Part shown: in pieces, positions 1 to 39,934 of the stretch
Layout of the letters: each line of letters starts with the position of its first letter
Position numbering within the stretch: the first letter of the stretch is position 1
Source: Candidatus Yanofskybacteria bacterium RIFCSPLOWO2_02_FULL_45_18
GTDB taxonomy: Bacteria > Patescibacteriota > Minisyncoccia > 2-02-FULL-40-12 > GWA2-44-9
DNA: 39,934 nt
Direction: 5' to 3'
Assembly: GCA_001795795.1 (NCBI GenBank)
Contig: MGKV01000009.1
Coordinates: 7,260-47,193 of the forward strand
Notes under the pieces: model-generated
Seen by the model: the letters and a program-made list of their open reading frames with translations, nothing else
What the model was told of the DNA's origin: nothing
The model's database searches: none
Translations under genes and position numbers: made by a program

Positions 1-40
1 TTCCGCGTTGGTCTGTGTCTAGTCCGCTAATGTCCGCAGT
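1..40. repeat. Third ~11-bp repeat cluster at the window edge, inside lepA
   Basis: The first 40 bases have the same make-up and orientation as 1093-1132; both contain GT(C/T)GGTCTGTGT followed by AGTC and TCCG units. The LepA protein becomes unrecognisable exactly here, so this is probably the upstream border of a second inserted element whose body lies outside the window. Confidence 0.65.
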
Positions 41-1324
41 AGTAATAGTATCCCCGACTTTAATCTGCCCGGGGTCTTTCAGTCCGGTGGCAATGTAGCC
101 GATCTGCCCATTCTCCAAGGCCGGGCCTTGTACTAAAGCCGGAGAAAAATAACCGACCTCAAGAACTTCGGCTTTGGCTTTGGTGGCCGCCGTCATAATC
201 TTGTCGCCGTGCCTGAATGAACCGTCAAATACGCGCACAAAGGCAATGATGCCTTTGTAGGTGTCAAATGCGGAATCAAATATGAGAGCGCGGGGACTGC
301 GAGCGTCGCCATTTTCCCGTGGCGGCGGAATCCACCTGATTACATCCTCCAAAAGCTCCTTCACGCCCTGGCCGGTCTTCGCCGAAATTTTATGTATTTT
401 AACATCGGGGTCATCCAGCAAGTACTGAATTTCTTCTTCAATTTCGTCCGGGCGGGCATTGGGCAAGTCAATTTTATTTATCGCCGGAATGATGGTCAGA
501 CCTTGTTGCTGAGCCAAATGCAAGTTCGCTAATGTCTGGGCCTGTATGCCCTTAGTCGCGTCAACCAGCAAAATCGCTCCTTCAACCGCCGCTAAAGAAC
601 GGGAAACTTCGTATGAAAAGTCCACATGGCCGGGAGTATCAATCAAGTTGAGGATATAATCCTCAACTTGCGCAGACTTACGCGGACTGGACGCAGACTG
701 ACGCTGACCATCAGACGAATCCTTAATAATACGTCTGAAGGAAACATCTGTACTGCCAAAATTAACCAGCAACGCAAGATGATATTGGCAACCCTTCAGA
801 TAGCTCCAAAGTTGTTGCTCTTGCGGTCTGCCTATTTCAGGTAAGGATTTGAGTTCAACCAATACCTTGTCTTCAATAATAAAATCCGGTACATAAGTTC
901 CCACCTTTTTGTTTTCGTAGAAAACATCTAGGATCTTCTCACTTTCAAAACTTAGCCCCAGTTTTTTAAACTCTTCTACTAACGCTTTGTGGTAAACAGT
1001 TTCTTTGTGCCCCAGACCCAAAACTTTCTTGACATTAAAAACCGCCCCTCGAATTTTATATGTTAATCCTTCATACAATAATCCGCCCTCCACGTCCGTG
1101 TCGGTCTGTGTATTAGTCTGCGTTAGTCCGTGGTTCGCATGATATATCATGCGAACAGGTTGCAACTTTATCGTTATTCCCCTCTCCCGCTCCAGTTCCA
1201 TCGTGTCAAGATACTGCTCCTGCATCTTGCGTTTCTCCACTGTTCCGGTCAGCTCTAAAAACCGGTCCGCCAGAGTCGACTTTCCGTGGTCAATGTGTGC
1301 GATTATACAGAAATTTCTTATCAT
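1..1324 (-). CDS. lepA: Elongation factor 4 (LepA), partial, with an in-frame domain insertion
   Basis: Translational GTPase that acts on the ribosome (back-translocation/assembly role known for the family). The gene starts at ATG 1324 and runs off the left edge, giving about 441 residues. Visible motifs are the P-loop AHIDHGKST (residues 9-17), switch I with RERGITIK (46-53), DTPGHVDF (229-236) and NKIDLPNA. Between the strand after switch I (LQPVRMIY) and the strand leading to DTPGH (YILNLI) orthologs have a turn of a few residues; here about 160 residues intervene (63-221) with no stop and no frame change. At the left edge the protein again departs from the family after VGDTIT, reading TADISGLDTDQRG, which looks like the start of a second insertion. 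The identification is secure; whether the interrupted protein is active is unknown. Confidence 0.93.
   Translation of the reverse strand, partial: MIRNFCIIAHIDHGKSTLADRFLELTGTVEKRKMQEQYLDTMELERERGITIKLQPVRMIYHANHGLTQTNTQTDTDVEGGLLYEGLTYKIRGAVFNVKKVLGLGHKETVYHKALVEEFKKLGLSFESEKILDVFYENKKVGTYVPDFIIEDKVLVELKSLPEIGRPQEQQLWSYLKGCQYHLALLVNFGSTDVSFRRIIKDSSDGQRQSASSPRKSAQVEDYILNLIDTPGHVDFSYEVSRSLAAVEGAILLVDATKGIQAQTLANLHLAQQQGLTIIPAINKIDLPNARPDEIEEEIQYLLDDPDVKIHKISAKTGQGVKELLEDVIRWIPPPRENGDARSPRALIFDSAFDTYKGIIAFVRVFDGSFRHGDKIMTAATKAKAEVLEVGYFSPALVQGPALENGQIGYIATGLKDPGQIKVGDTITTADISGLDTDQRG
644..670. repeat. 12-bp inverted repeat at the downstream junction of the lepA insert
   Basis: The arms CAAGTTGAGGAT and ATCCTCAACTTG flank a 3-nt loop. 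The half nearer the LepA C-terminal side encodes the conserved ILNL; the other half, on the insert side, is its mirror copy. Confidence 0.9.
668..718. repeat. Cluster of ~11-bp repeats, downstream side of the lepA insert
   Basis: On the + strand this reads as repeated CGCAGACTTACG, CGGACTGGACG and CAGACTGACG units. They resemble, on the opposite strand, the units at 1093-1132. In frame they encode a Ser/Gln/Arg-rich linker just before the restored LepA sequence EDYILNLIDTPGH. Confidence 0.75.
1093..1132. repeat. Cluster of ~11-bp repeats, upstream side of the lepA insert
   Basis: Short units such as GGACTAACGCA, GACTAATACACA and GACCGACACGGA (lepA sense) follow one another with a period near 11 bp. 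The cluster is an approximate inverted counterpart of the one at 668-718, so together they behave like terminal inverted repeats around the GxxExxY domain. Confidence 0.75.
1133..1156. repeat. Perfect 24-bp palindrome at the upstream junction of the lepA insert
   Basis: The arms GTTCGCATGATA and TATCATGCGAAC are fully self-complementary with no loop. The palindrome spans LepA residues V57 to N64, so it is made partly of ordinary LepA codons and partly of the first inserted bases. Confidence 0.9.
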
Positions 1325-1345
1325 AAACTTATTCGCTTAAGTTTA
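1324..1345 (-). promoter_or_regulatory. Hairpin abutting the lepA start codon
   Basis: In the lepA mRNA sense TAAACTTA and TAAGTTTA (8-bp arms, 6-nt loop) lie directly before ATG, with the A of the ATG at the base of the stem. No Shine-Dalgarno sequence is seen. It could limit start-codon access; the function is inferred only. Confidence 0.4.
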
Positions 1346-1510
1346 TCCCAATCTATCACGCTAGTTTATACAAAATACCACGATTTTCCTGATAAATCCA
1401 GCTTAGCTCCGGTCACAAATTTTAGTTCTAAGTTTAAAAGTATTCCTTTACCCAAGAGCAAACCCATACCAGTTTTTATATCCAGCACGTTCGCAAATCT
1501 ACCAAAATCT

Positions 1511-1551
1511 GAAAAAAATAGAGGCCGTTCCCACCAAAGGCGGAAACGGCC
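1511..1551 (-). terminator. Rho-independent terminator after the DUF4012 gene
   Basis: On the - strand a GC-rich stem (GGCCGTTTCC pairing with GGGAACGGCC, one mismatch) is followed by TATTTTTTTC. A second small stem, AGTCCAA/TTGGACT, lies just before it at 1556-1576. The stretch 1325-1606 otherwise holds no convincing gene. Confidence 0.75.
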
Positions 1552-1606
1552 GAAGAGTCCAAGGGACAATTGGACTTGCAATGGCCTAAATAGCTGTTTT
1601 TGTGCC

Positions 1607-4087
1607 CTATTTAAACCCAATACTTATTAGTAGGTCCTTATCCAAAGCCATGTCTAAACTATAGAGACTGCCGATTTGACTTAATAATGGCAAAGACTTA
1701 ACAACTTGTGTTTCTTTGGAGACATCTAAAACGAACTCAAAATTATCTATCGTTAGACCGGGTTGCTTTTGCACCAGCAACTTGTAATCACTGCGTGCGT
1801 ACTCAAGCGGAATTGAGTATTCCAGTTCTACGGTTTTGGTCTCGCCCGGATTGACGATCATCCAAAAGCCAAAGACAGTTTTACCGCTTTCGCTGGTAAT
1901 ACTTACTCCTTTATCTTTTAAATATTCCCCTTTCTCTATCGCCACTAGGTCTGGATCTTGGGCAAAACCGGCATTGGCGTAATTTATCAGCGGACTGAAT
2001 GTGGCATTGGAATTGCCGACAATGTCGGAAAAAGTCGAACCGTCCGGTGCCAGCACCCGCACATAGGCCGGACTTTGCTTATTGTAAAAACCCAGAGCCG
2101 AACTGCCGCCATTATGACGACGGGTTAGAAAAATCCTGTGTTTTACCGCTCCATCCTGCATAATGGTGCTGACCTTAAGCGAAGTTGACGTCACAAGGTC
2201 GCTCTTGGAACCTCTGACATTGGCGATATTGACCATCACGGAATCAAAGTCCCCACCCGCAACTTGTCCGCCAAAACCTTTCTCAATGGCAAAATTTTCC
2301 AGCGACAGATCTTTGAAATACATCAGCACATCTTTTTGCTCAAGGCGGGTTGCCAGTATGTTAAAAATTTTCAACCAATTGCTCTGGCTGGTTGAATAAA
2401 TTCTTTTTAAAAGTTCGGGCGCTAGGTCAACCAATATCTGCTTGGGCTGAGTTCGGTTCTCTCCGTATTCAATCTGCGTTTGAAGGGATGCCAAGAAGTT
2501 GTTGCTATCCAGCACCAGTTTGTAACTAGGCAATGCCACCGGTCCGATAACATTCAGCATCTCAACTAATATTTTGGGGCTGATAGTAATAACACCGTCA
2601 ACATCACTGCCGGATTCTTTTTTGTAGAACTGGGCCGTCTTTTTGGCTGAAGCGGGAAAGTCAACGAACCAGTTGGCATCGCGCATGGCCCAGGTCGGGG
2701 TGATATGCTGTAATGGCTTGGGCGGTATGATATTTTCCTTGATCTGGCCGTCAAGATTATAGGCATCATCCACAAAAAAATCTTTTAATACGCCATCTTG
2801 AAAAGTCAATATGCCATAACTTCCCACAAAGCCGCCGGTCGGACGCAGTTCGCTGTAATTTTGGAACAACAAGAGATACCTTTTGGTGCCCTGATTGCCG
2901 ATAAGATTGGTCAGAAAGTTGGCATAACCGATGCCATCACGAGTTAAACGCTGAATCTCTGGCAACTTATTTTTAAAAGAAACAAACATTGGTCTTTTGT
3001 TTTCGGGAATCAATGAATCGTCAACATTCACCAGAAAACCCAATGCTTCTCCGATTTGCCGTTCAGCAGTTATCAAAGCATCTTTTATCGTTTGCGCTAT
3101 TCCCGCCCTCAAAACACCGCCGGCGCCAGTCGGTTCAAGCAAAGCGCCGGTTTTGGCGATAGCCTCCATGGCGTTGGACATATTCTGGCCGGCGCCGGAA
3201 ACAACACGGCCCGCCTCGGCCAAGTTCTTGGCTGACTTAAGCTTATCCGCCCCCGGCAACTCAGCCAGCAAACTGCTTATATCGGCGCTGATGAAATTCA
3301 AATTTTCGCCCGCGCGAGAAAACTCCTGATAAGCTTTGGCGAAGTCGTAAGAAGCCGAAGCAAAATTAAAAGACCTAAGGTTGCCCTCGGCATTCTCAAG
3401 ATTTTTTACCGCCGAATCTCCGTTTTTGACAACTTCGTTCTTGACGTCAAAACCGCTTTTCCAAAAATAAGTAATCCCCGCAACCACAACTGCCACCAGC
3501 AAAATGGTGGAAATTGAATTTTTAAACATCCGCGCCGGACTGCGCCGCGGCGATTTATATGATTTATTGTAAAAATCACTGACAAAAGATTCTATTTCGG
3601 AAGAGCCGACCCCAAGAGTATTTTTGACAGACGCCAAACGATTAAAACCGGGAATGTGTTCATCTTCCGAATTTTCTTCCGTTTCCGTCGGCTTGGCCGT
3701 TTCTTTAACAAGAAAAGGGACAATAAAAGATTTATCAAGCTGGGCGGCTGATAATATGCGGTGATAATAAAGACCTTCAAAATGATTATCTTTCTTACCG
3801 ACAATAGGACGCTGGCGCGGCTTGAAGCCATGGTATTTGTCAAAAACTTTGCCGCCAACTTGGGTCAGTTCCGCTTGCGAATCCAGTTTTTCATTTAGGG
3901 CTTCTTCAAATTCCCGCAAAGCAATACTCTTAGGGTCAACCGCAGCGGTTCGCCGCGCTTCAATACTGGGAATGTCAAATTCTTCATCTAAAATATCCAT
4001 CACTTTTTTCTCAACACCAAAACTTCCAGTCCGGACTGGCCTTACATCAAACATCGCCCCTAGTATCTTGTTTCCCTTTGGGGGCAT
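1607..4087 (-). CDS. DUF4012 domain-containing membrane protein
   Basis: An 826-residue protein with a cytoplasmic N-terminal ~190 residues (low complexity, acidic), one membrane segment at about 190-210 (ISTILLVAVVVAGITYFW) and a large extracytoplasmic part. The DUF4012 hallmark is clear in RYLLLFQNYSELRPTGGF followed by VGSYGILTF. Proteins of this family occur widely in CPR and Actinobacteria next to polysaccharide genes; the biochemical role is unknown. Here it is last in a run of glycan genes on the same strand, 234 bp after the GT4 gene at 4322-5461. The ATG at 4087 is supported by a TATAAT box 7 nt upstream. The gene ends in a good terminator. Confidence 0.88.
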   Translation of the reverse strand: MPPKGNKILGAMFDVRPVRTGSFGVEKKVMDILDEEFDIPSIEARRTAAVDPKSIALREFEEALNEKLDSQAELTQVGGKVFDKYHGFKPRQRPIVGKKDNHFEGLYYHRILSAAQLDKSFIVPFLVKETAKPTETEENSEDEHIPGFNRLASVKNTLGVGSSEIESFVSDFYNKSYKSPRRSPARMFKNSISTILLVAVVVAGITYFWKSGFDVKNEVVKNGDSAVKNLENAEGNLRSFNFASASYDFAKAYQEFSRAGENLNFISADISSLLAELPGADKLKSAKNLAEAGRVVSGAGQNMSNAMEAIAKTGALLEPTGAGGVLRAGIAQTIKDALITAERQIGEALGFLVNVDDSLIPENKRPMFVSFKNKLPEIQRLTRDGIGYANFLTNLIGNQGTKRYLLLFQNYSELRPTGGFVGSYGILTFQDGVLKDFFVDDAYNLDGQIKENIIPPKPLQHITPTWAMRDANWFVDFPASAKKTAQFYKKESGSDVDGVITISPKILVEMLNVIGPVALPSYKLVLDSNNFLASLQTQIEYGENRTQPKQILVDLAPELLKRIYSTSQSNWLKIFNILATRLEQKDVLMYFKDLSLENFAIEKGFGGQVAGGDFDSVMVNIANVRGSKSDLVTSTSLKVSTIMQDGAVKHRIFLTRRHNGGSSALGFYNKQSPAYVRVLAPDGSTFSDIVGNSNATFSPLINYANAGFAQDPDLVAIEKGEYLKDKGVSITSESGKTVFGFWMIVNPGETKTVELEYSIPLEYARSDYKLLVQKQPGLTIDNFEFVLDVSKETQVVKSLPLLSQIGSLYSLDMALDKDLLISIGFK

Positions 4088-4094
4088 TGCTTAC

Positions 4095-4100
4095 ATTATA
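4095..4100 (-). promoter_or_regulatory. -10 box giving a leaderless DUF4012 transcript
   Basis: TATAAT ends 7 nt before ATG, so the expected +1 coincides with the start codon. No convincing -35 hexamer is seen at 16-18 bp. Confidence 0.5.
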
Positions 4101-4136
4101 TACTAAAAAGTCCGCAACATCTTGTGGACTATCTCG

Positions 4137-4210
4137 CCCCGCCACCCTCCTTTCTTAATCTGCCTGCACTCCAGCGGCTCGGCCAAGATTCAGAAAGGAG
4201 GGTGGCGGGG
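4137..4210. repeat. Long inverted repeat between the GT4 and DUF4012 genes
   Basis: Perfect 19-bp arms (4137-4155 and 4192-4210; outer part CCCCGCCACC / GGTGGCGGGG) enclose 36 nt. Pairing continues inward with interruptions (AATCT/AGATT, GCC/GGC). There is no T-run, so it may be a MITE-like or processing element rather than a simple terminator. The rest of 4088-4321 shows no gene. Confidence 0.8.
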
Positions 4211-4321
4211 TTTCACTGGTTTTAAACAAACAAAAAGCCGGATGGTTAGTCCGACAATAAACTGTAAAATATTGACAACTGATAATAATGTATATCAAAA
4301 TAGTCAGCATGCCAAGCAAAC

Positions 4322-5461
4322 CTAAACTGAGGTTAGTACTTCCAAGGTTTCTTCCGCGCATTTTTGCCAAGTGAACTTTGAAGCCCGCGCCAGTCCCTTT
4401 TCAACTATCGTTTTCCTCAACTTGATATCCGTCAGCACGTGCCGCATTGCCGCGGCAATTTCGCTAACATTGTGTGGATTCACCAAAATCCCAGCATCCC
4501 CTACCACCTCCGGCAGTGAAGAGTTGTTTGAAGCGATCACCGGCGCGCCACAGGCCATCGCTTCAAGCGCCGGCAGGCCAAACCCCTCAAAAAAAGAAGG
4601 GTAAACAAAGACCGAAGCTAAGTTGTAATAACCGGCGCGCTCCTCGTTAGAAATATGTCCCGCGAAGCGGATTTGATTTTTATGCAGCGAATCAACCGCC
4701 TCTTTAAATATGTCCCCATAGAGCCAGCCTGCGTCGCCGGCAACAACTAGGGCCAAGTCGTCAAACTGGTTGTCATTTTTGAGTAAATTAAATGCCCTTA
4801 TCAAACCGACGATATTTTTTCGCGGTTCCAGTTTGCCCATGAACAAAATAAATCTTTCGGGCAAATCCTTGCTTTTCCGAAAATCAGCAAGTTCTTCCGG
4901 ATTCAGGAGGCGCATTGACAAGGATGCGCCGGAATAAATGACTTTTATATTGGCCGGGTCAATCGCGTATTTCTCAACCAAATCATTCTTAGTTGACTCC
5001 GACACGGCGATAATCTTATCCGACATCCGCGCCTGCCAAACTGGACGCATTTCAAAGTTGTGCCAAATCTTCTGCCGCCACGAAAAAAATCCGGGAAAAC
5101 GAAGGTAAGAAAGGTCGTGGAAAGCGGTAACTCGTTTTGCCGTTGGAGACAAAGAGCTAATCAAAAAATGCGGCGAAAAGAAAACATCTACCCCGTCTAA
5201 TAATCTGTCAATTTTCGGCCATGAAAAAATCCGTGTAGAATACGCCAGCAAGTGATTGGGATATTTAAACTTTTTAACTTCAACATTAGGCAGTCTTAGC
5301 CAGTCATAATCCGGCAGTTCGTGGCGGTAAGAAGAAAAAAACAACTTGTATCTTATCGAGCTGTCCAACGGCAAGAGGCGCGACAAAAGCTGTTCGGCAT
5401 ATTCTTCAATACCGCTTTTGATTGGATTACCCAGAACACGAACATCAATGCCGATATGCAT
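4322..5461 (-). CDS. Glycosyltransferase family 4 (GT-B)
   Basis: A 379-residue retaining glycosyltransferase of the GT4 type, expected to transfer a sugar from a nucleotide donor in the cytoplasm during surface glycan assembly. It has an N-terminal Rossmann half (MHIGIDVRVLGNPIKSGIEEYA), the hinge and donor half beginning FILFMGKLEPRKNIVGLI, and the donor-site E-x7-E motif FEGFGLPALEAMACGAPVIAS. Length is typical. It lies directly downstream of another GT4 gene in a polysaccharide cluster, separated only by repeat sequence. The acceptor and donor cannot be told from sequence. Confidence 0.9.
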   Translation of the reverse strand: MHIGIDVRVLGNPIKSGIEEYAEQLLSRLLPLDSSIRYKLFFSSYRHELPDYDWLRLPNVEVKKFKYPNHLLAYSTRIFSWPKIDRLLDGVDVFFSPHFLISSLSPTAKRVTAFHDLSYLRFPGFFSWRQKIWHNFEMRPVWQARMSDKIIAVSESTKNDLVEKYAIDPANIKVIYSGASLSMRLLNPEELADFRKSKDLPERFILFMGKLEPRKNIVGLIRAFNLLKNDNQFDDLALVVAGDAGWLYGDIFKEAVDSLHKNQIRFAGHISNEERAGYYNLASVFVYPSFFEGFGLPALEAMACGAPVIASNNSSLPEVVGDAGILVNPHNVSEIAAAMRHVLTDIKLRKTIVEKGLARASKFTWQKCAEETLEVLTSV

Positions 5462-5503
5462 AGAAAATAGAATCTAGAATTTAGAATCTAGAAAATTCAA
5501 GAT
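5461..5503. repeat. Heptad-type repeats between the two GT4 genes
   Basis: AGAATCTAGAATTTAGAATCT is built of 7-bp units (TAGAATC, TAGAATT). It forms the intergenic gap and also encodes the last residues (NFLDSKF) of the upstream glycosyltransferase, so the repeat has grown into the 3' end of the gene. Confidence 0.7.
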
Positions 5504-6556
5504 ATTTTTTTTAAAAATTTCGGTGCTGAACTTTTCAGCTTGGGCGCGGCATAGTTTCGGACCAAAATGCATATTTTCAAAACGCCTAATGGCCTCAATC
5601 AAAAAATCCGGTCCTTGCTGGTCAAAAAATATGCCCGTTTGTCCGTCAGCCACCGTTTCCAGCGCTCCTCCGCCACGGTATGCGATTACCGGCTTACCCG
5701 AAGCCATCGCTTCCAGAGGCACAATGCCAAAATCTTCCTCTTGCGGAAAAATAAGAGCGCGGGCGCCGGAGTAAAGTTCGGCCAGTTTTTCATCGCCGAC
5801 ACAATCAAGAAACTCAATATTGAAGCCAGCCATCTTTTTGAGACTATTCATTTCAACCCCGGTACCGGCTATTTTGAGCGGCAAGCCAAGCTTGTTAAAA
5901 GCGCGGATTGCCAAATCAAACTTTTTATAGGCCACCAGACGGCCGACCATCAGAAAATAGCCGTTATGATTATGGCTAACATTAAATTGGCTTATATCAA
6001 CCGGAGGATATATAACCTCGGCATTCTGAAGATAATATTTTTTGACCCTGTCTTTTACAAAATCTGAAATAGCGACAAACTCATCAACCCGCAATGACGC
6101 TTCTCTGTCCCATACCCGCAAATAAGATACGGACGGCGGCAGAAGTTTTTTTATAAATCCAGGGTAGCCGAAGTCCTCAACAAATTTTTGGCTGGAATCC
6201 CACAAAAACCGCGGCGGCGTAAGGCAGTAGCAAACATGGCAGGTTGTCGGTTTGGTGATAATGCCTTTGGCAAAAGAGGCGGCAACCGACAAAACAATAT
6301 CAAAATCGGAAAAATCAAACTGTTCAATGGCCAAGGGCATCAGCAACGGAAAGAAACGATGGTATTTTTTAACTCCTGGCACTTTTTGGAGAAACGAGGT
6401 CCGTATTTCGTGCCCCGCAAAAATATCGCCGATAGCGTCGCGGTCGTAAAAAAGAGTGTAAATCGGCGCATCCGGAAAAAGCTCGCACAAAACTTTCAGC
6501 ACCCGTTCGGCTCCGCCGAATTGATTGAGATAGTCGTGGGCTAAAGCAATCTTCAT
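5474..6556 (-). CDS. Glycosyltransferase family 4 (GT-B)
   Basis: About 360 residues when started at MKIALAHDYLNQFGGAER; the frame is open 16 codons further up, but that part is repeat-derived (SGSIYYLPLSIYY) and is not used here. The N-terminal HDYLNQFGGAERV and the donor-binding region LIFPQEEDFGIVPLEAMASGKPVIA are typical of GT4 mannosyl/rhamnosyl-type transferases. The context (two GT4 genes, a sugar phosphotransferase, DUF4012) implies stepwise extension of a lipid-linked oligosaccharide. Substrate unknown. A TATAAT lies at 6609-6614 on the same strand, about 50 nt upstream. Confidence 0.9.
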   Translation of the reverse strand: MKIALAHDYLNQFGGAERVLKVLCELFPDAPIYTLFYDRDAIGDIFAGHEIRTSFLQKVPGVKKYHRFFPLLMPLAIEQFDFSDFDIVLSVAASFAKGIITKPTTCHVCYCLTPPRFLWDSSQKFVEDFGYPGFIKKLLPPSVSYLRVWDREASLRVDEFVAISDFVKDRVKKYYLQNAEVIYPPVDISQFNVSHNHNGYFLMVGRLVAYKKFDLAIRAFNKLGLPLKIAGTGVEMNSLKKMAGFNIEFLDCVGDEKLAELYSGARALIFPQEEDFGIVPLEAMASGKPVIAYRGGGALETVADGQTGIFFDQQGPDFLIEAIRRFENMHFGPKLCRAQAEKFSTEIFKKNILNFLDSKF

Positions 6557-6600
6557 AAACTGATAGTAAATAGAAAGTGGCAAATAGTAAATAGAACCTG
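6557..6600. repeat. Repeat-rich leader of the GT4 gene
   Basis: The unit TAGTAAATAG occurs twice with related AT-rich units between (TAGAAAGTGGCAAATAG). This belongs to the same general class of short tandem sequence seen at 5461-5503 and 31706-31783. Confidence 0.5.
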
Positions 6601-6630
6601 ACAAAACAATTATAAATATAATTTAGGCAC

Positions 6631-6654
6631 AAAAAAGCAGTATTTACATACTGC
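6631..6654 (-). terminator. Rho-independent terminator after the 83-residue protein gene
   Basis: On the - strand GCAGTA-TGTAAA-TACTGC is followed by TTTTTT, directly after the stop codon at 6656. Confidence 0.8.
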
Positions 6655-6655
6655 G

Positions 6656-6907
6656 TCATCTTGGAATAAATTTGAACAGTTTGTTCTTAAATAAAGTTAC
6701 CCTGCGAGAATCGCCCACCAGAATCATTGGTTCTCCCTCAAGAATAGTTCTGGACCAACAGCGTCTGACTGAATTATATATCTTAATCTTAATGCCAAAC
6801 CTGTCTTGAAGTCTTTTTATATTCTTTCCGGCCAATGGAGTCCCCTTGGGCACATAGAATTGGTAAAATACTGAATACACAGATTCTAATGATGTTAATG
6901 TCCGCAT
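6656..6907 (-). CDS. Small protein, possible lone TrkA-C/RCK-C-like domain
   Basis: 83 residues. The start is set at ATG 6907 because AGGAGG lies 5 nt before it, one of the few full Shine-Dalgarno sites in the window, and a good promoter lies just upstream. The open frame runs 16 codons further but would begin inside the promoter. The pattern VPKGTPLAGKNIKRLQDRFG and ILEGEPMILVGDSRRV resembles RCK-C (TrkA-C) regulatory domains (xGTPLxGKxI...L..GD). This resemblance is weak and from memory. The gene sits in the glycan cluster but has its own promoter and terminator, so it is likely an independent transcript. Function unknown. Confidence 0.6.
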   Translation of the reverse strand: MRTLTSLESVYSVFYQFYVPKGTPLAGKNIKRLQDRFGIKIKIYNSVRRCWSRTILEGEPMILVGDSRRVTLFKNKLFKFIPR

Positions 6908-6926
6908 CAAACCTCCTTCTGAAATA

Positions 6927-6955
6927 TTTATAACATATAGTTCTTGGGTTATCAA
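6927..6955 (-). promoter_or_regulatory. Sigma-70-type promoter of the 83-residue protein gene
   Basis: -35 TTGATA (6950-6955), 17-bp spacer, -10 TATAAA (6927-6932), placed about 20 nt upstream of the AGGAGG-equipped ATG at 6907. Confidence 0.7.
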
Positions 6956-6973
6956 GAACGGCCGGAACTCCGC

Positions 6974-8359
6974 CTATACCGCAGAACGGTCGTTCAGCAT
7001 TTTAAAAACGGTTTTCAGGATAATTTTAATATCCAGCCACAATGACCAGCTGTCTATGTAAAAACTGTCCAGAGAAACTTCCTGCTCAAAAGGCAGATCG
7101 GAACTGCCCGACACTTGCGCCAAGCCCGTTGCGCCGGCCTTGATAGCCAGTAGTTTCCGGTGATGCTTTTGATACCGCGCAATTTCATCCGGCTGATGCG
7201 GACGCGGGCCGACAAGCGCTATGTCGCCTTTCAACACATTCCAGAATTGCGGCAATTCATCAATGCGCGTCCGCCGGATAAAGCGACCGACTCCGGTAAT
7301 GCGAGGATCGTCGCGCATTTTAAACAAAGGGCCGTCTTGCCGTTCATTAAAAACGGCCAGTTGCGGTTTAAACTCTTCGGCGTTTTTAATCATGGAGCGG
7401 AATTTATAAAGAATGAACTCTTTGTTGCAACTCACCCGCTTAAGCCGAGCAAATACCGGCCCGTTGCTGTCTAATTTGATAATTACGGCCAACACCAAAA
7501 ACAAAGGCGAAAAAATAATTAAACCGATAATCGCGGCCGCAATATCAAGGGTCCTTTTAAAAATCTTGCCCCAGCCATCCAATCTTGTCCGCTTAAGTTC
7601 AATCATCGGCAAGCCGTTGAAGATATCTATGCCAAAGTTAACCGTTAATGTTTGGTGCATATCCGGCACATATTTAAAAGTAATAAAATTTTCATGGCAA
7701 AGCCCAATGAGATCCGTTACCTTTTCCATGGGATAATCTGTGTCAGCCAAAATAACTTTGTCTAAACCGCCATTTTCAATCAACCTCGCAACAAATTCCA
7801 AATCCACCTGTCTAAGGTGGGCGGCCAAGCGATAGCCGGAGGCGGGGTTGCGGTTAATATCTTCAATAACCTTGGACGCGTTCCTTCCGTCGCCGATTAC
7901 GACAGTCCTGCGCACGCCAAAATCTTTTCTTGAAACCAGATATTTTTGAATAATATACAAAAGTCGCCGCCCCCAGAAAACAAATATAACAGAGAGGAAC
8001 CAACCGCCCAATACCAAAAAACGGGAATTAAACAGCTCTTGACGCAAGAAAATATAAATAATCAAGAGCATGACTCCGGCGGAAGACGCCACGGCAATTT
8101 TAAGAAATTCTTCGGCCGCGCTTAAACGGCCCTTAAATGAATACAGGCCGGAAATGGCATAAGCGGCTAAAAATAACACTGAAACAAAAAGAATTATATA
8201 TAAATATGAGCCAAGAGGCAGATCAAGGTCAAATAATACCGGTCGAAAAGAAGAGATTATTTTTGTTCTTAATAAATAAGTGACGATGCCGGCCGAAAAC
8301 AGCATTAAAAAATCAAGCGGTAGCTTTATAACAGTGAAAAACGAAGGAGATACTTTCAT
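6974..8359 (-). CDS. Polyprenyl-phosphate sugar phosphotransferase (WcaJ/WbaP-like)
   Basis: 461 residues. Initiating enzyme of surface polysaccharide synthesis: moves a sugar-1-phosphate from a nucleotide sugar to undecaprenyl phosphate at the membrane. It has an N-terminal membrane region with about four segments (residues ~10-130), a Rossmann-like CoA-binding_3 segment (VVIGDGRNASKVIEDINRNP), then a reentrant helix and the bacterial sugar transferase domain: KRTLDIAAAIIGLIIFSPLF, LYKFRSM, RRTRIDELPQFWNVLKGD and VGPRP, all canonical. It heads the glycan cluster. The donor is unknown, though dTDP-sugar genes occur at 26.2-27.9 kb. The start ATG 8359 faces the rnpB terminator closely. Confidence 0.93.
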   Translation of the reverse strand: MKVSPSFFTVIKLPLDFLMLFSAGIVTYLLRTKIISSFRPVLFDLDLPLGSYLYIILFVSVLFLAAYAISGLYSFKGRLSAAEEFLKIAVASSAGVMLLIIYIFLRQELFNSRFLVLGGWFLSVIFVFWGRRLLYIIQKYLVSRKDFGVRRTVVIGDGRNASKVIEDINRNPASGYRLAAHLRQVDLEFVARLIENGGLDKVILADTDYPMEKVTDLIGLCHENFITFKYVPDMHQTLTVNFGIDIFNGLPMIELKRTRLDGWGKIFKRTLDIAAAIIGLIIFSPLFLVLAVIIKLDSNGPVFARLKRVSCNKEFILYKFRSMIKNAEEFKPQLAVFNERQDGPLFKMRDDPRITGVGRFIRRTRIDELPQFWNVLKGDIALVGPRPHQPDEIARYQKHHRKLLAIKAGATGLAQVSGSSDLPFEQEVSLDSFYIDSWSLWLDIKIILKTVFKMLNDRSAV

Positions 8360-8398
8360 GGCTAAACGTCAAAGTAGCACAAAAAAACGCGAATATCA

Positions 8399-8428
8399 AC
8401 GAAAAATCCCCGTACGGGGATTTTTCGT
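8399..8428 (-). terminator. rnpB terminator (bidirectional hairpin)
   Basis: A symmetric stem, ACGAAAAATCCCC / GGGGATTTTTCGT around GTAC, lies directly after the RNase P RNA 3' end and ends in T-rich sequence on both strands. Confidence 0.8.
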
Positions 8429-8432
8429 TTTT

Positions 8433-8913
8433 CCGGACAATAAGCCGAATTCTGTCTGTCCCGCCTCTGGCGGAAAGAGATAACCATTTATCTGGTCCCT
8501 CGATTGCTCTCGGGATCTAGCGGTCTAACTTTTCGAACCCACCTTGCGGCGGGAACGCTGACCTTGCACCCCAGTAAGGATTTAGCCGTTTCAGCTCGAC
8601 TTTGAGCTGTCCTCCGAAGCTTTACGCGTAGGAGGACTACCTCTCGCACTCCTTTAGGGAACTTGGGAAGATTAATGTGCTTATGGTCGAGTTCGCCCTA
8701 CTTCGCTCCTTTGAGCTATGAAGGGCGCCTCAATCCTTTCGGATTTCGGCGTCTCTGCTCGCACCTCTCACATTACTGTGGACGGGTGTTACCCGCTACC
8801 GTTGAACCCGCATAAGTTTTGCATTGCAAAAATTTGGCGGGGTGGTGTTCGGACTTTCCTCCCCTCCGTGGCTTCATAACAGTGAGCCGCAGAGGAGCGA
8901 TTATCTAGCCCAG
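8433..8913 (-). ncRNA. rnpB: RNase P RNA (class A)
   Basis: Catalytic RNA of RNase P, which makes tRNA 5' ends. Diagnostic conserved blocks read on the - strand: GGAGGAAAGTCCGAACACC near the 5' end, ACAGTAATGTGAGAGGTGCGA in two parts (CACAGTAA, GAGAGGTG) in the middle, and ACAGAATTCGGCTTAT at the 3' end. CTGGGC at the 5' end pairs with GTCCGG at the 3' end as P1, which fixes the ends. At about 481 nt it is longer than the ~380 nt of many bacteria. Extra length lies in hairpins such as GTCCTCC/GGAGGAC and AGCTC/GAGCT before the AAATCCTTACTGGGG block. It has its own promoter and terminator. Confidence 0.95.
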
Positions 8914-8923
8914 AAACAGTATA

Positions 8924-8952
8924 ATTATACTCCTATTTGAGGCAAAAGTCAA
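8924..8952 (-). promoter_or_regulatory. rnpB promoter
   Basis: -35 TTGACT (8947-8952), 17-bp spacer, -10 TATAAT (8924-8929), about 10 nt before the RNA 5' end. The -35 overlaps the stop codon of the RNase H gene, so the two genes share sequence. Confidence 0.85.
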
Positions 8953-9383
8953 AACAACTTGCTGGCCTCCCGGTCAAGCGCTCCATTAACCAGCGCGTCG
9001 GCGCCGTGATTTTCTTCGCGGGGAATATGGCGAAAAGCCACCTCGCCGAAATCCAGCTTTAAATTCCAAACTTCCAAAAACAATTTTTGAATGCCCTCTT
9101 CTTTTATTTTGTATTCGCCGTTCAATTGTTTGACCAGAAGTTCACTGTCAGCGTGAATCTCAATAACGCTATTTTTAGATTTTTCACCGCCGATTAAACT
9201 TTTTAACTTTTTCAGCGCAAAAATTACTGCCGAGTATTCGGCAAAATTATTGGTCTGCTCGCCCAGATATTCTCCGTATTCTTTCCGTTCAATATCGCCC
9301 TCAATTACCACACCCAAGGCGGAAGGGCCGGGGTTTCCCCTTGCGCCGCCGTCAGTGTGTATCAGATACTTATGTTTAGCCAT
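8949..9383 (-). CDS. Ribonuclease HI family protein
   Basis: 144 residues, single RNase H fold, expected to cut RNA in RNA-DNA hybrids. Catalytic acidic residues are visible in order: D in HTDGGARGNPGP, E in NNFAEYSAV, D in IHADSELLVKQLNG and D in NHGADALVN. It belongs to the short RVT_3/RnhA-like group common in Gram-positives, archaea and CPR, without the basic handle of E. coli RnhA. Its ATG overlaps the end of the DHH gene by 8 nt, implying co-transcription with pgk and the DHH gene. Confidence 0.88.
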   Translation of the reverse strand: MAKHKYLIHTDGGARGNPGPSALGVVIEGDIERKEYGEYLGEQTNNFAEYSAVIFALKKLKSLIGGEKSKNSVIEIHADSELLVKQLNGEYKIKEEGIQKLFLEVWNLKLDFGEVAFRHIPREENHGADALVNGALDREASKLF

Positions 9384-10350
9384 TTTTGTTCAGATAATTT
9401 ACAAAATATTCCGCCACCCTTAACGCCTCTTCGCGTGTCCCGAGATCAATGCCGGCAACATACTTGTGGCCTCCGCCGTTGTATTTTTCCACCAAGTCGC
9501 CCAAGTTAACTTTTACTTCTTCTCTTTTCATAATATTAGAACCGATGGATAGGTGATAACCGGCGACACGGCCATGATAGAACTTGTCTATATTAACATT
9601 ATAAAGCGCGTCGGGATAGACATCATAGTTGGCAAAAGACATTGTTTCAATACCGGCCAAGCTATTGTCAATGTAAGCCACCCTGCCTCTTTTTTCCAAA
9701 TTTTTCTTGTAGTGGACACATGTCCGGTCAAGTTCGGCCTTGGCAGATTTAAACCGCCTCCGAACCTCGCCGGATTCGGCAACTTTGCCGGCCGGCTTCT
9801 CCGATAATTCTTGAATTAAAAAACGCTTATAGTCCGCATTAGCTCCGTCAGGACATTCAAGCGAAAGCGCAATCCTGCGGACAGGTGTTTCACGGCTCAA
9901 TGAATCTTCAATGGACTTATATAGCCCTCCATCCATTATATCAACCTCGTCTGCCAGTTCTTTGAAGTGCGGCGGAAATTTAAAATCAAATTTTTTTGAA
10001 AGATAGCCATAAACCTGGCCACAGCAGGAAGGCGCTTTGTTATCCCAGAAATGCTTCTCGTCGTTTTTAAATCCGGTTTTCCATTCTTCGCGGACAAAAG
10101 GGTTTTGATGATGGTCAAACCACCACTCGGCTCGCGGATGATAGGCAAAGTCAACTACAACGAACGGGCGGCTGAATTTTTTATCCGGCCAGTCTGATTT
10201 AAAAGTCGGGCCATAATTGACAGGAACAAAATCTTTGACCGTCTTGCCGCGTTCCCTGAAAAAACGCAAAAACGCCGCTGATGAAGTGGTGCCGTCTAAA
10301 TCGTCATGAAAATAGATTGTATAAGCATCCGGCATAAGGTCAAAGGTCAC
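9376..10350 (-). CDS. DHH-family phosphoesterase
   Basis: About 324 residues. Metal-binding motifs typical of DHH phosphoesterases are present: HDDLDG (15-20), VVDFAYHP and WWFDHHQNP. The C-terminus resembles a DHHA1-type substrate domain ending GGGHKYVAG. Relatives hydrolyse oligoribonucleotides or cyclic dinucleotides (NrnA/GdpP-type) or act as exonucleases; which applies here cannot be told. The GTG start overlaps the pgk stop as GTGA; an ATG five codons further in (10335) is an alternative start. Linkage to RNase H fits an RNA-turnover role, as an inference. Confidence 0.85.
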   Translation of the reverse strand: MTFDLMPDAYTIYFHDDLDGTTSSAAFLRFFRERGKTVKDFVPVNYGPTFKSDWPDKKFSRPFVVVDFAYHPRAEWWFDHHQNPFVREEWKTGFKNDEKHFWDNKAPSCCGQVYGYLSKKFDFKFPPHFKELADEVDIMDGGLYKSIEDSLSRETPVRRIALSLECPDGANADYKRFLIQELSEKPAGKVAESGEVRRRFKSAKAELDRTCVHYKKNLEKRGRVAYIDNSLAGIETMSFANYDVYPDALYNVNIDKFYHGRVAGYHLSIGSNIMKREEVKVNLGDLVEKYNGGGHKYVAGIDLGTREEALRVAEYFVNYLNKNG

Positions 10351-11480
10351 TTGTCAGCATAGTATCCCAGCGCTTCAAGGCCGGACAATCGCTCTCCCGC
10401 CAGAAATGCCAGCATCGCTCCCCCGCCGGTTGAAACGAAGGTAAACTTTTCCAATGGTATGCTAAATCTATTGACCGCCGCGATGGTATCGCCGCCGCCG
10501 ATAATTTTGATTGCAGATGAATCGGCAACGGCTTGGGCGACCAATTTTGTCCCCGCAGAAAATTCATCTTTTTCAAAAACCCCCATCGGCCCGTTCCAGA
10601 TTATCGTTTTCGCGCTGTTAATAACTTCGCGGTACATCGCAATGGTTTTCTCGCCGATATCCAACCGCCGATTTTCTGCCATTATATAATCCACCGGCAG
10701 AACCAATTTCGGACTTGCGATGTCCAAATTTGACAAAATTTTGTTAATGTTGTCATCTACGACGGACCTGCCGATATCTTCTCCTCTGGCTTTAGCAATG
10801 TCGTTGGCGATAACACCGCTTAGTAAGATTTTATCGGCATTATCAATCAAGTTTTTTATAACGGGCGCTTTGGTTTCCGCTTTTACTCCGCCCATGATAA
10901 TAACCTTCTCCTCGGCAGGGGCATCAATCGCCTGTCCCAGTTTAGCTATTTCTTCTTCCACCAAAAAACCGGCATAAGATGGCAGAAACTTTGTTACAGC
11001 AGAAACAGAGGCATGCTTGCGGTGACAGACAGCGAAAGCGTTATTTATGTAAATATCGAGTCCCGACGACAGCTTTTGTGCCAGCTCCTCATCATTTTCT
11101 TTCTCGCCGGGGAATCTGCGAATATTTTCAAGCAATGCCGGCCCGGCGTAATTTTCCAAATATGCCGGAATTTCTTCAATTGATTTCAGAAATGCAATTT
11201 CCCGCCCCAGCAACATGTGTAGTTGCGGAATCAACGGCGCAAACTCACCGGTGTCGCCAAGATGCGCCACCATAACGACCTTCGCGTCATGCTCAATCAA
11301 GTAATCAATCATGAGTTTTTGCTTTTCGACCCGAAAAGGTTCGGCAATTCTGGCCCCATGACTAACTGATGATGATGGCTGATTGTTGATAGTTAATTGT
11401 TGATTAAGCGCCATATCAAAATCCACCCGCAGGAGGACTTTTTTGTCTTTCAAATTGGGAATGTCTTTTACTGTTTTCAT
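10347..11480 (-). CDS. pgk: Phosphoglycerate kinase, divergent
   Basis: About 377 residues. Makes ATP and 3-phosphoglycerate from 1,3-bisphosphoglycerate and ADP in the cytosol. Family motifs: KKVLLRVDF (N-terminus), LLENIRRFPGEKEND, FAVCHRKHAS, a nucleotide region WNGPMGVFE and IIGGGDTIAAV. ATG 11480 is chosen because the frame upstream only offers TTG. Oddities: the motif normally RVDFNVP reads RVDFDMAL, and the HLGRP motif reads HLGDTG, removing an arginine that usually contacts 3-phosphoglycerate. A stretch NQQLTINNQPSSSVSHG after VDFDMAL is encoded by heptad repeats. Downstream it overlaps the DHH gene. Confidence 0.9.
   Translation of the reverse strand: MKTVKDIPNLKDKKVLLRVDFDMALNQQLTINNQPSSSVSHGARIAEPFRVEKQKLMIDYLIEHDAKVVMVAHLGDTGEFAPLIPQLHMLLGREIAFLKSIEEIPAYLENYAGPALLENIRRFPGEKENDEELAQKLSSGLDIYINNAFAVCHRKHASVSAVTKFLPSYAGFLVEEEIAKLGQAIDAPAEEKVIIMGGVKAETKAPVIKNLIDNADKILLSGVIANDIAKARGEDIGRSVVDDNINKILSNLDIASPKLVLPVDYIMAENRRLDIGEKTIAMYREVINSAKTIIWNGPMGVFEKDEFSAGTKLVAQAVADSSAIKIIGGGDTIAAVNRFSIPLEKFTFVSTGGGAMLAFLAGERLSGLEALGYYADK
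11356..11407. repeat. Heptanucleotide repeats inside pgk
   Basis: In the pgk sense units AATCAAC, AATTAAC, TATCAAC and AATCAGC follow at 7-bp spacing, then CATCATC. They encode a Gln/Asn/Ser-rich insert in the N-terminal domain. Confidence 0.75.
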
Positions 11481-11497
11481 CGCTATCAATTTTAAGT

Positions 11498-11536
11498 TTA
11501 TTTAAACAAAAAGAAAAGCGTTCAAAAGTGAACGCT
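11498..11536 (-). terminator. Terminator after the 344-residue protein gene
   Basis: AGCGTTCA-CTTT-TGAACGCT followed by TTTTCTTTTTGTTT on the - strand; the stem overlaps the stop codon. Confidence 0.85.
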
Positions 11537-12569
11537 ATGCTCCGTAATCGGCTAATGTAAAAATCCCAAGCTTGAGAATTTCACGACAGTTGTCGCGGAT
11601 GTTCTTGCGCCGGTCACGCGAAAGCCCCACATCCAGCGGACTGCGAGATAATGGGATGTCCACCAATAATGCGCCCAGCATCCGTTCAACGAGATTAACC
11701 CAGATTCTGATACCAAACTTGGGGTCATTTTGCTGCTTTAAAGGTGCATATGTGTCAAAAGCCATCAACCACTGGCCAAGCTCACCTAACATTCTCTTGG
11801 GTCGCAAGTCATAGGAATTCATCACCAGACTCCAAATCCAATAAGCAATGCCAGCGCATTCAGGCTTGAACACGATCGGCGAATTCCAAATGTAGTAGCG
11901 GACATCGCCAGTTTTGACAATATCAGTATTGCCAAAATGCGCGAAGAACGGCTGCATCTTCATATTCATGCAGTGACGGAAAATGACAGCCAGAGCAGAA
12001 TTTTTTTCCTTTTCGGTTATCAGACGCTCTTTTTCAATGCTGGTGCGCCACTGTCTGCCTGAAGCAAAAAATTTATCCGCTCTCTCAAGAAAATAATCGG
12101 TTGCACTATAAGACGAGGGGTCGGGATCAATCTTTGGAAAATTTTTTACCGTATTCCAGTAAAGCTTCGCAACCTCTGCCTTCTCATCGGCGGATGACTG
12201 TCGTGGGAAATTCTGCAGGATCCTATCACCATTCGGCAACGCTCGCTGGATCATGTATGAGACCTTCATTGTATCGTCCCGGTTATATAATTTACGCCAC
12301 TGCATTATTGACGGCACCCGTATGATTGGCTCCGCCATGTCATGAGTTTGAAAACGATAAGTATCAAGATGGTCAGCAATTTCATACAGATCCTCGTGTG
12401 GTGACACCGTGATAACAGCTCTTTCTCTGTTTAGTCTGCCCTCACGTATAACCGACCGATAATCGTCAGGCCCCAATTGTGGCATCCAGCCTTCGGAAGT
12501 TTTATCTTCCTTAAAGCCAGTTTCTCTGACAACCTGCCGATAAAGTTTTAACAGATTTTTCTTGTCCAT
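11535..12569 (-). CDS. Protein of unknown function
   Basis: 344 residues, soluble, no signal peptide or membrane segment. I do not recognise the family. It is rich in aromatic and charged residues. The segment FFAHFGNTDIVKTGDVRYYI then WNSPIVFKPECAGIAYWIWS faintly recalls the catalytic and metal loops of aminoglycoside-phosphotransferase-like kinases (H-x-N ... W/D), but the key Asp residues are not convincingly placed, so this is only a hint. GAGGAA lies a few nt before ATG 12569. It is the last gene of a strand run after tpiA and the YdcF-like gene, with its own terminator. Confidence 0.75.
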   Translation of the reverse strand: MDKKNLLKLYRQVVRETGFKEDKTSEGWMPQLGPDDYRSVIREGRLNRERAVITVSPHEDLYEIADHLDTYRFQTHDMAEPIIRVPSIMQWRKLYNRDDTMKVSYMIQRALPNGDRILQNFPRQSSADEKAEVAKLYWNTVKNFPKIDPDPSSYSATDYFLERADKFFASGRQWRTSIEKERLITEKEKNSALAVIFRHCMNMKMQPFFAHFGNTDIVKTGDVRYYIWNSPIVFKPECAGIAYWIWSLVMNSYDLRPKRMLGELGQWLMAFDTYAPLKQQNDPKFGIRIWVNLVERMLGALLVDIPLSRSPLDVGLSRDRRKNIRDNCREILKLGIFTLADYGA

Positions 12570-12580
12570 AGTTCCTCACA

Positions 12581-12623
12581 TTCGGCCTGCTGGCCTCAGT
12601 ATTTCGTCGCCTTCGCTCCTCAA
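12581..12623. repeat. Dispersed ~43-bp repeat, copy 1
   Basis: The core CTCAGTATTTCGTCGCCTTC then GCTCCTCAA matches 24 of 29 positions with a copy at 33598-33626. Similarity continues upstream (TTCGG-CTGCTGGC versus TTCGCGCTACTGCA). It lies between two - strand genes. Confidence 0.6.
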
Positions 12624-12641
12624 CCGATCGTATCAATCTTT

Positions 12642-13205
12642 TCAGTTGATAGCGATTAGTTTTTCTTTGCGTTTGAGTTGCAATCTTTCCAGAAACGGCA
12701 AAAAGCACGACATAATATCCAGCGGCGTCGCCACCAGATACTGCTTGAGTTTTTGAATCTTGTTTTGAGTAATATCGTAAGTCAGAATGTGCAATTCGGC
12801 CGCGCCGAAATAATATCTGGCCGCAAAGCCAACCTTGAAACGCCGGCAATCGTCGCAAAAAACCACGATTTGAGATATGCTATGCGGCAGTCGCAAGATA
12901 ATCCGGCCGGCAAATTTAATATTCTCATTGGTCGTGACCGAGCTATCTTCAAGGTAAATCCAGCCATTCACGCCATGGTTTGACAGATAATCAATCATCA
13001 CTTCCGCTTCGCTGACTCCCGGCGCGGTCTTGGCGCAAGTATAACCGCCGGTCGCGATAACCGCAACTTGCCATCCGACGGTCTGCCAAGATTTTACAAG
13101 TTCGGCCACGCGGTTCAAATATTCTCTGTACCGCGGTGTAAGATGCAGCCCATAGCCGCAAACAACGACCGCAATCGCCTGACTATCCCTGTCCGTCTTT
13201 ATCAA
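12642..13205 (-). CDS. YdcF/SanA-like (DUF218) family protein
   Basis: 187 residues. It shows the DUF218 pattern: hydrophobic first strand AIAVVVCGYGLHLTPRYREYLNR, then VAVIATGGYT, SEAEVMIDYLSNHGV and IYLEDSSVTTNENIKFA (the E...S.TT.EN motif). Family members are Rossmann-like proteins linked to envelope and polysaccharide processes; the reaction is not established. The start is TTG 13205 with GGGGTGA just upstream. No N-terminal membrane anchor, unlike SanA. Downstream of tpiA by 54 bp. Confidence 0.75.
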   Translation of the reverse strand: MIKTDRDSQAIAVVVCGYGLHLTPRYREYLNRVAELVKSWQTVGWQVAVIATGGYTCAKTAPGVSEAEVMIDYLSNHGVNGWIYLEDSSVTTNENIKFAGRIILRLPHSISQIVVFCDDCRRFKVGFAARYYFGAAELHILTYDITQNKIQKLKQYLVATPLDIMSCFLPFLERLQLKRKEKLIAIN

Positions 13206-13259
13206 TCTTCACCCCGCTTATTCAGTTTTCAAAAAGTCAATACTTATTTAATCACAAAA

Positions 13260-14021
13260 CTACAATTTTGACAAGATGGAGATGAACTCCCCTTTGTTGA
13301 CGCTAGCAGAACCAATAAGGAGACCGTTGATTTCATCATGGTTTAAAAAATCGGCGGCATTGGCAGAGGTGATGGAGCCGCCATATAATACCTCCGGCAA
13401 ATTTCCAATTAATGTATTTTTTATAAATTTAAAGATTTCCAGCGTATCTTCGGGTTTGTCGGGGCGGGCTCCAGGCGTGGTGCTGATGGCCCAGACAGGT
13501 TCGTAAGCAATAACGCATTTTGAAATATCATCAGCTGATAGTCCGGTAAAAGTTGCCTGAATTTGCTTTTCTAAAAAGTTTTTACAAACTTGCCCTGAGT
13601 CCGTCGAAGGGTCACGCTCCCTTTCACCGATACAAACAATCGGAATCATCTCGTTGGCCAGAACGGTCTTCAGTTTCCGGTTTACAGTTTCATCCGATTC
13701 CCCCATTTTCCAGCGCCGGTCCGAGTGGCCAACAATCACATATCGGACGCCTAATTTATTAAGCACCGCGCCGGAAAATTTAACATCGTCCCCAAGCTCA
13801 ATGTCTTGCACGCCCAATTCGGCCTCATGCTCAAGATGCCCCTCCTTGAGCAAACCAGAAATATCCTCAACCAGCTTAAGAGTTGGACAAAACACCAGCG
13901 AAAATTCCACGCCCTCACCGCGCGCATCCAAGTAGCCGTTAATTGATTCTAACAATCCTTCGGCTTGGGCGGGAGTGCTAATATTGTCCTTCCAGTTGGA
14001 AATAATTAACTTCTTGCGCAT
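13260..14021 (-). CDS. tpiA: Triosephosphate isomerase
   Basis: 253 residues, TIM barrel, interconverts dihydroxyacetone phosphate and glyceraldehyde 3-phosphate. Catalytic residues are visible: N and K in ISNWKDN, H in VGHSDRR, E in YEPVWAIS, and the phosphate-binding GGSITSANA and LLIGSAS. Unusual is RDPSTDSGQ after CIGERE, in the loop before the helix KNFLEKQ; it is encoded by a short palindromic repeat (13593-13611) and is absent from normal TIMs as I know them. Together with pgk it gives part of lower glycolysis. Confidence 0.95.
   Translation of the reverse strand: MRKKLIISNWKDNISTPAQAEGLLESINGYLDARGEGVEFSLVFCPTLKLVEDISGLLKEGHLEHEAELGVQDIELGDDVKFSGAVLNKLGVRYVIVGHSDRRWKMGESDETVNRKLKTVLANEMIPIVCIGERERDPSTDSGQVCKNFLEKQIQATFTGLSADDISKCVIAYEPVWAISTTPGARPDKPEDTLEIFKFIKNTLIGNLPEVLYGGSITSANAADFLNHDEINGLLIGSASVNKGEFISILSKL
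13593..13611. repeat. Short inverted-end insert in tpiA
   Basis: The 19 bp CCCTGAGTCCGTCGAAGGG has CCCT/AGGG ends and reads as DPSTDSG in tpiA. It resembles the CCCTGAGC...GTCGAAGGG type of repeat that I recall from many genomes, and the element at 25293-25354 carries related sequence. Confidence 0.6.
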
Positions 14022-14067
14022 TTGGATTTATTATTGCATATTGTGTGAATAGTTCCGGAGGTGCATA

Positions 14068-14322
14068 ATGCTAGGCGTTTTGCTTCTTGTAATATTTTGC
14101 ATCGGCTTTCTTGTTTTACTGCTGTTGGCGCCGCGCACTTTAATAGTAATTTTAGTCATATCCATTCTGCGTGACGCGTTCAAGCTGAGCGATGTTCAAA
14201 TGCTCTACTTTCTTGTCCCGTACTTTTTTGTAATATTGTGGGATATTGCTTCCTTGACCATCCGCGTTTGGATCTTTTATAAAATCTGTCTGAAAATAAA
14301 GAAGTGGTGGACCATTCCCTAG
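14068..14322 (+). CDS. Small two- to three-span membrane protein, unknown
   Basis: 84 residues, almost entirely hydrophobic: a segment at 2-22, a second at about 23-36, a third at about 46-70, and a basic C-terminal tail KICLKIKKWW. GGAGGT lies 7 nt before ATG, so it is translated in spite of its size. It is on the + strand between two - strand genes, and its stop codon lies in the terminator it shares with dedA. No family recognised. Confidence 0.65.
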   Translation: MLGVLLLVIFCIGFLVLLLLAPRTLIVILVISILRDAFKLSDVQMLYFLVPYFFVILWDIASLTIRVWIFYKICLKIKKWWTIP

Positions 14323-14348
14323 CGGCATTTAAGCCGCTTTTTCTTTTT
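14321..14348 (+). terminator. Terminator of the 84-residue protein gene, overlapping the dedA 3' end
   Basis: AGCGGC-ATTTAA-GCCGCT followed by TTTTCTTTTTT. The same bases encode the last residues (KKEKAA) of the convergent DedA gene. Confidence 0.85.
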
Positions 14349-14952
14349 TGTGATTAGGCAAATGTTTCCACAGATACCACACAGCCGCCAAAACCAACAC
14401 GCCAAAGACAAGAGAATTTAATTTTTCAAAATACGGTTTAAGCGACTCCCAATTCTGCCCCGCTTTATATCCAAGATAAGCCAAAACGAAATTCCACGGC
14501 AAAGACCCTGCGGCCGTAAAAAGCGTAAACTTTAAAAAATTCATCCGCGCAACTCCGGCTGGCAAAGAAATAATTGACCTTATCGCCGGCAAAAGACGCG
14601 ACCAGAAAATCGCCGCGCCCCCATGTTTTCTAAACCACTCATCGGCGCGTTCCAGCTCGCGTTTGTGAATCAGGATATATTTCCCGTATTTCTCAAGTAT
14701 CCATCTGCCTCCGCTTGCGCCGACTACAAACAAAATAACCGAGCCAACCGTATTAGCTAAAGTAATTATGGCCACAACGCCCCACAAACTGAACTTGCCG
14801 GTTGAGGCAAGAAAACCGGAAAACGGCGCCACCACCTCCGACGGAATCGGTATCGCCGCGCTCTCCAGAGCCGATAAAATAAAAATGCCAAGATAGCCGG
14901 TATTTTCTATAAAAGTCAGGGCAAAAGAACTAATTTGAGATATAATTTCCAT
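14329..14952 (-). CDS. DedA family membrane protein
   Basis: 207 residues, about five membrane segments. SNARE-associated/VTT (DedA) motifs: ILSALESAAIPIPSEVVAPF (E and P residues of the reentrant loop) and FWSRLLPAIRSIISLPAGVARM, with the conserved arginines. DedA proteins are linked to undecaprenyl-phosphate or phospholipid flipping and membrane homeostasis. That would suit the neighbouring GT2 gene, whose 3' end overlaps this start by 23 nt, so the two are translationally coupled. Substrate unknown. Confidence 0.9.
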   Translation of the reverse strand: MEIISQISSFALTFIENTGYLGIFILSALESAAIPIPSEVVAPFSGFLASTGKFSLWGVVAIITLANTVGSVILFVVGASGGRWILEKYGKYILIHKRELERADEWFRKHGGAAIFWSRLLPAIRSIISLPAGVARMNFLKFTLFTAAGSLPWNFVLAYLGYKAGQNWESLKPYFEKLNSLVFGVLVLAAVWYLWKHLPNHKKEKAA

Positions 14953-15661
14953 ATTTACCGGTCCGCAAATTCCACCTTATCTTTAAAACCTGAAAAAAAA
15001 CTTTAGGATACGACCACAAACTCACTTTTGAACCAGGCGGATTGCGCCACTCAATCGGAACTTCTTTTATTTTATAACTGAACCTGCGCGCCAAGGCCAG
15101 AAGCTCAACATCAAACCCCCAGCCAGAAGTCCTCATTTCCGGAAAAATTTTTTCCACCGCCTGCGCTGTAAATAATTTAAATCCTCTCTGGGTGTCTTTT
15201 ACTCCCGGCAGGACACAAAGCCGTATCCATAAATTGCCTAATTTCCCCAATAATCTTTTATAAAACGGCTCCGCGCCCGCAACTTTGGCGCCGCTTGTCC
15301 CGATGGATGCAATCACCACATCATACCCTTCGTTTATATACGGTATCATTTTATCAAGATTTTCTATTTTTGTGGAATTGTCGGCATCCATAAACAGGCG
15401 CAAGACACCCTGCGCCGCCAGTATCCCGGCTTGAACTGCTCTTGCCTTACCCTGATTTTTTTCTTTATCAATAATCCTTAGACTTTGGACTTTAGATTTT
15501 AAACTTTCAACAACAGATGCCGTCCTATCGCTTGACCCGTCATTAACAACGATAATTTCATAATCATATGGCTGTTTTTGTAAATACAAACTAACCGACC
15601 CTAAAGTCGATAAAATTCTTTTTTCTTCATTATAAGCAGGGATTATGACTGATAACCGCAT
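14930..15661 (-). CDS. Glycosyltransferase family 2 (dolichyl-phosphate-sugar synthase-like)
   Basis: 243 residues from MRLSVIIPAYNEEKRI. GT-A fold with nucleotide-binding YEIIVVNDGSSDRTASV, the metal-site DADNST and the acceptor part VKDTQRGFKLFTAQAVEKIF typical of the ALG5/DPM1-like group, which load a sugar on a polyprenyl phosphate. The frame is open for 29 more codons, but a TATAAT at 15668-15673 supports ATG 15661. KSKVQSLRI after VVESL is encoded by heptad repeats. No C-terminal membrane anchor. Coupled to dedA. Confidence 0.9.
   Translation of the reverse strand: MRLSVIIPAYNEEKRILSTLGSVSLYLQKQPYDYEIIVVNDGSSDRTASVVESLKSKVQSLRIIDKEKNQGKARAVQAGILAAQGVLRLFMDADNSTKIENLDKMIPYINEGYDVVIASIGTSGAKVAGAEPFYKRLLGKLGNLWIRLCVLPGVKDTQRGFKLFTAQAVEKIFPEMRTSGWGFDVELLALARRFSYKIKEVPIEWRNPPGSKVSLWSYPKVFFQVLKIRWNLRTGKYGNYISN
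15473..15511. repeat. Heptanucleotide repeats inside the GT2 gene
   Basis: In gene sense the units AAAATCT, AAAGTCC, AAAGTCT and AAGGATT stand at 7-bp spacing. They encode residues around KSKVQSLRI, between the first strand-helix unit and the DKEKNQGKARAV motif. Confidence 0.7.
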
Positions 15662-15667
15662 TACATT

Positions 15668-15673
15668 ATTATA
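15668..15673 (-). promoter_or_regulatory. -10 box giving a leaderless GT2 transcript
   Basis: TATAAT ends 6 nt before ATG 15661. A weak -35 (TTGCTA) would need a 19-bp spacer. The box lies in the divergent dprA-GT2 spacer. Confidence 0.5.
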
Positions 15674-15719
15674 TATCCTAATTTGACAAAAGTAGCAATC
15701 AGCTTTATCCTTTGGCGGC

Positions 15720-16595
15720 ATGTCAACTTGGCCGATTAAGACAATCAACCAGAAATTAAAAAAGTATCCGAACCTTTTAAGGCAAATTGCCGATGCTCCG
15801 CAAGAACTTTACTGCCGGGGCAACTTAGAGTTGCTGGATAGTCCGTGTTTTGCCGTTGTCGGCACGCGCAAGCTAACAAGCTACGGCAAGGAAGCGGCTG
15901 AAAGATTGGTAAGCGAATTGGCTAATCATTTTACCATCGTTAGCGGGCTGGCTTACGGTATTGACGCTATGGCGCATCAGGCCGCTCTGGATGCTGACGG
16001 TAAAACGATTGCCGTGTTAGGCGCTGGAGTGAACGACGAGTGTATCGGTCCGCCGTCTAACTTCAATCTCGCCATGGAAATTCTAAAAAATGACGGCCTA
16101 ATAGTTTCCGAGTATCCCGCCGGTTTCCACGCTAATCCCAAAACTTTTCCCCAGCGCAACCGAATAATAAGCGGCCTGTCAAAAGGAGTGCTGGTTGTGG
16201 AGGCGGATTTTGACAGTGGCTCCTTAATCACCGCCCGGTGCGCTCTTGACCAGAACCGCGATGTTTTCGCCGTGCCGGGCAGTATTTTTTCGTCGCGTTC
16301 AAGTGGAACGAATCACATAATCCAGAAAGGCGCTAAGCTGGTAACAAGCGTTAATGACATTTTAGAAGAGTACGGGAAAAATTTGGAACTATTTCCTAAA
16401 ACTTCGAATGACATATCAACAGAAAATGATGTTGAAAAAAAGATTCTTGATATACTTGATGAGAAAGGCGAACTGTCGGCCGACGAAATTGTGCGAACAG
16501 CCGGATTGGAAACATCTACAATTGCCGCCGCTCTTTCTTTGTTAGAATTAAAAAGTAAAATAAAAAAATCCGGCAACGGAAAGTTTAGAAAATGA
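15720..16595 (+). CDS. dprA: DNA processing protein DprA (Smf)
   Basis: 291 residues. Loads RecA on incoming single-stranded DNA during natural transformation. The Rossmann core has AVVGTRKLTSYGKEAAERLV, VSGLAYGIDAMAHQAAL, TIAVLGAGV, SEYPAGFHANPKTFPQRNRI and ITARCALDQNRDVFAVPGS followed by SGTNHIIQKGAKLV. A short winged-helix-like C-terminus (DILDEKGELSADEIVRTAGL) follows. The N-terminal SAM-like part is short. The stop overlaps topA as ATGA, so the pair is co-translated; dprA-topA is a common bacterial order. Its presence fits DNA uptake by CPR cells. Confidence 0.95.
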   Translation: MSTWPIKTINQKLKKYPNLLRQIADAPQELYCRGNLELLDSPCFAVVGTRKLTSYGKEAAERLVSELANHFTIVSGLAYGIDAMAHQAALDADGKTIAVLGAGVNDECIGPPSNFNLAMEILKNDGLIVSEYPAGFHANPKTFPQRNRIISGLSKGVLVVEADFDSGSLITARCALDQNRDVFAVPGSIFSSRSSGTNHIIQKGAKLVTSVNDILEEYGKNLELFPKTSNDISTENDVEKKILDILDEKGELSADEIVRTAGLETSTIAAALSLLELKSKIKKSGNGKFRK

Positions 16596-18619
16596 ACCTA
16601 ATAATCGTCGAAAGTCCTACAAAAGCAAAAACAATTTCCCGCTTCCTTGGGAAAGATTTTATCGTGGCATCATCATTCGGCCACGTTCGTGACTTGCCCA
16701 AAGGAGAACTGGGCGTAGACATAGAGCATGACTTTGAGCCCAAGTATGTCGTGCCGACCAAGGCCAAGAAAAATGTCGCTATTCTCAAAAAGGACGCAGA
16801 AAAATCTGACACCATCATTCTCGCGACAGACGAAGACCGCGAAGGAGAAGCAATCGCGTGGCATCTTTCCGAGGCCCTTGGCCTGAACACAATTGACAAA
16901 AAACAATTGACATCCGGCCAGTCAAAGGTCAAAGGTCAAAGGTCAAAGGTCGTTCAACGAATTGTGTTTCATGAGATCACCAAGTCAGCGATTGAACAGG
17001 CGCTCAAGAATCCAAGACAAATTGATGAAAACCTAGTTGATGCCCAGCAGGCGCGGCGCATTTTGGATCGTTTGGTCGGTTACAAACTCTCGCCTTTCCT
17101 CTGGAAAAAGGTAGCCCGCGGTCTTTCGGCTGGCCGCGTCCAATCAGTTGCGGTGCGACTGATAGTTGAACGTGAACGCGAAATTGAAAAGTTCAAACCG
17201 GATGAATACTGGAATATCAGCGCGGAACTGAAAACTGGCCAAGATAAAGTTATAACCGCCGAGTTGGTTAAAATTGACGGCGAAACTCTGGACAAGCTGG
17301 CCATAAAAAACCAAGCCCAAGCCCAAAAGATAGTCAGCGATCTTGCCGGCGCCGATTATAAAGTCTCGGCCATAGATCAAAAGGAAATGGTCCGTAACCC
17401 ATTCGCACCCTTTACCACCAGCACTCTCCAGCAGGATGCCGCCAGGAAACTGCATTTTTCAGCCAAGCAAACCATGCGCTTAGCTCAGCAACTCTATGAG
17501 GGTGTTGAGCTAGGTCCAGACGGGTCTCACGGCCTCATTACTTATATGCGCACCGATTCGGTCAATCTTTCGGCCGAGTCACTGACTAAAGCCAGAGAAT
17601 ATATCACCTCTTCATATGGCGAAAAATATTTGGAAATCCGCCAATACAAAACAAAATCTAAAGGCGCACAAGAAGCACATGAAGCCATCCGGCCGACCGA
17701 TCCAACGCGTCACCCCGACGCGATTCAACAATATCTTTCGCCGCAACAGTTCCGGCTTTATAATCTCATCTGGCGGCGTTTTACGGCTTCGCAAATGGCC
17801 AAAGCAATCTTTAATCAAACCGGCATTGATATTCAGACCAAGCAATATGGTTTCCGCGCTAACGGCACGACCATGAAGTTTGATGGTTTTCTTAAGGTAT
17901 ACCCCACCAAATTTGAAGAGAACGAGTTGCCAGTCGTTAAGACCGGCGAGGAATTAGAATTAAAAGAGTTAAAACCGGAACAGCACTTTACCAAACCGCC
18001 AGCGCGTTATAACGAGGCCTCACTTATTAAGACCCTTGAAAAAGAAGGCATCGGACGCCCTTCAACCTATGCCACGATAATTTCAACGATTCAGGATCGC
18101 AATTATGTGACCAAGGATCGCTCGCGCTATTTTTCTCCAACCGAAATAGGTGTTATGGTTAATGATTTGCTGGTTGAACATTTCCCCAAAATAGTGGATA
18201 TTAAATTTACTTCGCAGATGGAAGAAGAGCTTGACGATATTGCCGAAGGCAAAAGAGAGTGGGTGCCGGTACTCAGGAAATTCTATACTCCTTTTGCCAA
18301 ACAGCTTGAGGAAAAATATAAAGAAGTGACCAAAGAAAAAGTGACCAACCAAATTAAAACCGGAGAGAAATGCCCCGAATGCAAAGAGGGCGATTTGGTT
18401 GAGAAGATGGGACGTTATGGGCGGTTTACCGCCTGCTCCCGTTTTCCGGATTGCAAATATATCCAGAAGAAACCCAAAGCCGAAGTTGAAACCACCGGCG
18501 AGAAATGCGATAAATGCGGCGAGGGCGAAATGATTATCCGCTCCGGCAAGTTCGGCAAATTTTTGGCCTGCTCCCGTTATCCAAAGTGTAAAAATACACG
18601 CAAGATTGAAACCCAATAG
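16592..18619 (+). CDS. topA: DNA topoisomerase I (type IA)
   Basis: 675 residues. Relaxes negative supercoils through a 5'-phosphotyrosine intermediate. Toprim domain at the N-terminus (IIVESPTKAKTI, DEDREGEAIAWH), catalytic Y318 in LITYMRTDSVNLS, and two C-terminal zinc ribbons (CPECKEGDLVEKMGRYGRF and CDKCGEGEMIIRSGKFGKF, each with a second Cys pair). About residues 110-121 (SKVKGQRSKV) come from a four-fold GGTCAAA heptad repeat sitting just before RIVFHEIT, where orthologs have a short link. Starts inside the dprA stop. Length is short-normal for CPR. Confidence 0.96.
   Translation: MNLIIVESPTKAKTISRFLGKDFIVASSFGHVRDLPKGELGVDIEHDFEPKYVVPTKAKKNVAILKKDAEKSDTIILATDEDREGEAIAWHLSEALGLNTIDKKQLTSGQSKVKGQRSKVVQRIVFHEITKSAIEQALKNPRQIDENLVDAQQARRILDRLVGYKLSPFLWKKVARGLSAGRVQSVAVRLIVEREREIEKFKPDEYWNISAELKTGQDKVITAELVKIDGETLDKLAIKNQAQAQKIVSDLAGADYKVSAIDQKEMVRNPFAPFTTSTLQQDAARKLHFSAKQTMRLAQQLYEGVELGPDGSHGLITYMRTDSVNLSAESLTKAREYITSSYGEKYLEIRQYKTKSKGAQEAHEAIRPTDPTRHPDAIQQYLSPQQFRLYNLIWRRFTASQMAKAIFNQTGIDIQTKQYGFRANGTTMKFDGFLKVYPTKFEENELPVVKTGEELELKELKPEQHFTKPPARYNEASLIKTLEKEGIGRPSTYATIISTIQDRNYVTKDRSRYFSPTEIGVMVNDLLVEHFPKIVDIKFTSQMEEELDDIAEGKREWVPVLRKFYTPFAKQLEEKYKEVTKEKVTNQIKTGEKCPECKEGDLVEKMGRYGRFTACSRFPDCKYIQKKPKAEVETTGEKCDKCGEGEMIIRSGKFGKFLACSRYPKCKNTRKIETQ
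16921..16951. repeat. Heptanucleotide repeat (GGTCAAA x4) inside topA
   Basis: GTCAAAG units repeat four times without error, in frame. The segment lies between AACACAATT (16886-16894) and its inverted copy AATTGTGTT (16960-16968). Confidence 0.9.
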
Positions 18620-18633
18620 GAGAGTGCGGAAAA

Positions 18634-18909
18634 ATGGACTTTGACAAAATTACCGGCGCGATAGCAATGATTATCTCTTTGGGGATATCCTTACTGTTAG
18701 CCGACCAGATCCGGCTGGTGCGAAAAATTGGACGAACCGAAAATTTGTCGATACCCTTGCAGGTCATCGTAACACTGTCCTATTTGGGGTGGGTTCTGCA
18801 CGGTTTAAGCACTGGCGACCTGTTTTTAACTATTTCGCAGAGTTTCGGATTCATCATGATGTGCATGCTTCTTTATTCTATAGAAAGAGCCCGGAAAAAG
18901 GACAAGTAA
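18634..18909 (+). CDS. SemiSWEET/PQ-loop-like small membrane protein
   Basis: 91 residues with three membrane segments (about 8-25, 42-58 and 64-84). The pattern ADQIRLVRKIGRTENLSIPL then WVLHGLSTGD and ISQSFGFIMM resembles the SemiSWEET half-transporter: a P/Q-loop-like element, a K/R-T-K region followed by LS, a W-x-x-x-G and an N/S-x-x-G. Such proteins dimerise and move small sugars. The usual PQ pair reads DQ here, so assignment is tentative. An AGGAG overlaps the topA stop, about 12 nt from ATG, suggesting read-through from topA. Confidence 0.7.
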   Translation: MDFDKITGAIAMIISLGISLLLADQIRLVRKIGRTENLSIPLQVIVTLSYLGWVLHGLSTGDLFLTISQSFGFIMMCMLLYSIERARKKDK

Positions 18910-19008
18910 TCATCCCTTCAAACATCCAAACATCGTTATGGACAAAGGAAGGGGTTTTTGTTAGGATAATCCGATTTTTCACAACAATTTCAAAAAGGAG
19001 AAAGAAAA

Positions 19009-20322
19009 ATGAGAAAGATTTGGTTCTTGTTGATGTGCTTGCTTTTCGCGTTGGCGACAACCCCTGTTCACGCCGACCACCAGCGCACCATTCTGCAAGT
19101 CGGCGAGGCCACAATGTTCGTTGAACAAGGATCCGAATTTGAGTTGGATCAACTCTTCCATGGCGGCTATGGGTTACGCCTTTTGCGGGGTAAGGTTTTG
19201 GTCAAAGGCGAAGGCAGTATTGAGACTCCCAATGTGCGACAATCCGAGTGGAGAGATGTTGTTGTCAGCGGATCAACTGATTCAATATTTCAAGTCGTTG
19301 TTTCAAGTTATGGAACCAAGGTCAACGTCATTCGTGGATGGGTCCACATGTTCTACCCCTTTGAGGCGACACTCCTGCCATGTTATGTGGCAACGGTTGA
19401 TTACCCAAGATTTAGGGTTGAGAAAGATTGTCCAAACAATTCTTCCTTTGAAGACTGGGCCATGAACACCGAGTCGTCCGCATCTAGCCACGAAGTCATC
19501 ATTGAGCGACAAACAGAATATATTGTCGTACGCACCTATGTACCCGCTTGGGGTGGCTATCACAACATTCACTACTACTGCGACCCCTATGGCGACTGCG
19601 ACTACCTGCTCCACCGCAATGGTTATTTCACTTATGCTGTCGGCGTTGGTTGGGTATGGGTACCCTACGACTATTTCTGGCAGAATGTTTACTGCTACGA
19701 CTACGATAACTACTATATCGTAACGCACTATCACCAGCCGGAGTGGAGATATTACCACCACTACTATCACGGCCAGACACCGCCACAACCCCAAATTGTT
19801 AAACAAGCATCAGTTCGGCCGCCAGTCGTCAAACAAAAAATCGCGCCGATGGAGCCGGCCAACGCGCCAATTTCAAAAGAAGTTAAGCGCGAATATACCG
19901 AACCGGGAGACCGGCCAAAGCGCGAAAAAGAAACTCTTCAACAGCGGCGGGTTGAGCCGGAAAAAGTAAAACCCAAAGTTGAGAAGCTACCGGTTGAACC
20001 AGAAAGAAACAAACCTAATGTTGAGAGAACACCAGTTGAAAAAAAATCCGAACCCAAAACTGAAAAGTTGCCGCCGGGCTTTATTCCGCCACATACTTCT
20101 CCTCCCGAAATAAAACCGAAGCCCGAAGAAAAGGAGAAGCAAGAAAGACCTGTTATGGAACACAAGCAAAGCCGGCCAGCGGAGCAACCACCGGTAGTCA
20201 AGCCGGCTCCAAAAGATGAGCCGTCAAAAGAAAAGCCCGCCAACAAAAAGCAGGAGTCGGAGAAAAAGAAAATAAAGCCGAAGGCCGAAAAAAAGAAAGA
20301 TAAAGAAAAAGAGCAGAACTGA
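19009..20322 (+). CDS. Secreted FecR-like protein with charged repeat tail
   Basis: 437 residues. N-terminal signal peptide (MRKIWFLLMCLLFALATTPVHA, likely cut after AHA-like VHA). Residues ~25-120 look like a FecR-type beta domain (ILQVGEATMFVEQGSEFEL, LRGKVLVKG, VVSSYGTKVNVIRGWVHMF). Residues ~165-255 are rich in Tyr, Trp and His (WVWVPYDYFWQNVYCYDYD), recalling the W-V-P-rich segments that follow FecR domains in some envelope proteins. Residues ~265-437 are a disordered Lys/Glu/Pro tail with repeated KPKVEKLPVEPE-type units. AGGAG precedes the ATG by 8 nt, and a terminator follows. Function unknown; extracellular location is likely. Confidence 0.8.
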   Translation: MRKIWFLLMCLLFALATTPVHADHQRTILQVGEATMFVEQGSEFELDQLFHGGYGLRLLRGKVLVKGEGSIETPNVRQSEWRDVVVSGSTDSIFQVVVSSYGTKVNVIRGWVHMFYPFEATLLPCYVATVDYPRFRVEKDCPNNSSFEDWAMNTESSASSHEVIIERQTEYIVVRTYVPAWGGYHNIHYYCDPYGDCDYLLHRNGYFTYAVGVGWVWVPYDYFWQNVYCYDYDNYYIVTHYHQPEWRYYHHYYHGQTPPQPQIVKQASVRPPVVKQKIAPMEPANAPISKEVKREYTEPGDRPKREKETLQQRRVEPEKVKPKVEKLPVEPERNKPNVERTPVEKKSEPKTEKLPPGFIPPHTSPPEIKPKPEEKEKQERPVMEHKQSRPAEQPPVVKPAPKDEPSKEKPANKKQESEKKKIKPKAEKKKDKEKEQN

Positions 20323-20330
20323 TCTGCTCC

Positions 20331-20357
20331 GCCTGTTCATACGAACAGGCTTTTGTT
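20331..20357 (+). terminator. Terminator after the secreted protein gene
   Basis: GCCTGTTC-ATAC-GAACAGGC followed by TTTTGTTT. Confidence 0.9.
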
Positions 20358-20368
20358 TACCAGTATCT

Positions 20369-20397
20369 ATTGACGCCTTTTTAGAAGAAGATTACCC
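20369..20397 (+). promoter_or_regulatory. Possible promoter of the 146-residue protein gene
   Basis: TTGACG, 17-bp spacer and TACCCT; the -10 is poor, but the site sits right after a terminator and before a gene that needs a promoter. Confidence 0.35.
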
Positions 20398-20417
20398 TGA
20401 CAACAGAGGATTAACAA

Positions 20418-20858
20418 ATGAATAAGCTGTTTTCTCAGTGTTTTTTAGCACAAATTGACAACAATATCAGAATCGGAGCAATCGCCGTTTTTGGAGAAAC
20501 TAAAGAACAAATAGTAAACCAAGGAGCCGCCGCATTAAAACAAATCTATAGTGAGCGGGAGGGTTACAAAAACCACGGCACTACGGCTTACGAAATACCG
20601 GAAAAGTTGATAAGATACGCGCTGGGAAGCGGCAAAAAATTTTTTTGCATGGCCTGCATGGTAATAAAAGGCCGTCGCATGTTTTTAAGCGGCGGGGCGA
20701 TGATTGAGGAGTCGCAAGACGCTGCTTGGGAAAAAGGCATGAAGCAACTTCTTGATGCCCACCCTCCCGACGATGGTTGGAATAACCATATTGTTATGGC
20801 TTACGAAACCCCGAGAGAAATTTTAGAAGAAGCTCTGGCGACATATCAAGCATTGTAA
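20418..20858 (+). CDS. Unknown protein with internal duplication
   Basis: 146 residues, soluble. Two halves are related: KQIYSEREGYKNHGTTAYEI then PEKLIRYAL (41-69) and KQLLDAHPPDDGWNNHIVMA then YETPREILEEAL (109-140). They share KQ(I/L), (K/N)NH, AYE-P and AL, with a 3-residue gap between them. Upstream parts (GETKEQIVNQGAAAL / AMIEESQDAAWEKGM) align more loosely. So the protein is probably a fused dimer of a ~70-residue unit. GAGG lies 9 nt before ATG, and a terminator follows. Family not recognised. Confidence 0.75.
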   Translation: MNKLFSQCFLAQIDNNIRIGAIAVFGETKEQIVNQGAAALKQIYSEREGYKNHGTTAYEIPEKLIRYALGSGKKFFCMACMVIKGRRMFLSGGAMIEESQDAAWEKGMKQLLDAHPPDDGWNNHIVMAYETPREILEEALATYQAL

Positions 20859-20866
20859 AAATTAAC

Positions 20867-20886
20867 AAGCCCCCTGTGGGGCTTTT
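20867..20886. terminator. Shared terminator between convergent genes
   Basis: AAGCCCC-CTGT-GGGGCTT followed by TTGT on the + strand, and by a T-rich run on the - strand. It lies between the 146-residue gene and the convergent methyltransferase gene. Confidence 0.85.
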
Positions 20887-20910
20887 GTAATTACATCCGG
20901 CATCTAACAT

Positions 20911-21471
20911 TTAAATTTTTTCGTAAATGTAGACGGTCTTATTACCGATTGGCCATTGCCCCACCAGAGAAAACCCGCTTTCATAATCCTTGAGCCGGAA
21001 AAGGCAAGTTATAATTTTAGCGCCACGAAGAAGCTCGGAAGAAAGTTTTGGTAAAATCTTGTCCGTCATCTTGGGCAAAAGATAAGCATAGACGACATCG
21101 GCTCCGGATATGTCGGCGTCAAACAAACTCCTTCTGACCACATCGGCTCTGTCACCGACCTTATGCCAGCGGTTTAACAATTTTGAAATCAGATACGGCC
21201 ACCACGAAAGCTCATAACCGACCGCATGCTTAAAACCGGCGGCAATGGCGCCGCGCAATACCCTCCCATCGCCGCTACCCAAGTCAATAAATAATCCCCG
21301 CCGGCCGGAAGGCAAAAATGAAAACATCTTCCGGGCTATTTCTTTATTAACCGGAACATACGGCGCGCCCAAGATTGAAGAATAAATACCGGAACCAAAA
21401 AGTAGCAGTTCGCCCGCAACTAAAGCTACCGCTAAAAGCAAAAAGGCCAAGTAAAACGCGAGAAACAACAT
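20911..21471 (-). CDS. Membrane-anchored class I SAM methyltransferase-like protein
   Basis: 186 residues. One N-terminal membrane segment (2-24), then GAPYVPVNKEIARKMF and the SAM-binding motif I FIDLGSGDGRVLRGAIAAG, motif II GYELSWWPYL, and VVYAYLLPKM in the motif IV position. The arrangement of a membrane helix plus GAPYVP plus DLGSGDGR recalls the lysine methyltransferases of the ANTKMT/ATPSCKMT (FAM173) group. The target is unknown. Its ATG follows the parB TAA with no gap, so it is coupled to parB. Confidence 0.8.
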   Translation of the reverse strand: MLFLAFYLAFLLLAVALVAGELLLFGSGIYSSILGAPYVPVNKEIARKMFSFLPSGRRGLFIDLGSGDGRVLRGAIAAGFKHAVGYELSWWPYLISKLLNRWHKVGDRADVVRRSLFDADISGADVVYAYLLPKMTDKILPKLSSELLRGAKIITCLFRLKDYESGFSLVGQWPIGNKTVYIYEKI

Positions 21472-22362
21472 TTAATCTATGATGTTTTTTGCAATCGTGT
21501 TGAGTTCTTCAAGGGTGGCAAAACGAATGACGATTTTGCCGCCGGCGGCGTCACTGCGGATTAAAACCGGCGTTTTGAGAGTTTCTTTGAGGTTTTCTTC
21601 CAGCTCAATAAAACGTTTGTCTTTTTGGGGAGTTTTTTTGGATGGTTTGACGGCTTTAGCGCTTGAAGCCATGCTTTCCACATCTTTGGACGATACGCCG
21701 CCGGAAAGTATTTGTTTGAAAACCTGCATCTGCTGTTCGGCGTTATCAAACGACAACAACGCGCGGGCATGCGCTTTGGCGATCTTGCCTTCCTGCAAAG
21801 CGGTTTTAATTACAGCCGGCAGATTCAAAAGACGGATAGAGTTGGTCACAACTTCGCGCGACTTCCCCACCTTTTCGGAAATTTCTCTTTGGTTTAAGCC
21901 GAATTCTTTTTGCAAACGGTCATAGGCCCGGGCTTCTTCCATCGGATTAAGGTCTTCGCGCTGAAGGTTCTCAATAAGAGCAAGCTCCAGACGAACACTC
22001 TTGGCTCCGTCAGGCGGATCATCGCGGATAACCACCGGCACTCTGGGCAGACCGGCAATTTTGGCGGCGCGTAAACGGCGTTCACCGGCGATCAGTTGAT
22101 AAGAAACATCCCTTCCTTTTATGGTTTCCGTTTCAATTTTGGAAACCAAGAGTGGCTGAAGTATGCCGTATTTGCGCACGGACTGCGCCAAATCCTTTAA
22201 AGCCGCCTCATCAAATTCCTTGCGGGGCTGGTCGGGGTTGGGTTGGATTTTATGCAATTCCACCAAAAAAACGCTCTCTTTTTGAGATTCGGGTTTTGCC
22301 GCACCGGTTGTTGTGGGAATCAGGGAACCCAGTCCCTTGCCCAGACCGAAGAATTTTTTCAC
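21472..22362 (-). CDS. parB: Chromosome partitioning protein ParB (Spo0J)
   Basis: 296 residues. CTP-dependent DNA clamp that binds parS and works with ParA in chromosome segregation. N-terminal GKGLGSLIP, then the ParB/Srx fold with QPNPDQPRKEFD, GILQPLLV and AGERRLRAAKIAG (GERR nucleotide-binding motif), ENLQREDLNPMEEARAYDRL, a helix-turn-helix (NQREISEKVGKSREVVTNSI) and a C-terminal dimer domain. It follows parA by 8 bp. No parS-like site (TTTCACGTGAAA type) was noticed in the window. Confidence 0.96.
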   Translation of the reverse strand: MKKFFGLGKGLGSLIPTTTGAAKPESQKESVFLVELHKIQPNPDQPRKEFDEAALKDLAQSVRKYGILQPLLVSKIETETIKGRDVSYQLIAGERRLRAAKIAGLPRVPVVIRDDPPDGAKSVRLELALIENLQREDLNPMEEARAYDRLQKEFGLNQREISEKVGKSREVVTNSIRLLNLPAVIKTALQEGKIAKAHARALLSFDNAEQQMQVFKQILSGGVSSKDVESMASSAKAVKPSKKTPQKDKRFIELEENLKETLKTPVLIRSDAAGGKIVIRFATLEELNTIAKNIID

Positions 22363-22370
22363 TTATTATT

Positions 22371-23132
22371 CTATCCCAACCGAATGATTTCCTGCGCCAA
22401 TTGGCGATACGCTTTGGCGGCAGACGAGTCGGGATCAAATTGCAAAATTGTTTTGCCGAAACTCGGCGCCTCGGCCAATGACACCGTCCGAGGAATCACC
22501 GCTTCAAAAACCCTCCCCGGAAAATTTTTGGTCACTTCGTTCAGCACCTGTCGCGCCAATTGGTTCCTCTTATCATACATTGTAAGTAATACGCCCAACA
22601 CTTGCAAATCCGGATTGAGTCCGCTGTGCACCAGCTCGATTGTTTTTAACAACTGCCCCAGCCCTTCAAGGGCAAAATACTCGCACTGCACCGGAATCAA
22701 GACCTTTTCTGAAGCCACTAGGCCATTTATCGTCAGCAGTCCCAGCGACGGCGGACAATCAACCAAAATATAATCATAATTGGTGCGGATATTGTTTAAA
22801 ACTTTTTTCAGGCGCGATTCCCGCTCCTCCATCGTCACCAGTTCCACGGTCGCGCCAGCCAAACTTTGCGACGCCGGCAGGATATCAAAACCAAAAATTG
22901 AGGTCCTCTTAAGAAATGTGAGCGGATTCTGGTCATTGACGATAGCGTGGTAAATATTGGGGTGTTCTGTGTCCATATTTACACCCAGTCCCACCGTCGC
23001 ATTAGCTTGCGAATCAAGGTCAACCAAAAGCACATATTTTCCCTGCGCGGCAAGGTATGCTCCGAGATTGATGGAAGTTGTCGTTTTGCCCACGCCCCCC
23101 TTTTGATTGCAGACCGCGATAATGCGAGCCAT
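22371..23132 (-). CDS. parA: Chromosome partitioning ATPase ParA (Soj)
   Basis: 253 residues. Deviant Walker A NQKGGVGKTTTSINL (residues 9-23), Walker A' LLVDLDSQANAT, Walker B DYILVDCPPSLG, all typical of chromosomal ParA without an N-terminal HTH. It binds DNA non-specifically with ATP and is stimulated by ParB. First gene of the parA-parB-methyltransferase unit. The upstream spacer contains the direct repeat TTTACAATAAC twice (about 23158-23188), a possible operator, unproven. Confidence 0.96.
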   Translation of the reverse strand: MARIIAVCNQKGGVGKTTTSINLGAYLAAQGKYVLLVDLDSQANATVGLGVNMDTEHPNIYHAIVNDQNPLTFLKRTSIFGFDILPASQSLAGATVELVTMEERESRLKKVLNNIRTNYDYILVDCPPSLGLLTINGLVASEKVLIPVQCEYFALEGLGQLLKTIELVHSGLNPDLQVLGVLLTMYDKRNQLARQVLNEVTKNFPGRVFEAVIPRTVSLAEAPSFGKTILQFDPDSSAAKAYRQLAQEIIRLG

Positions 23133-23196
23133 GGAAAAAATAATTAGCCTATTTCCATTTTACAATAACCGCTTTAATTTACAATAACAAAGAAAG

Positions 23197-23224
23197 TTGC
23201 TTTTGCGGATAAATCTGCTACAAT
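23197..23224 (+). promoter_or_regulatory. Promoter of the 117-residue protein gene
   Basis: -35 TTGCTT, 16-bp spacer, -10 TACAAT, about 36 nt before ATG 23261. Confidence 0.55.
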
Positions 23225-23260
23225 GTTTAAGTTTTGCATATTCCAATACATGAGGAGAAA

Positions 23261-23614
23261 ATGCAGGTTATCAGCCAAGGTTCTCATTTTGAGGTGCGGT
23301 ACAGGGTAACTTCAGAATCGCACAAAGACAACACGCCCCTTAAAAAAGACGGCGAGGAACCACTTGTAAATGGCGGCGTTCTAATGGAACATCGCGCGCT
23401 TTTAGAAATACGGCCCGGCGAAGTGCCGGCAACAGCTTTTGAGCGGCTAAAGAAAAATCTTACCGATTCCAGTGTCCGCATTTACGGAACGCTCCGGCTG
23501 GTTGAGGTCATTCGGGTTGAAGTTCTTCGCGCGGAATCGGACTTAAATTCCAAGAATGACGATACCAACAGCGACCCTGTTGAAAAAACCATCTGGCATT
23601 ACCATCAGCGCTAA
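23261..23614 (+). CDS. Unknown small protein
   Basis: 117 residues, acidic, soluble. ATG 23261 is chosen because GAGGAG lies 4 nt before it; the frame is open from a TTG nine codons up. No recognised domain. Predicted beta-rich first half (FEVRYRVTSES, ALLEIRPGEV), a helix (ATAFERLKKNL) and a strand (VRIYGTLRLVEVIRVEVLRA), then a disordered tail. Monocistronic: own promoter and terminator. Confidence 0.65.
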   Translation: MQVISQGSHFEVRYRVTSESHKDNTPLKKDGEEPLVNGGVLMEHRALLEIRPGEVPATAFERLKKNLTDSSVRIYGTLRLVEVIRVEVLRAESDLNSKNDDTNSDPVEKTIWHYHQR

Positions 23615-23636
23615 CCCCGCCTCCGGCGGGTTTTTC
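23613..23636 (+). terminator. Terminator after the 117-residue protein gene
   Basis: CCCGCC-TCC-GGCGGG followed by TTTTTCTTTG, overlapping the stop codon end. Confidence 0.85.
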
Positions 23637-23690
23637 TTTGTCTTATTGGTTAAAATGTGGTAGAGTTTATACGCCTTTTGCACTGACTCT

Positions 23691-25259
23691 ATGCCCAAAA
23701 ACAAAATCAAAAACAATATTAAGCCCAGCATAAAGCCCCCTAACAAGGGTCAGAACAGGCCGCCAGTGGTGGTTGTTTTAGGACACGTTGACCATGGCAA
23801 AACAATGCTTCTTGATACCATCCGCAAAACTAATGTCATCGCCACCGAATCCGGCGGCATCACCCAGCATATCGGCGCTTATCAGGTTGATATAGCAACC
23901 AAGAACCAAGAACCAAGAACCAAGAAGATCACCTTTTTGGATACGCCCGGCCATGAGGCCTTCTCGGCCATCCGCGCGCGCGGCGCCAAAGTCGCCGATA
24001 TCGCCGTTCTCGTGGTGGCCGCAGACGAAAGCGTCAAACCGCAAACCAAAGAAGCCATCAGGGCTATCAAGGAAGAAGATGTGCCTTTCATTGTCGCCAT
24101 CAACAAAATTGACAAAGAAAATTCCAATCCGCAGAAAGTTCGCCAAGATCTGGCAACCGAAGACGTCATTGTTGAGGACTGGGGCGGCAAAGTGCCGATA
24201 GTGGAAATTTCAGCCAAAGACGGGCGGAATATCCCCGAACTCCTTGAAATGATTCTTTTGGTGGCGGAACTTGAAGAACTAAAAGAAGATCTGTCTTCGC
24301 CGGCTGAAGGAGTGATCATTGAATCAAATTTGGACAAACAGCGAGGATATGTCGCTACGGCTTTGACGCAAAAAGGCATCCTGAAACTGGGAGATTGGAT
24401 TGTGGCGGGCGCTGTTATCGGCAAAGTTAAATCAATGGAAGATTTTAAAGGTGAACCTCTTTTCCAGGCAATTCCCTCGCAACCGGTTTTAATTGTCGGC
24501 TGGCCTTTTGCGCCAGAGATCGGAATAACTTTTGTTGTTACCGAATCAAAAGAAGAAGCCCTGAAGAAACAAGAAGAAGAAAGCATCAACCCGCAGCCGC
24601 TTTTTTCTTTCTTCAAAAGTTCCGCCAAAACCGCTCCGGAAAGCGGAAAGAAAATCTTAAACTTGATTTTCAAAACAGATGTATTGAGTTCTCTTGAGGC
24701 CATTGAGACGGCTTTGCAAGCTATTAAATCCGAGGATGTCGGTTACCGTGTGTTAGGTTATGATATCGGAAATATCTCTGAAGCAGATTTAAAAACGGCC
24801 ATGGGCACTAAAGCGACAGTGGTCGGATTCCGCGTTGAGATTGACGGCGGAGCGCGCAAGCTGGCCGAACGTGAAGGAATTAAAGTGACAAATTTTAACA
24901 TTATCTATGACTTAATAGAATTTGTACGACAAGAAATGACCAACTTGCTTGAGCCGGTAATAAACAAAGTTCAGTTAGGCAAGTTGCGGGTGTTGGCATT
25001 ATTCAAAAAAGAAGGCAAGAGTCAGGTCATCGGCGGGAAGGTTACAGTCGGCAAGGTTACTCGCGGAGCGATGATTGACCGTAACGGCATAAAAATAGGC
25101 CGTTTGTTACAGCTTCAAAAGAACAAGGAAGATGTCACCGAAGTTGCCGAAGGCAATGAGTGCGGCATGAAAATTGAACTCGCCGACATCTCCAAAGATA
25201 TTAAAGAAAGTGATACGCTAGAGATATATGAGGAGGAGAAGATAAAGCGTAGCTTATAA
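23691..25259 (+). CDS. infB: Translation initiation factor IF-2, short form
   Basis: 522 residues, well under the ~700-900 of most bacteria because the N-terminal domains are nearly absent (about 25 basic residues before the G domain), as is usual in CPR. It positions initiator tRNA on the 30S subunit. G motifs: GHVDHGKT, GGITQHIGAYQV, DTPGHEAF, NKID, SAKDG. Domains II, III and the C-terminal fMet-tRNA-binding domain follow (NEC and IELADISKDIK near the end). ATKNQEPRTKKI just before FLDTPGHEAF is written by a 7-bp tandem repeat, at the same beta-hairpin where lepA carries its insertion. No Shine-Dalgarno sequence is seen. Confidence 0.97.
   Translation: MPKNKIKNNIKPSIKPPNKGQNRPPVVVVLGHVDHGKTMLLDTIRKTNVIATESGGITQHIGAYQVDIATKNQEPRTKKITFLDTPGHEAFSAIRARGAKVADIAVLVVAADESVKPQTKEAIRAIKEEDVPFIVAINKIDKENSNPQKVRQDLATEDVIVEDWGGKVPIVEISAKDGRNIPELLEMILLVAELEELKEDLSSPAEGVIIESNLDKQRGYVATALTQKGILKLGDWIVAGAVIGKVKSMEDFKGEPLFQAIPSQPVLIVGWPFAPEIGITFVVTESKEEALKKQEEESINPQPLFSFFKSSAKTAPESGKKILNLIFKTDVLSSLEAIETALQAIKSEDVGYRVLGYDIGNISEADLKTAMGTKATVVGFRVEIDGGARKLAEREGIKVTNFNIIYDLIEFVRQEMTNLLEPVINKVQLGKLRVLALFKKEGKSQVIGGKVTVGKVTRGAMIDRNGIKIGRLLQLQKNKEDVTEVAEGNECGMKIELADISKDIKESDTLEIYEEEKIKRSL
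23898..23925. repeat. Heptanucleotide repeat (ACCAAGA x4) inside infB
   Basis: Four exact ACCAAGA units in frame, encoding TKNQEPRTK next to the G3 motif. Confidence 0.9.
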
Positions 25260-25263
25260 TCTT

Positions 25264-25430
25264 CACAATTTCTAAATCCTAATTTCTAATCCATTCGACT
25301 TGGTTCGACCCCGCTCACCACAAGTCGCTCAGGATGGTGAGCCCTGTTGAATCCATTTCTAAATAAATCACAAATTGCAAATTCCAAATATTTTGAATTC
25401 GATCGTGGATCCTCGATAACTGTAAAATAT
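25264..25430. repeat. Repeat-filled spacer between infB and tRNA-Cys
   Basis: Two heptad runs (TTTCTAAATCCTAATTTCT near 25268-25290 and CAAATTGCAAATTCCAAATA near 25370-25390) flank a hairpin element at 25293-25354. In that element GCTCACCA pairs with TGGTGAGC and CGACTTG with CAAGTCG. No gene seen. Confidence 0.7.
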
Positions 25431-25505
25431 GGCCGGGTAGCCAAGAGGTAAGGCAAGGGTCTGCAAAACCCTTATACGTGGGTTCGATTCCCATCCCGGC
25501 CTCCA
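25431..25505 (+). tRNA. tRNA-Cys (anticodon GCA)
   Basis: Acceptor GGCCGGG/CCCGGCC, anticodon loop CTGCAAA with GCA, T-arm GTGGGTTCGATTCCCAT, and CCA encoded at 25503-25505. No variable arm. Confidence 0.95.
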
Positions 25506-25540
25506 CAATCAAAACGGCCCGTACGGGCCGTTTTGATTGT
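25505..25540. terminator. Perfect palindrome/terminator after tRNA-Cys
   Basis: Sixteen-bp arms ACAATCAAAACGGCCC / GGGCCGTTTTGATTGT around GTAC. Works as a terminator for tRNA-Cys (+) and for the convergent Fn3-like gene (-), which ends at 25552. Confidence 0.85.
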
Positions 25541-25551
25541 GGAAAACAGAT

Positions 25552-26016
25552 TTAAGGAGTTAGGGTAGGCGACGGCGTAATGGTGGGCGGACAAGTGTTG
25601 GGATAAACTTGAATAGTCGCGACCTGCGAATAAACGGAAGCTCCGCCGACTGTTGCCATTATTTGATAGTCCCAAGTGGCGGCGTTTGTCTGATCGATAT
25701 AAATATTTACCGAAGAGCCCACTCTGCCGACATTTACAAACTTTTCATTCAAATTACTGAATCGCCGTTTTTGCACCACATATCTTGACGCATTAGGAAA
25801 TTTATCCCACTTAAGATTTACCTCGTAAACATTATTGTTTCCAAGACTGACGCAGTTCGCGGTAAGTATCCACTCCGGAACCGGAACTGCGGCTTCGGAT
25901 TCTCCCGGCGCCACTCTGTAATATCTTGACCACACGTAATAACCCCCGCCCGCAACGGCGGCAATGAGCAATATAACGACCAGAAAACCGAAACCTTTTT
26001 GTTTTTGGTAATTCAT
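25552..26016 (-). CDS. Membrane-anchored Fn3-like surface protein
   Basis: 154 residues. The N-terminus MNYQKQKGFGFLVVILLIAA is a short basic stretch plus one membrane helix, resembling a prepilin-like or signal-anchor sequence. After a Pro/Glu linker, residues ~50-140 form a beta-sandwich-like domain (VYEVNLKWDKFPNASRYVVQ, WDYQIMATVGGASVYSQVAT) with fibronectin type III-like spacing. It ends in TITPSPTLTP. Probably extracellular. TATAAT lies 6 nt before ATG. Confidence 0.75.
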   Translation of the reverse strand: MNYQKQKGFGFLVVILLIAAVAGGGYYVWSRYYRVAPGESEAAVPVPEWILTANCVSLGNNNVYEVNLKWDKFPNASRYVVQKRRFSNLNEKFVNVGRVGSSVNIYIDQTNAATWDYQIMATVGGASVYSQVATIQVYPNTCPPTITPSPTLTP

Positions 26017-26022
26017 ACGATA

Positions 26023-26028
26023 ATTATA
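26023..26028 (-). promoter_or_regulatory. -10 box giving a leaderless Fn3-like transcript
   Basis: TATAAT followed by six nt and ATG 26016. An overlapping TATACT (26025-26030) could serve the + strand. Confidence 0.5.
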
Positions 26029-26063
26029 CTACACAAACTAATGCGGCAACTGTGGATAAGTAA

Positions 26064-26120
26064 ATCCAGCACAATCCGATTGTGCTGGATAAAAAGACCG
26101 ACCGCTATGGTCGGTTTTGT
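26064..26120. terminator. Two tandem hairpins upstream of rmlB
   Basis: Hairpin 1 (26064-26090): ATCCAGCACAATC with its inverted copy and a 1-nt centre. Hairpin 2 (26097-26115): ACCGACC-GCTAT-GGTCGGT followed by TTTTGTTTTT on +, and T-rich on - as well. Could end a short + transcript or act as an rmlB attenuator; role inferred. Confidence 0.6.
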
Positions 26121-26196
26121 TTTTGACACTTACCCATCATACTATTTTAAAGACCTCTTTTCAAATCTTTACGGATTATATACCCTTTGAATAACA

Positions 26197-27216
26197 ATGG
26201 CAAATCAAAAAACAATTCTTGTCACCGGCGGGTGCGGATTCATCGGCAGTCATTTTGTGAGGCATTGGCTAAAGCGCCATCCCGATTTTCGGGTTGTTAA
26301 TCTGGACAAACTCACTTACTCTGGTAATCCTAAAAATCTGGAAGATGTCGCTCAAAACAAAAACTATATTTTCATAAAAAGCAGTATCGCTGACAATGAA
26401 AAAGTCGCCGCCGTTTTCAAAAAATACAAACCAGATTACCTTGTCAACTTCGCCGCCGAAACGCATGTTGACCGCTCCGTCCACGAAGGCGCAAAACCCT
26501 TTCTTGACGCCAACATTTACGGCGCGTACGCGCTTCTTGAAGCAATCAAGGAATACGGCCTTGAAAAAGCTGTTTTCGTTTCCACCGACGAGGTCTACGG
26601 GAGTTTGCCGTTAAAATCTAAGAATAAATTCACTGAAAAAACTCAATACGCCCCGCGCAGTCCTTATTCGGCTTCAAAAGCGGCCGGCGACCTCTTGTGC
26701 CACGCTTATTATTCTACATGGAAACTGCCGGTCATAGTAACGCATTGTTCCAACAACTACGGCACCCATCAATATCCCGAAAAACTAATCCCTTTTTTCA
26801 CCCTGCGAGCATTAAAAAATAAATCTCTGCCTCTGTATGGTAAAGGAGAAAACATCCGCGACTGGATTCACGTGCTTGACCATGTGGAAGGAATTGAACA
26901 CGCTCTTCTTAAGGGAATGGCTGGCGAGGTGTATAATATGGGAGGCGATGATGAACGGCCGAACATCGCGATTGCGCGTGCAATTTTGGACATATTGAAA
27001 AAACCGCGCTCGCTCATAACCTTCGTCGCCGACCGCCCGGGCCACGACCAGCGTTACGCCATTGGCCATTCAAAAATCACCCGCGAGCTCGGCTGGATGC
27101 CGCGCCGTTCTTTTGACAAGATGTTGCCCTATACCGTCAAATGGTATATAGATAATCCAAGGTGGACAAAAAGCATTCGTGGGGAAATTACACGCGTAAA
27201 TTCCCATATTAAATAG
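26197..27216 (+). CDS. rmlB: dTDP-glucose 4,6-dehydratase
   Basis: 339 residues, extended SDR family. Converts dTDP-glucose to dTDP-4-keto-6-deoxyglucose with bound NAD. NAD motif TGGCGFIGSHF (GxxGxxG), LDKLTYSGNPKNL, NFAAETHVDRS, catalytic TDEVYG and SPYSASKAAGD (YxxxK), then RPGHDQRYAI. Full length. It is followed after 8 nt by rmlA with AGGAGG overlapping its stop. Product likely feeds the glycan cluster at 1.6-8.4 kb. Only rmlA and rmlB are in the window; rmlC and rmlD are not seen. Confidence 0.96.
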   Translation: MANQKTILVTGGCGFIGSHFVRHWLKRHPDFRVVNLDKLTYSGNPKNLEDVAQNKNYIFIKSSIADNEKVAAVFKKYKPDYLVNFAAETHVDRSVHEGAKPFLDANIYGAYALLEAIKEYGLEKAVFVSTDEVYGSLPLKSKNKFTEKTQYAPRSPYSASKAAGDLLCHAYYSTWKLPVIVTHCSNNYGTHQYPEKLIPFFTLRALKNKSLPLYGKGENIRDWIHVLDHVEGIEHALLKGMAGEVYNMGGDDERPNIAIARAILDILKKPRSLITFVADRPGHDQRYAIGHSKITRELGWMPRRSFDKMLPYTVKWYIDNPRWTKSIRGEITRVNSHIK

Positions 27217-27224
27217 GAGGAACA

Positions 27225-27934
27225 ATGAAAGGAGTAATTCTCGCAGGCGGGCATGGCACGCGGTTGCGCCCTTTGACAAAAATCACTAACAAGCACCTCA
27301 TAGCAATATATGACCGGCCGATGATTCTTTATCCGCTGGATACTTTAATTAAGGCGGGGGTTAAAGATATTCTTATAATTTCCGGCAGGGAACACGCCGG
27401 ACATTTCGTGGAATTTCTCGGTTCCGGCAAAGATTTAAAGATAAGGTTAACTTATAAAGTCCAGGAAAAAGCGGGAGGAATCGCCCACGCGCTGGCCCTT
27501 GCTGAAGATTTTGCCGGCAAAGACCCCATAACAGTCATCCTCGGGGACAATATTTCGGAGATAATTTTTCCAAAGCAGTGCAATCTTTTAACGGCGGGGC
27601 GGTAATATTTCTCAAAAAAGTATCCGACCCGCAAAGATTCGGCGTGGCGGAAATGATAAACGGCAGAATCCAGAAAATCGTTGAAAAGCCGAAAAATCCT
27701 TCCTCCAACCTAGCCGTCACCGGGCTTTACCAATACGACAACAGTGTTTTTGAAATAATTAAGTACTGGCTGACACCGTCTGGCCGCGGAGAACTGGAGA
27801 TTACCGATGTAAATAATTGTTACATCAACCGGGGCGCTATACAGACAAAAATAGTGAAAGGGTTTTGGTCTGACGCAGGCACTTTTGATAGTTTGGCCAA
27901 GTCGATCAACTGGGCGTTAAAAAGGGAAAAATAA
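27225..27934 (+). pseudogene. rmlA: Glucose-1-phosphate thymidylyltransferase with frameshift
   Basis: Makes dTDP-glucose from dTTP and glucose-1-phosphate. Frame 1 (27225-27605) carries GGHGTRLRPLT and VILGDNIS; frame 2 continues as DNFSKAVQSFNGGAVIFLKK with VEKPKNP and WSDAGTFDSL to 27934. Restoring one T in the ATTTCGG stretch near 27553-27555 gives DNIFGDNFSKAVQSF, so a single base is missing in a T run. Either the gene is broken, the base is lost in sequencing or assembly, or a slip corrects it. The total would be about 236 residues, shorter than the ~290 of the common form. Perfect AGGAGG before ATG. Confidence 0.88.
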
Positions 27935-27960
27935 CCGCAAACAGCGGTTTTTGTTTTTTT
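27933..27960 (+). terminator. Terminator after rmlA
   Basis: AACCGC-AAACA-GCGGTT followed by TTTGTTTTTTT, overlapping the rmlA stop. Confidence 0.9.
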
Positions 27961-27997
27961 GTAGTAATTCGCCTAATCCAAAACATGCTTTCACGGA

Positions 27998-28026
27998 TAG
28001 ACAGTGCGCTCTTTTTAGGGTAAAAT
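27998..28026 (+). promoter_or_regulatory. tRNA-Leu(UAA) promoter
   Basis: TAGACA, 17-bp spacer, TAAAAT; ends 20 nt before the mature tRNA. Confidence 0.75.
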
Positions 28027-28046
28027 ACAATGGATTTTTATTATCT

Positions 28047-28132
28047 GCTCGGGTGGTGGAATGGTATACACGAAGGACTTAAAATCCTTTGCCCGCAAGG
28101 GCTTGCGAGTTCGAGTCTCGCCCCGAGCACCA
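28047..28132 (+). tRNA. tRNA-Leu (anticodon TAA)
   Basis: Acceptor GCTCGGG/CCCGAGC, anticodon loop CTTAAAA with TAA, a long variable arm (TGCCCGCAAGGGCT) as in class II tRNAs, T-arm GCGAGTTCGAGTCTCGC, CCA encoded. Confidence 0.95.
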
Positions 28133-28170
28133 GAATTTGACGACATGTTTTATAATGCTAAAATAGATTA

Positions 28171-28434
28171 ATGAGAACAACAAAACCGAAAAGGGGTGAA
28201 ATTATAGAGATCGGCGCATTGTTAGAAGATTTTAACAGTAAGTTTGATTTGGTGGCCGAACAAACTTCTCAAATTCCAGAAATAAAAAGTGGGATTAACG
28301 GTCTGGCCGAAGATATGGAAATAGTAAAAACCGACTTGGAATTTATTAAGGGCGCCCTCAAAAAGAAAGTTGACATGGATGAATTTTCAGCATTAGAACG
28401 TCGCGTCATATCTCTAGAAAGCAGACTGCGCTAA
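28171..28434 (+). CDS. Small coiled-coil protein
   Basis: 87 residues. Heptad pattern of hydrophobic residues through most of the length (LLEDFNSKFDLVAEQTSQI, ALERRVISLESRL), ending KGALKKKVDMDEFSALERR. Proteins with FLKGALKRKVD-type ends recur as hypotheticals in CPR genomes, as I recall. TATAAT at 28151-28156 lies 14 nt before ATG. No enzymatic motif. It is the first coding gene after tRNA-Leu. Confidence 0.65.
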   Translation: MRTTKPKRGEIIEIGALLEDFNSKFDLVAEQTSQIPEIKSGINGLAEDMEIVKTDLEFIKGALKKKVDMDEFSALERRVISLESRLR

Positions 28435-28496
28435 CCGCGAAAGAACCTGTTAAAAACATCGGTCCGAACCATACCAAAATCCAACCTTCCGATTTT

Positions 28497-28525
28497 TTGC
28501 AAAAAACGCAAAGAAGCGTTTAAAT
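28497..28525 (+). promoter_or_regulatory. Possible promoter of tRNA-Arg
   Basis: TTGCAA, 17-bp spacer, TTAAAT. It is the only candidate close to tRNA-Arg, since the hairpin at 28529-28552 leaves no room further down. Confidence 0.35.
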
Positions 28526-28528
28526 GAT

Positions 28529-28552
28529 AAAAGCCAGATGTCTGGCTTTTTA
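28529..28552 (+). terminator. Hairpin with T-run directly before tRNA-Arg
   Basis: AAAGCCAGA-TG-TCTGGCTTTTT; it looks like the terminator of the coiled-coil gene but ends 2 nt before the tRNA. Confidence 0.75.
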
Positions 28553-28553
28553 A

Positions 28554-28629
28554 GTCCCCATAGCTCAACTGGATAGAGCGCAGCCCTCCGAAGGCTGAAA
28601 TCGAGGTTCAAATCCCCGTGGGGACACCA
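28554..28629 (+). tRNA. tRNA-Arg (anticodon CCG)
   Basis: Acceptor GTCCCCA/TGGGGAC, D-arm GCTCAACTGGATAGAGC, anticodon loop CTCCGAA with CCG, T-arm CGAGGTTCAAATCCCCG, CCA encoded. Confidence 0.95.
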
Positions 28630-28652
28630 AAACAAAATCCCGCAAAGCGGGA
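28630..28652 (-). terminator. Terminator of the 141-residue protein gene
   Basis: TCCCGC-TTT-GCGGGA followed by TTTTGTTTTGG on the - strand. Confidence 0.8.
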
Positions 28653-28660
28653 GTAATAAT

Positions 28661-29083
28661 TTATGGTTCTATCAACTTTCCATTCAGTTCGTAAAAAACT
28701 CTGACACCCTCAAATCGGTTGTCGGTGCGATTGTGCCAGCTGACTCCAAACGGCGGCTTTTTGTTCAGCTTGGCAAGGATATATACGCTGGCAACACACT
28801 CGCCATCTTCAAACCAGAAATCCGGTTTCCAGTCATAGCGATTCATGATTTGCGCCATGGAGACGGACTCGGAACTTTCATAAAAGTCTCTGTGAGGAAT
28901 GATGGTTGAATAGTAACCGTCAAAACGCCGCCTGACCGGTCCAACCTTTTTTAAACTTTCTTCCTTTTCAATCTCCAGACACTCCAGAAGCGTTTCGTTT
29001 TTAATCATAGCGTTCAACTTTTCAAGGTGTCGCCGAAACGACGCTAAATCAAGCAGTCGTTCGTCGTTAAATACTGGCATCAT
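28661..29083 (-). CDS. Unknown protein
   Basis: About 140 residues, soluble. GGAGG lies 5 nt before ATG 29083 (a second ATG follows at once), so the 20 codons open upstream are left out. No recognised family: a helical first half (LDLASFRRHLEKLNAMIKNE) and a mixed second half rich in aromatics (RYDWKPDFWFEDGECVASVY). Divergent from the DUF2442-XRE gene with back-to-back promoters. That pairing could mean the regulator controls it; this is inference only. Confidence 0.65.
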   Translation of the reverse strand: MMPVFNDERLLDLASFRRHLEKLNAMIKNETLLECLEIEKEESLKKVGPVRRRFDGYYSTIIPHRDFYESSESVSMAQIMNRYDWKPDFWFEDGECVASVYILAKLNKKPPFGVSWHNRTDNRFEGVRVFYELNGKLIEP

Positions 29084-29112
29084 GACTTCCTCCTTTTGCC
29101 GTCTTTCGGCAT

Positions 29113-29140
29113 ATTTTACCAAAGATATAAAAATAAGCAA
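29113..29140 (-). promoter_or_regulatory. Promoter of the 141-residue protein gene
   Basis: TTGCTT, 16-bp spacer, TAAAAT on the - strand. Confidence 0.55.
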
Positions 29141-29142
29141 GT

Positions 29143-29171
29143 TTGACAGCAGGGTGTTCTTGTGCTTAAAT
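29143..29171 (+). promoter_or_regulatory. Promoter of the DUF2442-XRE gene
   Basis: TTGACA (exact consensus), 17-bp spacer, TTAAAT. Only 2 bp separate its -35 from that of the divergent promoter, so one operator could act on both. Confidence 0.6.
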
Positions 29172-29206
29172 TACATAAGTTCCCGCCAACGAAACGAGGT
29201 GATATT

Positions 29207-29707
29207 GTGAATACTGGAAATGAGCCGTGGTTTGACAGCGGATACTTGAAACTACGCACGGTCCGCTTTGTGAATGGCGGCCTAGTGGTGCAATTTGACA
29301 ACGGAGATACGGTTGGGGTGTCCGTGTCGGATCTTAATCTTCCCCGACATCCCGACTTAGGATGGAATAAAGCATATCTTAACGAGGATGGTTCGGTAAT
29401 AATCCCCGGCAATCCAAATTTTGAAATTCCGGGGCTGACTTTCCGCATGCTGACTGATGACGCTTTCGCCAAGCACATGCAGGAACAAGCGGTGCTTCAA
29501 AGAAAGATAGTCGGCGCGCGCATTAGAAGAATGAGGGAAAGAAAGAATTTAACCGCAGAAGAGGTCGCTGTCGGCGCCGACATCAGCTTAAGCGAGCTGG
29601 AAAAGATAGAGAACGGCGAGAGCAATCTGGCCGATAACATAGGACTCTTGATGCTGATTCTTAACTACATGGGATACGCCCCGGCAGATTTGGTCAAAGA
29701 ACAGTAA
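29207..29707 (+). CDS. DUF2442 and XRE-type helix-turn-helix protein
   Basis: 166 residues. The GTG start at 29207 is preceded by GAGGTGAT; the frame is open from 29162 but that lies inside the promoter. Residues ~10-55 resemble DUF2442 (LKLRTVRFVNGGLVVQFDNG then VGVSVSDL). Residues ~105-160 are an XRE/Cro-like HTH (IVGARIRRMRERKNLTAEEV then GADISLSELEKIENGE). DUF2442 with an HTH is often seen in antitoxin-like or stress regulators. It probably binds its own divergent promoter region. A terminator follows. Confidence 0.8.
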   Translation: MNTGNEPWFDSGYLKLRTVRFVNGGLVVQFDNGDTVGVSVSDLNLPRHPDLGWNKAYLNEDGSVIIPGNPNFEIPGLTFRMLTDDAFAKHMQEQAVLQRKIVGARIRRMRERKNLTAEEVAVGADISLSELEKIENGESNLADNIGLLMLILNYMGYAPADLVKEQ

Positions 29708-29708
29708 C

Positions 29709-29731
29709 GCGGCCGCAAGGTCGCTTTTTTT
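29709..29731 (+). terminator. Terminator after the DUF2442-XRE gene
   Basis: GCGGCC-GCAA-GGTCGC (one G-T pair) followed by TTTTTTT. Confidence 0.8.
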
Positions 29732-29737
29732 AATCAC

Positions 29738-31093
29738 ATGACCCCTAAAGAACTAAAAAAACAATTTGCTAAAATCCCGCACAATCCGGGCATATACATT
29801 TTCAAAGACCGGAGCGGGCGGAAGCTTTATATCGGCAAGGCCGTTGACCTCAAAAAAAGGTTGTTTTCGTATGCCCGCGTCAGCGACAACCGGATAGACA
29901 AAATGCTTGAGTTGGCAAAATCAATAGAACTCCACCCGACCACATCCGACATTGACGCGCTGATATTAGAGTCGCAATTGATAAAGCTCCACCGCCCGCA
30001 ATTCAATATCATGCTCCGCGACGATAAGCAATACTTTTACATGGTTTTCACCGCAGAAAAATTTTCTAAAATTTTTCTTACGCATCAAATCGGAAATTGG
30101 AGATTGGAAATTGGAAATTTTATTGGTCCCTTCACCGACGGAACCGCCCTTAAAACTACCCTCCGCTTCCTGCGCAACATATTCCCCTACTGCACCTGCA
30201 AAGAAAAGCACAATATCCCCTGCCTAAACTATCATATCGGGAAGTGCCTCGGATTTTGTTGTTTAAAACAACAAAATCCGAACTTACAACTGACAATCAA
30301 TCCCGATCCGAAGAACAAGGATCCGCGACAGAGTCGGGACAACAGACAACAATATCAAAAAAATGTCAGAGCGGTGAAAGATATCCTAAACGGCAAAAGA
30401 ACATCGCTTATCGGAAAACTGGAAAAAGAAATGAAAGATGCCGCCGACAGGAGTGACTTTGAAAAAGCCATTGAACTAAAGAGCAAATTAGGGGCGCTAA
30501 AAAAGATTTTTGAAAACGCCAACATTATTCATAATGCTAAATTCTTAATTATTAATTCTAAAAATACCGGGAAAAATACCGCATTAACAAAGTTAAAGGA
30601 AATGCTCGATTTGAAACGGCTCCCCACGAGAATCGAGGGTTACGACATCGCCAACATTCAAGGCCAATTCGCCAGCGGAGCGATGGTTGTTTTTACAAAC
30701 GGCAAACCCGACAAAACCTCCTACCGCAAGTTTAACATCCGCCAAAGCGAAGGCCGCTCAAACGATACCGCCATGCTGAAAGAAGTGATAACGCGACGGC
30801 TGCAACACAACGAATGGCCCTTGCCCGAGCTGATTGTTGTTGACGGCGGCAAGGGTCAGGTCGGCGCCACGCTTGCGGCTCTCCGCAAACAACGCCGGAG
30901 GATACCCGTCATCAGCCTGGCGAAAAACGCGCGCCACCGCGGCAACCACATATTTATCGGCAACCGCAAAGAAGCTGTCAGCTTATCCGCGCTCCCGCCG
31001 CAAGTCAGAAATTTAATATTGGTCATAGACGCTGAAGCCCACCGCTTCGCGATATCCCACTACCGCTCCCGCCACCGCAAGGGTATCTTTTAG
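29738..31093 (+). CDS. uvrC: Excinuclease subunit UvrC, short form
   Basis: 451 residues versus ~600 in most bacteria. Makes the two incisions in nucleotide excision repair. N-terminal GIY-YIG nuclease (GIYIFKDRSGRKLYIGKAVDLKKR), Cys-rich stretch (CTCKEKHNIPCLNYHIGKCL), UVR motif (EMKDAADRSDFEKAIELKSK), and C-terminal RNase H-like nuclease (IEGYDIANIQGQFASGAMVV, LPELIVVDGGKGQV). The helix-hairpin-helix tail is missing. Two stretches are repeat-derived: IGNWRLEIGNFIG (heptads at 30092-30119) and NPNLQLTINPDPKNKDPRQS after CLGFC, which starts at a near-perfect 31-bp palindrome. Both stay in frame. Confidence 0.92.
   Translation: MTPKELKKQFAKIPHNPGIYIFKDRSGRKLYIGKAVDLKKRLFSYARVSDNRIDKMLELAKSIELHPTTSDIDALILESQLIKLHRPQFNIMLRDDKQYFYMVFTAEKFSKIFLTHQIGNWRLEIGNFIGPFTDGTALKTTLRFLRNIFPYCTCKEKHNIPCLNYHIGKCLGFCCLKQQNPNLQLTINPDPKNKDPRQSRDNRQQYQKNVRAVKDILNGKRTSLIGKLEKEMKDAADRSDFEKAIELKSKLGALKKIFENANIIHNAKFLIINSKNTGKNTALTKLKEMLDLKRLPTRIEGYDIANIQGQFASGAMVVFTNGKPDKTSYRKFNIRQSEGRSNDTAMLKEVITRRLQHNEWPLPELIVVDGGKGQVGATLAALRKQRRRIPVISLAKNARHRGNHIFIGNRKEAVSLSALPPQVRNLILVIDAEAHRFAISHYRSRHRKGIF
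30092..30119. repeat. Heptanucleotide repeat (GGAAATT x4) inside uvrC
   Basis: GGAAATT, GGAGATT, GGAAATT, GGAAATT at exact 7-bp spacing, in frame. Confidence 0.9.
30250..30280. repeat. Palindrome at the edge of a repeat-derived insert in uvrC
   Basis: Fifteen-bp arms CGGATTTTGTTGTTT and AAACAACAAAATCCG around one A. The left arm carries the conserved LGFC codons; the right arm begins the insert. It is followed by heptad-like AACTTACAACTGACAATCAAT and, at the far end, GACAACAGACAACA. Confidence 0.85.
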
Positions 31094-31096
31094 ATA

Positions 31097-31125
31097 TTGA
31101 TTCTTTTATCGTAAAGTGGTAATAT
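31097..31125 (+). promoter_or_regulatory. Promoter of the YvlD-like/secG unit
   Basis: TTGATT, 17-bp spacer, TAATAT; the -10 ends 9 nt before ATG 31135, so the mRNA is nearly leaderless. Confidence 0.65.
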
Positions 31126-31134
31126 CTACTAGAA

Positions 31135-31479
31135 ATGCGGATAATATACAGGATATTAGCTAATTCAATAGCTATTTATGCCGCCACACTCCTGGTGCCG
31201 GGGTTTTATGTAATCGGCGGATGGACTGATTTCCTATTAGCCGGACTGGCGCTGGGACTGCTCAACTTTTTTGTAAAACCGATTCTGAAACTGGTTTCTT
31301 TTCCGATGATAGTGCTGACGCTGGGATTATTCCTGATCATCATCAACGCTATCGTCATCTGGCTGTTAGGTGTTGTGTTAAGCTTTGTCGTTATTGATAA
31401 TTTAATCAGCTTAATGTTCGCCACAATAATCATAGCGGTCGCAAACCAGTTGCTCTATTCTTTTATGGATAGCGCATAA
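31135..31479 (+). CDS. YvlD / phage holin family IV-like membrane protein
   Basis: 114 residues with four membrane segments. Pattern of PF04020 (mycobacterial 4TMS phage holin superfamily): a short loop after the first helix (LLVPGFYVIGGWTDFLLAGL), ALGLLNFFVKPILKLVSFPM then VLTLGLFLIIINAIVIWL. Despite the name these are chromosomal proteins of unknown membrane function, often tied to envelope stress; no phage genes are nearby. It is 13 nt upstream of secG. Confidence 0.88.
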   Translation: MRIIYRILANSIAIYAATLLVPGFYVIGGWTDFLLAGLALGLLNFFVKPILKLVSFPMIVLTLGLFLIIINAIVIWLLGVVLSFVVIDNLISLMFATIIIAVANQLLYSFMDSA

Positions 31480-31492
31480 TTAATCAAAGTTT

Positions 31493-31705
31493 ATGAAAAT
31501 TATAACCTACGCGGAAATAGTGCTGTCGGCTTTGCTGATAATCGCTATTTTGCTTCAGCAAAAAGGCATGGGACTTTCTTCCGCCATCGGTGGAGGATTT
31601 ATGGAATACAGCACCAAGAGAGGCGCCGAGAAGGCTATTTTCTATGCCACGATAGTGCTGGCAATTTTATTTTTCGGAATAGCCGTCGCAAGACTCCTCA
31701 TTTAG
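31493..31705 (+). CDS. secG: Preprotein translocase subunit SecG
   Basis: 70 residues, two membrane helices with the SecG signature between them: LLIIAILLQQKGMGLSSAIG then GGFMEYSTKRGAEKAIF. Part of the SecYEG channel; helps cycling of SecA. It shares the promoter at 31097-31125 with the gene before it. Confidence 0.92.
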   Translation: MKIITYAEIVLSALLIIAILLQQKGMGLSSAIGGGFMEYSTKRGAEKAIFYATIVLAILFFGIAVARLLI

Positions 31706-31783
31706 ATAGAATCTAGGAGCTAGAAACTAGAATCTGGCGGTTTATCAATTCTATTTTCTAATTTCTGTTTACTACTTTCCAAT
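31706..31783. repeat. AT-rich short repeats between secG and the solute-binding protein gene
   Basis: Related units TAGAATC, TAGGAGC, TAGAAAC then TTCTATTTTCTAATTTCTG and TTTACTACTTTCC, close to a 7-bp period. They reach the TTG start of the next gene. Confidence 0.6.
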
Positions 31784-33574
31784 TTGAACGATCACCAGCT
31801 GGACGATTTCTTTGGTTTTAAATCGCCCGACGAAGAAAAAAAACGCAAAGAAGGAATCAGGGAAAGCATATTGAAGAACCTCGGCCAGAGTTTAAAGCTC
31901 CGGCTTATCCCCAGAGTCCTCTCCCAAAAAGAACGGCGTTTAATCTTGGCCTTATTGATTCTGGTTGCCGGGTCAATAGCGTCTTTGCCGTTTACTTTTT
32001 ATTATCATTTTACCGCCACGCGGCCGGATTACGGCGGCTCTTTCAGCGAAGGAGTCATCGGCGAACCGCGCCATATTAATCCTCTTCTCGCCAAAACCGA
32101 TGCCGACAACGACCTTACTGAACTTATATTTTCAGGCCTCATGAAATATAATGACACGGGCAAGCTGGTTCCGGATCTGGCTAAATCCTATGAAATCTCC
32201 AGCGACGGTCTAAAATATACCGTCTATATCAAAGAGGATGCCGAGTGGTCTGACGGAAAACCGGTTTCCGCCGATGATATTATTTTTACCATCCAAACCA
32301 TACAAAATTCCGACTATGGCAGTTCTTTGAGAATAAACTGGCAGGGAGTTGAGGTGGAAAAAGCCGGTGACTATGCCGTTATATTCAAATTAAAAAATAA
32401 ATACGCCCAGTTCCTCAACAACTTAACCGTCAAGATACTGCCGAAACACCTTTGGCAGGACATCAAACCAATAAATTTCGCGCTTTCCGAGCTTAACATT
32501 AAACCAATCGCTTCGGGTCCGTTTAAATTCAAAAAATTAAAAAAGGATAAGCTGGGAGCGATACGGTCTTACGAACTTGAAGCAAATAAAAATTTCTATG
32601 ACGGGCGGCCATACATAGACAATATCGAGTTCAAATTCTATGCTTCGGAAGATGCGATGATTGACGCCCACAATAAGGGCGAGATAGGGGCGATGAGTTT
32701 TGTTTCGCCCAAAAATATCAAAAAAATAAAATTCAAACAGCGTCTTTCAATTCAAAAAATAAATATGCCGCGCTACTTTGCCGTATTCTTCAACCAAAAT
32801 CAAAGCAAATTGCTTTCTGACAAAAATGTCCGGCTCGCCTTGGCCTACGGAACCGACAAAAATGACCTCATAAAACAAGTGCTCGACGATAACGGCATAA
32901 CGGTTGATTCGCCTCTGGTTGGTGGAGCTTTGGATATAAGCGACAGCGTAACAAAGTATTCTTACGATCCGGATAATGCCAAAAAGATGCTCTCAACGGC
33001 GGGGTGGACTAATGCGGATGAACACGGCATCTTGAGCAAAAAAGACGGTTCTGACCGACTGTCTGTCAAGATAACAACCTCCACCTGGCCGGAGCTCGCT
33101 GAAGTCGCCAACATACTTAAAGAACAATGGAGCAAAATAGGGGTTGAGGTTAATACAGAAGTTTTGCCCATAACCGAATTACAGCAGACCATTAAAGACC
33201 GCGGCTATCAAACGCTTCTTTTCGGCGAGATATTAAATATTGATCCCGACCCTTTCAGTTTATGGCACTCATCGCAAAAAAGAGAGCCGGGACTGAATCT
33301 GGCGCTATATGACAATAAAGCCGCCGATACGCTATTGGAAGACGCGCGGCAGACCCTTAATCCTCTGGAACGCGCCAAAAAATATGATGATTTCCAGAAA
33401 CTGGTAGCCGAAGACATACCGGCCATTTTCCTGTATAACCCGCAGTATCTTTACGCCCAATCAAATAAAATAAACGGCTTTGACAGTAAAATAATAGCCG
33501 CCCCCTCGGACCGTTTCGCCAACGCCAATCAATGGTATGTTGAAACTAAAAGAGCTTTCGGGGAGAAGGAGTAA
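31784..33574 (+). CDS. Membrane-anchored ABC-type peptide-binding protein (SBP family 5)
   Basis: 596 residues. The first ~50 residues are charged and cytoplasmic (DDFFGFKSPDEEKKRKEGI), followed by a membrane anchor (~51-75, LILALLILVAGSIASLPFTF) and then a full family 5 binding domain: GVIGEPRHINPLLAKTDADN, LAKSYEISSDGLKYTVYIKE, EWSDGKPVSADDIIF. Family members bind oligopeptides, nickel or other solutes outside the cell. It lacks a lipobox; no permease or ATPase gene is nearby. The start is TTG, immediately after a repeat tract, so the true start is uncertain. Confidence 0.88.
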   Translation: MNDHQLDDFFGFKSPDEEKKRKEGIRESILKNLGQSLKLRLIPRVLSQKERRLILALLILVAGSIASLPFTFYYHFTATRPDYGGSFSEGVIGEPRHINPLLAKTDADNDLTELIFSGLMKYNDTGKLVPDLAKSYEISSDGLKYTVYIKEDAEWSDGKPVSADDIIFTIQTIQNSDYGSSLRINWQGVEVEKAGDYAVIFKLKNKYAQFLNNLTVKILPKHLWQDIKPINFALSELNIKPIASGPFKFKKLKKDKLGAIRSYELEANKNFYDGRPYIDNIEFKFYASEDAMIDAHNKGEIGAMSFVSPKNIKKIKFKQRLSIQKINMPRYFAVFFNQNQSKLLSDKNVRLALAYGTDKNDLIKQVLDDNGITVDSPLVGGALDISDSVTKYSYDPDNAKKMLSTAGWTNADEHGILSKKDGSDRLSVKITTSTWPELAEVANILKEQWSKIGVEVNTEVLPITELQQTIKDRGYQTLLFGEILNIDPDPFSLWHSSQKREPGLNLALYDNKAADTLLEDARQTLNPLERAKKYDDFQKLVAEDIPAIFLYNPQYLYAQSNKINGFDSKIIAAPSDRFANANQWYVETKRAFGEKE

Positions 33575-33583
33575 CGATATACG

Positions 33584-33626
33584 TTCGCGCTACTGCACTC
33601 AGTATTTTCTCACCTTCGTTCGTCAA
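33584..33626. repeat. Dispersed ~43-bp repeat, copy 2
   Basis: CTCAGTATTTTCTCACCTTC then GTTCGTCAA; see the copy at 12581-12623. It lies just upstream of the tRNA-Leu promoter. Confidence 0.6.
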
Positions 33627-33655
33627 TTGCAATTTAAACTAACTTAAGGTATAAT
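33627..33655 (+). promoter_or_regulatory. Promoter of tRNA-Leu(CAG) and rnj
   Basis: TTGCAA, 17-bp spacer, TATAAT; about 58 nt upstream of the tRNA. No promoter or terminator lies between the tRNA and rnj. Confidence 0.7.
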
Positions 33656-33713
33656 TACCTTTCATTCAACTCTCTCAAATAGCTATTTTTTAACTAAATA
33701 ACTCTTGTACCGA

Positions 33714-33797
33714 GTCCGGATGGTGAAATTGGCAGACACGTAGCGTTCAGGGCGCTATGACCGCAAGGTCGTGGGAGTTCAAATCTCCCTCCGGGCA
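33714..33797 (+). tRNA. tRNA-Leu (anticodon CAG)
   Basis: Acceptor GTCCGGA/TCCGGGC (one T-G pair), anticodon stem-loop TAGCG-TTCAGGG-CGCTA with CAG, long variable arm (TGACCGCAAGGTCGT), T-arm GGGAGTTCAAATCTCCC, discriminator A at 33797. CCA is not encoded (CAA follows), unlike the other three tRNAs here. The rnj start codon begins 3 nt after its last base. Confidence 0.95.
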
Positions 33798-33799
33798 CA

Positions 33800-35797
33800 A
33801 TGGAAGAAAATAATAAAGAATCAGAGCAACTCTTCACGATTGAACCCCTAGTTCAAAAGGAGGAAAAACCGACAGCAACATTAACGGCAACCCCGACACG
33901 TCGGTTTTCAAGCCGTTCAAGAAGGCCATCCGGACAACCGCAAAGGCCTCAAACCCAGCCGGCAGAAAGCGCGCGCCGGCCAGAATCGGGCCAACAACCA
34001 AGACGCTCTCCCCGCCCGCGGAACCGTTACGGCGCTCCCCGTTCACGCTTAGCCGGTGAAAGACGCTTGCCGCCGACTCAAATACATCAAGGCCGCATCG
34101 GCACGCCCGAAGGAGTTGATATGAGTAAAGAAGATACTCTGAAAATTATCCCTTTGGGAGGGCTGGGCGAAATCGGCAAAAATATGTATGTGGTTGAATA
34201 CCGAGACGATATTATCGTAATTGACGCCGGCGTTATGTTCCCGCAAGACAATATGCCCGGCATAGACTTCGTCATTCCCAATACCAAATACCTCGAGGAG
34301 AGAAAGCAAAACATCCGCGGCTTGATACTGACGCATGGCCATTTTGACCATGTCGGCGCCGTATCTTACCTGCAAGACAAGCTTGGCCATCCCGATATCT
34401 ATACCGCCGAGCTGACCAAACGATTCGTGGAAAAAAGGCATGTAGAGTTCTCGCATCTCCCTAAACTTAATTTCCATGTCGTAAAGCACGGCGACAAGAT
34501 TAAATTCGGCGATTATCTTGAAGCGGAGTTTTTCCACATGAACCACAACATCCCCGATGATTTGGCGGTGATAATCACTACTCCGTGGGGCACTTTCATG
34601 CATACGGCTGATTTTAAATTTGACCCCAATCCGATGAATGACAGGCCGGCGGACTTAAGGCGCTTAAAAGAATTTGGAGACCGCGGCGTGGATATTTTAA
34701 TGTGCGAATCAACCGATGCCGAAGAGGAGGGGCATTCCCTTTCGGAACAGACGATTTTTGAAAATATGGACAAGATATTCAAAGACGCAAACGGCATGAT
34801 ACTTGCCGGCACTTTTTCCACCATGATTAACCGTATGCAGCAGATGGTTCAGCTATCTGAAAAATACGGCCGCAAAGTAATATTTGACGGCTACAGCATT
34901 AAGACCAACATTGAAATAGCCAAAGAAATGGGTTACATCAAGCTGGCTAAAGGCACCCAAATACCTATGGAACAAGTGGATAATTACCCCCGCAACCGCA
35001 TCACCGTTATCGCCACCGGCGCGCTGGGGCAGGAAAGCTCTTCGCTGATGCGAATTATCAACCAAGACCACCGCCACCTGCGGGTGCTAAAAGGAGATTC
35101 GGTTATTTTCTCGTCGTCGGTCATCCCGGGCAACGAGCGCAGTGTTCAGTATTTGAAAGACGGGCTTTATCGCGCCGGAGCGAGGGTCTATCACTACCAA
35201 ATGATGGATATTCACGCCGGCGGACACGCCAAGAAAGACGACCTACGGCAGATTCTGGATTTAATCCGCCCCAAATTCCTCATCCCCCATCACGGACATT
35301 ATTCCATGATGGTCACGCTTGGCGATCTGGCGGTTAAAGAAAAGGGCATGCCGCCGGAAAATGTAATCATTGCCGATAACGGCAAGATAATTCACTTCAC
35401 CAAAGACCGCTGGTGGTTTGATAAAATACAGGCGCCGGCTAATTATATCATGATCGACGGATTGGGCATCGGCGATGTGGGCAATGTGGTCATGCGCGAC
35501 CGCCAGGTCTTGGCCGAGGACGGAATGTTCGTCATCGTCGCTTTGCTGGATACCAGAACCGGCAAAGTAAAAGGCAGCCCCGACATTATTTCCCGCGGAT
35601 TCATCTATCTTAAAGAAAACAAGGATATGCTGATGCAGGTCAGACGGCGCGTCCGAGCTATTATTGAAAGCAAGTCCATGTTGCCGGAGGCCAATGCGGC
35701 ATATCTTAAGGACGAGATTCGCAATCAGATTGGACTTTACCTTTTCCAGCAGACCGAGAGACGGCCCATGGTGCTCCCCGTGTTAATAGAAGTGTAA
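33800..35797 (+). CDS. rnj: Ribonuclease J
   Basis: 665 residues. 5'-to-3' exo- and endoribonuclease of the metallo-beta-lactamase/beta-CASP group, central to mRNA decay and rRNA/tRNA maturation. Residues 1-107 are a disordered Pro/Arg/Gln-rich extension; the enzyme proper starts at MSKEDTLKIIPLGGLGEIGK. Metal motifs are LTHGHFDHVGAVSYL, MHTADFKFDPNP and, near the end, IPHHGHYSMM. Two starts are possible: ATG 33800, three nt after a tRNA, giving an essentially leaderless mRNA, and ATG 34121 preceded by GGAG, giving the bare enzyme. Both may be used. Confidence 0.95.
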   Translation: MEENNKESEQLFTIEPLVQKEEKPTATLTATPTRRFSSRSRRPSGQPQRPQTQPAESARRPESGQQPRRSPRPRNRYGAPRSRLAGERRLPPTQIHQGRIGTPEGVDMSKEDTLKIIPLGGLGEIGKNMYVVEYRDDIIVIDAGVMFPQDNMPGIDFVIPNTKYLEERKQNIRGLILTHGHFDHVGAVSYLQDKLGHPDIYTAELTKRFVEKRHVEFSHLPKLNFHVVKHGDKIKFGDYLEAEFFHMNHNIPDDLAVIITTPWGTFMHTADFKFDPNPMNDRPADLRRLKEFGDRGVDILMCESTDAEEEGHSLSEQTIFENMDKIFKDANGMILAGTFSTMINRMQQMVQLSEKYGRKVIFDGYSIKTNIEIAKEMGYIKLAKGTQIPMEQVDNYPRNRITVIATGALGQESSSLMRIINQDHRHLRVLKGDSVIFSSSVIPGNERSVQYLKDGLYRAGARVYHYQMMDIHAGGHAKKDDLRQILDLIRPKFLIPHHGHYSMMVTLGDLAVKEKGMPPENVIIADNGKIIHFTKDRWWFDKIQAPANYIMIDGLGIGDVGNVVMRDRQVLAEDGMFVIVALLDTRTGKVKGSPDIISRGFIYLKENKDMLMQVRRRVRAIIESKSMLPEANAAYLKDEIRNQIGLYLFQQTERRPMVLPVLIEV

Positions 35798-35813
35798 ACA
35801 AAACTTCCCAGTC

Positions 35814-35857
35814 ATATAAACGAAGCCCCAATAAGTTGGGGGCCTTTCCGTTTATAT
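35814..35857 (+). terminator. Nested hairpin after rnj
   Basis: Outer arms ATATAAACG / CGTTTATAT and inner GCCCCAA-TAAG-TTGGGGGC. No T-run, so a terminator role is probable but not certain. Confidence 0.5.
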
Positions 35858-35867
35858 AACCACAAGG

Positions 35868-35965
35868 GCTTCGCCAATCTCATCGTTAAAATATCCGCTT
35901 GAAACTCAACGTAGTCCAACTACGCTTCGTTTCAATGCTCGATTTTACCTTGATATTGGCGAAGC
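35868..35965. repeat. Large structured inverted element upstream of trpS
   Basis: GCTTCGCCAAT at 35868-35878 is matched by ATTGGCGAAGC at 35955-35965. Inside, TTGAAAC...ACGTAGT and ACTACG...GTTTCAA pair. The ~98-bp element has no coding potential and looks like a palindromic intergenic repeat. A further small hairpin (CGGCTCA/TGAGCCG) follows around 35988-36006. Confidence 0.7.
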
Positions 35966-36015
35966 TGGAAAGTTTTGAAATACGCATTCGGCTCACATTA
36001 TGAGCCGAGTGGTAA

Positions 36016-36044
36016 TTGAAACTAAATTAATTTTGAGATATCCT
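36016..36044 (+). promoter_or_regulatory. trpS promoter, leaderless
   Basis: TTGAAA, 17-bp spacer, TATCCT, ending 6 nt before ATG 36051. Confidence 0.5.
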
Positions 36045-36050
36045 AAATAT

Positions 36051-37058
36051 ATGAAAAAAGTTTCTTTAACCGGTGACAGACCGTCGGGGCCACTTCACAT
36101 CGGCCATCTTTTTGGCTCTCTCTTATCTCGCAAAGAAACAGAAATTGAAAATGAGTCATATGTTATGGTTGCTGATGTTCAAGCGCTAACTGACCACTTT
36201 GATCAGCCAGAAAAAATAAGAGAAAATATTTATGAAATAACGGCTGATAATCTGGCCGTCGGTCTCAATCCTGAAAAAACAACTTTTTTTATCCAAAGTA
36301 AAATTCCTCAAATTGCGGAGCTTACTGTTTTTTTCTCAAATCTGGTAACAGTAAATACGCTAAAAAGAAACCCGACCGTTAAAACCGAGATTGCCGAAAA
36401 AAAAGATTTATTTGGCCAAGAAGGAGAAAGTTTAACATATGGATTTTTAGGATACCCTGTTAGCCAAGCGGCCGATATTACAATCGTAAGGGCAGAAGTC
36501 GTTCCTGTCGGAAGCGACCAGCTACCAATGATAGAACAAACTCGTGAGATCGTTGAAAAATTCCACAGAACTTACCCCATAAAAGGAAATACCTTCCCGT
36601 TGCCAATAGCTAAATTATCTGACGCTCCAAAAATTATTGGATTGGACGGTTCTGCTAAAATGTCCAAGAGCTTGAATAATGCGATATATCTCAAAGACAC
36701 TCCCGAAAAAACTGCTGAAAAAATAAAAACCGCAAAAACCGACTCCGGTTCATCAATAAAAGAACTAACCGACCCCAACCCGTCGCCCTCTATTTATAAC
36801 TTGGTTAGGATCTACGCATTAATTCATAACCAAAAAATAATAGATGCCTACAAAGAATTAGACGGCATGAAATACAGCCCTTTCAAAGAAAAGCTTGCAA
36901 AAGACCTAAATAATTATCTCTCCCCGATACGAGAGAGAAGAGAAGAATTGAAACCAGATTATATAAAAGAGGTGCTGGACGCTGGTTCTAAAAAGGTACT
37001 TAAAAAAGCAGAAGAAACAATGGCTCTGGTCAAAAAAGCGATGAGAATAGATTATTAG
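36051..37058 (+). CDS. trpS: Tryptophan--tRNA ligase
   Basis: 335 residues. Class I synthetase, charges tRNA-Trp. HIGH-type motif PLHIGHLFG near the N-terminus, VADVQALTDHF, QAADITIVRAEVVPVGSDQL (tryptophan/ATP pocket) and KMSKS in GSAKMSKSLNN. The start is ATG 36051 rather than the upstream ATG at 36000, which lies in a hairpin and adds an unrelated 17-residue piece. The gene is visibly richer in A and T than its neighbours (many AAA, TTT and ATA codons) and has none of the repeat inserts. A second trpS-like tail overlaps its end in another frame, which suggests replacement of an older trpS. Confidence 0.95.
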   Translation: MKKVSLTGDRPSGPLHIGHLFGSLLSRKETEIENESYVMVADVQALTDHFDQPEKIRENIYEITADNLAVGLNPEKTTFFIQSKIPQIAELTVFFSNLVTVNTLKRNPTVKTEIAEKKDLFGQEGESLTYGFLGYPVSQAADITIVRAEVVPVGSDQLPMIEQTREIVEKFHRTYPIKGNTFPLPIAKLSDAPKIIGLDGSAKMSKSLNNAIYLKDTPEKTAEKIKTAKTDSGSSIKELTDPNPSPSIYNLVRIYALIHNQKIIDAYKELDGMKYSPFKEKLAKDLNNYLSPIRERREELKPDYIKEVLDAGSKKVLKKAEETMALVKKAMRIDY

Positions 37059-37159
37059 CAAAAGAAGTCACCAAAATCCTCGAATCTTCCGAAGAAAAGG
37101 CAAGAAAAATCGCAGATGTGAATCTGCGAGAAATCAAAACAAAGATGGGGTTACTCTAG
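37052..37159 (+). pseudogene. Relic C-terminal tail of a second trpS
   Basis: In a frame different from trpS, 35 codons run from within the trpS end to TAG 37157: LLAKEVTKILESSEEKARKI then ADVNLREIKTKMGLL. This matches the usual end of tryptophanyl-tRNA synthetases (EVxxIL...AEKARKIA...T...V...MGL) and parallels the actual trpS end (IKEVLDAGSKKVLKKAEETM then ALVKKAMRI). It has no start codon. Probably the remnant of a displaced native gene. Confidence 0.65.
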
Positions 37160-37160
37160 G

Positions 37161-37188
37161 TTTACCTAGTCCTCGCTTCTCATATAAT
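37161..37188 (+). promoter_or_regulatory. ychF promoter, leaderless
   Basis: TTTACC, 16-bp spacer, TATAAT; the -10 ends 8 nt before ATG 37197. A small hairpin, CTAGG/CCTAG, overlaps the -35. Confidence 0.55.
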
Positions 37189-37196
37189 CTTTCAAC

Positions 37197-38288
<1,092 letters not shown>

Positions 38289-38307
38289 GATGCTTGCCCC
38301 GTCACCG

Positions 38308-38357
38308 AACAAGCATATGCCAACGCGTGCGGAAGCACGCGTTGGCATATGCTTGTT
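38308..38357. terminator. Very strong 23-bp hairpin after ychF
   Basis: Perfect 23-bp arms (38308-38330 and 38335-38357; outer AACAAGCATATG, inner ACGCGTGC) around GGAA. CCCCGTCACC before it and GCGGGGTGGCGG after it extend the pairing partly and resemble the ends of the element at 4137-4210. Followed by TTG only, so terminator function is probable but not typical. Confidence 0.7.
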
Positions 38358-38388
38358 TTGATGCGGGGTGGCGGAGATAAAGATATAA

Positions 38389-38417
38389 TTGACAATTCAA
38401 GCCCAAATTGCTATCAT
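38389..38417 (+). promoter_or_regulatory. rpsF operon promoter, leaderless
   Basis: TTGACA (exact consensus), 17-bp spacer, TATCAT, 7 nt before ATG 38425. A second TATAAT at 38384-38389 could give a ~30-nt leader. Confidence 0.65.
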
Positions 38418-38424
38418 ACCGCAC

Positions 38425-38904
38425 ATGCTTATGGAGGATGCAATAAATCAAAATTACGAACTGGCATTTCATATTAATCCTGATCTGGAAGAGGCCAAAA
38501 TACAGGAAATTGCCCGTTCTATCGGACAGACCGTAACCTCAAGCGGAGGCGTTATTGCCTTTGCAAAAATGCCCGAGCGAGCCAGACTTTCCTATCCGAT
38601 AAAGAATCGCCGCAACAGCTACTTCGGTTATCTTCAGTTTAGCAATTCATCTTCGGAGATATTAAAACCTATGCAAGACCAGCTTAAGTTAAACAACGAC
38701 ATAATGCGCTTCCTGTTGCTTAAAACAGAATCAGACGCCCAAAAGAAAACCCAGATGGCCCAGCGAGCTAAGTTTCAAGAAAAGCGAGCCCGCGCCTCTC
38801 AAATGGCTGAACAGAAAAAAACAACCGCCAAAGAAAAACCAACAGTCAAAGCTGACGAAAAGCAGTTGGAAAAGCAATTGGAAGATATTATTGAAAAATT
38901 GTAA
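38425..38904 (+). CDS. rpsF: 30S ribosomal protein S6
   Basis: 159 residues; ~95-residue S6 core plus a Lys/Gln/Ala-rich tail of about 55 residues. Binds S18 and 16S rRNA in the platform. Core: YELAFHINPDLEEAKIQEIA, ERARLSYPIKNRRNSYFGYL, ILKPMQDQLKLNNDIMRFLL. ATG 38425 (MLMEDAINQ) is preferred to an upstream TTG because of the promoter; ATG 38431 is also possible. First gene of the classic rpsF-ssb-rpsR order. Confidence 0.93.
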   Translation: MLMEDAINQNYELAFHINPDLEEAKIQEIARSIGQTVTSSGGVIAFAKMPERARLSYPIKNRRNSYFGYLQFSNSSSEILKPMQDQLKLNNDIMRFLLLKTESDAQKKTQMAQRAKFQEKRARASQMAEQKKTTAKEKPTVKADEKQLEKQLEDIIEKL

Positions 38905-38935
38905 TCAACAAAAAAGAAATTTAGAACACAAGTCT

Positions 38936-39088
38936 GTTTGACCAAATTCGAGGCAAAGGCGAAGGTCGAACCGAGCTGTATAACACATACTGCAAGGGAG
39001 AACTGGATCCCTTAACAAAGAAGTTGGTCAAACATTAAGGGCTCATTTATCGAAGGTCTTATAATAGTCAAAGACCCGACAAATGAGC
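38936..39088 (+). promoter_or_regulatory. Folded RNA region between rpsF and ssb
   Basis: A 10-bp closing stem GTTTGACCAA (38936-38945) / TTGGTCAAAC (39024-39033) holds two inner stems, TTCGA/TCGAA (38947-38951, 38966-38970) and AAGGGA/TCCCTT (38994-38999, 39008-39013), giving a three-way-like fold. A second hairpin, GCTCATTT (39041-39048) / AAATGAGC (39081-39088) with inner GGTCTT/AAGACC, ends 14 nt before ssb. Most of the 198-bp gap is thus structured. It may be a ribosomal-protein-binding regulator or a processing signal; inferred. Confidence 0.6.
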
Positions 39089-39102
39089 AGACAAGTTATA
39101 AA

Positions 39103-39591
39103 ATGAATCTAAATAAGGTTTATCTTATAGGCCGCCTAACCCAAGACCCTGAAACAAGAGCAATCCCAAGCGGCCAGACGGTTACCACCTTGCGGATGGC
39201 GACCAACCGCGTTTGGAACGACAACGGCCAGAAAAAAGAAGTGGCTGAATACCATACCATTGTTGCGTGGGGACGGATAGGTGAAATTGCCAGCCAGTAT
39301 CTGCGCCGCGGCGGATTATTGATGGTGGAAGGCCGAATACAGACCCGTTCCTGGACCGGACAGGATAATGTAAAACGCTATATGACCGAGGTTGTTGCCG
39401 AAAGCCTTCAGCTGGGCCCCCGAAGTGGCAATCCGGAAGCAGACGCTAGGAGTGTTGCTCCAGCTGTGACTGACATCCGCAAGCCGTCAATTCCGGTGGA
39501 TGATATCCCCATTATTGACGCCAACGAACCGGTAAGTCACGGGGTTGATGAGAGCGAAGTAAAAATTAAGGAAGAAGATTTACCATTCTAG
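39103..39591 (+). CDS. ssb: Single-stranded DNA-binding protein
   Basis: 162 residues. OB fold at 1-105: MNLNKVYLIGRLTQDPETRA, ATNRVWNDNGQKKEVAEYHT, GGLLMVEGRIQTRSW. An acidic disordered linker follows, ending EVKIKEEDLPF, where the last residues match the DDLPF-type tip that recruits partner proteins. No clear Shine-Dalgarno sequence; TATAAA lies right before the ATG. Confidence 0.96.
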   Translation: MNLNKVYLIGRLTQDPETRAIPSGQTVTTLRMATNRVWNDNGQKKEVAEYHTIVAWGRIGEIASQYLRRGGLLMVEGRIQTRSWTGQDNVKRYMTEVVAESLQLGPRSGNPEADARSVAPAVTDIRKPSIPVDDIPIIDANEPVSHGVDESEVKIKEEDLPF

Positions 39592-39668
39592 CGACCATGT
39601 GACCAGCAATCAAGCGACACAGGAAAGACCTAGTCACTTGGTCCTTGGTTATTTAGTTACTATTCGTT
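39592..39668. repeat. Short-repeat spacer between ssb and rpsR
   Basis: Contains TAGTCACTTGGTCCTTGGTT-like units near a 7-bp period and GACC/GGTC inversions. No gene. Confidence 0.45.
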
Positions 39669-39887
39669 ATGAACTGCCCCTTGTGTCAGGACAATATCAA
39701 TCGGGTTGATTATAAGAATACCCAATTTTTAAGGAAGTTTGTCACTTCCCAGTTTAAGATCGGCACTTCGCGTCGCAATAAGCTTTGCAACAAACACCAA
39801 CGCGGAATCGCCAACGCCGTCAAGCTTGCCCGCTTTATGGCGCTAATGCCGTATACACGCCTGCAAACCGTCAAAAAGAATATCTAA
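39669..39887 (+). CDS. rpsR: 30S ribosomal protein S18
   Basis: 72 residues. S18 core: VDYKNTQFLRKFVTSQFKI, RRNKLCNKHQRGIANAVKLA, RFMALMPYT. The N-terminal CPLC plus CNKH indicate the zinc-binding form of S18. Last gene of the rpsF-ssb-rpsR unit. The remaining 47 bases of the window (39888-39934) show nothing recognisable. Confidence 0.95.
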   Translation: MNCPLCQDNINRVDYKNTQFLRKFVTSQFKIGTSRRNKLCNKHQRGIANAVKLARFMALMPYTRLQTVKKNI

Positions 39888-39934
39888 AACTTTAAATTTG
39901 TGCGGTCTGCTTTGTTGCAGGTTTCAGCAAAATT

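Follow-up and report, generated by a model that had tools for sequence, protein, structure and literature searches.

A GxxExxY nuclease insert read in frame in Patescibacteria LepA: a possible homing-like element without splicing

How does lepA, the gene of elongation factor 4, come to carry a nuclease-like domain within its reading frame, and is this domain mobile? The question is raised by a stretch of 39,934 nucleotides (the window), which is part of a 627-kb Patescibacteria genome (contig C9, positions 7260–47193). A preliminary description placed an in-frame GxxExxY/PD-(D/E)XK-like insert at positions 662–1138 and took it for a parasitic or homing-type element that makes use of tolerance at the protein level and not of splicing. 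The first claim held: in a codon-by-codon translation from the ATG at position 1324, the minus-strand lepA open reading frame (ORF) is uninterrupted across the insert. The bounds become about 659–1144 when the host-copying halves of the junction hairpins are included, as is done here. The repeat arrays, the host-copying hairpins, the copies in RecG and LeuRS and the arrays without a gene were not part of that description.

This lepA is the only one in the genome, as the other matches to a LepA query are paralogous GTPases of 29–42% identity, and the genome contains a single PF13366 match. The gene continues past the start of the window but is interrupted by an assembly gap of nine Ns just left of position 1, and this gap falls inside a second, short array of repeats. 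LepAs of relatives also hold arrays at this second site (GDTIT/GYKE). In the reading direction, the insert consists of a 12-nt inverted host copy, a CGGACTAACGCAGACT-type array, the nuclease domain, an inverted array and another 12-nt inverted host copy (Table 1). Both of its junctions with lepA are perfect hairpins, both arrays read as hydrophilic linkers, and its RNA folds as a hairpin, an array stem and a hairpin (z −6.2).

Table 1. Features of the lepA locus in the window (positions count from the first nucleotide of the window).
Feature	Position	Strand	Remarks
lepA (elongation factor 4), 5' part	2..1324	-	Insert read through in frame; ORF and profile matches
Whole insert	659..1144	-	486 nt = 162 codons, without its own start or stop codon; empty site in sister LepAs
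GxxExxY / PD-(D/E)XK nuclease domain	725..1081	-	lepA residues 82-200
5' array	1085..1132	-	~10-nt units (CGGACTAACGCAGACTAATACACAGAC...), ~48 nt; translated as linker HGLTQTNTQTDTDVEGG
3' array	671..710	-	Inverted relative to the 5' array (GTCAGCGTCAGTCTGCGTCCAGTCCGCGTAAGTCTGCG); translated as linker GQRQSASSPRKSA
Left junction hairpin	1133..1156	.	Host GTTCGCATGATA, then inverted copy TATCATGCGAAC; not in 12 empty sites
Right junction hairpin	644..670	.	Inverted copy CAAGTTGAGGAT, TAT, host ATCCTCAACTTG
Second, gene-less array of the insert's unit in lepA	1..38	-	Between GDTIT and GYKE; broken by the 9-N gap just outside the window

The domain is a member of the GxxExxY family (TIGR04256/PF13366): it exceeds the curated cut-offs, its catalytic residues are intact, and its predicted fold is that of PD-(D/E)XK nucleases. 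The matches are clear for both TIGR04256 (E 9e-32, 109.9 bits against a cut-off of 35) and PF13366 (E 4.6e-31, 108 bits against a cut-off of 22), so the lack of a GxxExxY match, which would have refuted the preliminary description, does not apply. In the same profile search, the flanks of the insert score as LepA/GTP_EFTU. The motif residues GHKE..Y, PDF and ExK are all present in the insert, and all 17 in-frame copies compared share P66, D67, E77, K79 and the GxxE glutamate. Modelled alone, the domain folds confidently (pLDDT 96), and Foldseek matches this model to the PD-(D/E)XK nucleases SSO0001, lambda exonuclease, LHK-Exo and the Hjc-type resolvase ST1444. The AF2 model of a LepA fragment with the insert is of moderate quality (pLDDT 73, pTM 0.51), with residues 65–80 and 204–220 below a pLDDT of 50 and the nuclease block mostly at 80–93. 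The best sequence match in the PDB, T7 endonuclease I (E 0.039), is only a hint. The inserts evolve under constraint, with dN/dS of 0.08–0.32 in the least diverged pairs, for which it is quoted; synonymous sites are near saturation in most pairs. Conservation of the nuclease residues is shown and the nuclease fold is predicted with confidence, while cleavage is inferred.

The insert is not confined to this genome. In a PF13366 survey of 384 genomes of the class, at least ~26 matches lie in open frames of 400 or more residues, two of which (G256 and G023) are run-on fusions at the 5' end of a gene and not internal inserts. The ORFs of this survey show the LepA site filled in divergent families and a RecG site filled between the DExH and TAT motifs; Ndh, GatB, a glycosyltransferase and a transketolase-like gene contribute one case each. 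Across 84,980 species genomes, a scan returned 80 loci. The closest 53 (50–70% identity) all form part of a longer ORF and keep its frame (25 in LepA, 23 in RecG, two in LeuRS and three in others); from rank 54 down, most are stand-alone genes that stop within a few codons of the domain. The sites recur: 32 of 33 LepA copies precede LNLIDTPGH, and the RecG copies share one site between DEQHRFGV and ATPIPR. All in-gene cases derive from environmental assemblies. A chimeric assembly, the other outcome that would have refuted the preliminary description, is rejected, as more than 60 in-frame cases occur across many genomes, one of them within a single 634-kb contig. A viral carrier is likewise rejected, no close relative of the insert having been found in viral contigs.

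A glycosyltransferase-like gene (L146) carries two in-frame GxxExxY domains of different clades. In addition to the nuclease insert, the transketolase-like and Ndh genes (L063 and L076/L171) contain several more arrays in frame (RTDANLTRTNANN..., SQQESALSQQESA). One insert-bearing LepA (L123) comes from a bin labelled Nanoarchaeota and is probably a mis-binned Patescibacteria contig.

In a tree of 149 domains, 65 in-gene copies (33 in LepA, 25 in RecG, two in LeuRS and five in others) form one clade with SH-aLRT support of 97 and no stand-alone member. The LepA and RecG copies interleave, and the LeuRS pair falls among the LepA copies, but the alignment has only 122 columns and does not resolve how often the domain passed from one host gene to another. 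In-frame copies also exist outside this clade, for example in GatB and the L064 glycosyltransferase, so entry into genes probably occurred more than once.

The comparison with sister lepA genes places empty sites beside filled ones. The LepA hosts of the window's family, taken from 24 genomes, group together as a clade (support 93), in which each of the three insert-bearing LepAs adjoins empty relatives: the window's is next to L090, that of G013 is next to L094, which belongs to the same genus (support 96), and that of G004 is found among empty ones. The inserts have other neighbours. The nearest relative of the window's insert is in a Zambryskibacteria LepA, that of G013's is another Parcubacteria insert, and G004's is nearest to inserts from another family, in a different part of the phylum. 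Forcing the three family inserts into one clade costs 51.8 log-likelihood units (AU p 0.0126); in pairwise AU tests (0.062, 0.129 and 0.028) two of three miss 0.05, with a domain of about 120 columns. Over 30 genes, LepA and insert distances correlate poorly (r 0.20), and in the LepA pair L126/L078 the hosts are 10% apart and the inserts 47.5%. In the recG pair L062/L139, the insert has 95–100% DNA identity against ~80% for the host (pS 0.08 against 0.66), and the change falls close to both junctions. The insert has therefore moved relative to its host genes, and the same sites recur in lepA and recG. Of the features that define homing elements, it meets occupation of one site across many hosts, with the site left empty in sisters, and a phylogeny incongruent with that of the host gene, or insert-only transfer. 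As a separate observation, the L062/L139 alignment contains a second block of 120 nt (nt ~1319–1439) at 95–98% identity, surrounded by sequence at ~80%. It lies near a low-complexity stretch (SNFKFKISNLKLK) and is perhaps another array insert.

Among 32 LepA inserts tested, junction palindromes lie beyond nearly all shuffles at 18 left and 19 right junctions. None of 12 empty LepA sites has a palindrome arm of 7 nt or more, and chance or a property of the lepA site is rejected on this ground. The hairpins are missing in about one third of the LepA copies and in most RecG copies and are therefore not essential. Array-only inserts in L108, L109 and L111 do form junction hairpins, with differing sequences. 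In 23 LepAs with the motif Q-V/I/G-E/Q in the inner arm, Gln CAA goes with host Leu TTG in 16 and Gln CAG with CTG in seven, with no mixed case (16:0:0:7, Fisher p 4e-6; the related sequences are not fully independent), even though all four codon combinations leave the protein unchanged. This synonymous codon table is preferred to a self-versus-cross comparison of arms, which is circular for the self term. The sister inserts L086 and L120 are 16% apart and differ in their arms, each of which fits its own host. Together with the synonymous covariation, this indicates that each arm copies, in inverted form, the flank of the recipient itself. The copy may have been made when the element inserted, or template correction may have kept arm and flank in step afterwards. 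Left-side palindromes in RecG (9 of 24) are discounted as host-copied arms because native QR..AL codons can pair. Scattered left-side hairpins are found in other hosts (L064, site 2 of L144, and L146).

The array unit of the insert also occurs without the nuclease. A pattern search, on which all such counts in the source genome rest, finds it at three places in 23S rRNA, where it is IVS-like (intervening sequence), past the 3' end of 16S rRNA and in frame in thrS; these loci are what we take to be rRNA and thrS, their identities having been read from sequence. The 23S rRNA array inserts (L006, L007, L009 and L010, on contigs C4 and C7 of the source genome, G000) have ends TGTGGCTC...GAGTCACA, and their terminal hairpins are common to three different rRNA sites. 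The array beside 16S rRNA (L003, G000:C7:12022-12067) lies immediately 3' of the gene, and the thrS insert (L011, G000:C8:3970-3988) is short and in frame (SSAELRGQTRIGTQTYADQKMV). In several members of the family, gene-less arrays are likewise present at site 1 or site 2 of LepA; in L103, L105, L107, L108, L109, L111 and L112 they have other unit sequences and fill one or both loops, and some bear host-copied hairpins of 13–14 nt.

Stand-alone GxxExxY genes lie between inverted ~10-nt repeats as well: 53 of 71 score above the 95% null and 32 above the 99% null, in other phyla too. Stand-alone genes of Planctomycetota, Scalindua, Neomarinimicrobiota and others (L175–L198) are flanked by inverted CACGGATT-type repeats. 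In two genera of the family (L017 and L018), a stand-alone gene with TACGAAT array flanks is located just upstream of fusA, a recurrent intergenic site. The gene-less arrays and the stand-alone genes between repeats suggest that GxxExxY is the gene of a wider family of array elements, and the gene-less arrays in LepA loops leave room for the nuclease being dispensable for insertion.

On balance, we lean towards the insert being a non-splicing, homing-like mobile element that is tolerated at the protein level. In this reading, the element is a small PD-(D/E)XK nuclease between inverted ~10-nt repeat arrays, which would form flexible hydrophilic linkers once translated. Its ends in lepA, and in some cases in other hosts, are short hairpins, the inner arm of each being an inverted copy of neighbouring host sequence. 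As one open frame without start or stop, it would leave a host gene readable after insertion into a surface loop that tolerates it. The host gene would supply its transcription and translation as a chimera, and the host protein would presumably remain functional. The nuclease of the chimera may cut or resolve DNA at an empty allele, repair may then copy the element into that allele, which amounts to homing, and the terminal hairpin arms may be re-made from recipient sequence by snap-back copying of broken host ends. These steps are inferred. Of the second claim of the preliminary description, the parasitic or homing-type element relying on protein-level tolerance is supported by same-site recurrence, empty sister sites, movement and an intact nuclease fold; homing driven by the nuclease itself is not shown.

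The alternative that survives best, and remains possible, is that the array or hairpin DNA is itself mobile, via template switching in replication or an unseen enzyme, with the GxxExxY gene as a passenger or accessory. Gene-less arrays in frame at the same LepA site with host-copying hairpins (L108, L109 and L111), those in thrS and 23S rRNA of the source genome, and the free-standing GxxExxY genes between inverted repeats speak for it. The retention of all catalytic residues in every copy compared and the constraint on the nuclease speak against it, and a dedicated in-gene clade is unexpected for random cargo. Ordinary homologous recombination of lepA or recG segments between cells, without nuclease drive, is unlikely. 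It would also give same-site occupation and mosaic patterns, and the second high-identity block in the recG pair points to another exchange or to a second insert. However, high identity in L062/L139 stops close to both junctions, exchange at LepA amino-acid distances of 0.37–0.43 (L086/L120 and L001/L119) is improbable by plain recombination, and the hairpin arms fit each host's own flanks even between sister inserts.

Two further explanations have very little left in their favour. One ancient insertion of a domain that has a function in LepA, inherited vertically and lost many times, would agree with the one site in most LepAs and with strong sequence conservation, but host and insert trees disagree, distances barely correlate, the same clade is found in RecG, LeuRS, Ndh and the transketolase-like gene, and the AU test of the family inserts and the L062/L139 recG pair already contradict it. 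Removal of the insert at the RNA or protein level (IVS-like RNase III excision, an intron or an intein) could draw on the folded transcript and on the resemblance of the related 23S rRNA arrays to RNase III-processed IVSs (PMC4990558), but none of the clade's in-gene copies loses the reading frame in its arrays or its domain. Splicing is rejected: intron families in Rfam gave no match at E<=1 in window positions 1–2000, and no intein/Hint family is among the Pfam matches or among 25 NCBIfam matches, the flanks of the insert being arrays.

The preferred reading, a non-splicing homing-like element, has partial precedents. Rickettsia palindromic elements (RPEs; Ogata et al. 2000, PMC2229807) are also hairpin-forming selfish DNA found in frame in conserved protein genes, with related repeats in RNA genes and the host gene left open; as an in-frame palindromic insert in a protein gene, the LepA insert meets this RPE-type feature. 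An active guanylate kinase that contains an RPE, reported alongside in-frame palindromic inserts in Rickettsia (PMC2229807), is a precedent for host tolerance. RPEs are 105–146 bp long, whereas the LepA insert has 486 nt and a conserved nuclease. RPEs are not known to carry an enzyme. Recurrent occupation of a single site across a phylum and host-copied arms are not described in the passages of PMC2229807 consulted. Homing endonuclease genes of introns and inteins are likewise mobile nuclease-coding inserts at the same site in many hosts, with empty sister sites and horizontal spread. Unlike these, the LepA insert is internal, lacks intron or intein splicing and encodes a nuclease of another family, whose cleavage activity is inferred. 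In fungal mitochondria, a LAGLIDADG enzyme that shares the frame of rps3 as a fusion (PMC7902536) is a precedent for joining without splicing.

The IVSs of 23S rRNA and the rRNA insertions of the Candidate Phyla Radiation (CPR) (PMC4990558, PMC11270868) are bounded by inverted repeats, as is the LepA insert, and its array unit is also present in the 23S rRNA of the source genome. IVSs, which carry the S23/IVP protein, are cut out of RNA, whereas the lepA insert is in a protein frame and apparently retained; that the lepA copy is open in frame throughout argues against IVS-like excision. CPR rRNA insertions hold homing endonucleases, mostly LAGLIDADG or GIY-YIG enzymes, and IVS proteins, and the name GxxExxY is absent from that study (PMC11270868). 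Other GxxExxY/PDDEXK_3 members found (TIGR04256, PF13366) are small stand-alone genes, whereas the insert clade exists only inside other proteins. In the open-access literature searched (subscription papers and preprints were outside its scope), the name GxxExxY appears in only two papers and PF13366 in one, and never in a title or abstract. The insert falls in between RPE-like elements, homing endonucleases and inteins: for each of these, a defining feature is either absent from it or unsettled.

A bolder reading, which we consider worth stating but would not at present back, is that of a new class of non-splicing, autonomous "protein-resident" mobile elements. Their nuclease would act on hairpin or junction DNA, their ends would be re-templated from the target at each insertion, and their gene-less derivatives would be RPE-like elements, present in protein loops and rRNA helices all over Patescibacteria, with GxxExxY as the missing mobility enzyme of array elements.

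Mobile nucleases are known from introns and inteins, which remove themselves; here, one has made its way through a phylum while remaining part of its host proteins (LepA, RecG and LeuRS). It is a candidate for the enzyme behind the RPE-like selfish DNA of protein genes, and it offers a function for the widespread, uncharacterised GxxExxY family. The host-copied arms with their synonymous covariation are a molecular signature that makes the insertion mechanism testable, and elements of this kind are a possible source of new protein domains in reduced genomes.

Follow-up and report, generated by a model that had tools for sequence, protein, structure and literature searches.

How can an mRNA obtain its 5′ end when its gene leaves almost no room between the start codon and the tRNA gene in front of it? 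The question is raised by a stretch of 39,934 nucleotides (hereafter, the window) from a draft genome of Candidatus Yanofskybacteria (627 kb, 23 contigs, 97.7% complete), in which the gene for tRNA-Leu(CAG) is directly followed by rnj, the gene for RNase J. The answer toward which we lean, with somewhat more confidence than doubt, is that the two genes act as one unit and that excision of the tRNA would free a near-leaderless rnj mRNA, which would be tRNA punctuation of the mitochondrial type in a bacterium.

The junction and the start codon of rnj

The tRNA-Leu(CAG) gene, the sole copy found in the genome, lies on the + strand at 33,714–33,797 if it is ended at the discriminator, or at 33,714–33,798 according to ARAGORN. 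The discriminator is A33797, as fixed by the acceptor stem GTCCGGA/TCCGGGC, which pairs in full; C74 is encoded, and CCA is not. After A33797 there is only a spacer of two nucleotides, CA (33,798–33,799, + strand, C33798 being position 74), and then comes ATG33800 of rnj, exactly as the initial annotation had read it. The open reading frame (33,800–35,797, + strand) encodes an RNase J of 665 amino acids, which scores 505.8 bits against TIGR00649 (cut-off 400) and has the HxHxDH metal motif of the family in LTHGHFDHVG. It is composed of an N-terminal extension of 107 residues, basic and of low complexity (33,800–34,120), and of the MBL/beta-CASP core, which with the stop codon occupies 34,121–35,797; a match is found in 57 of 58 relatives as well.

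Where does the transcript begin? The only + strand promoter match in 33,400–34,200 is of sigma-70 type, TTGCAA-17-TATAAT at 33,627–33,655 (10 of 12 consensus positions, with the transcription start expected near 33,662), and it likely serves the tRNA and rnj together. With this single match upstream and no space for another, the earlier proposal that both genes lie on one transcript is in line with the sequence, and co-transcription is probable. A separate leaderless promoter within the tRNA, with its own −10 box 5–8 nt before ATG33800, was considered and rejected, as no −10-like hexamer is found there, the best one matching at 2 of 6 positions. Because the tRNA holds no −10 box, a near-leaderless 5′ end of the rnj mRNA in the window would have to come from processing.

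No Shine-Dalgarno sequence precedes the rnj start in the window, where the sequence reads aatctccctccgggcaca-ATG, and the anti-Shine-Dalgarno of the genome is intact. Of 99 ORF starts in this genome, 12 have a Shine-Dalgarno motif and 13 have a −10 hexamer 5–8 nt before the ATG, with a clear peak at this distance, which suggests that many transcripts of this Parcubacteria genome are leaderless. With so few Shine-Dalgarno motifs, and promoters of the leaderless type at a similar frequency, leaderless translation of rnj is plausible. In tRNA-linked rnj loci with longer spacers, a Shine-Dalgarno motif is found in just 4 of 115; a leaderless promoter in these longer spacers of relatives was likewise rejected, −10 hexamers at 5–8 nt being not enriched among the 115 loci.

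It is to be asked whether ATG33800 is the start codon at all. The initial annotation had proposed a second form of RNase J from an internal ATG (Met108, 34,121–34,123, + strand), and one could go further and suppose that translation begins solely there, with 33,800–34,120 as an untranslated leader. A GGAG stands a short way upstream of this ATG, and the conserved catalytic core starts at 34,121. However, this GGAG belongs to GAAGGAG, which encodes a PEG peptide that is conserved in part, Met108 itself is not conserved among relatives, and the conserved RRLPPTQIH sits upstream of it, so that the second form is left unsupported. Most relatives of the order have open N-terminal extensions of ~50–160 codons, and alignment reveals a motif near the N-terminus common to the window (KPTATL-TATP) and its relatives (EPTATLAVAP, TATLASAP, TAALASAP) as well as RRLPPTQIHQGRIGTP, which is strongly shared with relatives directly before the RNase J core. 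The frame of the 107-codon extension has no stops while all five other frames hold them, and no in-frame ATG, GTG or TTG besides ATG33800 can reach residues 1–89 and thereby the motif near the N-terminus. To a start at 34,121 alone we thus give very little credence; conservation begins before residue 108, not only from it, and residues 1–107 are in all likelihood translated as part of RNase J.

Linkage across genomes and recurrence of the 2-nt spacer

Is this neighborhood peculiar to one genome? In a sample of 110 rnj loci, made up of the family and the order of the window plus about one locus per family of the class, tRNA-Leu(CAG) is found upstream of rnj on the same strand in 88, and another tRNA in only one; this linkage exceeds chance. 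Outside the class, tRNA-Leu(CAG) precedes rnj in 9 of 20 loci, and the named carriers of the pair include Yanofsky-, Sung-, Portnoy-, Ryan-, Gribaldo- and Pacebacteria. Flanking ORFs are less conserved than the linkage: homologues are shared in 44% of locus pairs on the upstream side and in 23% on the downstream side. Because the pair is so deeply conserved, a functional link between the tRNA and RNase J is plausible. No report of a tRNA-Leu(CAG)-rnj pair was found in the open-access journal literature searched, and the larger tRNA-rnj pattern to which the junction belongs is apparently unreported within this literature.

The spacer between the two genes is mostly 20–250 nt; in some loci it is longer, reaching over 800 nt, and at its shortest it is 2 nt. 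The closest relatives of the window have spacers of ~50–250 nt, so the linkage does not need the 2-nt junction. To see how often a near-zero spacer occurs, 384 genomes of the class were scanned for an in-frame rnj ATG within 0–8 nt of the discriminator. At least 12 of them have one, at least 10 at 2 nt (the window's own genome, G055, G137, G112, G092, G160, G378, G347, G264 and G330) and at least 2 at 3 nt (G004 and G217), and among the matches listed no other distance within 8 nt occurs. Two named Pacebacteria loci have a spacer of 4 nt. Locus L207, a doubtful case with a gap of 2 nt and an extension of 111 codons, is excluded from these counts because the frame is not open at this place in its sister L188. 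That 10 of the 12 listed lie at exactly 2 nt is more than chance would give under a uniform null, at ~1e-7 with uniform gaps and ~1e-6 with families counted once. These figures rest on that null, and mutation alone, through an A derived from position 76 of CCA, would make a gap of 2 more likely. The raw number of ATGs within 8 nt of tRNA-Leu(CAG) in any frame is roughly at chance level; an ATG a few nucleotides after a tRNA is by itself not above chance, and only the in-frame rnj subset is informative.

Five of the 2-nt cases (L179, L180, L181, L182 and L183) have an RNase J with virtually no extension, beginning approximately at the catalytic core (MEKIKIIPLGG and MTNNKIRIIPLGG, for example), and because of this their start next to the tRNA is unambiguous. 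The sister pairs L179/L180 and L181/L182 both keep the 2-nt gap within the pair. On a FastTree phylogeny of 175 RNase J cores, L207 included, the state "gap ≤4 nt" changes ~12 times, and for this reason the junction is taken as convergent, not inherited, on top of an old tRNA-rnj linkage. As to conservation of the junction in related genomes, which the initial annotation had named as a check, the pair is kept; the exact 2-nt gap is absent in the closest relatives and recurs convergently.

How the two RNAs may be parted

In the reading that we prefer, tRNA-Leu(CAG) and rnj would be transcribed as one unit, on which RNase P should form the 5′ end of the tRNA, while at its 3′ end an endonuclease would cut behind either A73 or C74 (33,797/33,798 or 33,798/33,799). 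The tRNA would then be completed by the CCA-adding enzyme, which is present in the genome, and the other product would be an rnj mRNA with a 5′-monophosphate and a leader of 1–2 nt, presumably translated as a leaderless message. With a spacer of almost zero, such a near-leaderless mRNA is just what excision of the tRNA 3′ end should yield, as had been foreseen. RNase J family exonucleases prefer 5′-monophosphate ends as substrate, and thus RNase J could, and likely would, limit its own mRNA through this end. The earlier idea of a link between tRNA maturation and RNase J supply is made plausible by the deep conservation of the pair. The reading starts from gene order, spacing, recurrence, the lack of a Shine-Dalgarno sequence and of a detectable RNase Z, and the presence of the CCA-adding enzyme, all of which are observed. 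A cut that missed these two nucleotides would ruin one of the two RNAs, and for this reason the junction lends itself to a direct assay. If the reading is true, mitochondria-like tRNA punctuation with an RNase as its product has arisen convergently, and more than once, among bacteria on which hardly any experimental biology exists.

How, then, are the 3′ ends of tRNAs formed in Parcubacteria without detectable RNase Z? The initial annotation had assigned the cut after the discriminator to an RNase Z-type enzyme. In 26 genomes (the window's and 25 relatives), the RNase Z model TIGR02651 never rises above its cut-off, against 9 of 14 controls in which it does; a very divergent RNase Z may have escaped it. 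The four PF12706 proteins of the genome are RNase J, a ComEC-like protein, an aCPSF1-like beta-CASP protein and a PRK00685-like hydrolase. With no model over cut-off and the MBL proteins assigned otherwise, RNase Z was rejected as the junction enzyme. The initial interpretation is thus right in its core, and in two details, RNase Z and the second form, it is wrong or lacks support. In 21 genomes (the window's own and 20 relatives), RNase E/G is absent and RNase Y is present in every one.

The nucleotide after the discriminator may give a hint. Every one of the 37 tRNAs of the genome has an encoded C74, and just 21 have the full CCA; C74 is present in all 16 tRNAs without encoded CCA, the discriminator assignment for this count having drawn on the T-stem too. 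Of the 88 tRNAs linked to rnj, 78 have C at position 74 and 10 have T; a purine never occurs there. A cut after C74, leaving a leader of 1 nt, is possible and fits this conservation. RNase P pairs with the RCC end of tRNA, and the conservation of C74 may equally reflect its recognition. It might also be imagined that RNase J itself, or the second beta-CASP nuclease, is the tRNA 3′ endonuclease in Patescibacteria without RNase Z and cuts its own mRNA from tRNA-Leu(CAG); we consider this improbable, but if it is true, RNase J level and tRNA maturation would control each other directly.

Does the junction need to have any regulatory meaning? The two genes may simply be old neighbours in streamlined genomes, between which the spacer drifts at random while the transcript is still processed. 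The wide spread of spacer lengths, with 2 nt at one extreme and over 800 nt at the other, suits such neutral compaction, and so does the partial conservation of upstream neighbours. In its strongest form, the A of an ancestral CCA (A76) could supply the A of ATG: an ancestral ACCA followed by TG comes to a 2-nt gap in few mutations, so that the gap would be mutationally easy and could be reached without selection. This does not sit well with the gaps listed within 0–8 nt being only 2 or 3, with the 2-nt gap being common to both members of deeply separated sister pairs, or with a tRNA-rnj linkage better kept than either flank, and we regard pure drift as rather unlikely, though as the most serious of the alternatives. 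Another possibility is that each transcript meets one of two fates, giving either a mature tRNA, in which case the rnj start is lost through 3′ trimming, or an rnj mRNA, on which initiation takes place at the AUG of the unprocessed precursor; without an exact junction endonuclease, competition between the two would set RNase J supply. RNase Z and RNase E/G are not found in the relatives tested, and an imprecise cut has almost no slack within two nucleotides, both of which would agree with this. But without a Shine-Dalgarno sequence, initiation beside a folded tRNA should be inefficient, leaderless starts seem quite usual in this genome, and Propionibacterium acnes, with no obvious tRNase Z, still cuts tRNA 3′ ends precisely (PMC3848588). 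Such an either-or transcript is therefore a doubtful explanation, less probable than drift.

Coming back to excision as the source of the rnj mRNA, its nearest likeness is the tRNA punctuation of animal mitochondria, in which a tRNA abuts a start codon and excision creates an mRNA 5′ end, freeing leaderless mRNAs; the spacer of 2 nt in the window, like that of 2–3 nt in at least 11 other genomes of the scan, falls within the range of 0–3 nt of that type. Unlike in mitochondria, the junction lies on a bacterial chromosome and concerns just one pair of genes, RNase Z is not found, and the conserved partner is itself an RNase. In the E. coli tRNA operon with tufB, too, a tRNA and an mRNA share one transcript and are parted by tRNA processing, as we suppose for rnj. 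Bacterial tRNA-mRNA operons of this kind have ordinary leaders with Shine-Dalgarno sites, in contrast to the predicted leader of 1–2 nt at rnj. As for the tRNA 3′ end, P. acnes resembles the window genome in that it has no obvious tRNase Z, encodes CCA in about half of its tRNAs and has a CCA-adding enzyme (PMC3848588). Its precise cuts, made by an enzyme that is not named, fall between the two Cs in some CCA-encoding tRNAs (PMC3848588); they were mapped there, whereas what is seen here is the conservation of C74, which may be due to RNase P recognition. Autoregulation of an RNase gene is described for RNase Y of Bacillus subtilis (PMC10303841); RNase J, too, might regulate the mRNA from which it is made, with the difference that the proposed entry point is a tRNA-derived 5′ end.

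Other features next to tRNA genes

A second zero-gap junction exists in the window genome, which agrees with the reading preferred here. On contig C14, tRNA-Leu(CAA) (L088:1027–1113) ends with an encoded CCA, which is followed at once by the ATG of an ORF of 205 amino acids (1114–1731); this ORF has no NCBIfam match and, to judge by its sequence, probably encodes a methyltransferase. After tRNA-Arg(CCT), a long ORF begins 10 nt past the discriminator. At locus L011, an ORF that is SET-domain-like by eye (MLLVKTKIGPSKIHGIGLFADQ) lies between tRNA-Leu(CAG) and rnj, starting 8 nt after the tRNA.

A structured element of ~115 nt is also found after the 3′ ends of tRNAs for Leu, Ser, Tyr and Met, and in L098 after a tRNA-like 3′ end, maybe that of a tmRNA. 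Copies in the window's genome lie at L104:1980–2095 (− strand), L088:425–537 (+), L102:1289–1412 (−) and L098:2905–3020 (+), with a partial one at L091:1507–1654 (−), and those in relatives at L002, L014, L017 (two tandem copies), L025, L066, L068 and L154. No Rfam match was found in the element-bearing loci scanned, and a covariance model of the element picks up more copies. At its 3′ end, the element carries a repeat of the final ~20 nt of the preceding tRNA; in its outer stem, an inverted copy of the T-arm pairs with this repeat, and its core reads GCCGGAGCGATG-hairpin-CCGCGAGGCGG; compensatory changes occur in 23 of 33 predicted pairs. The element may be a small mobile one, and in six relatives it lies between tRNA-Leu(CAG) and rnj.
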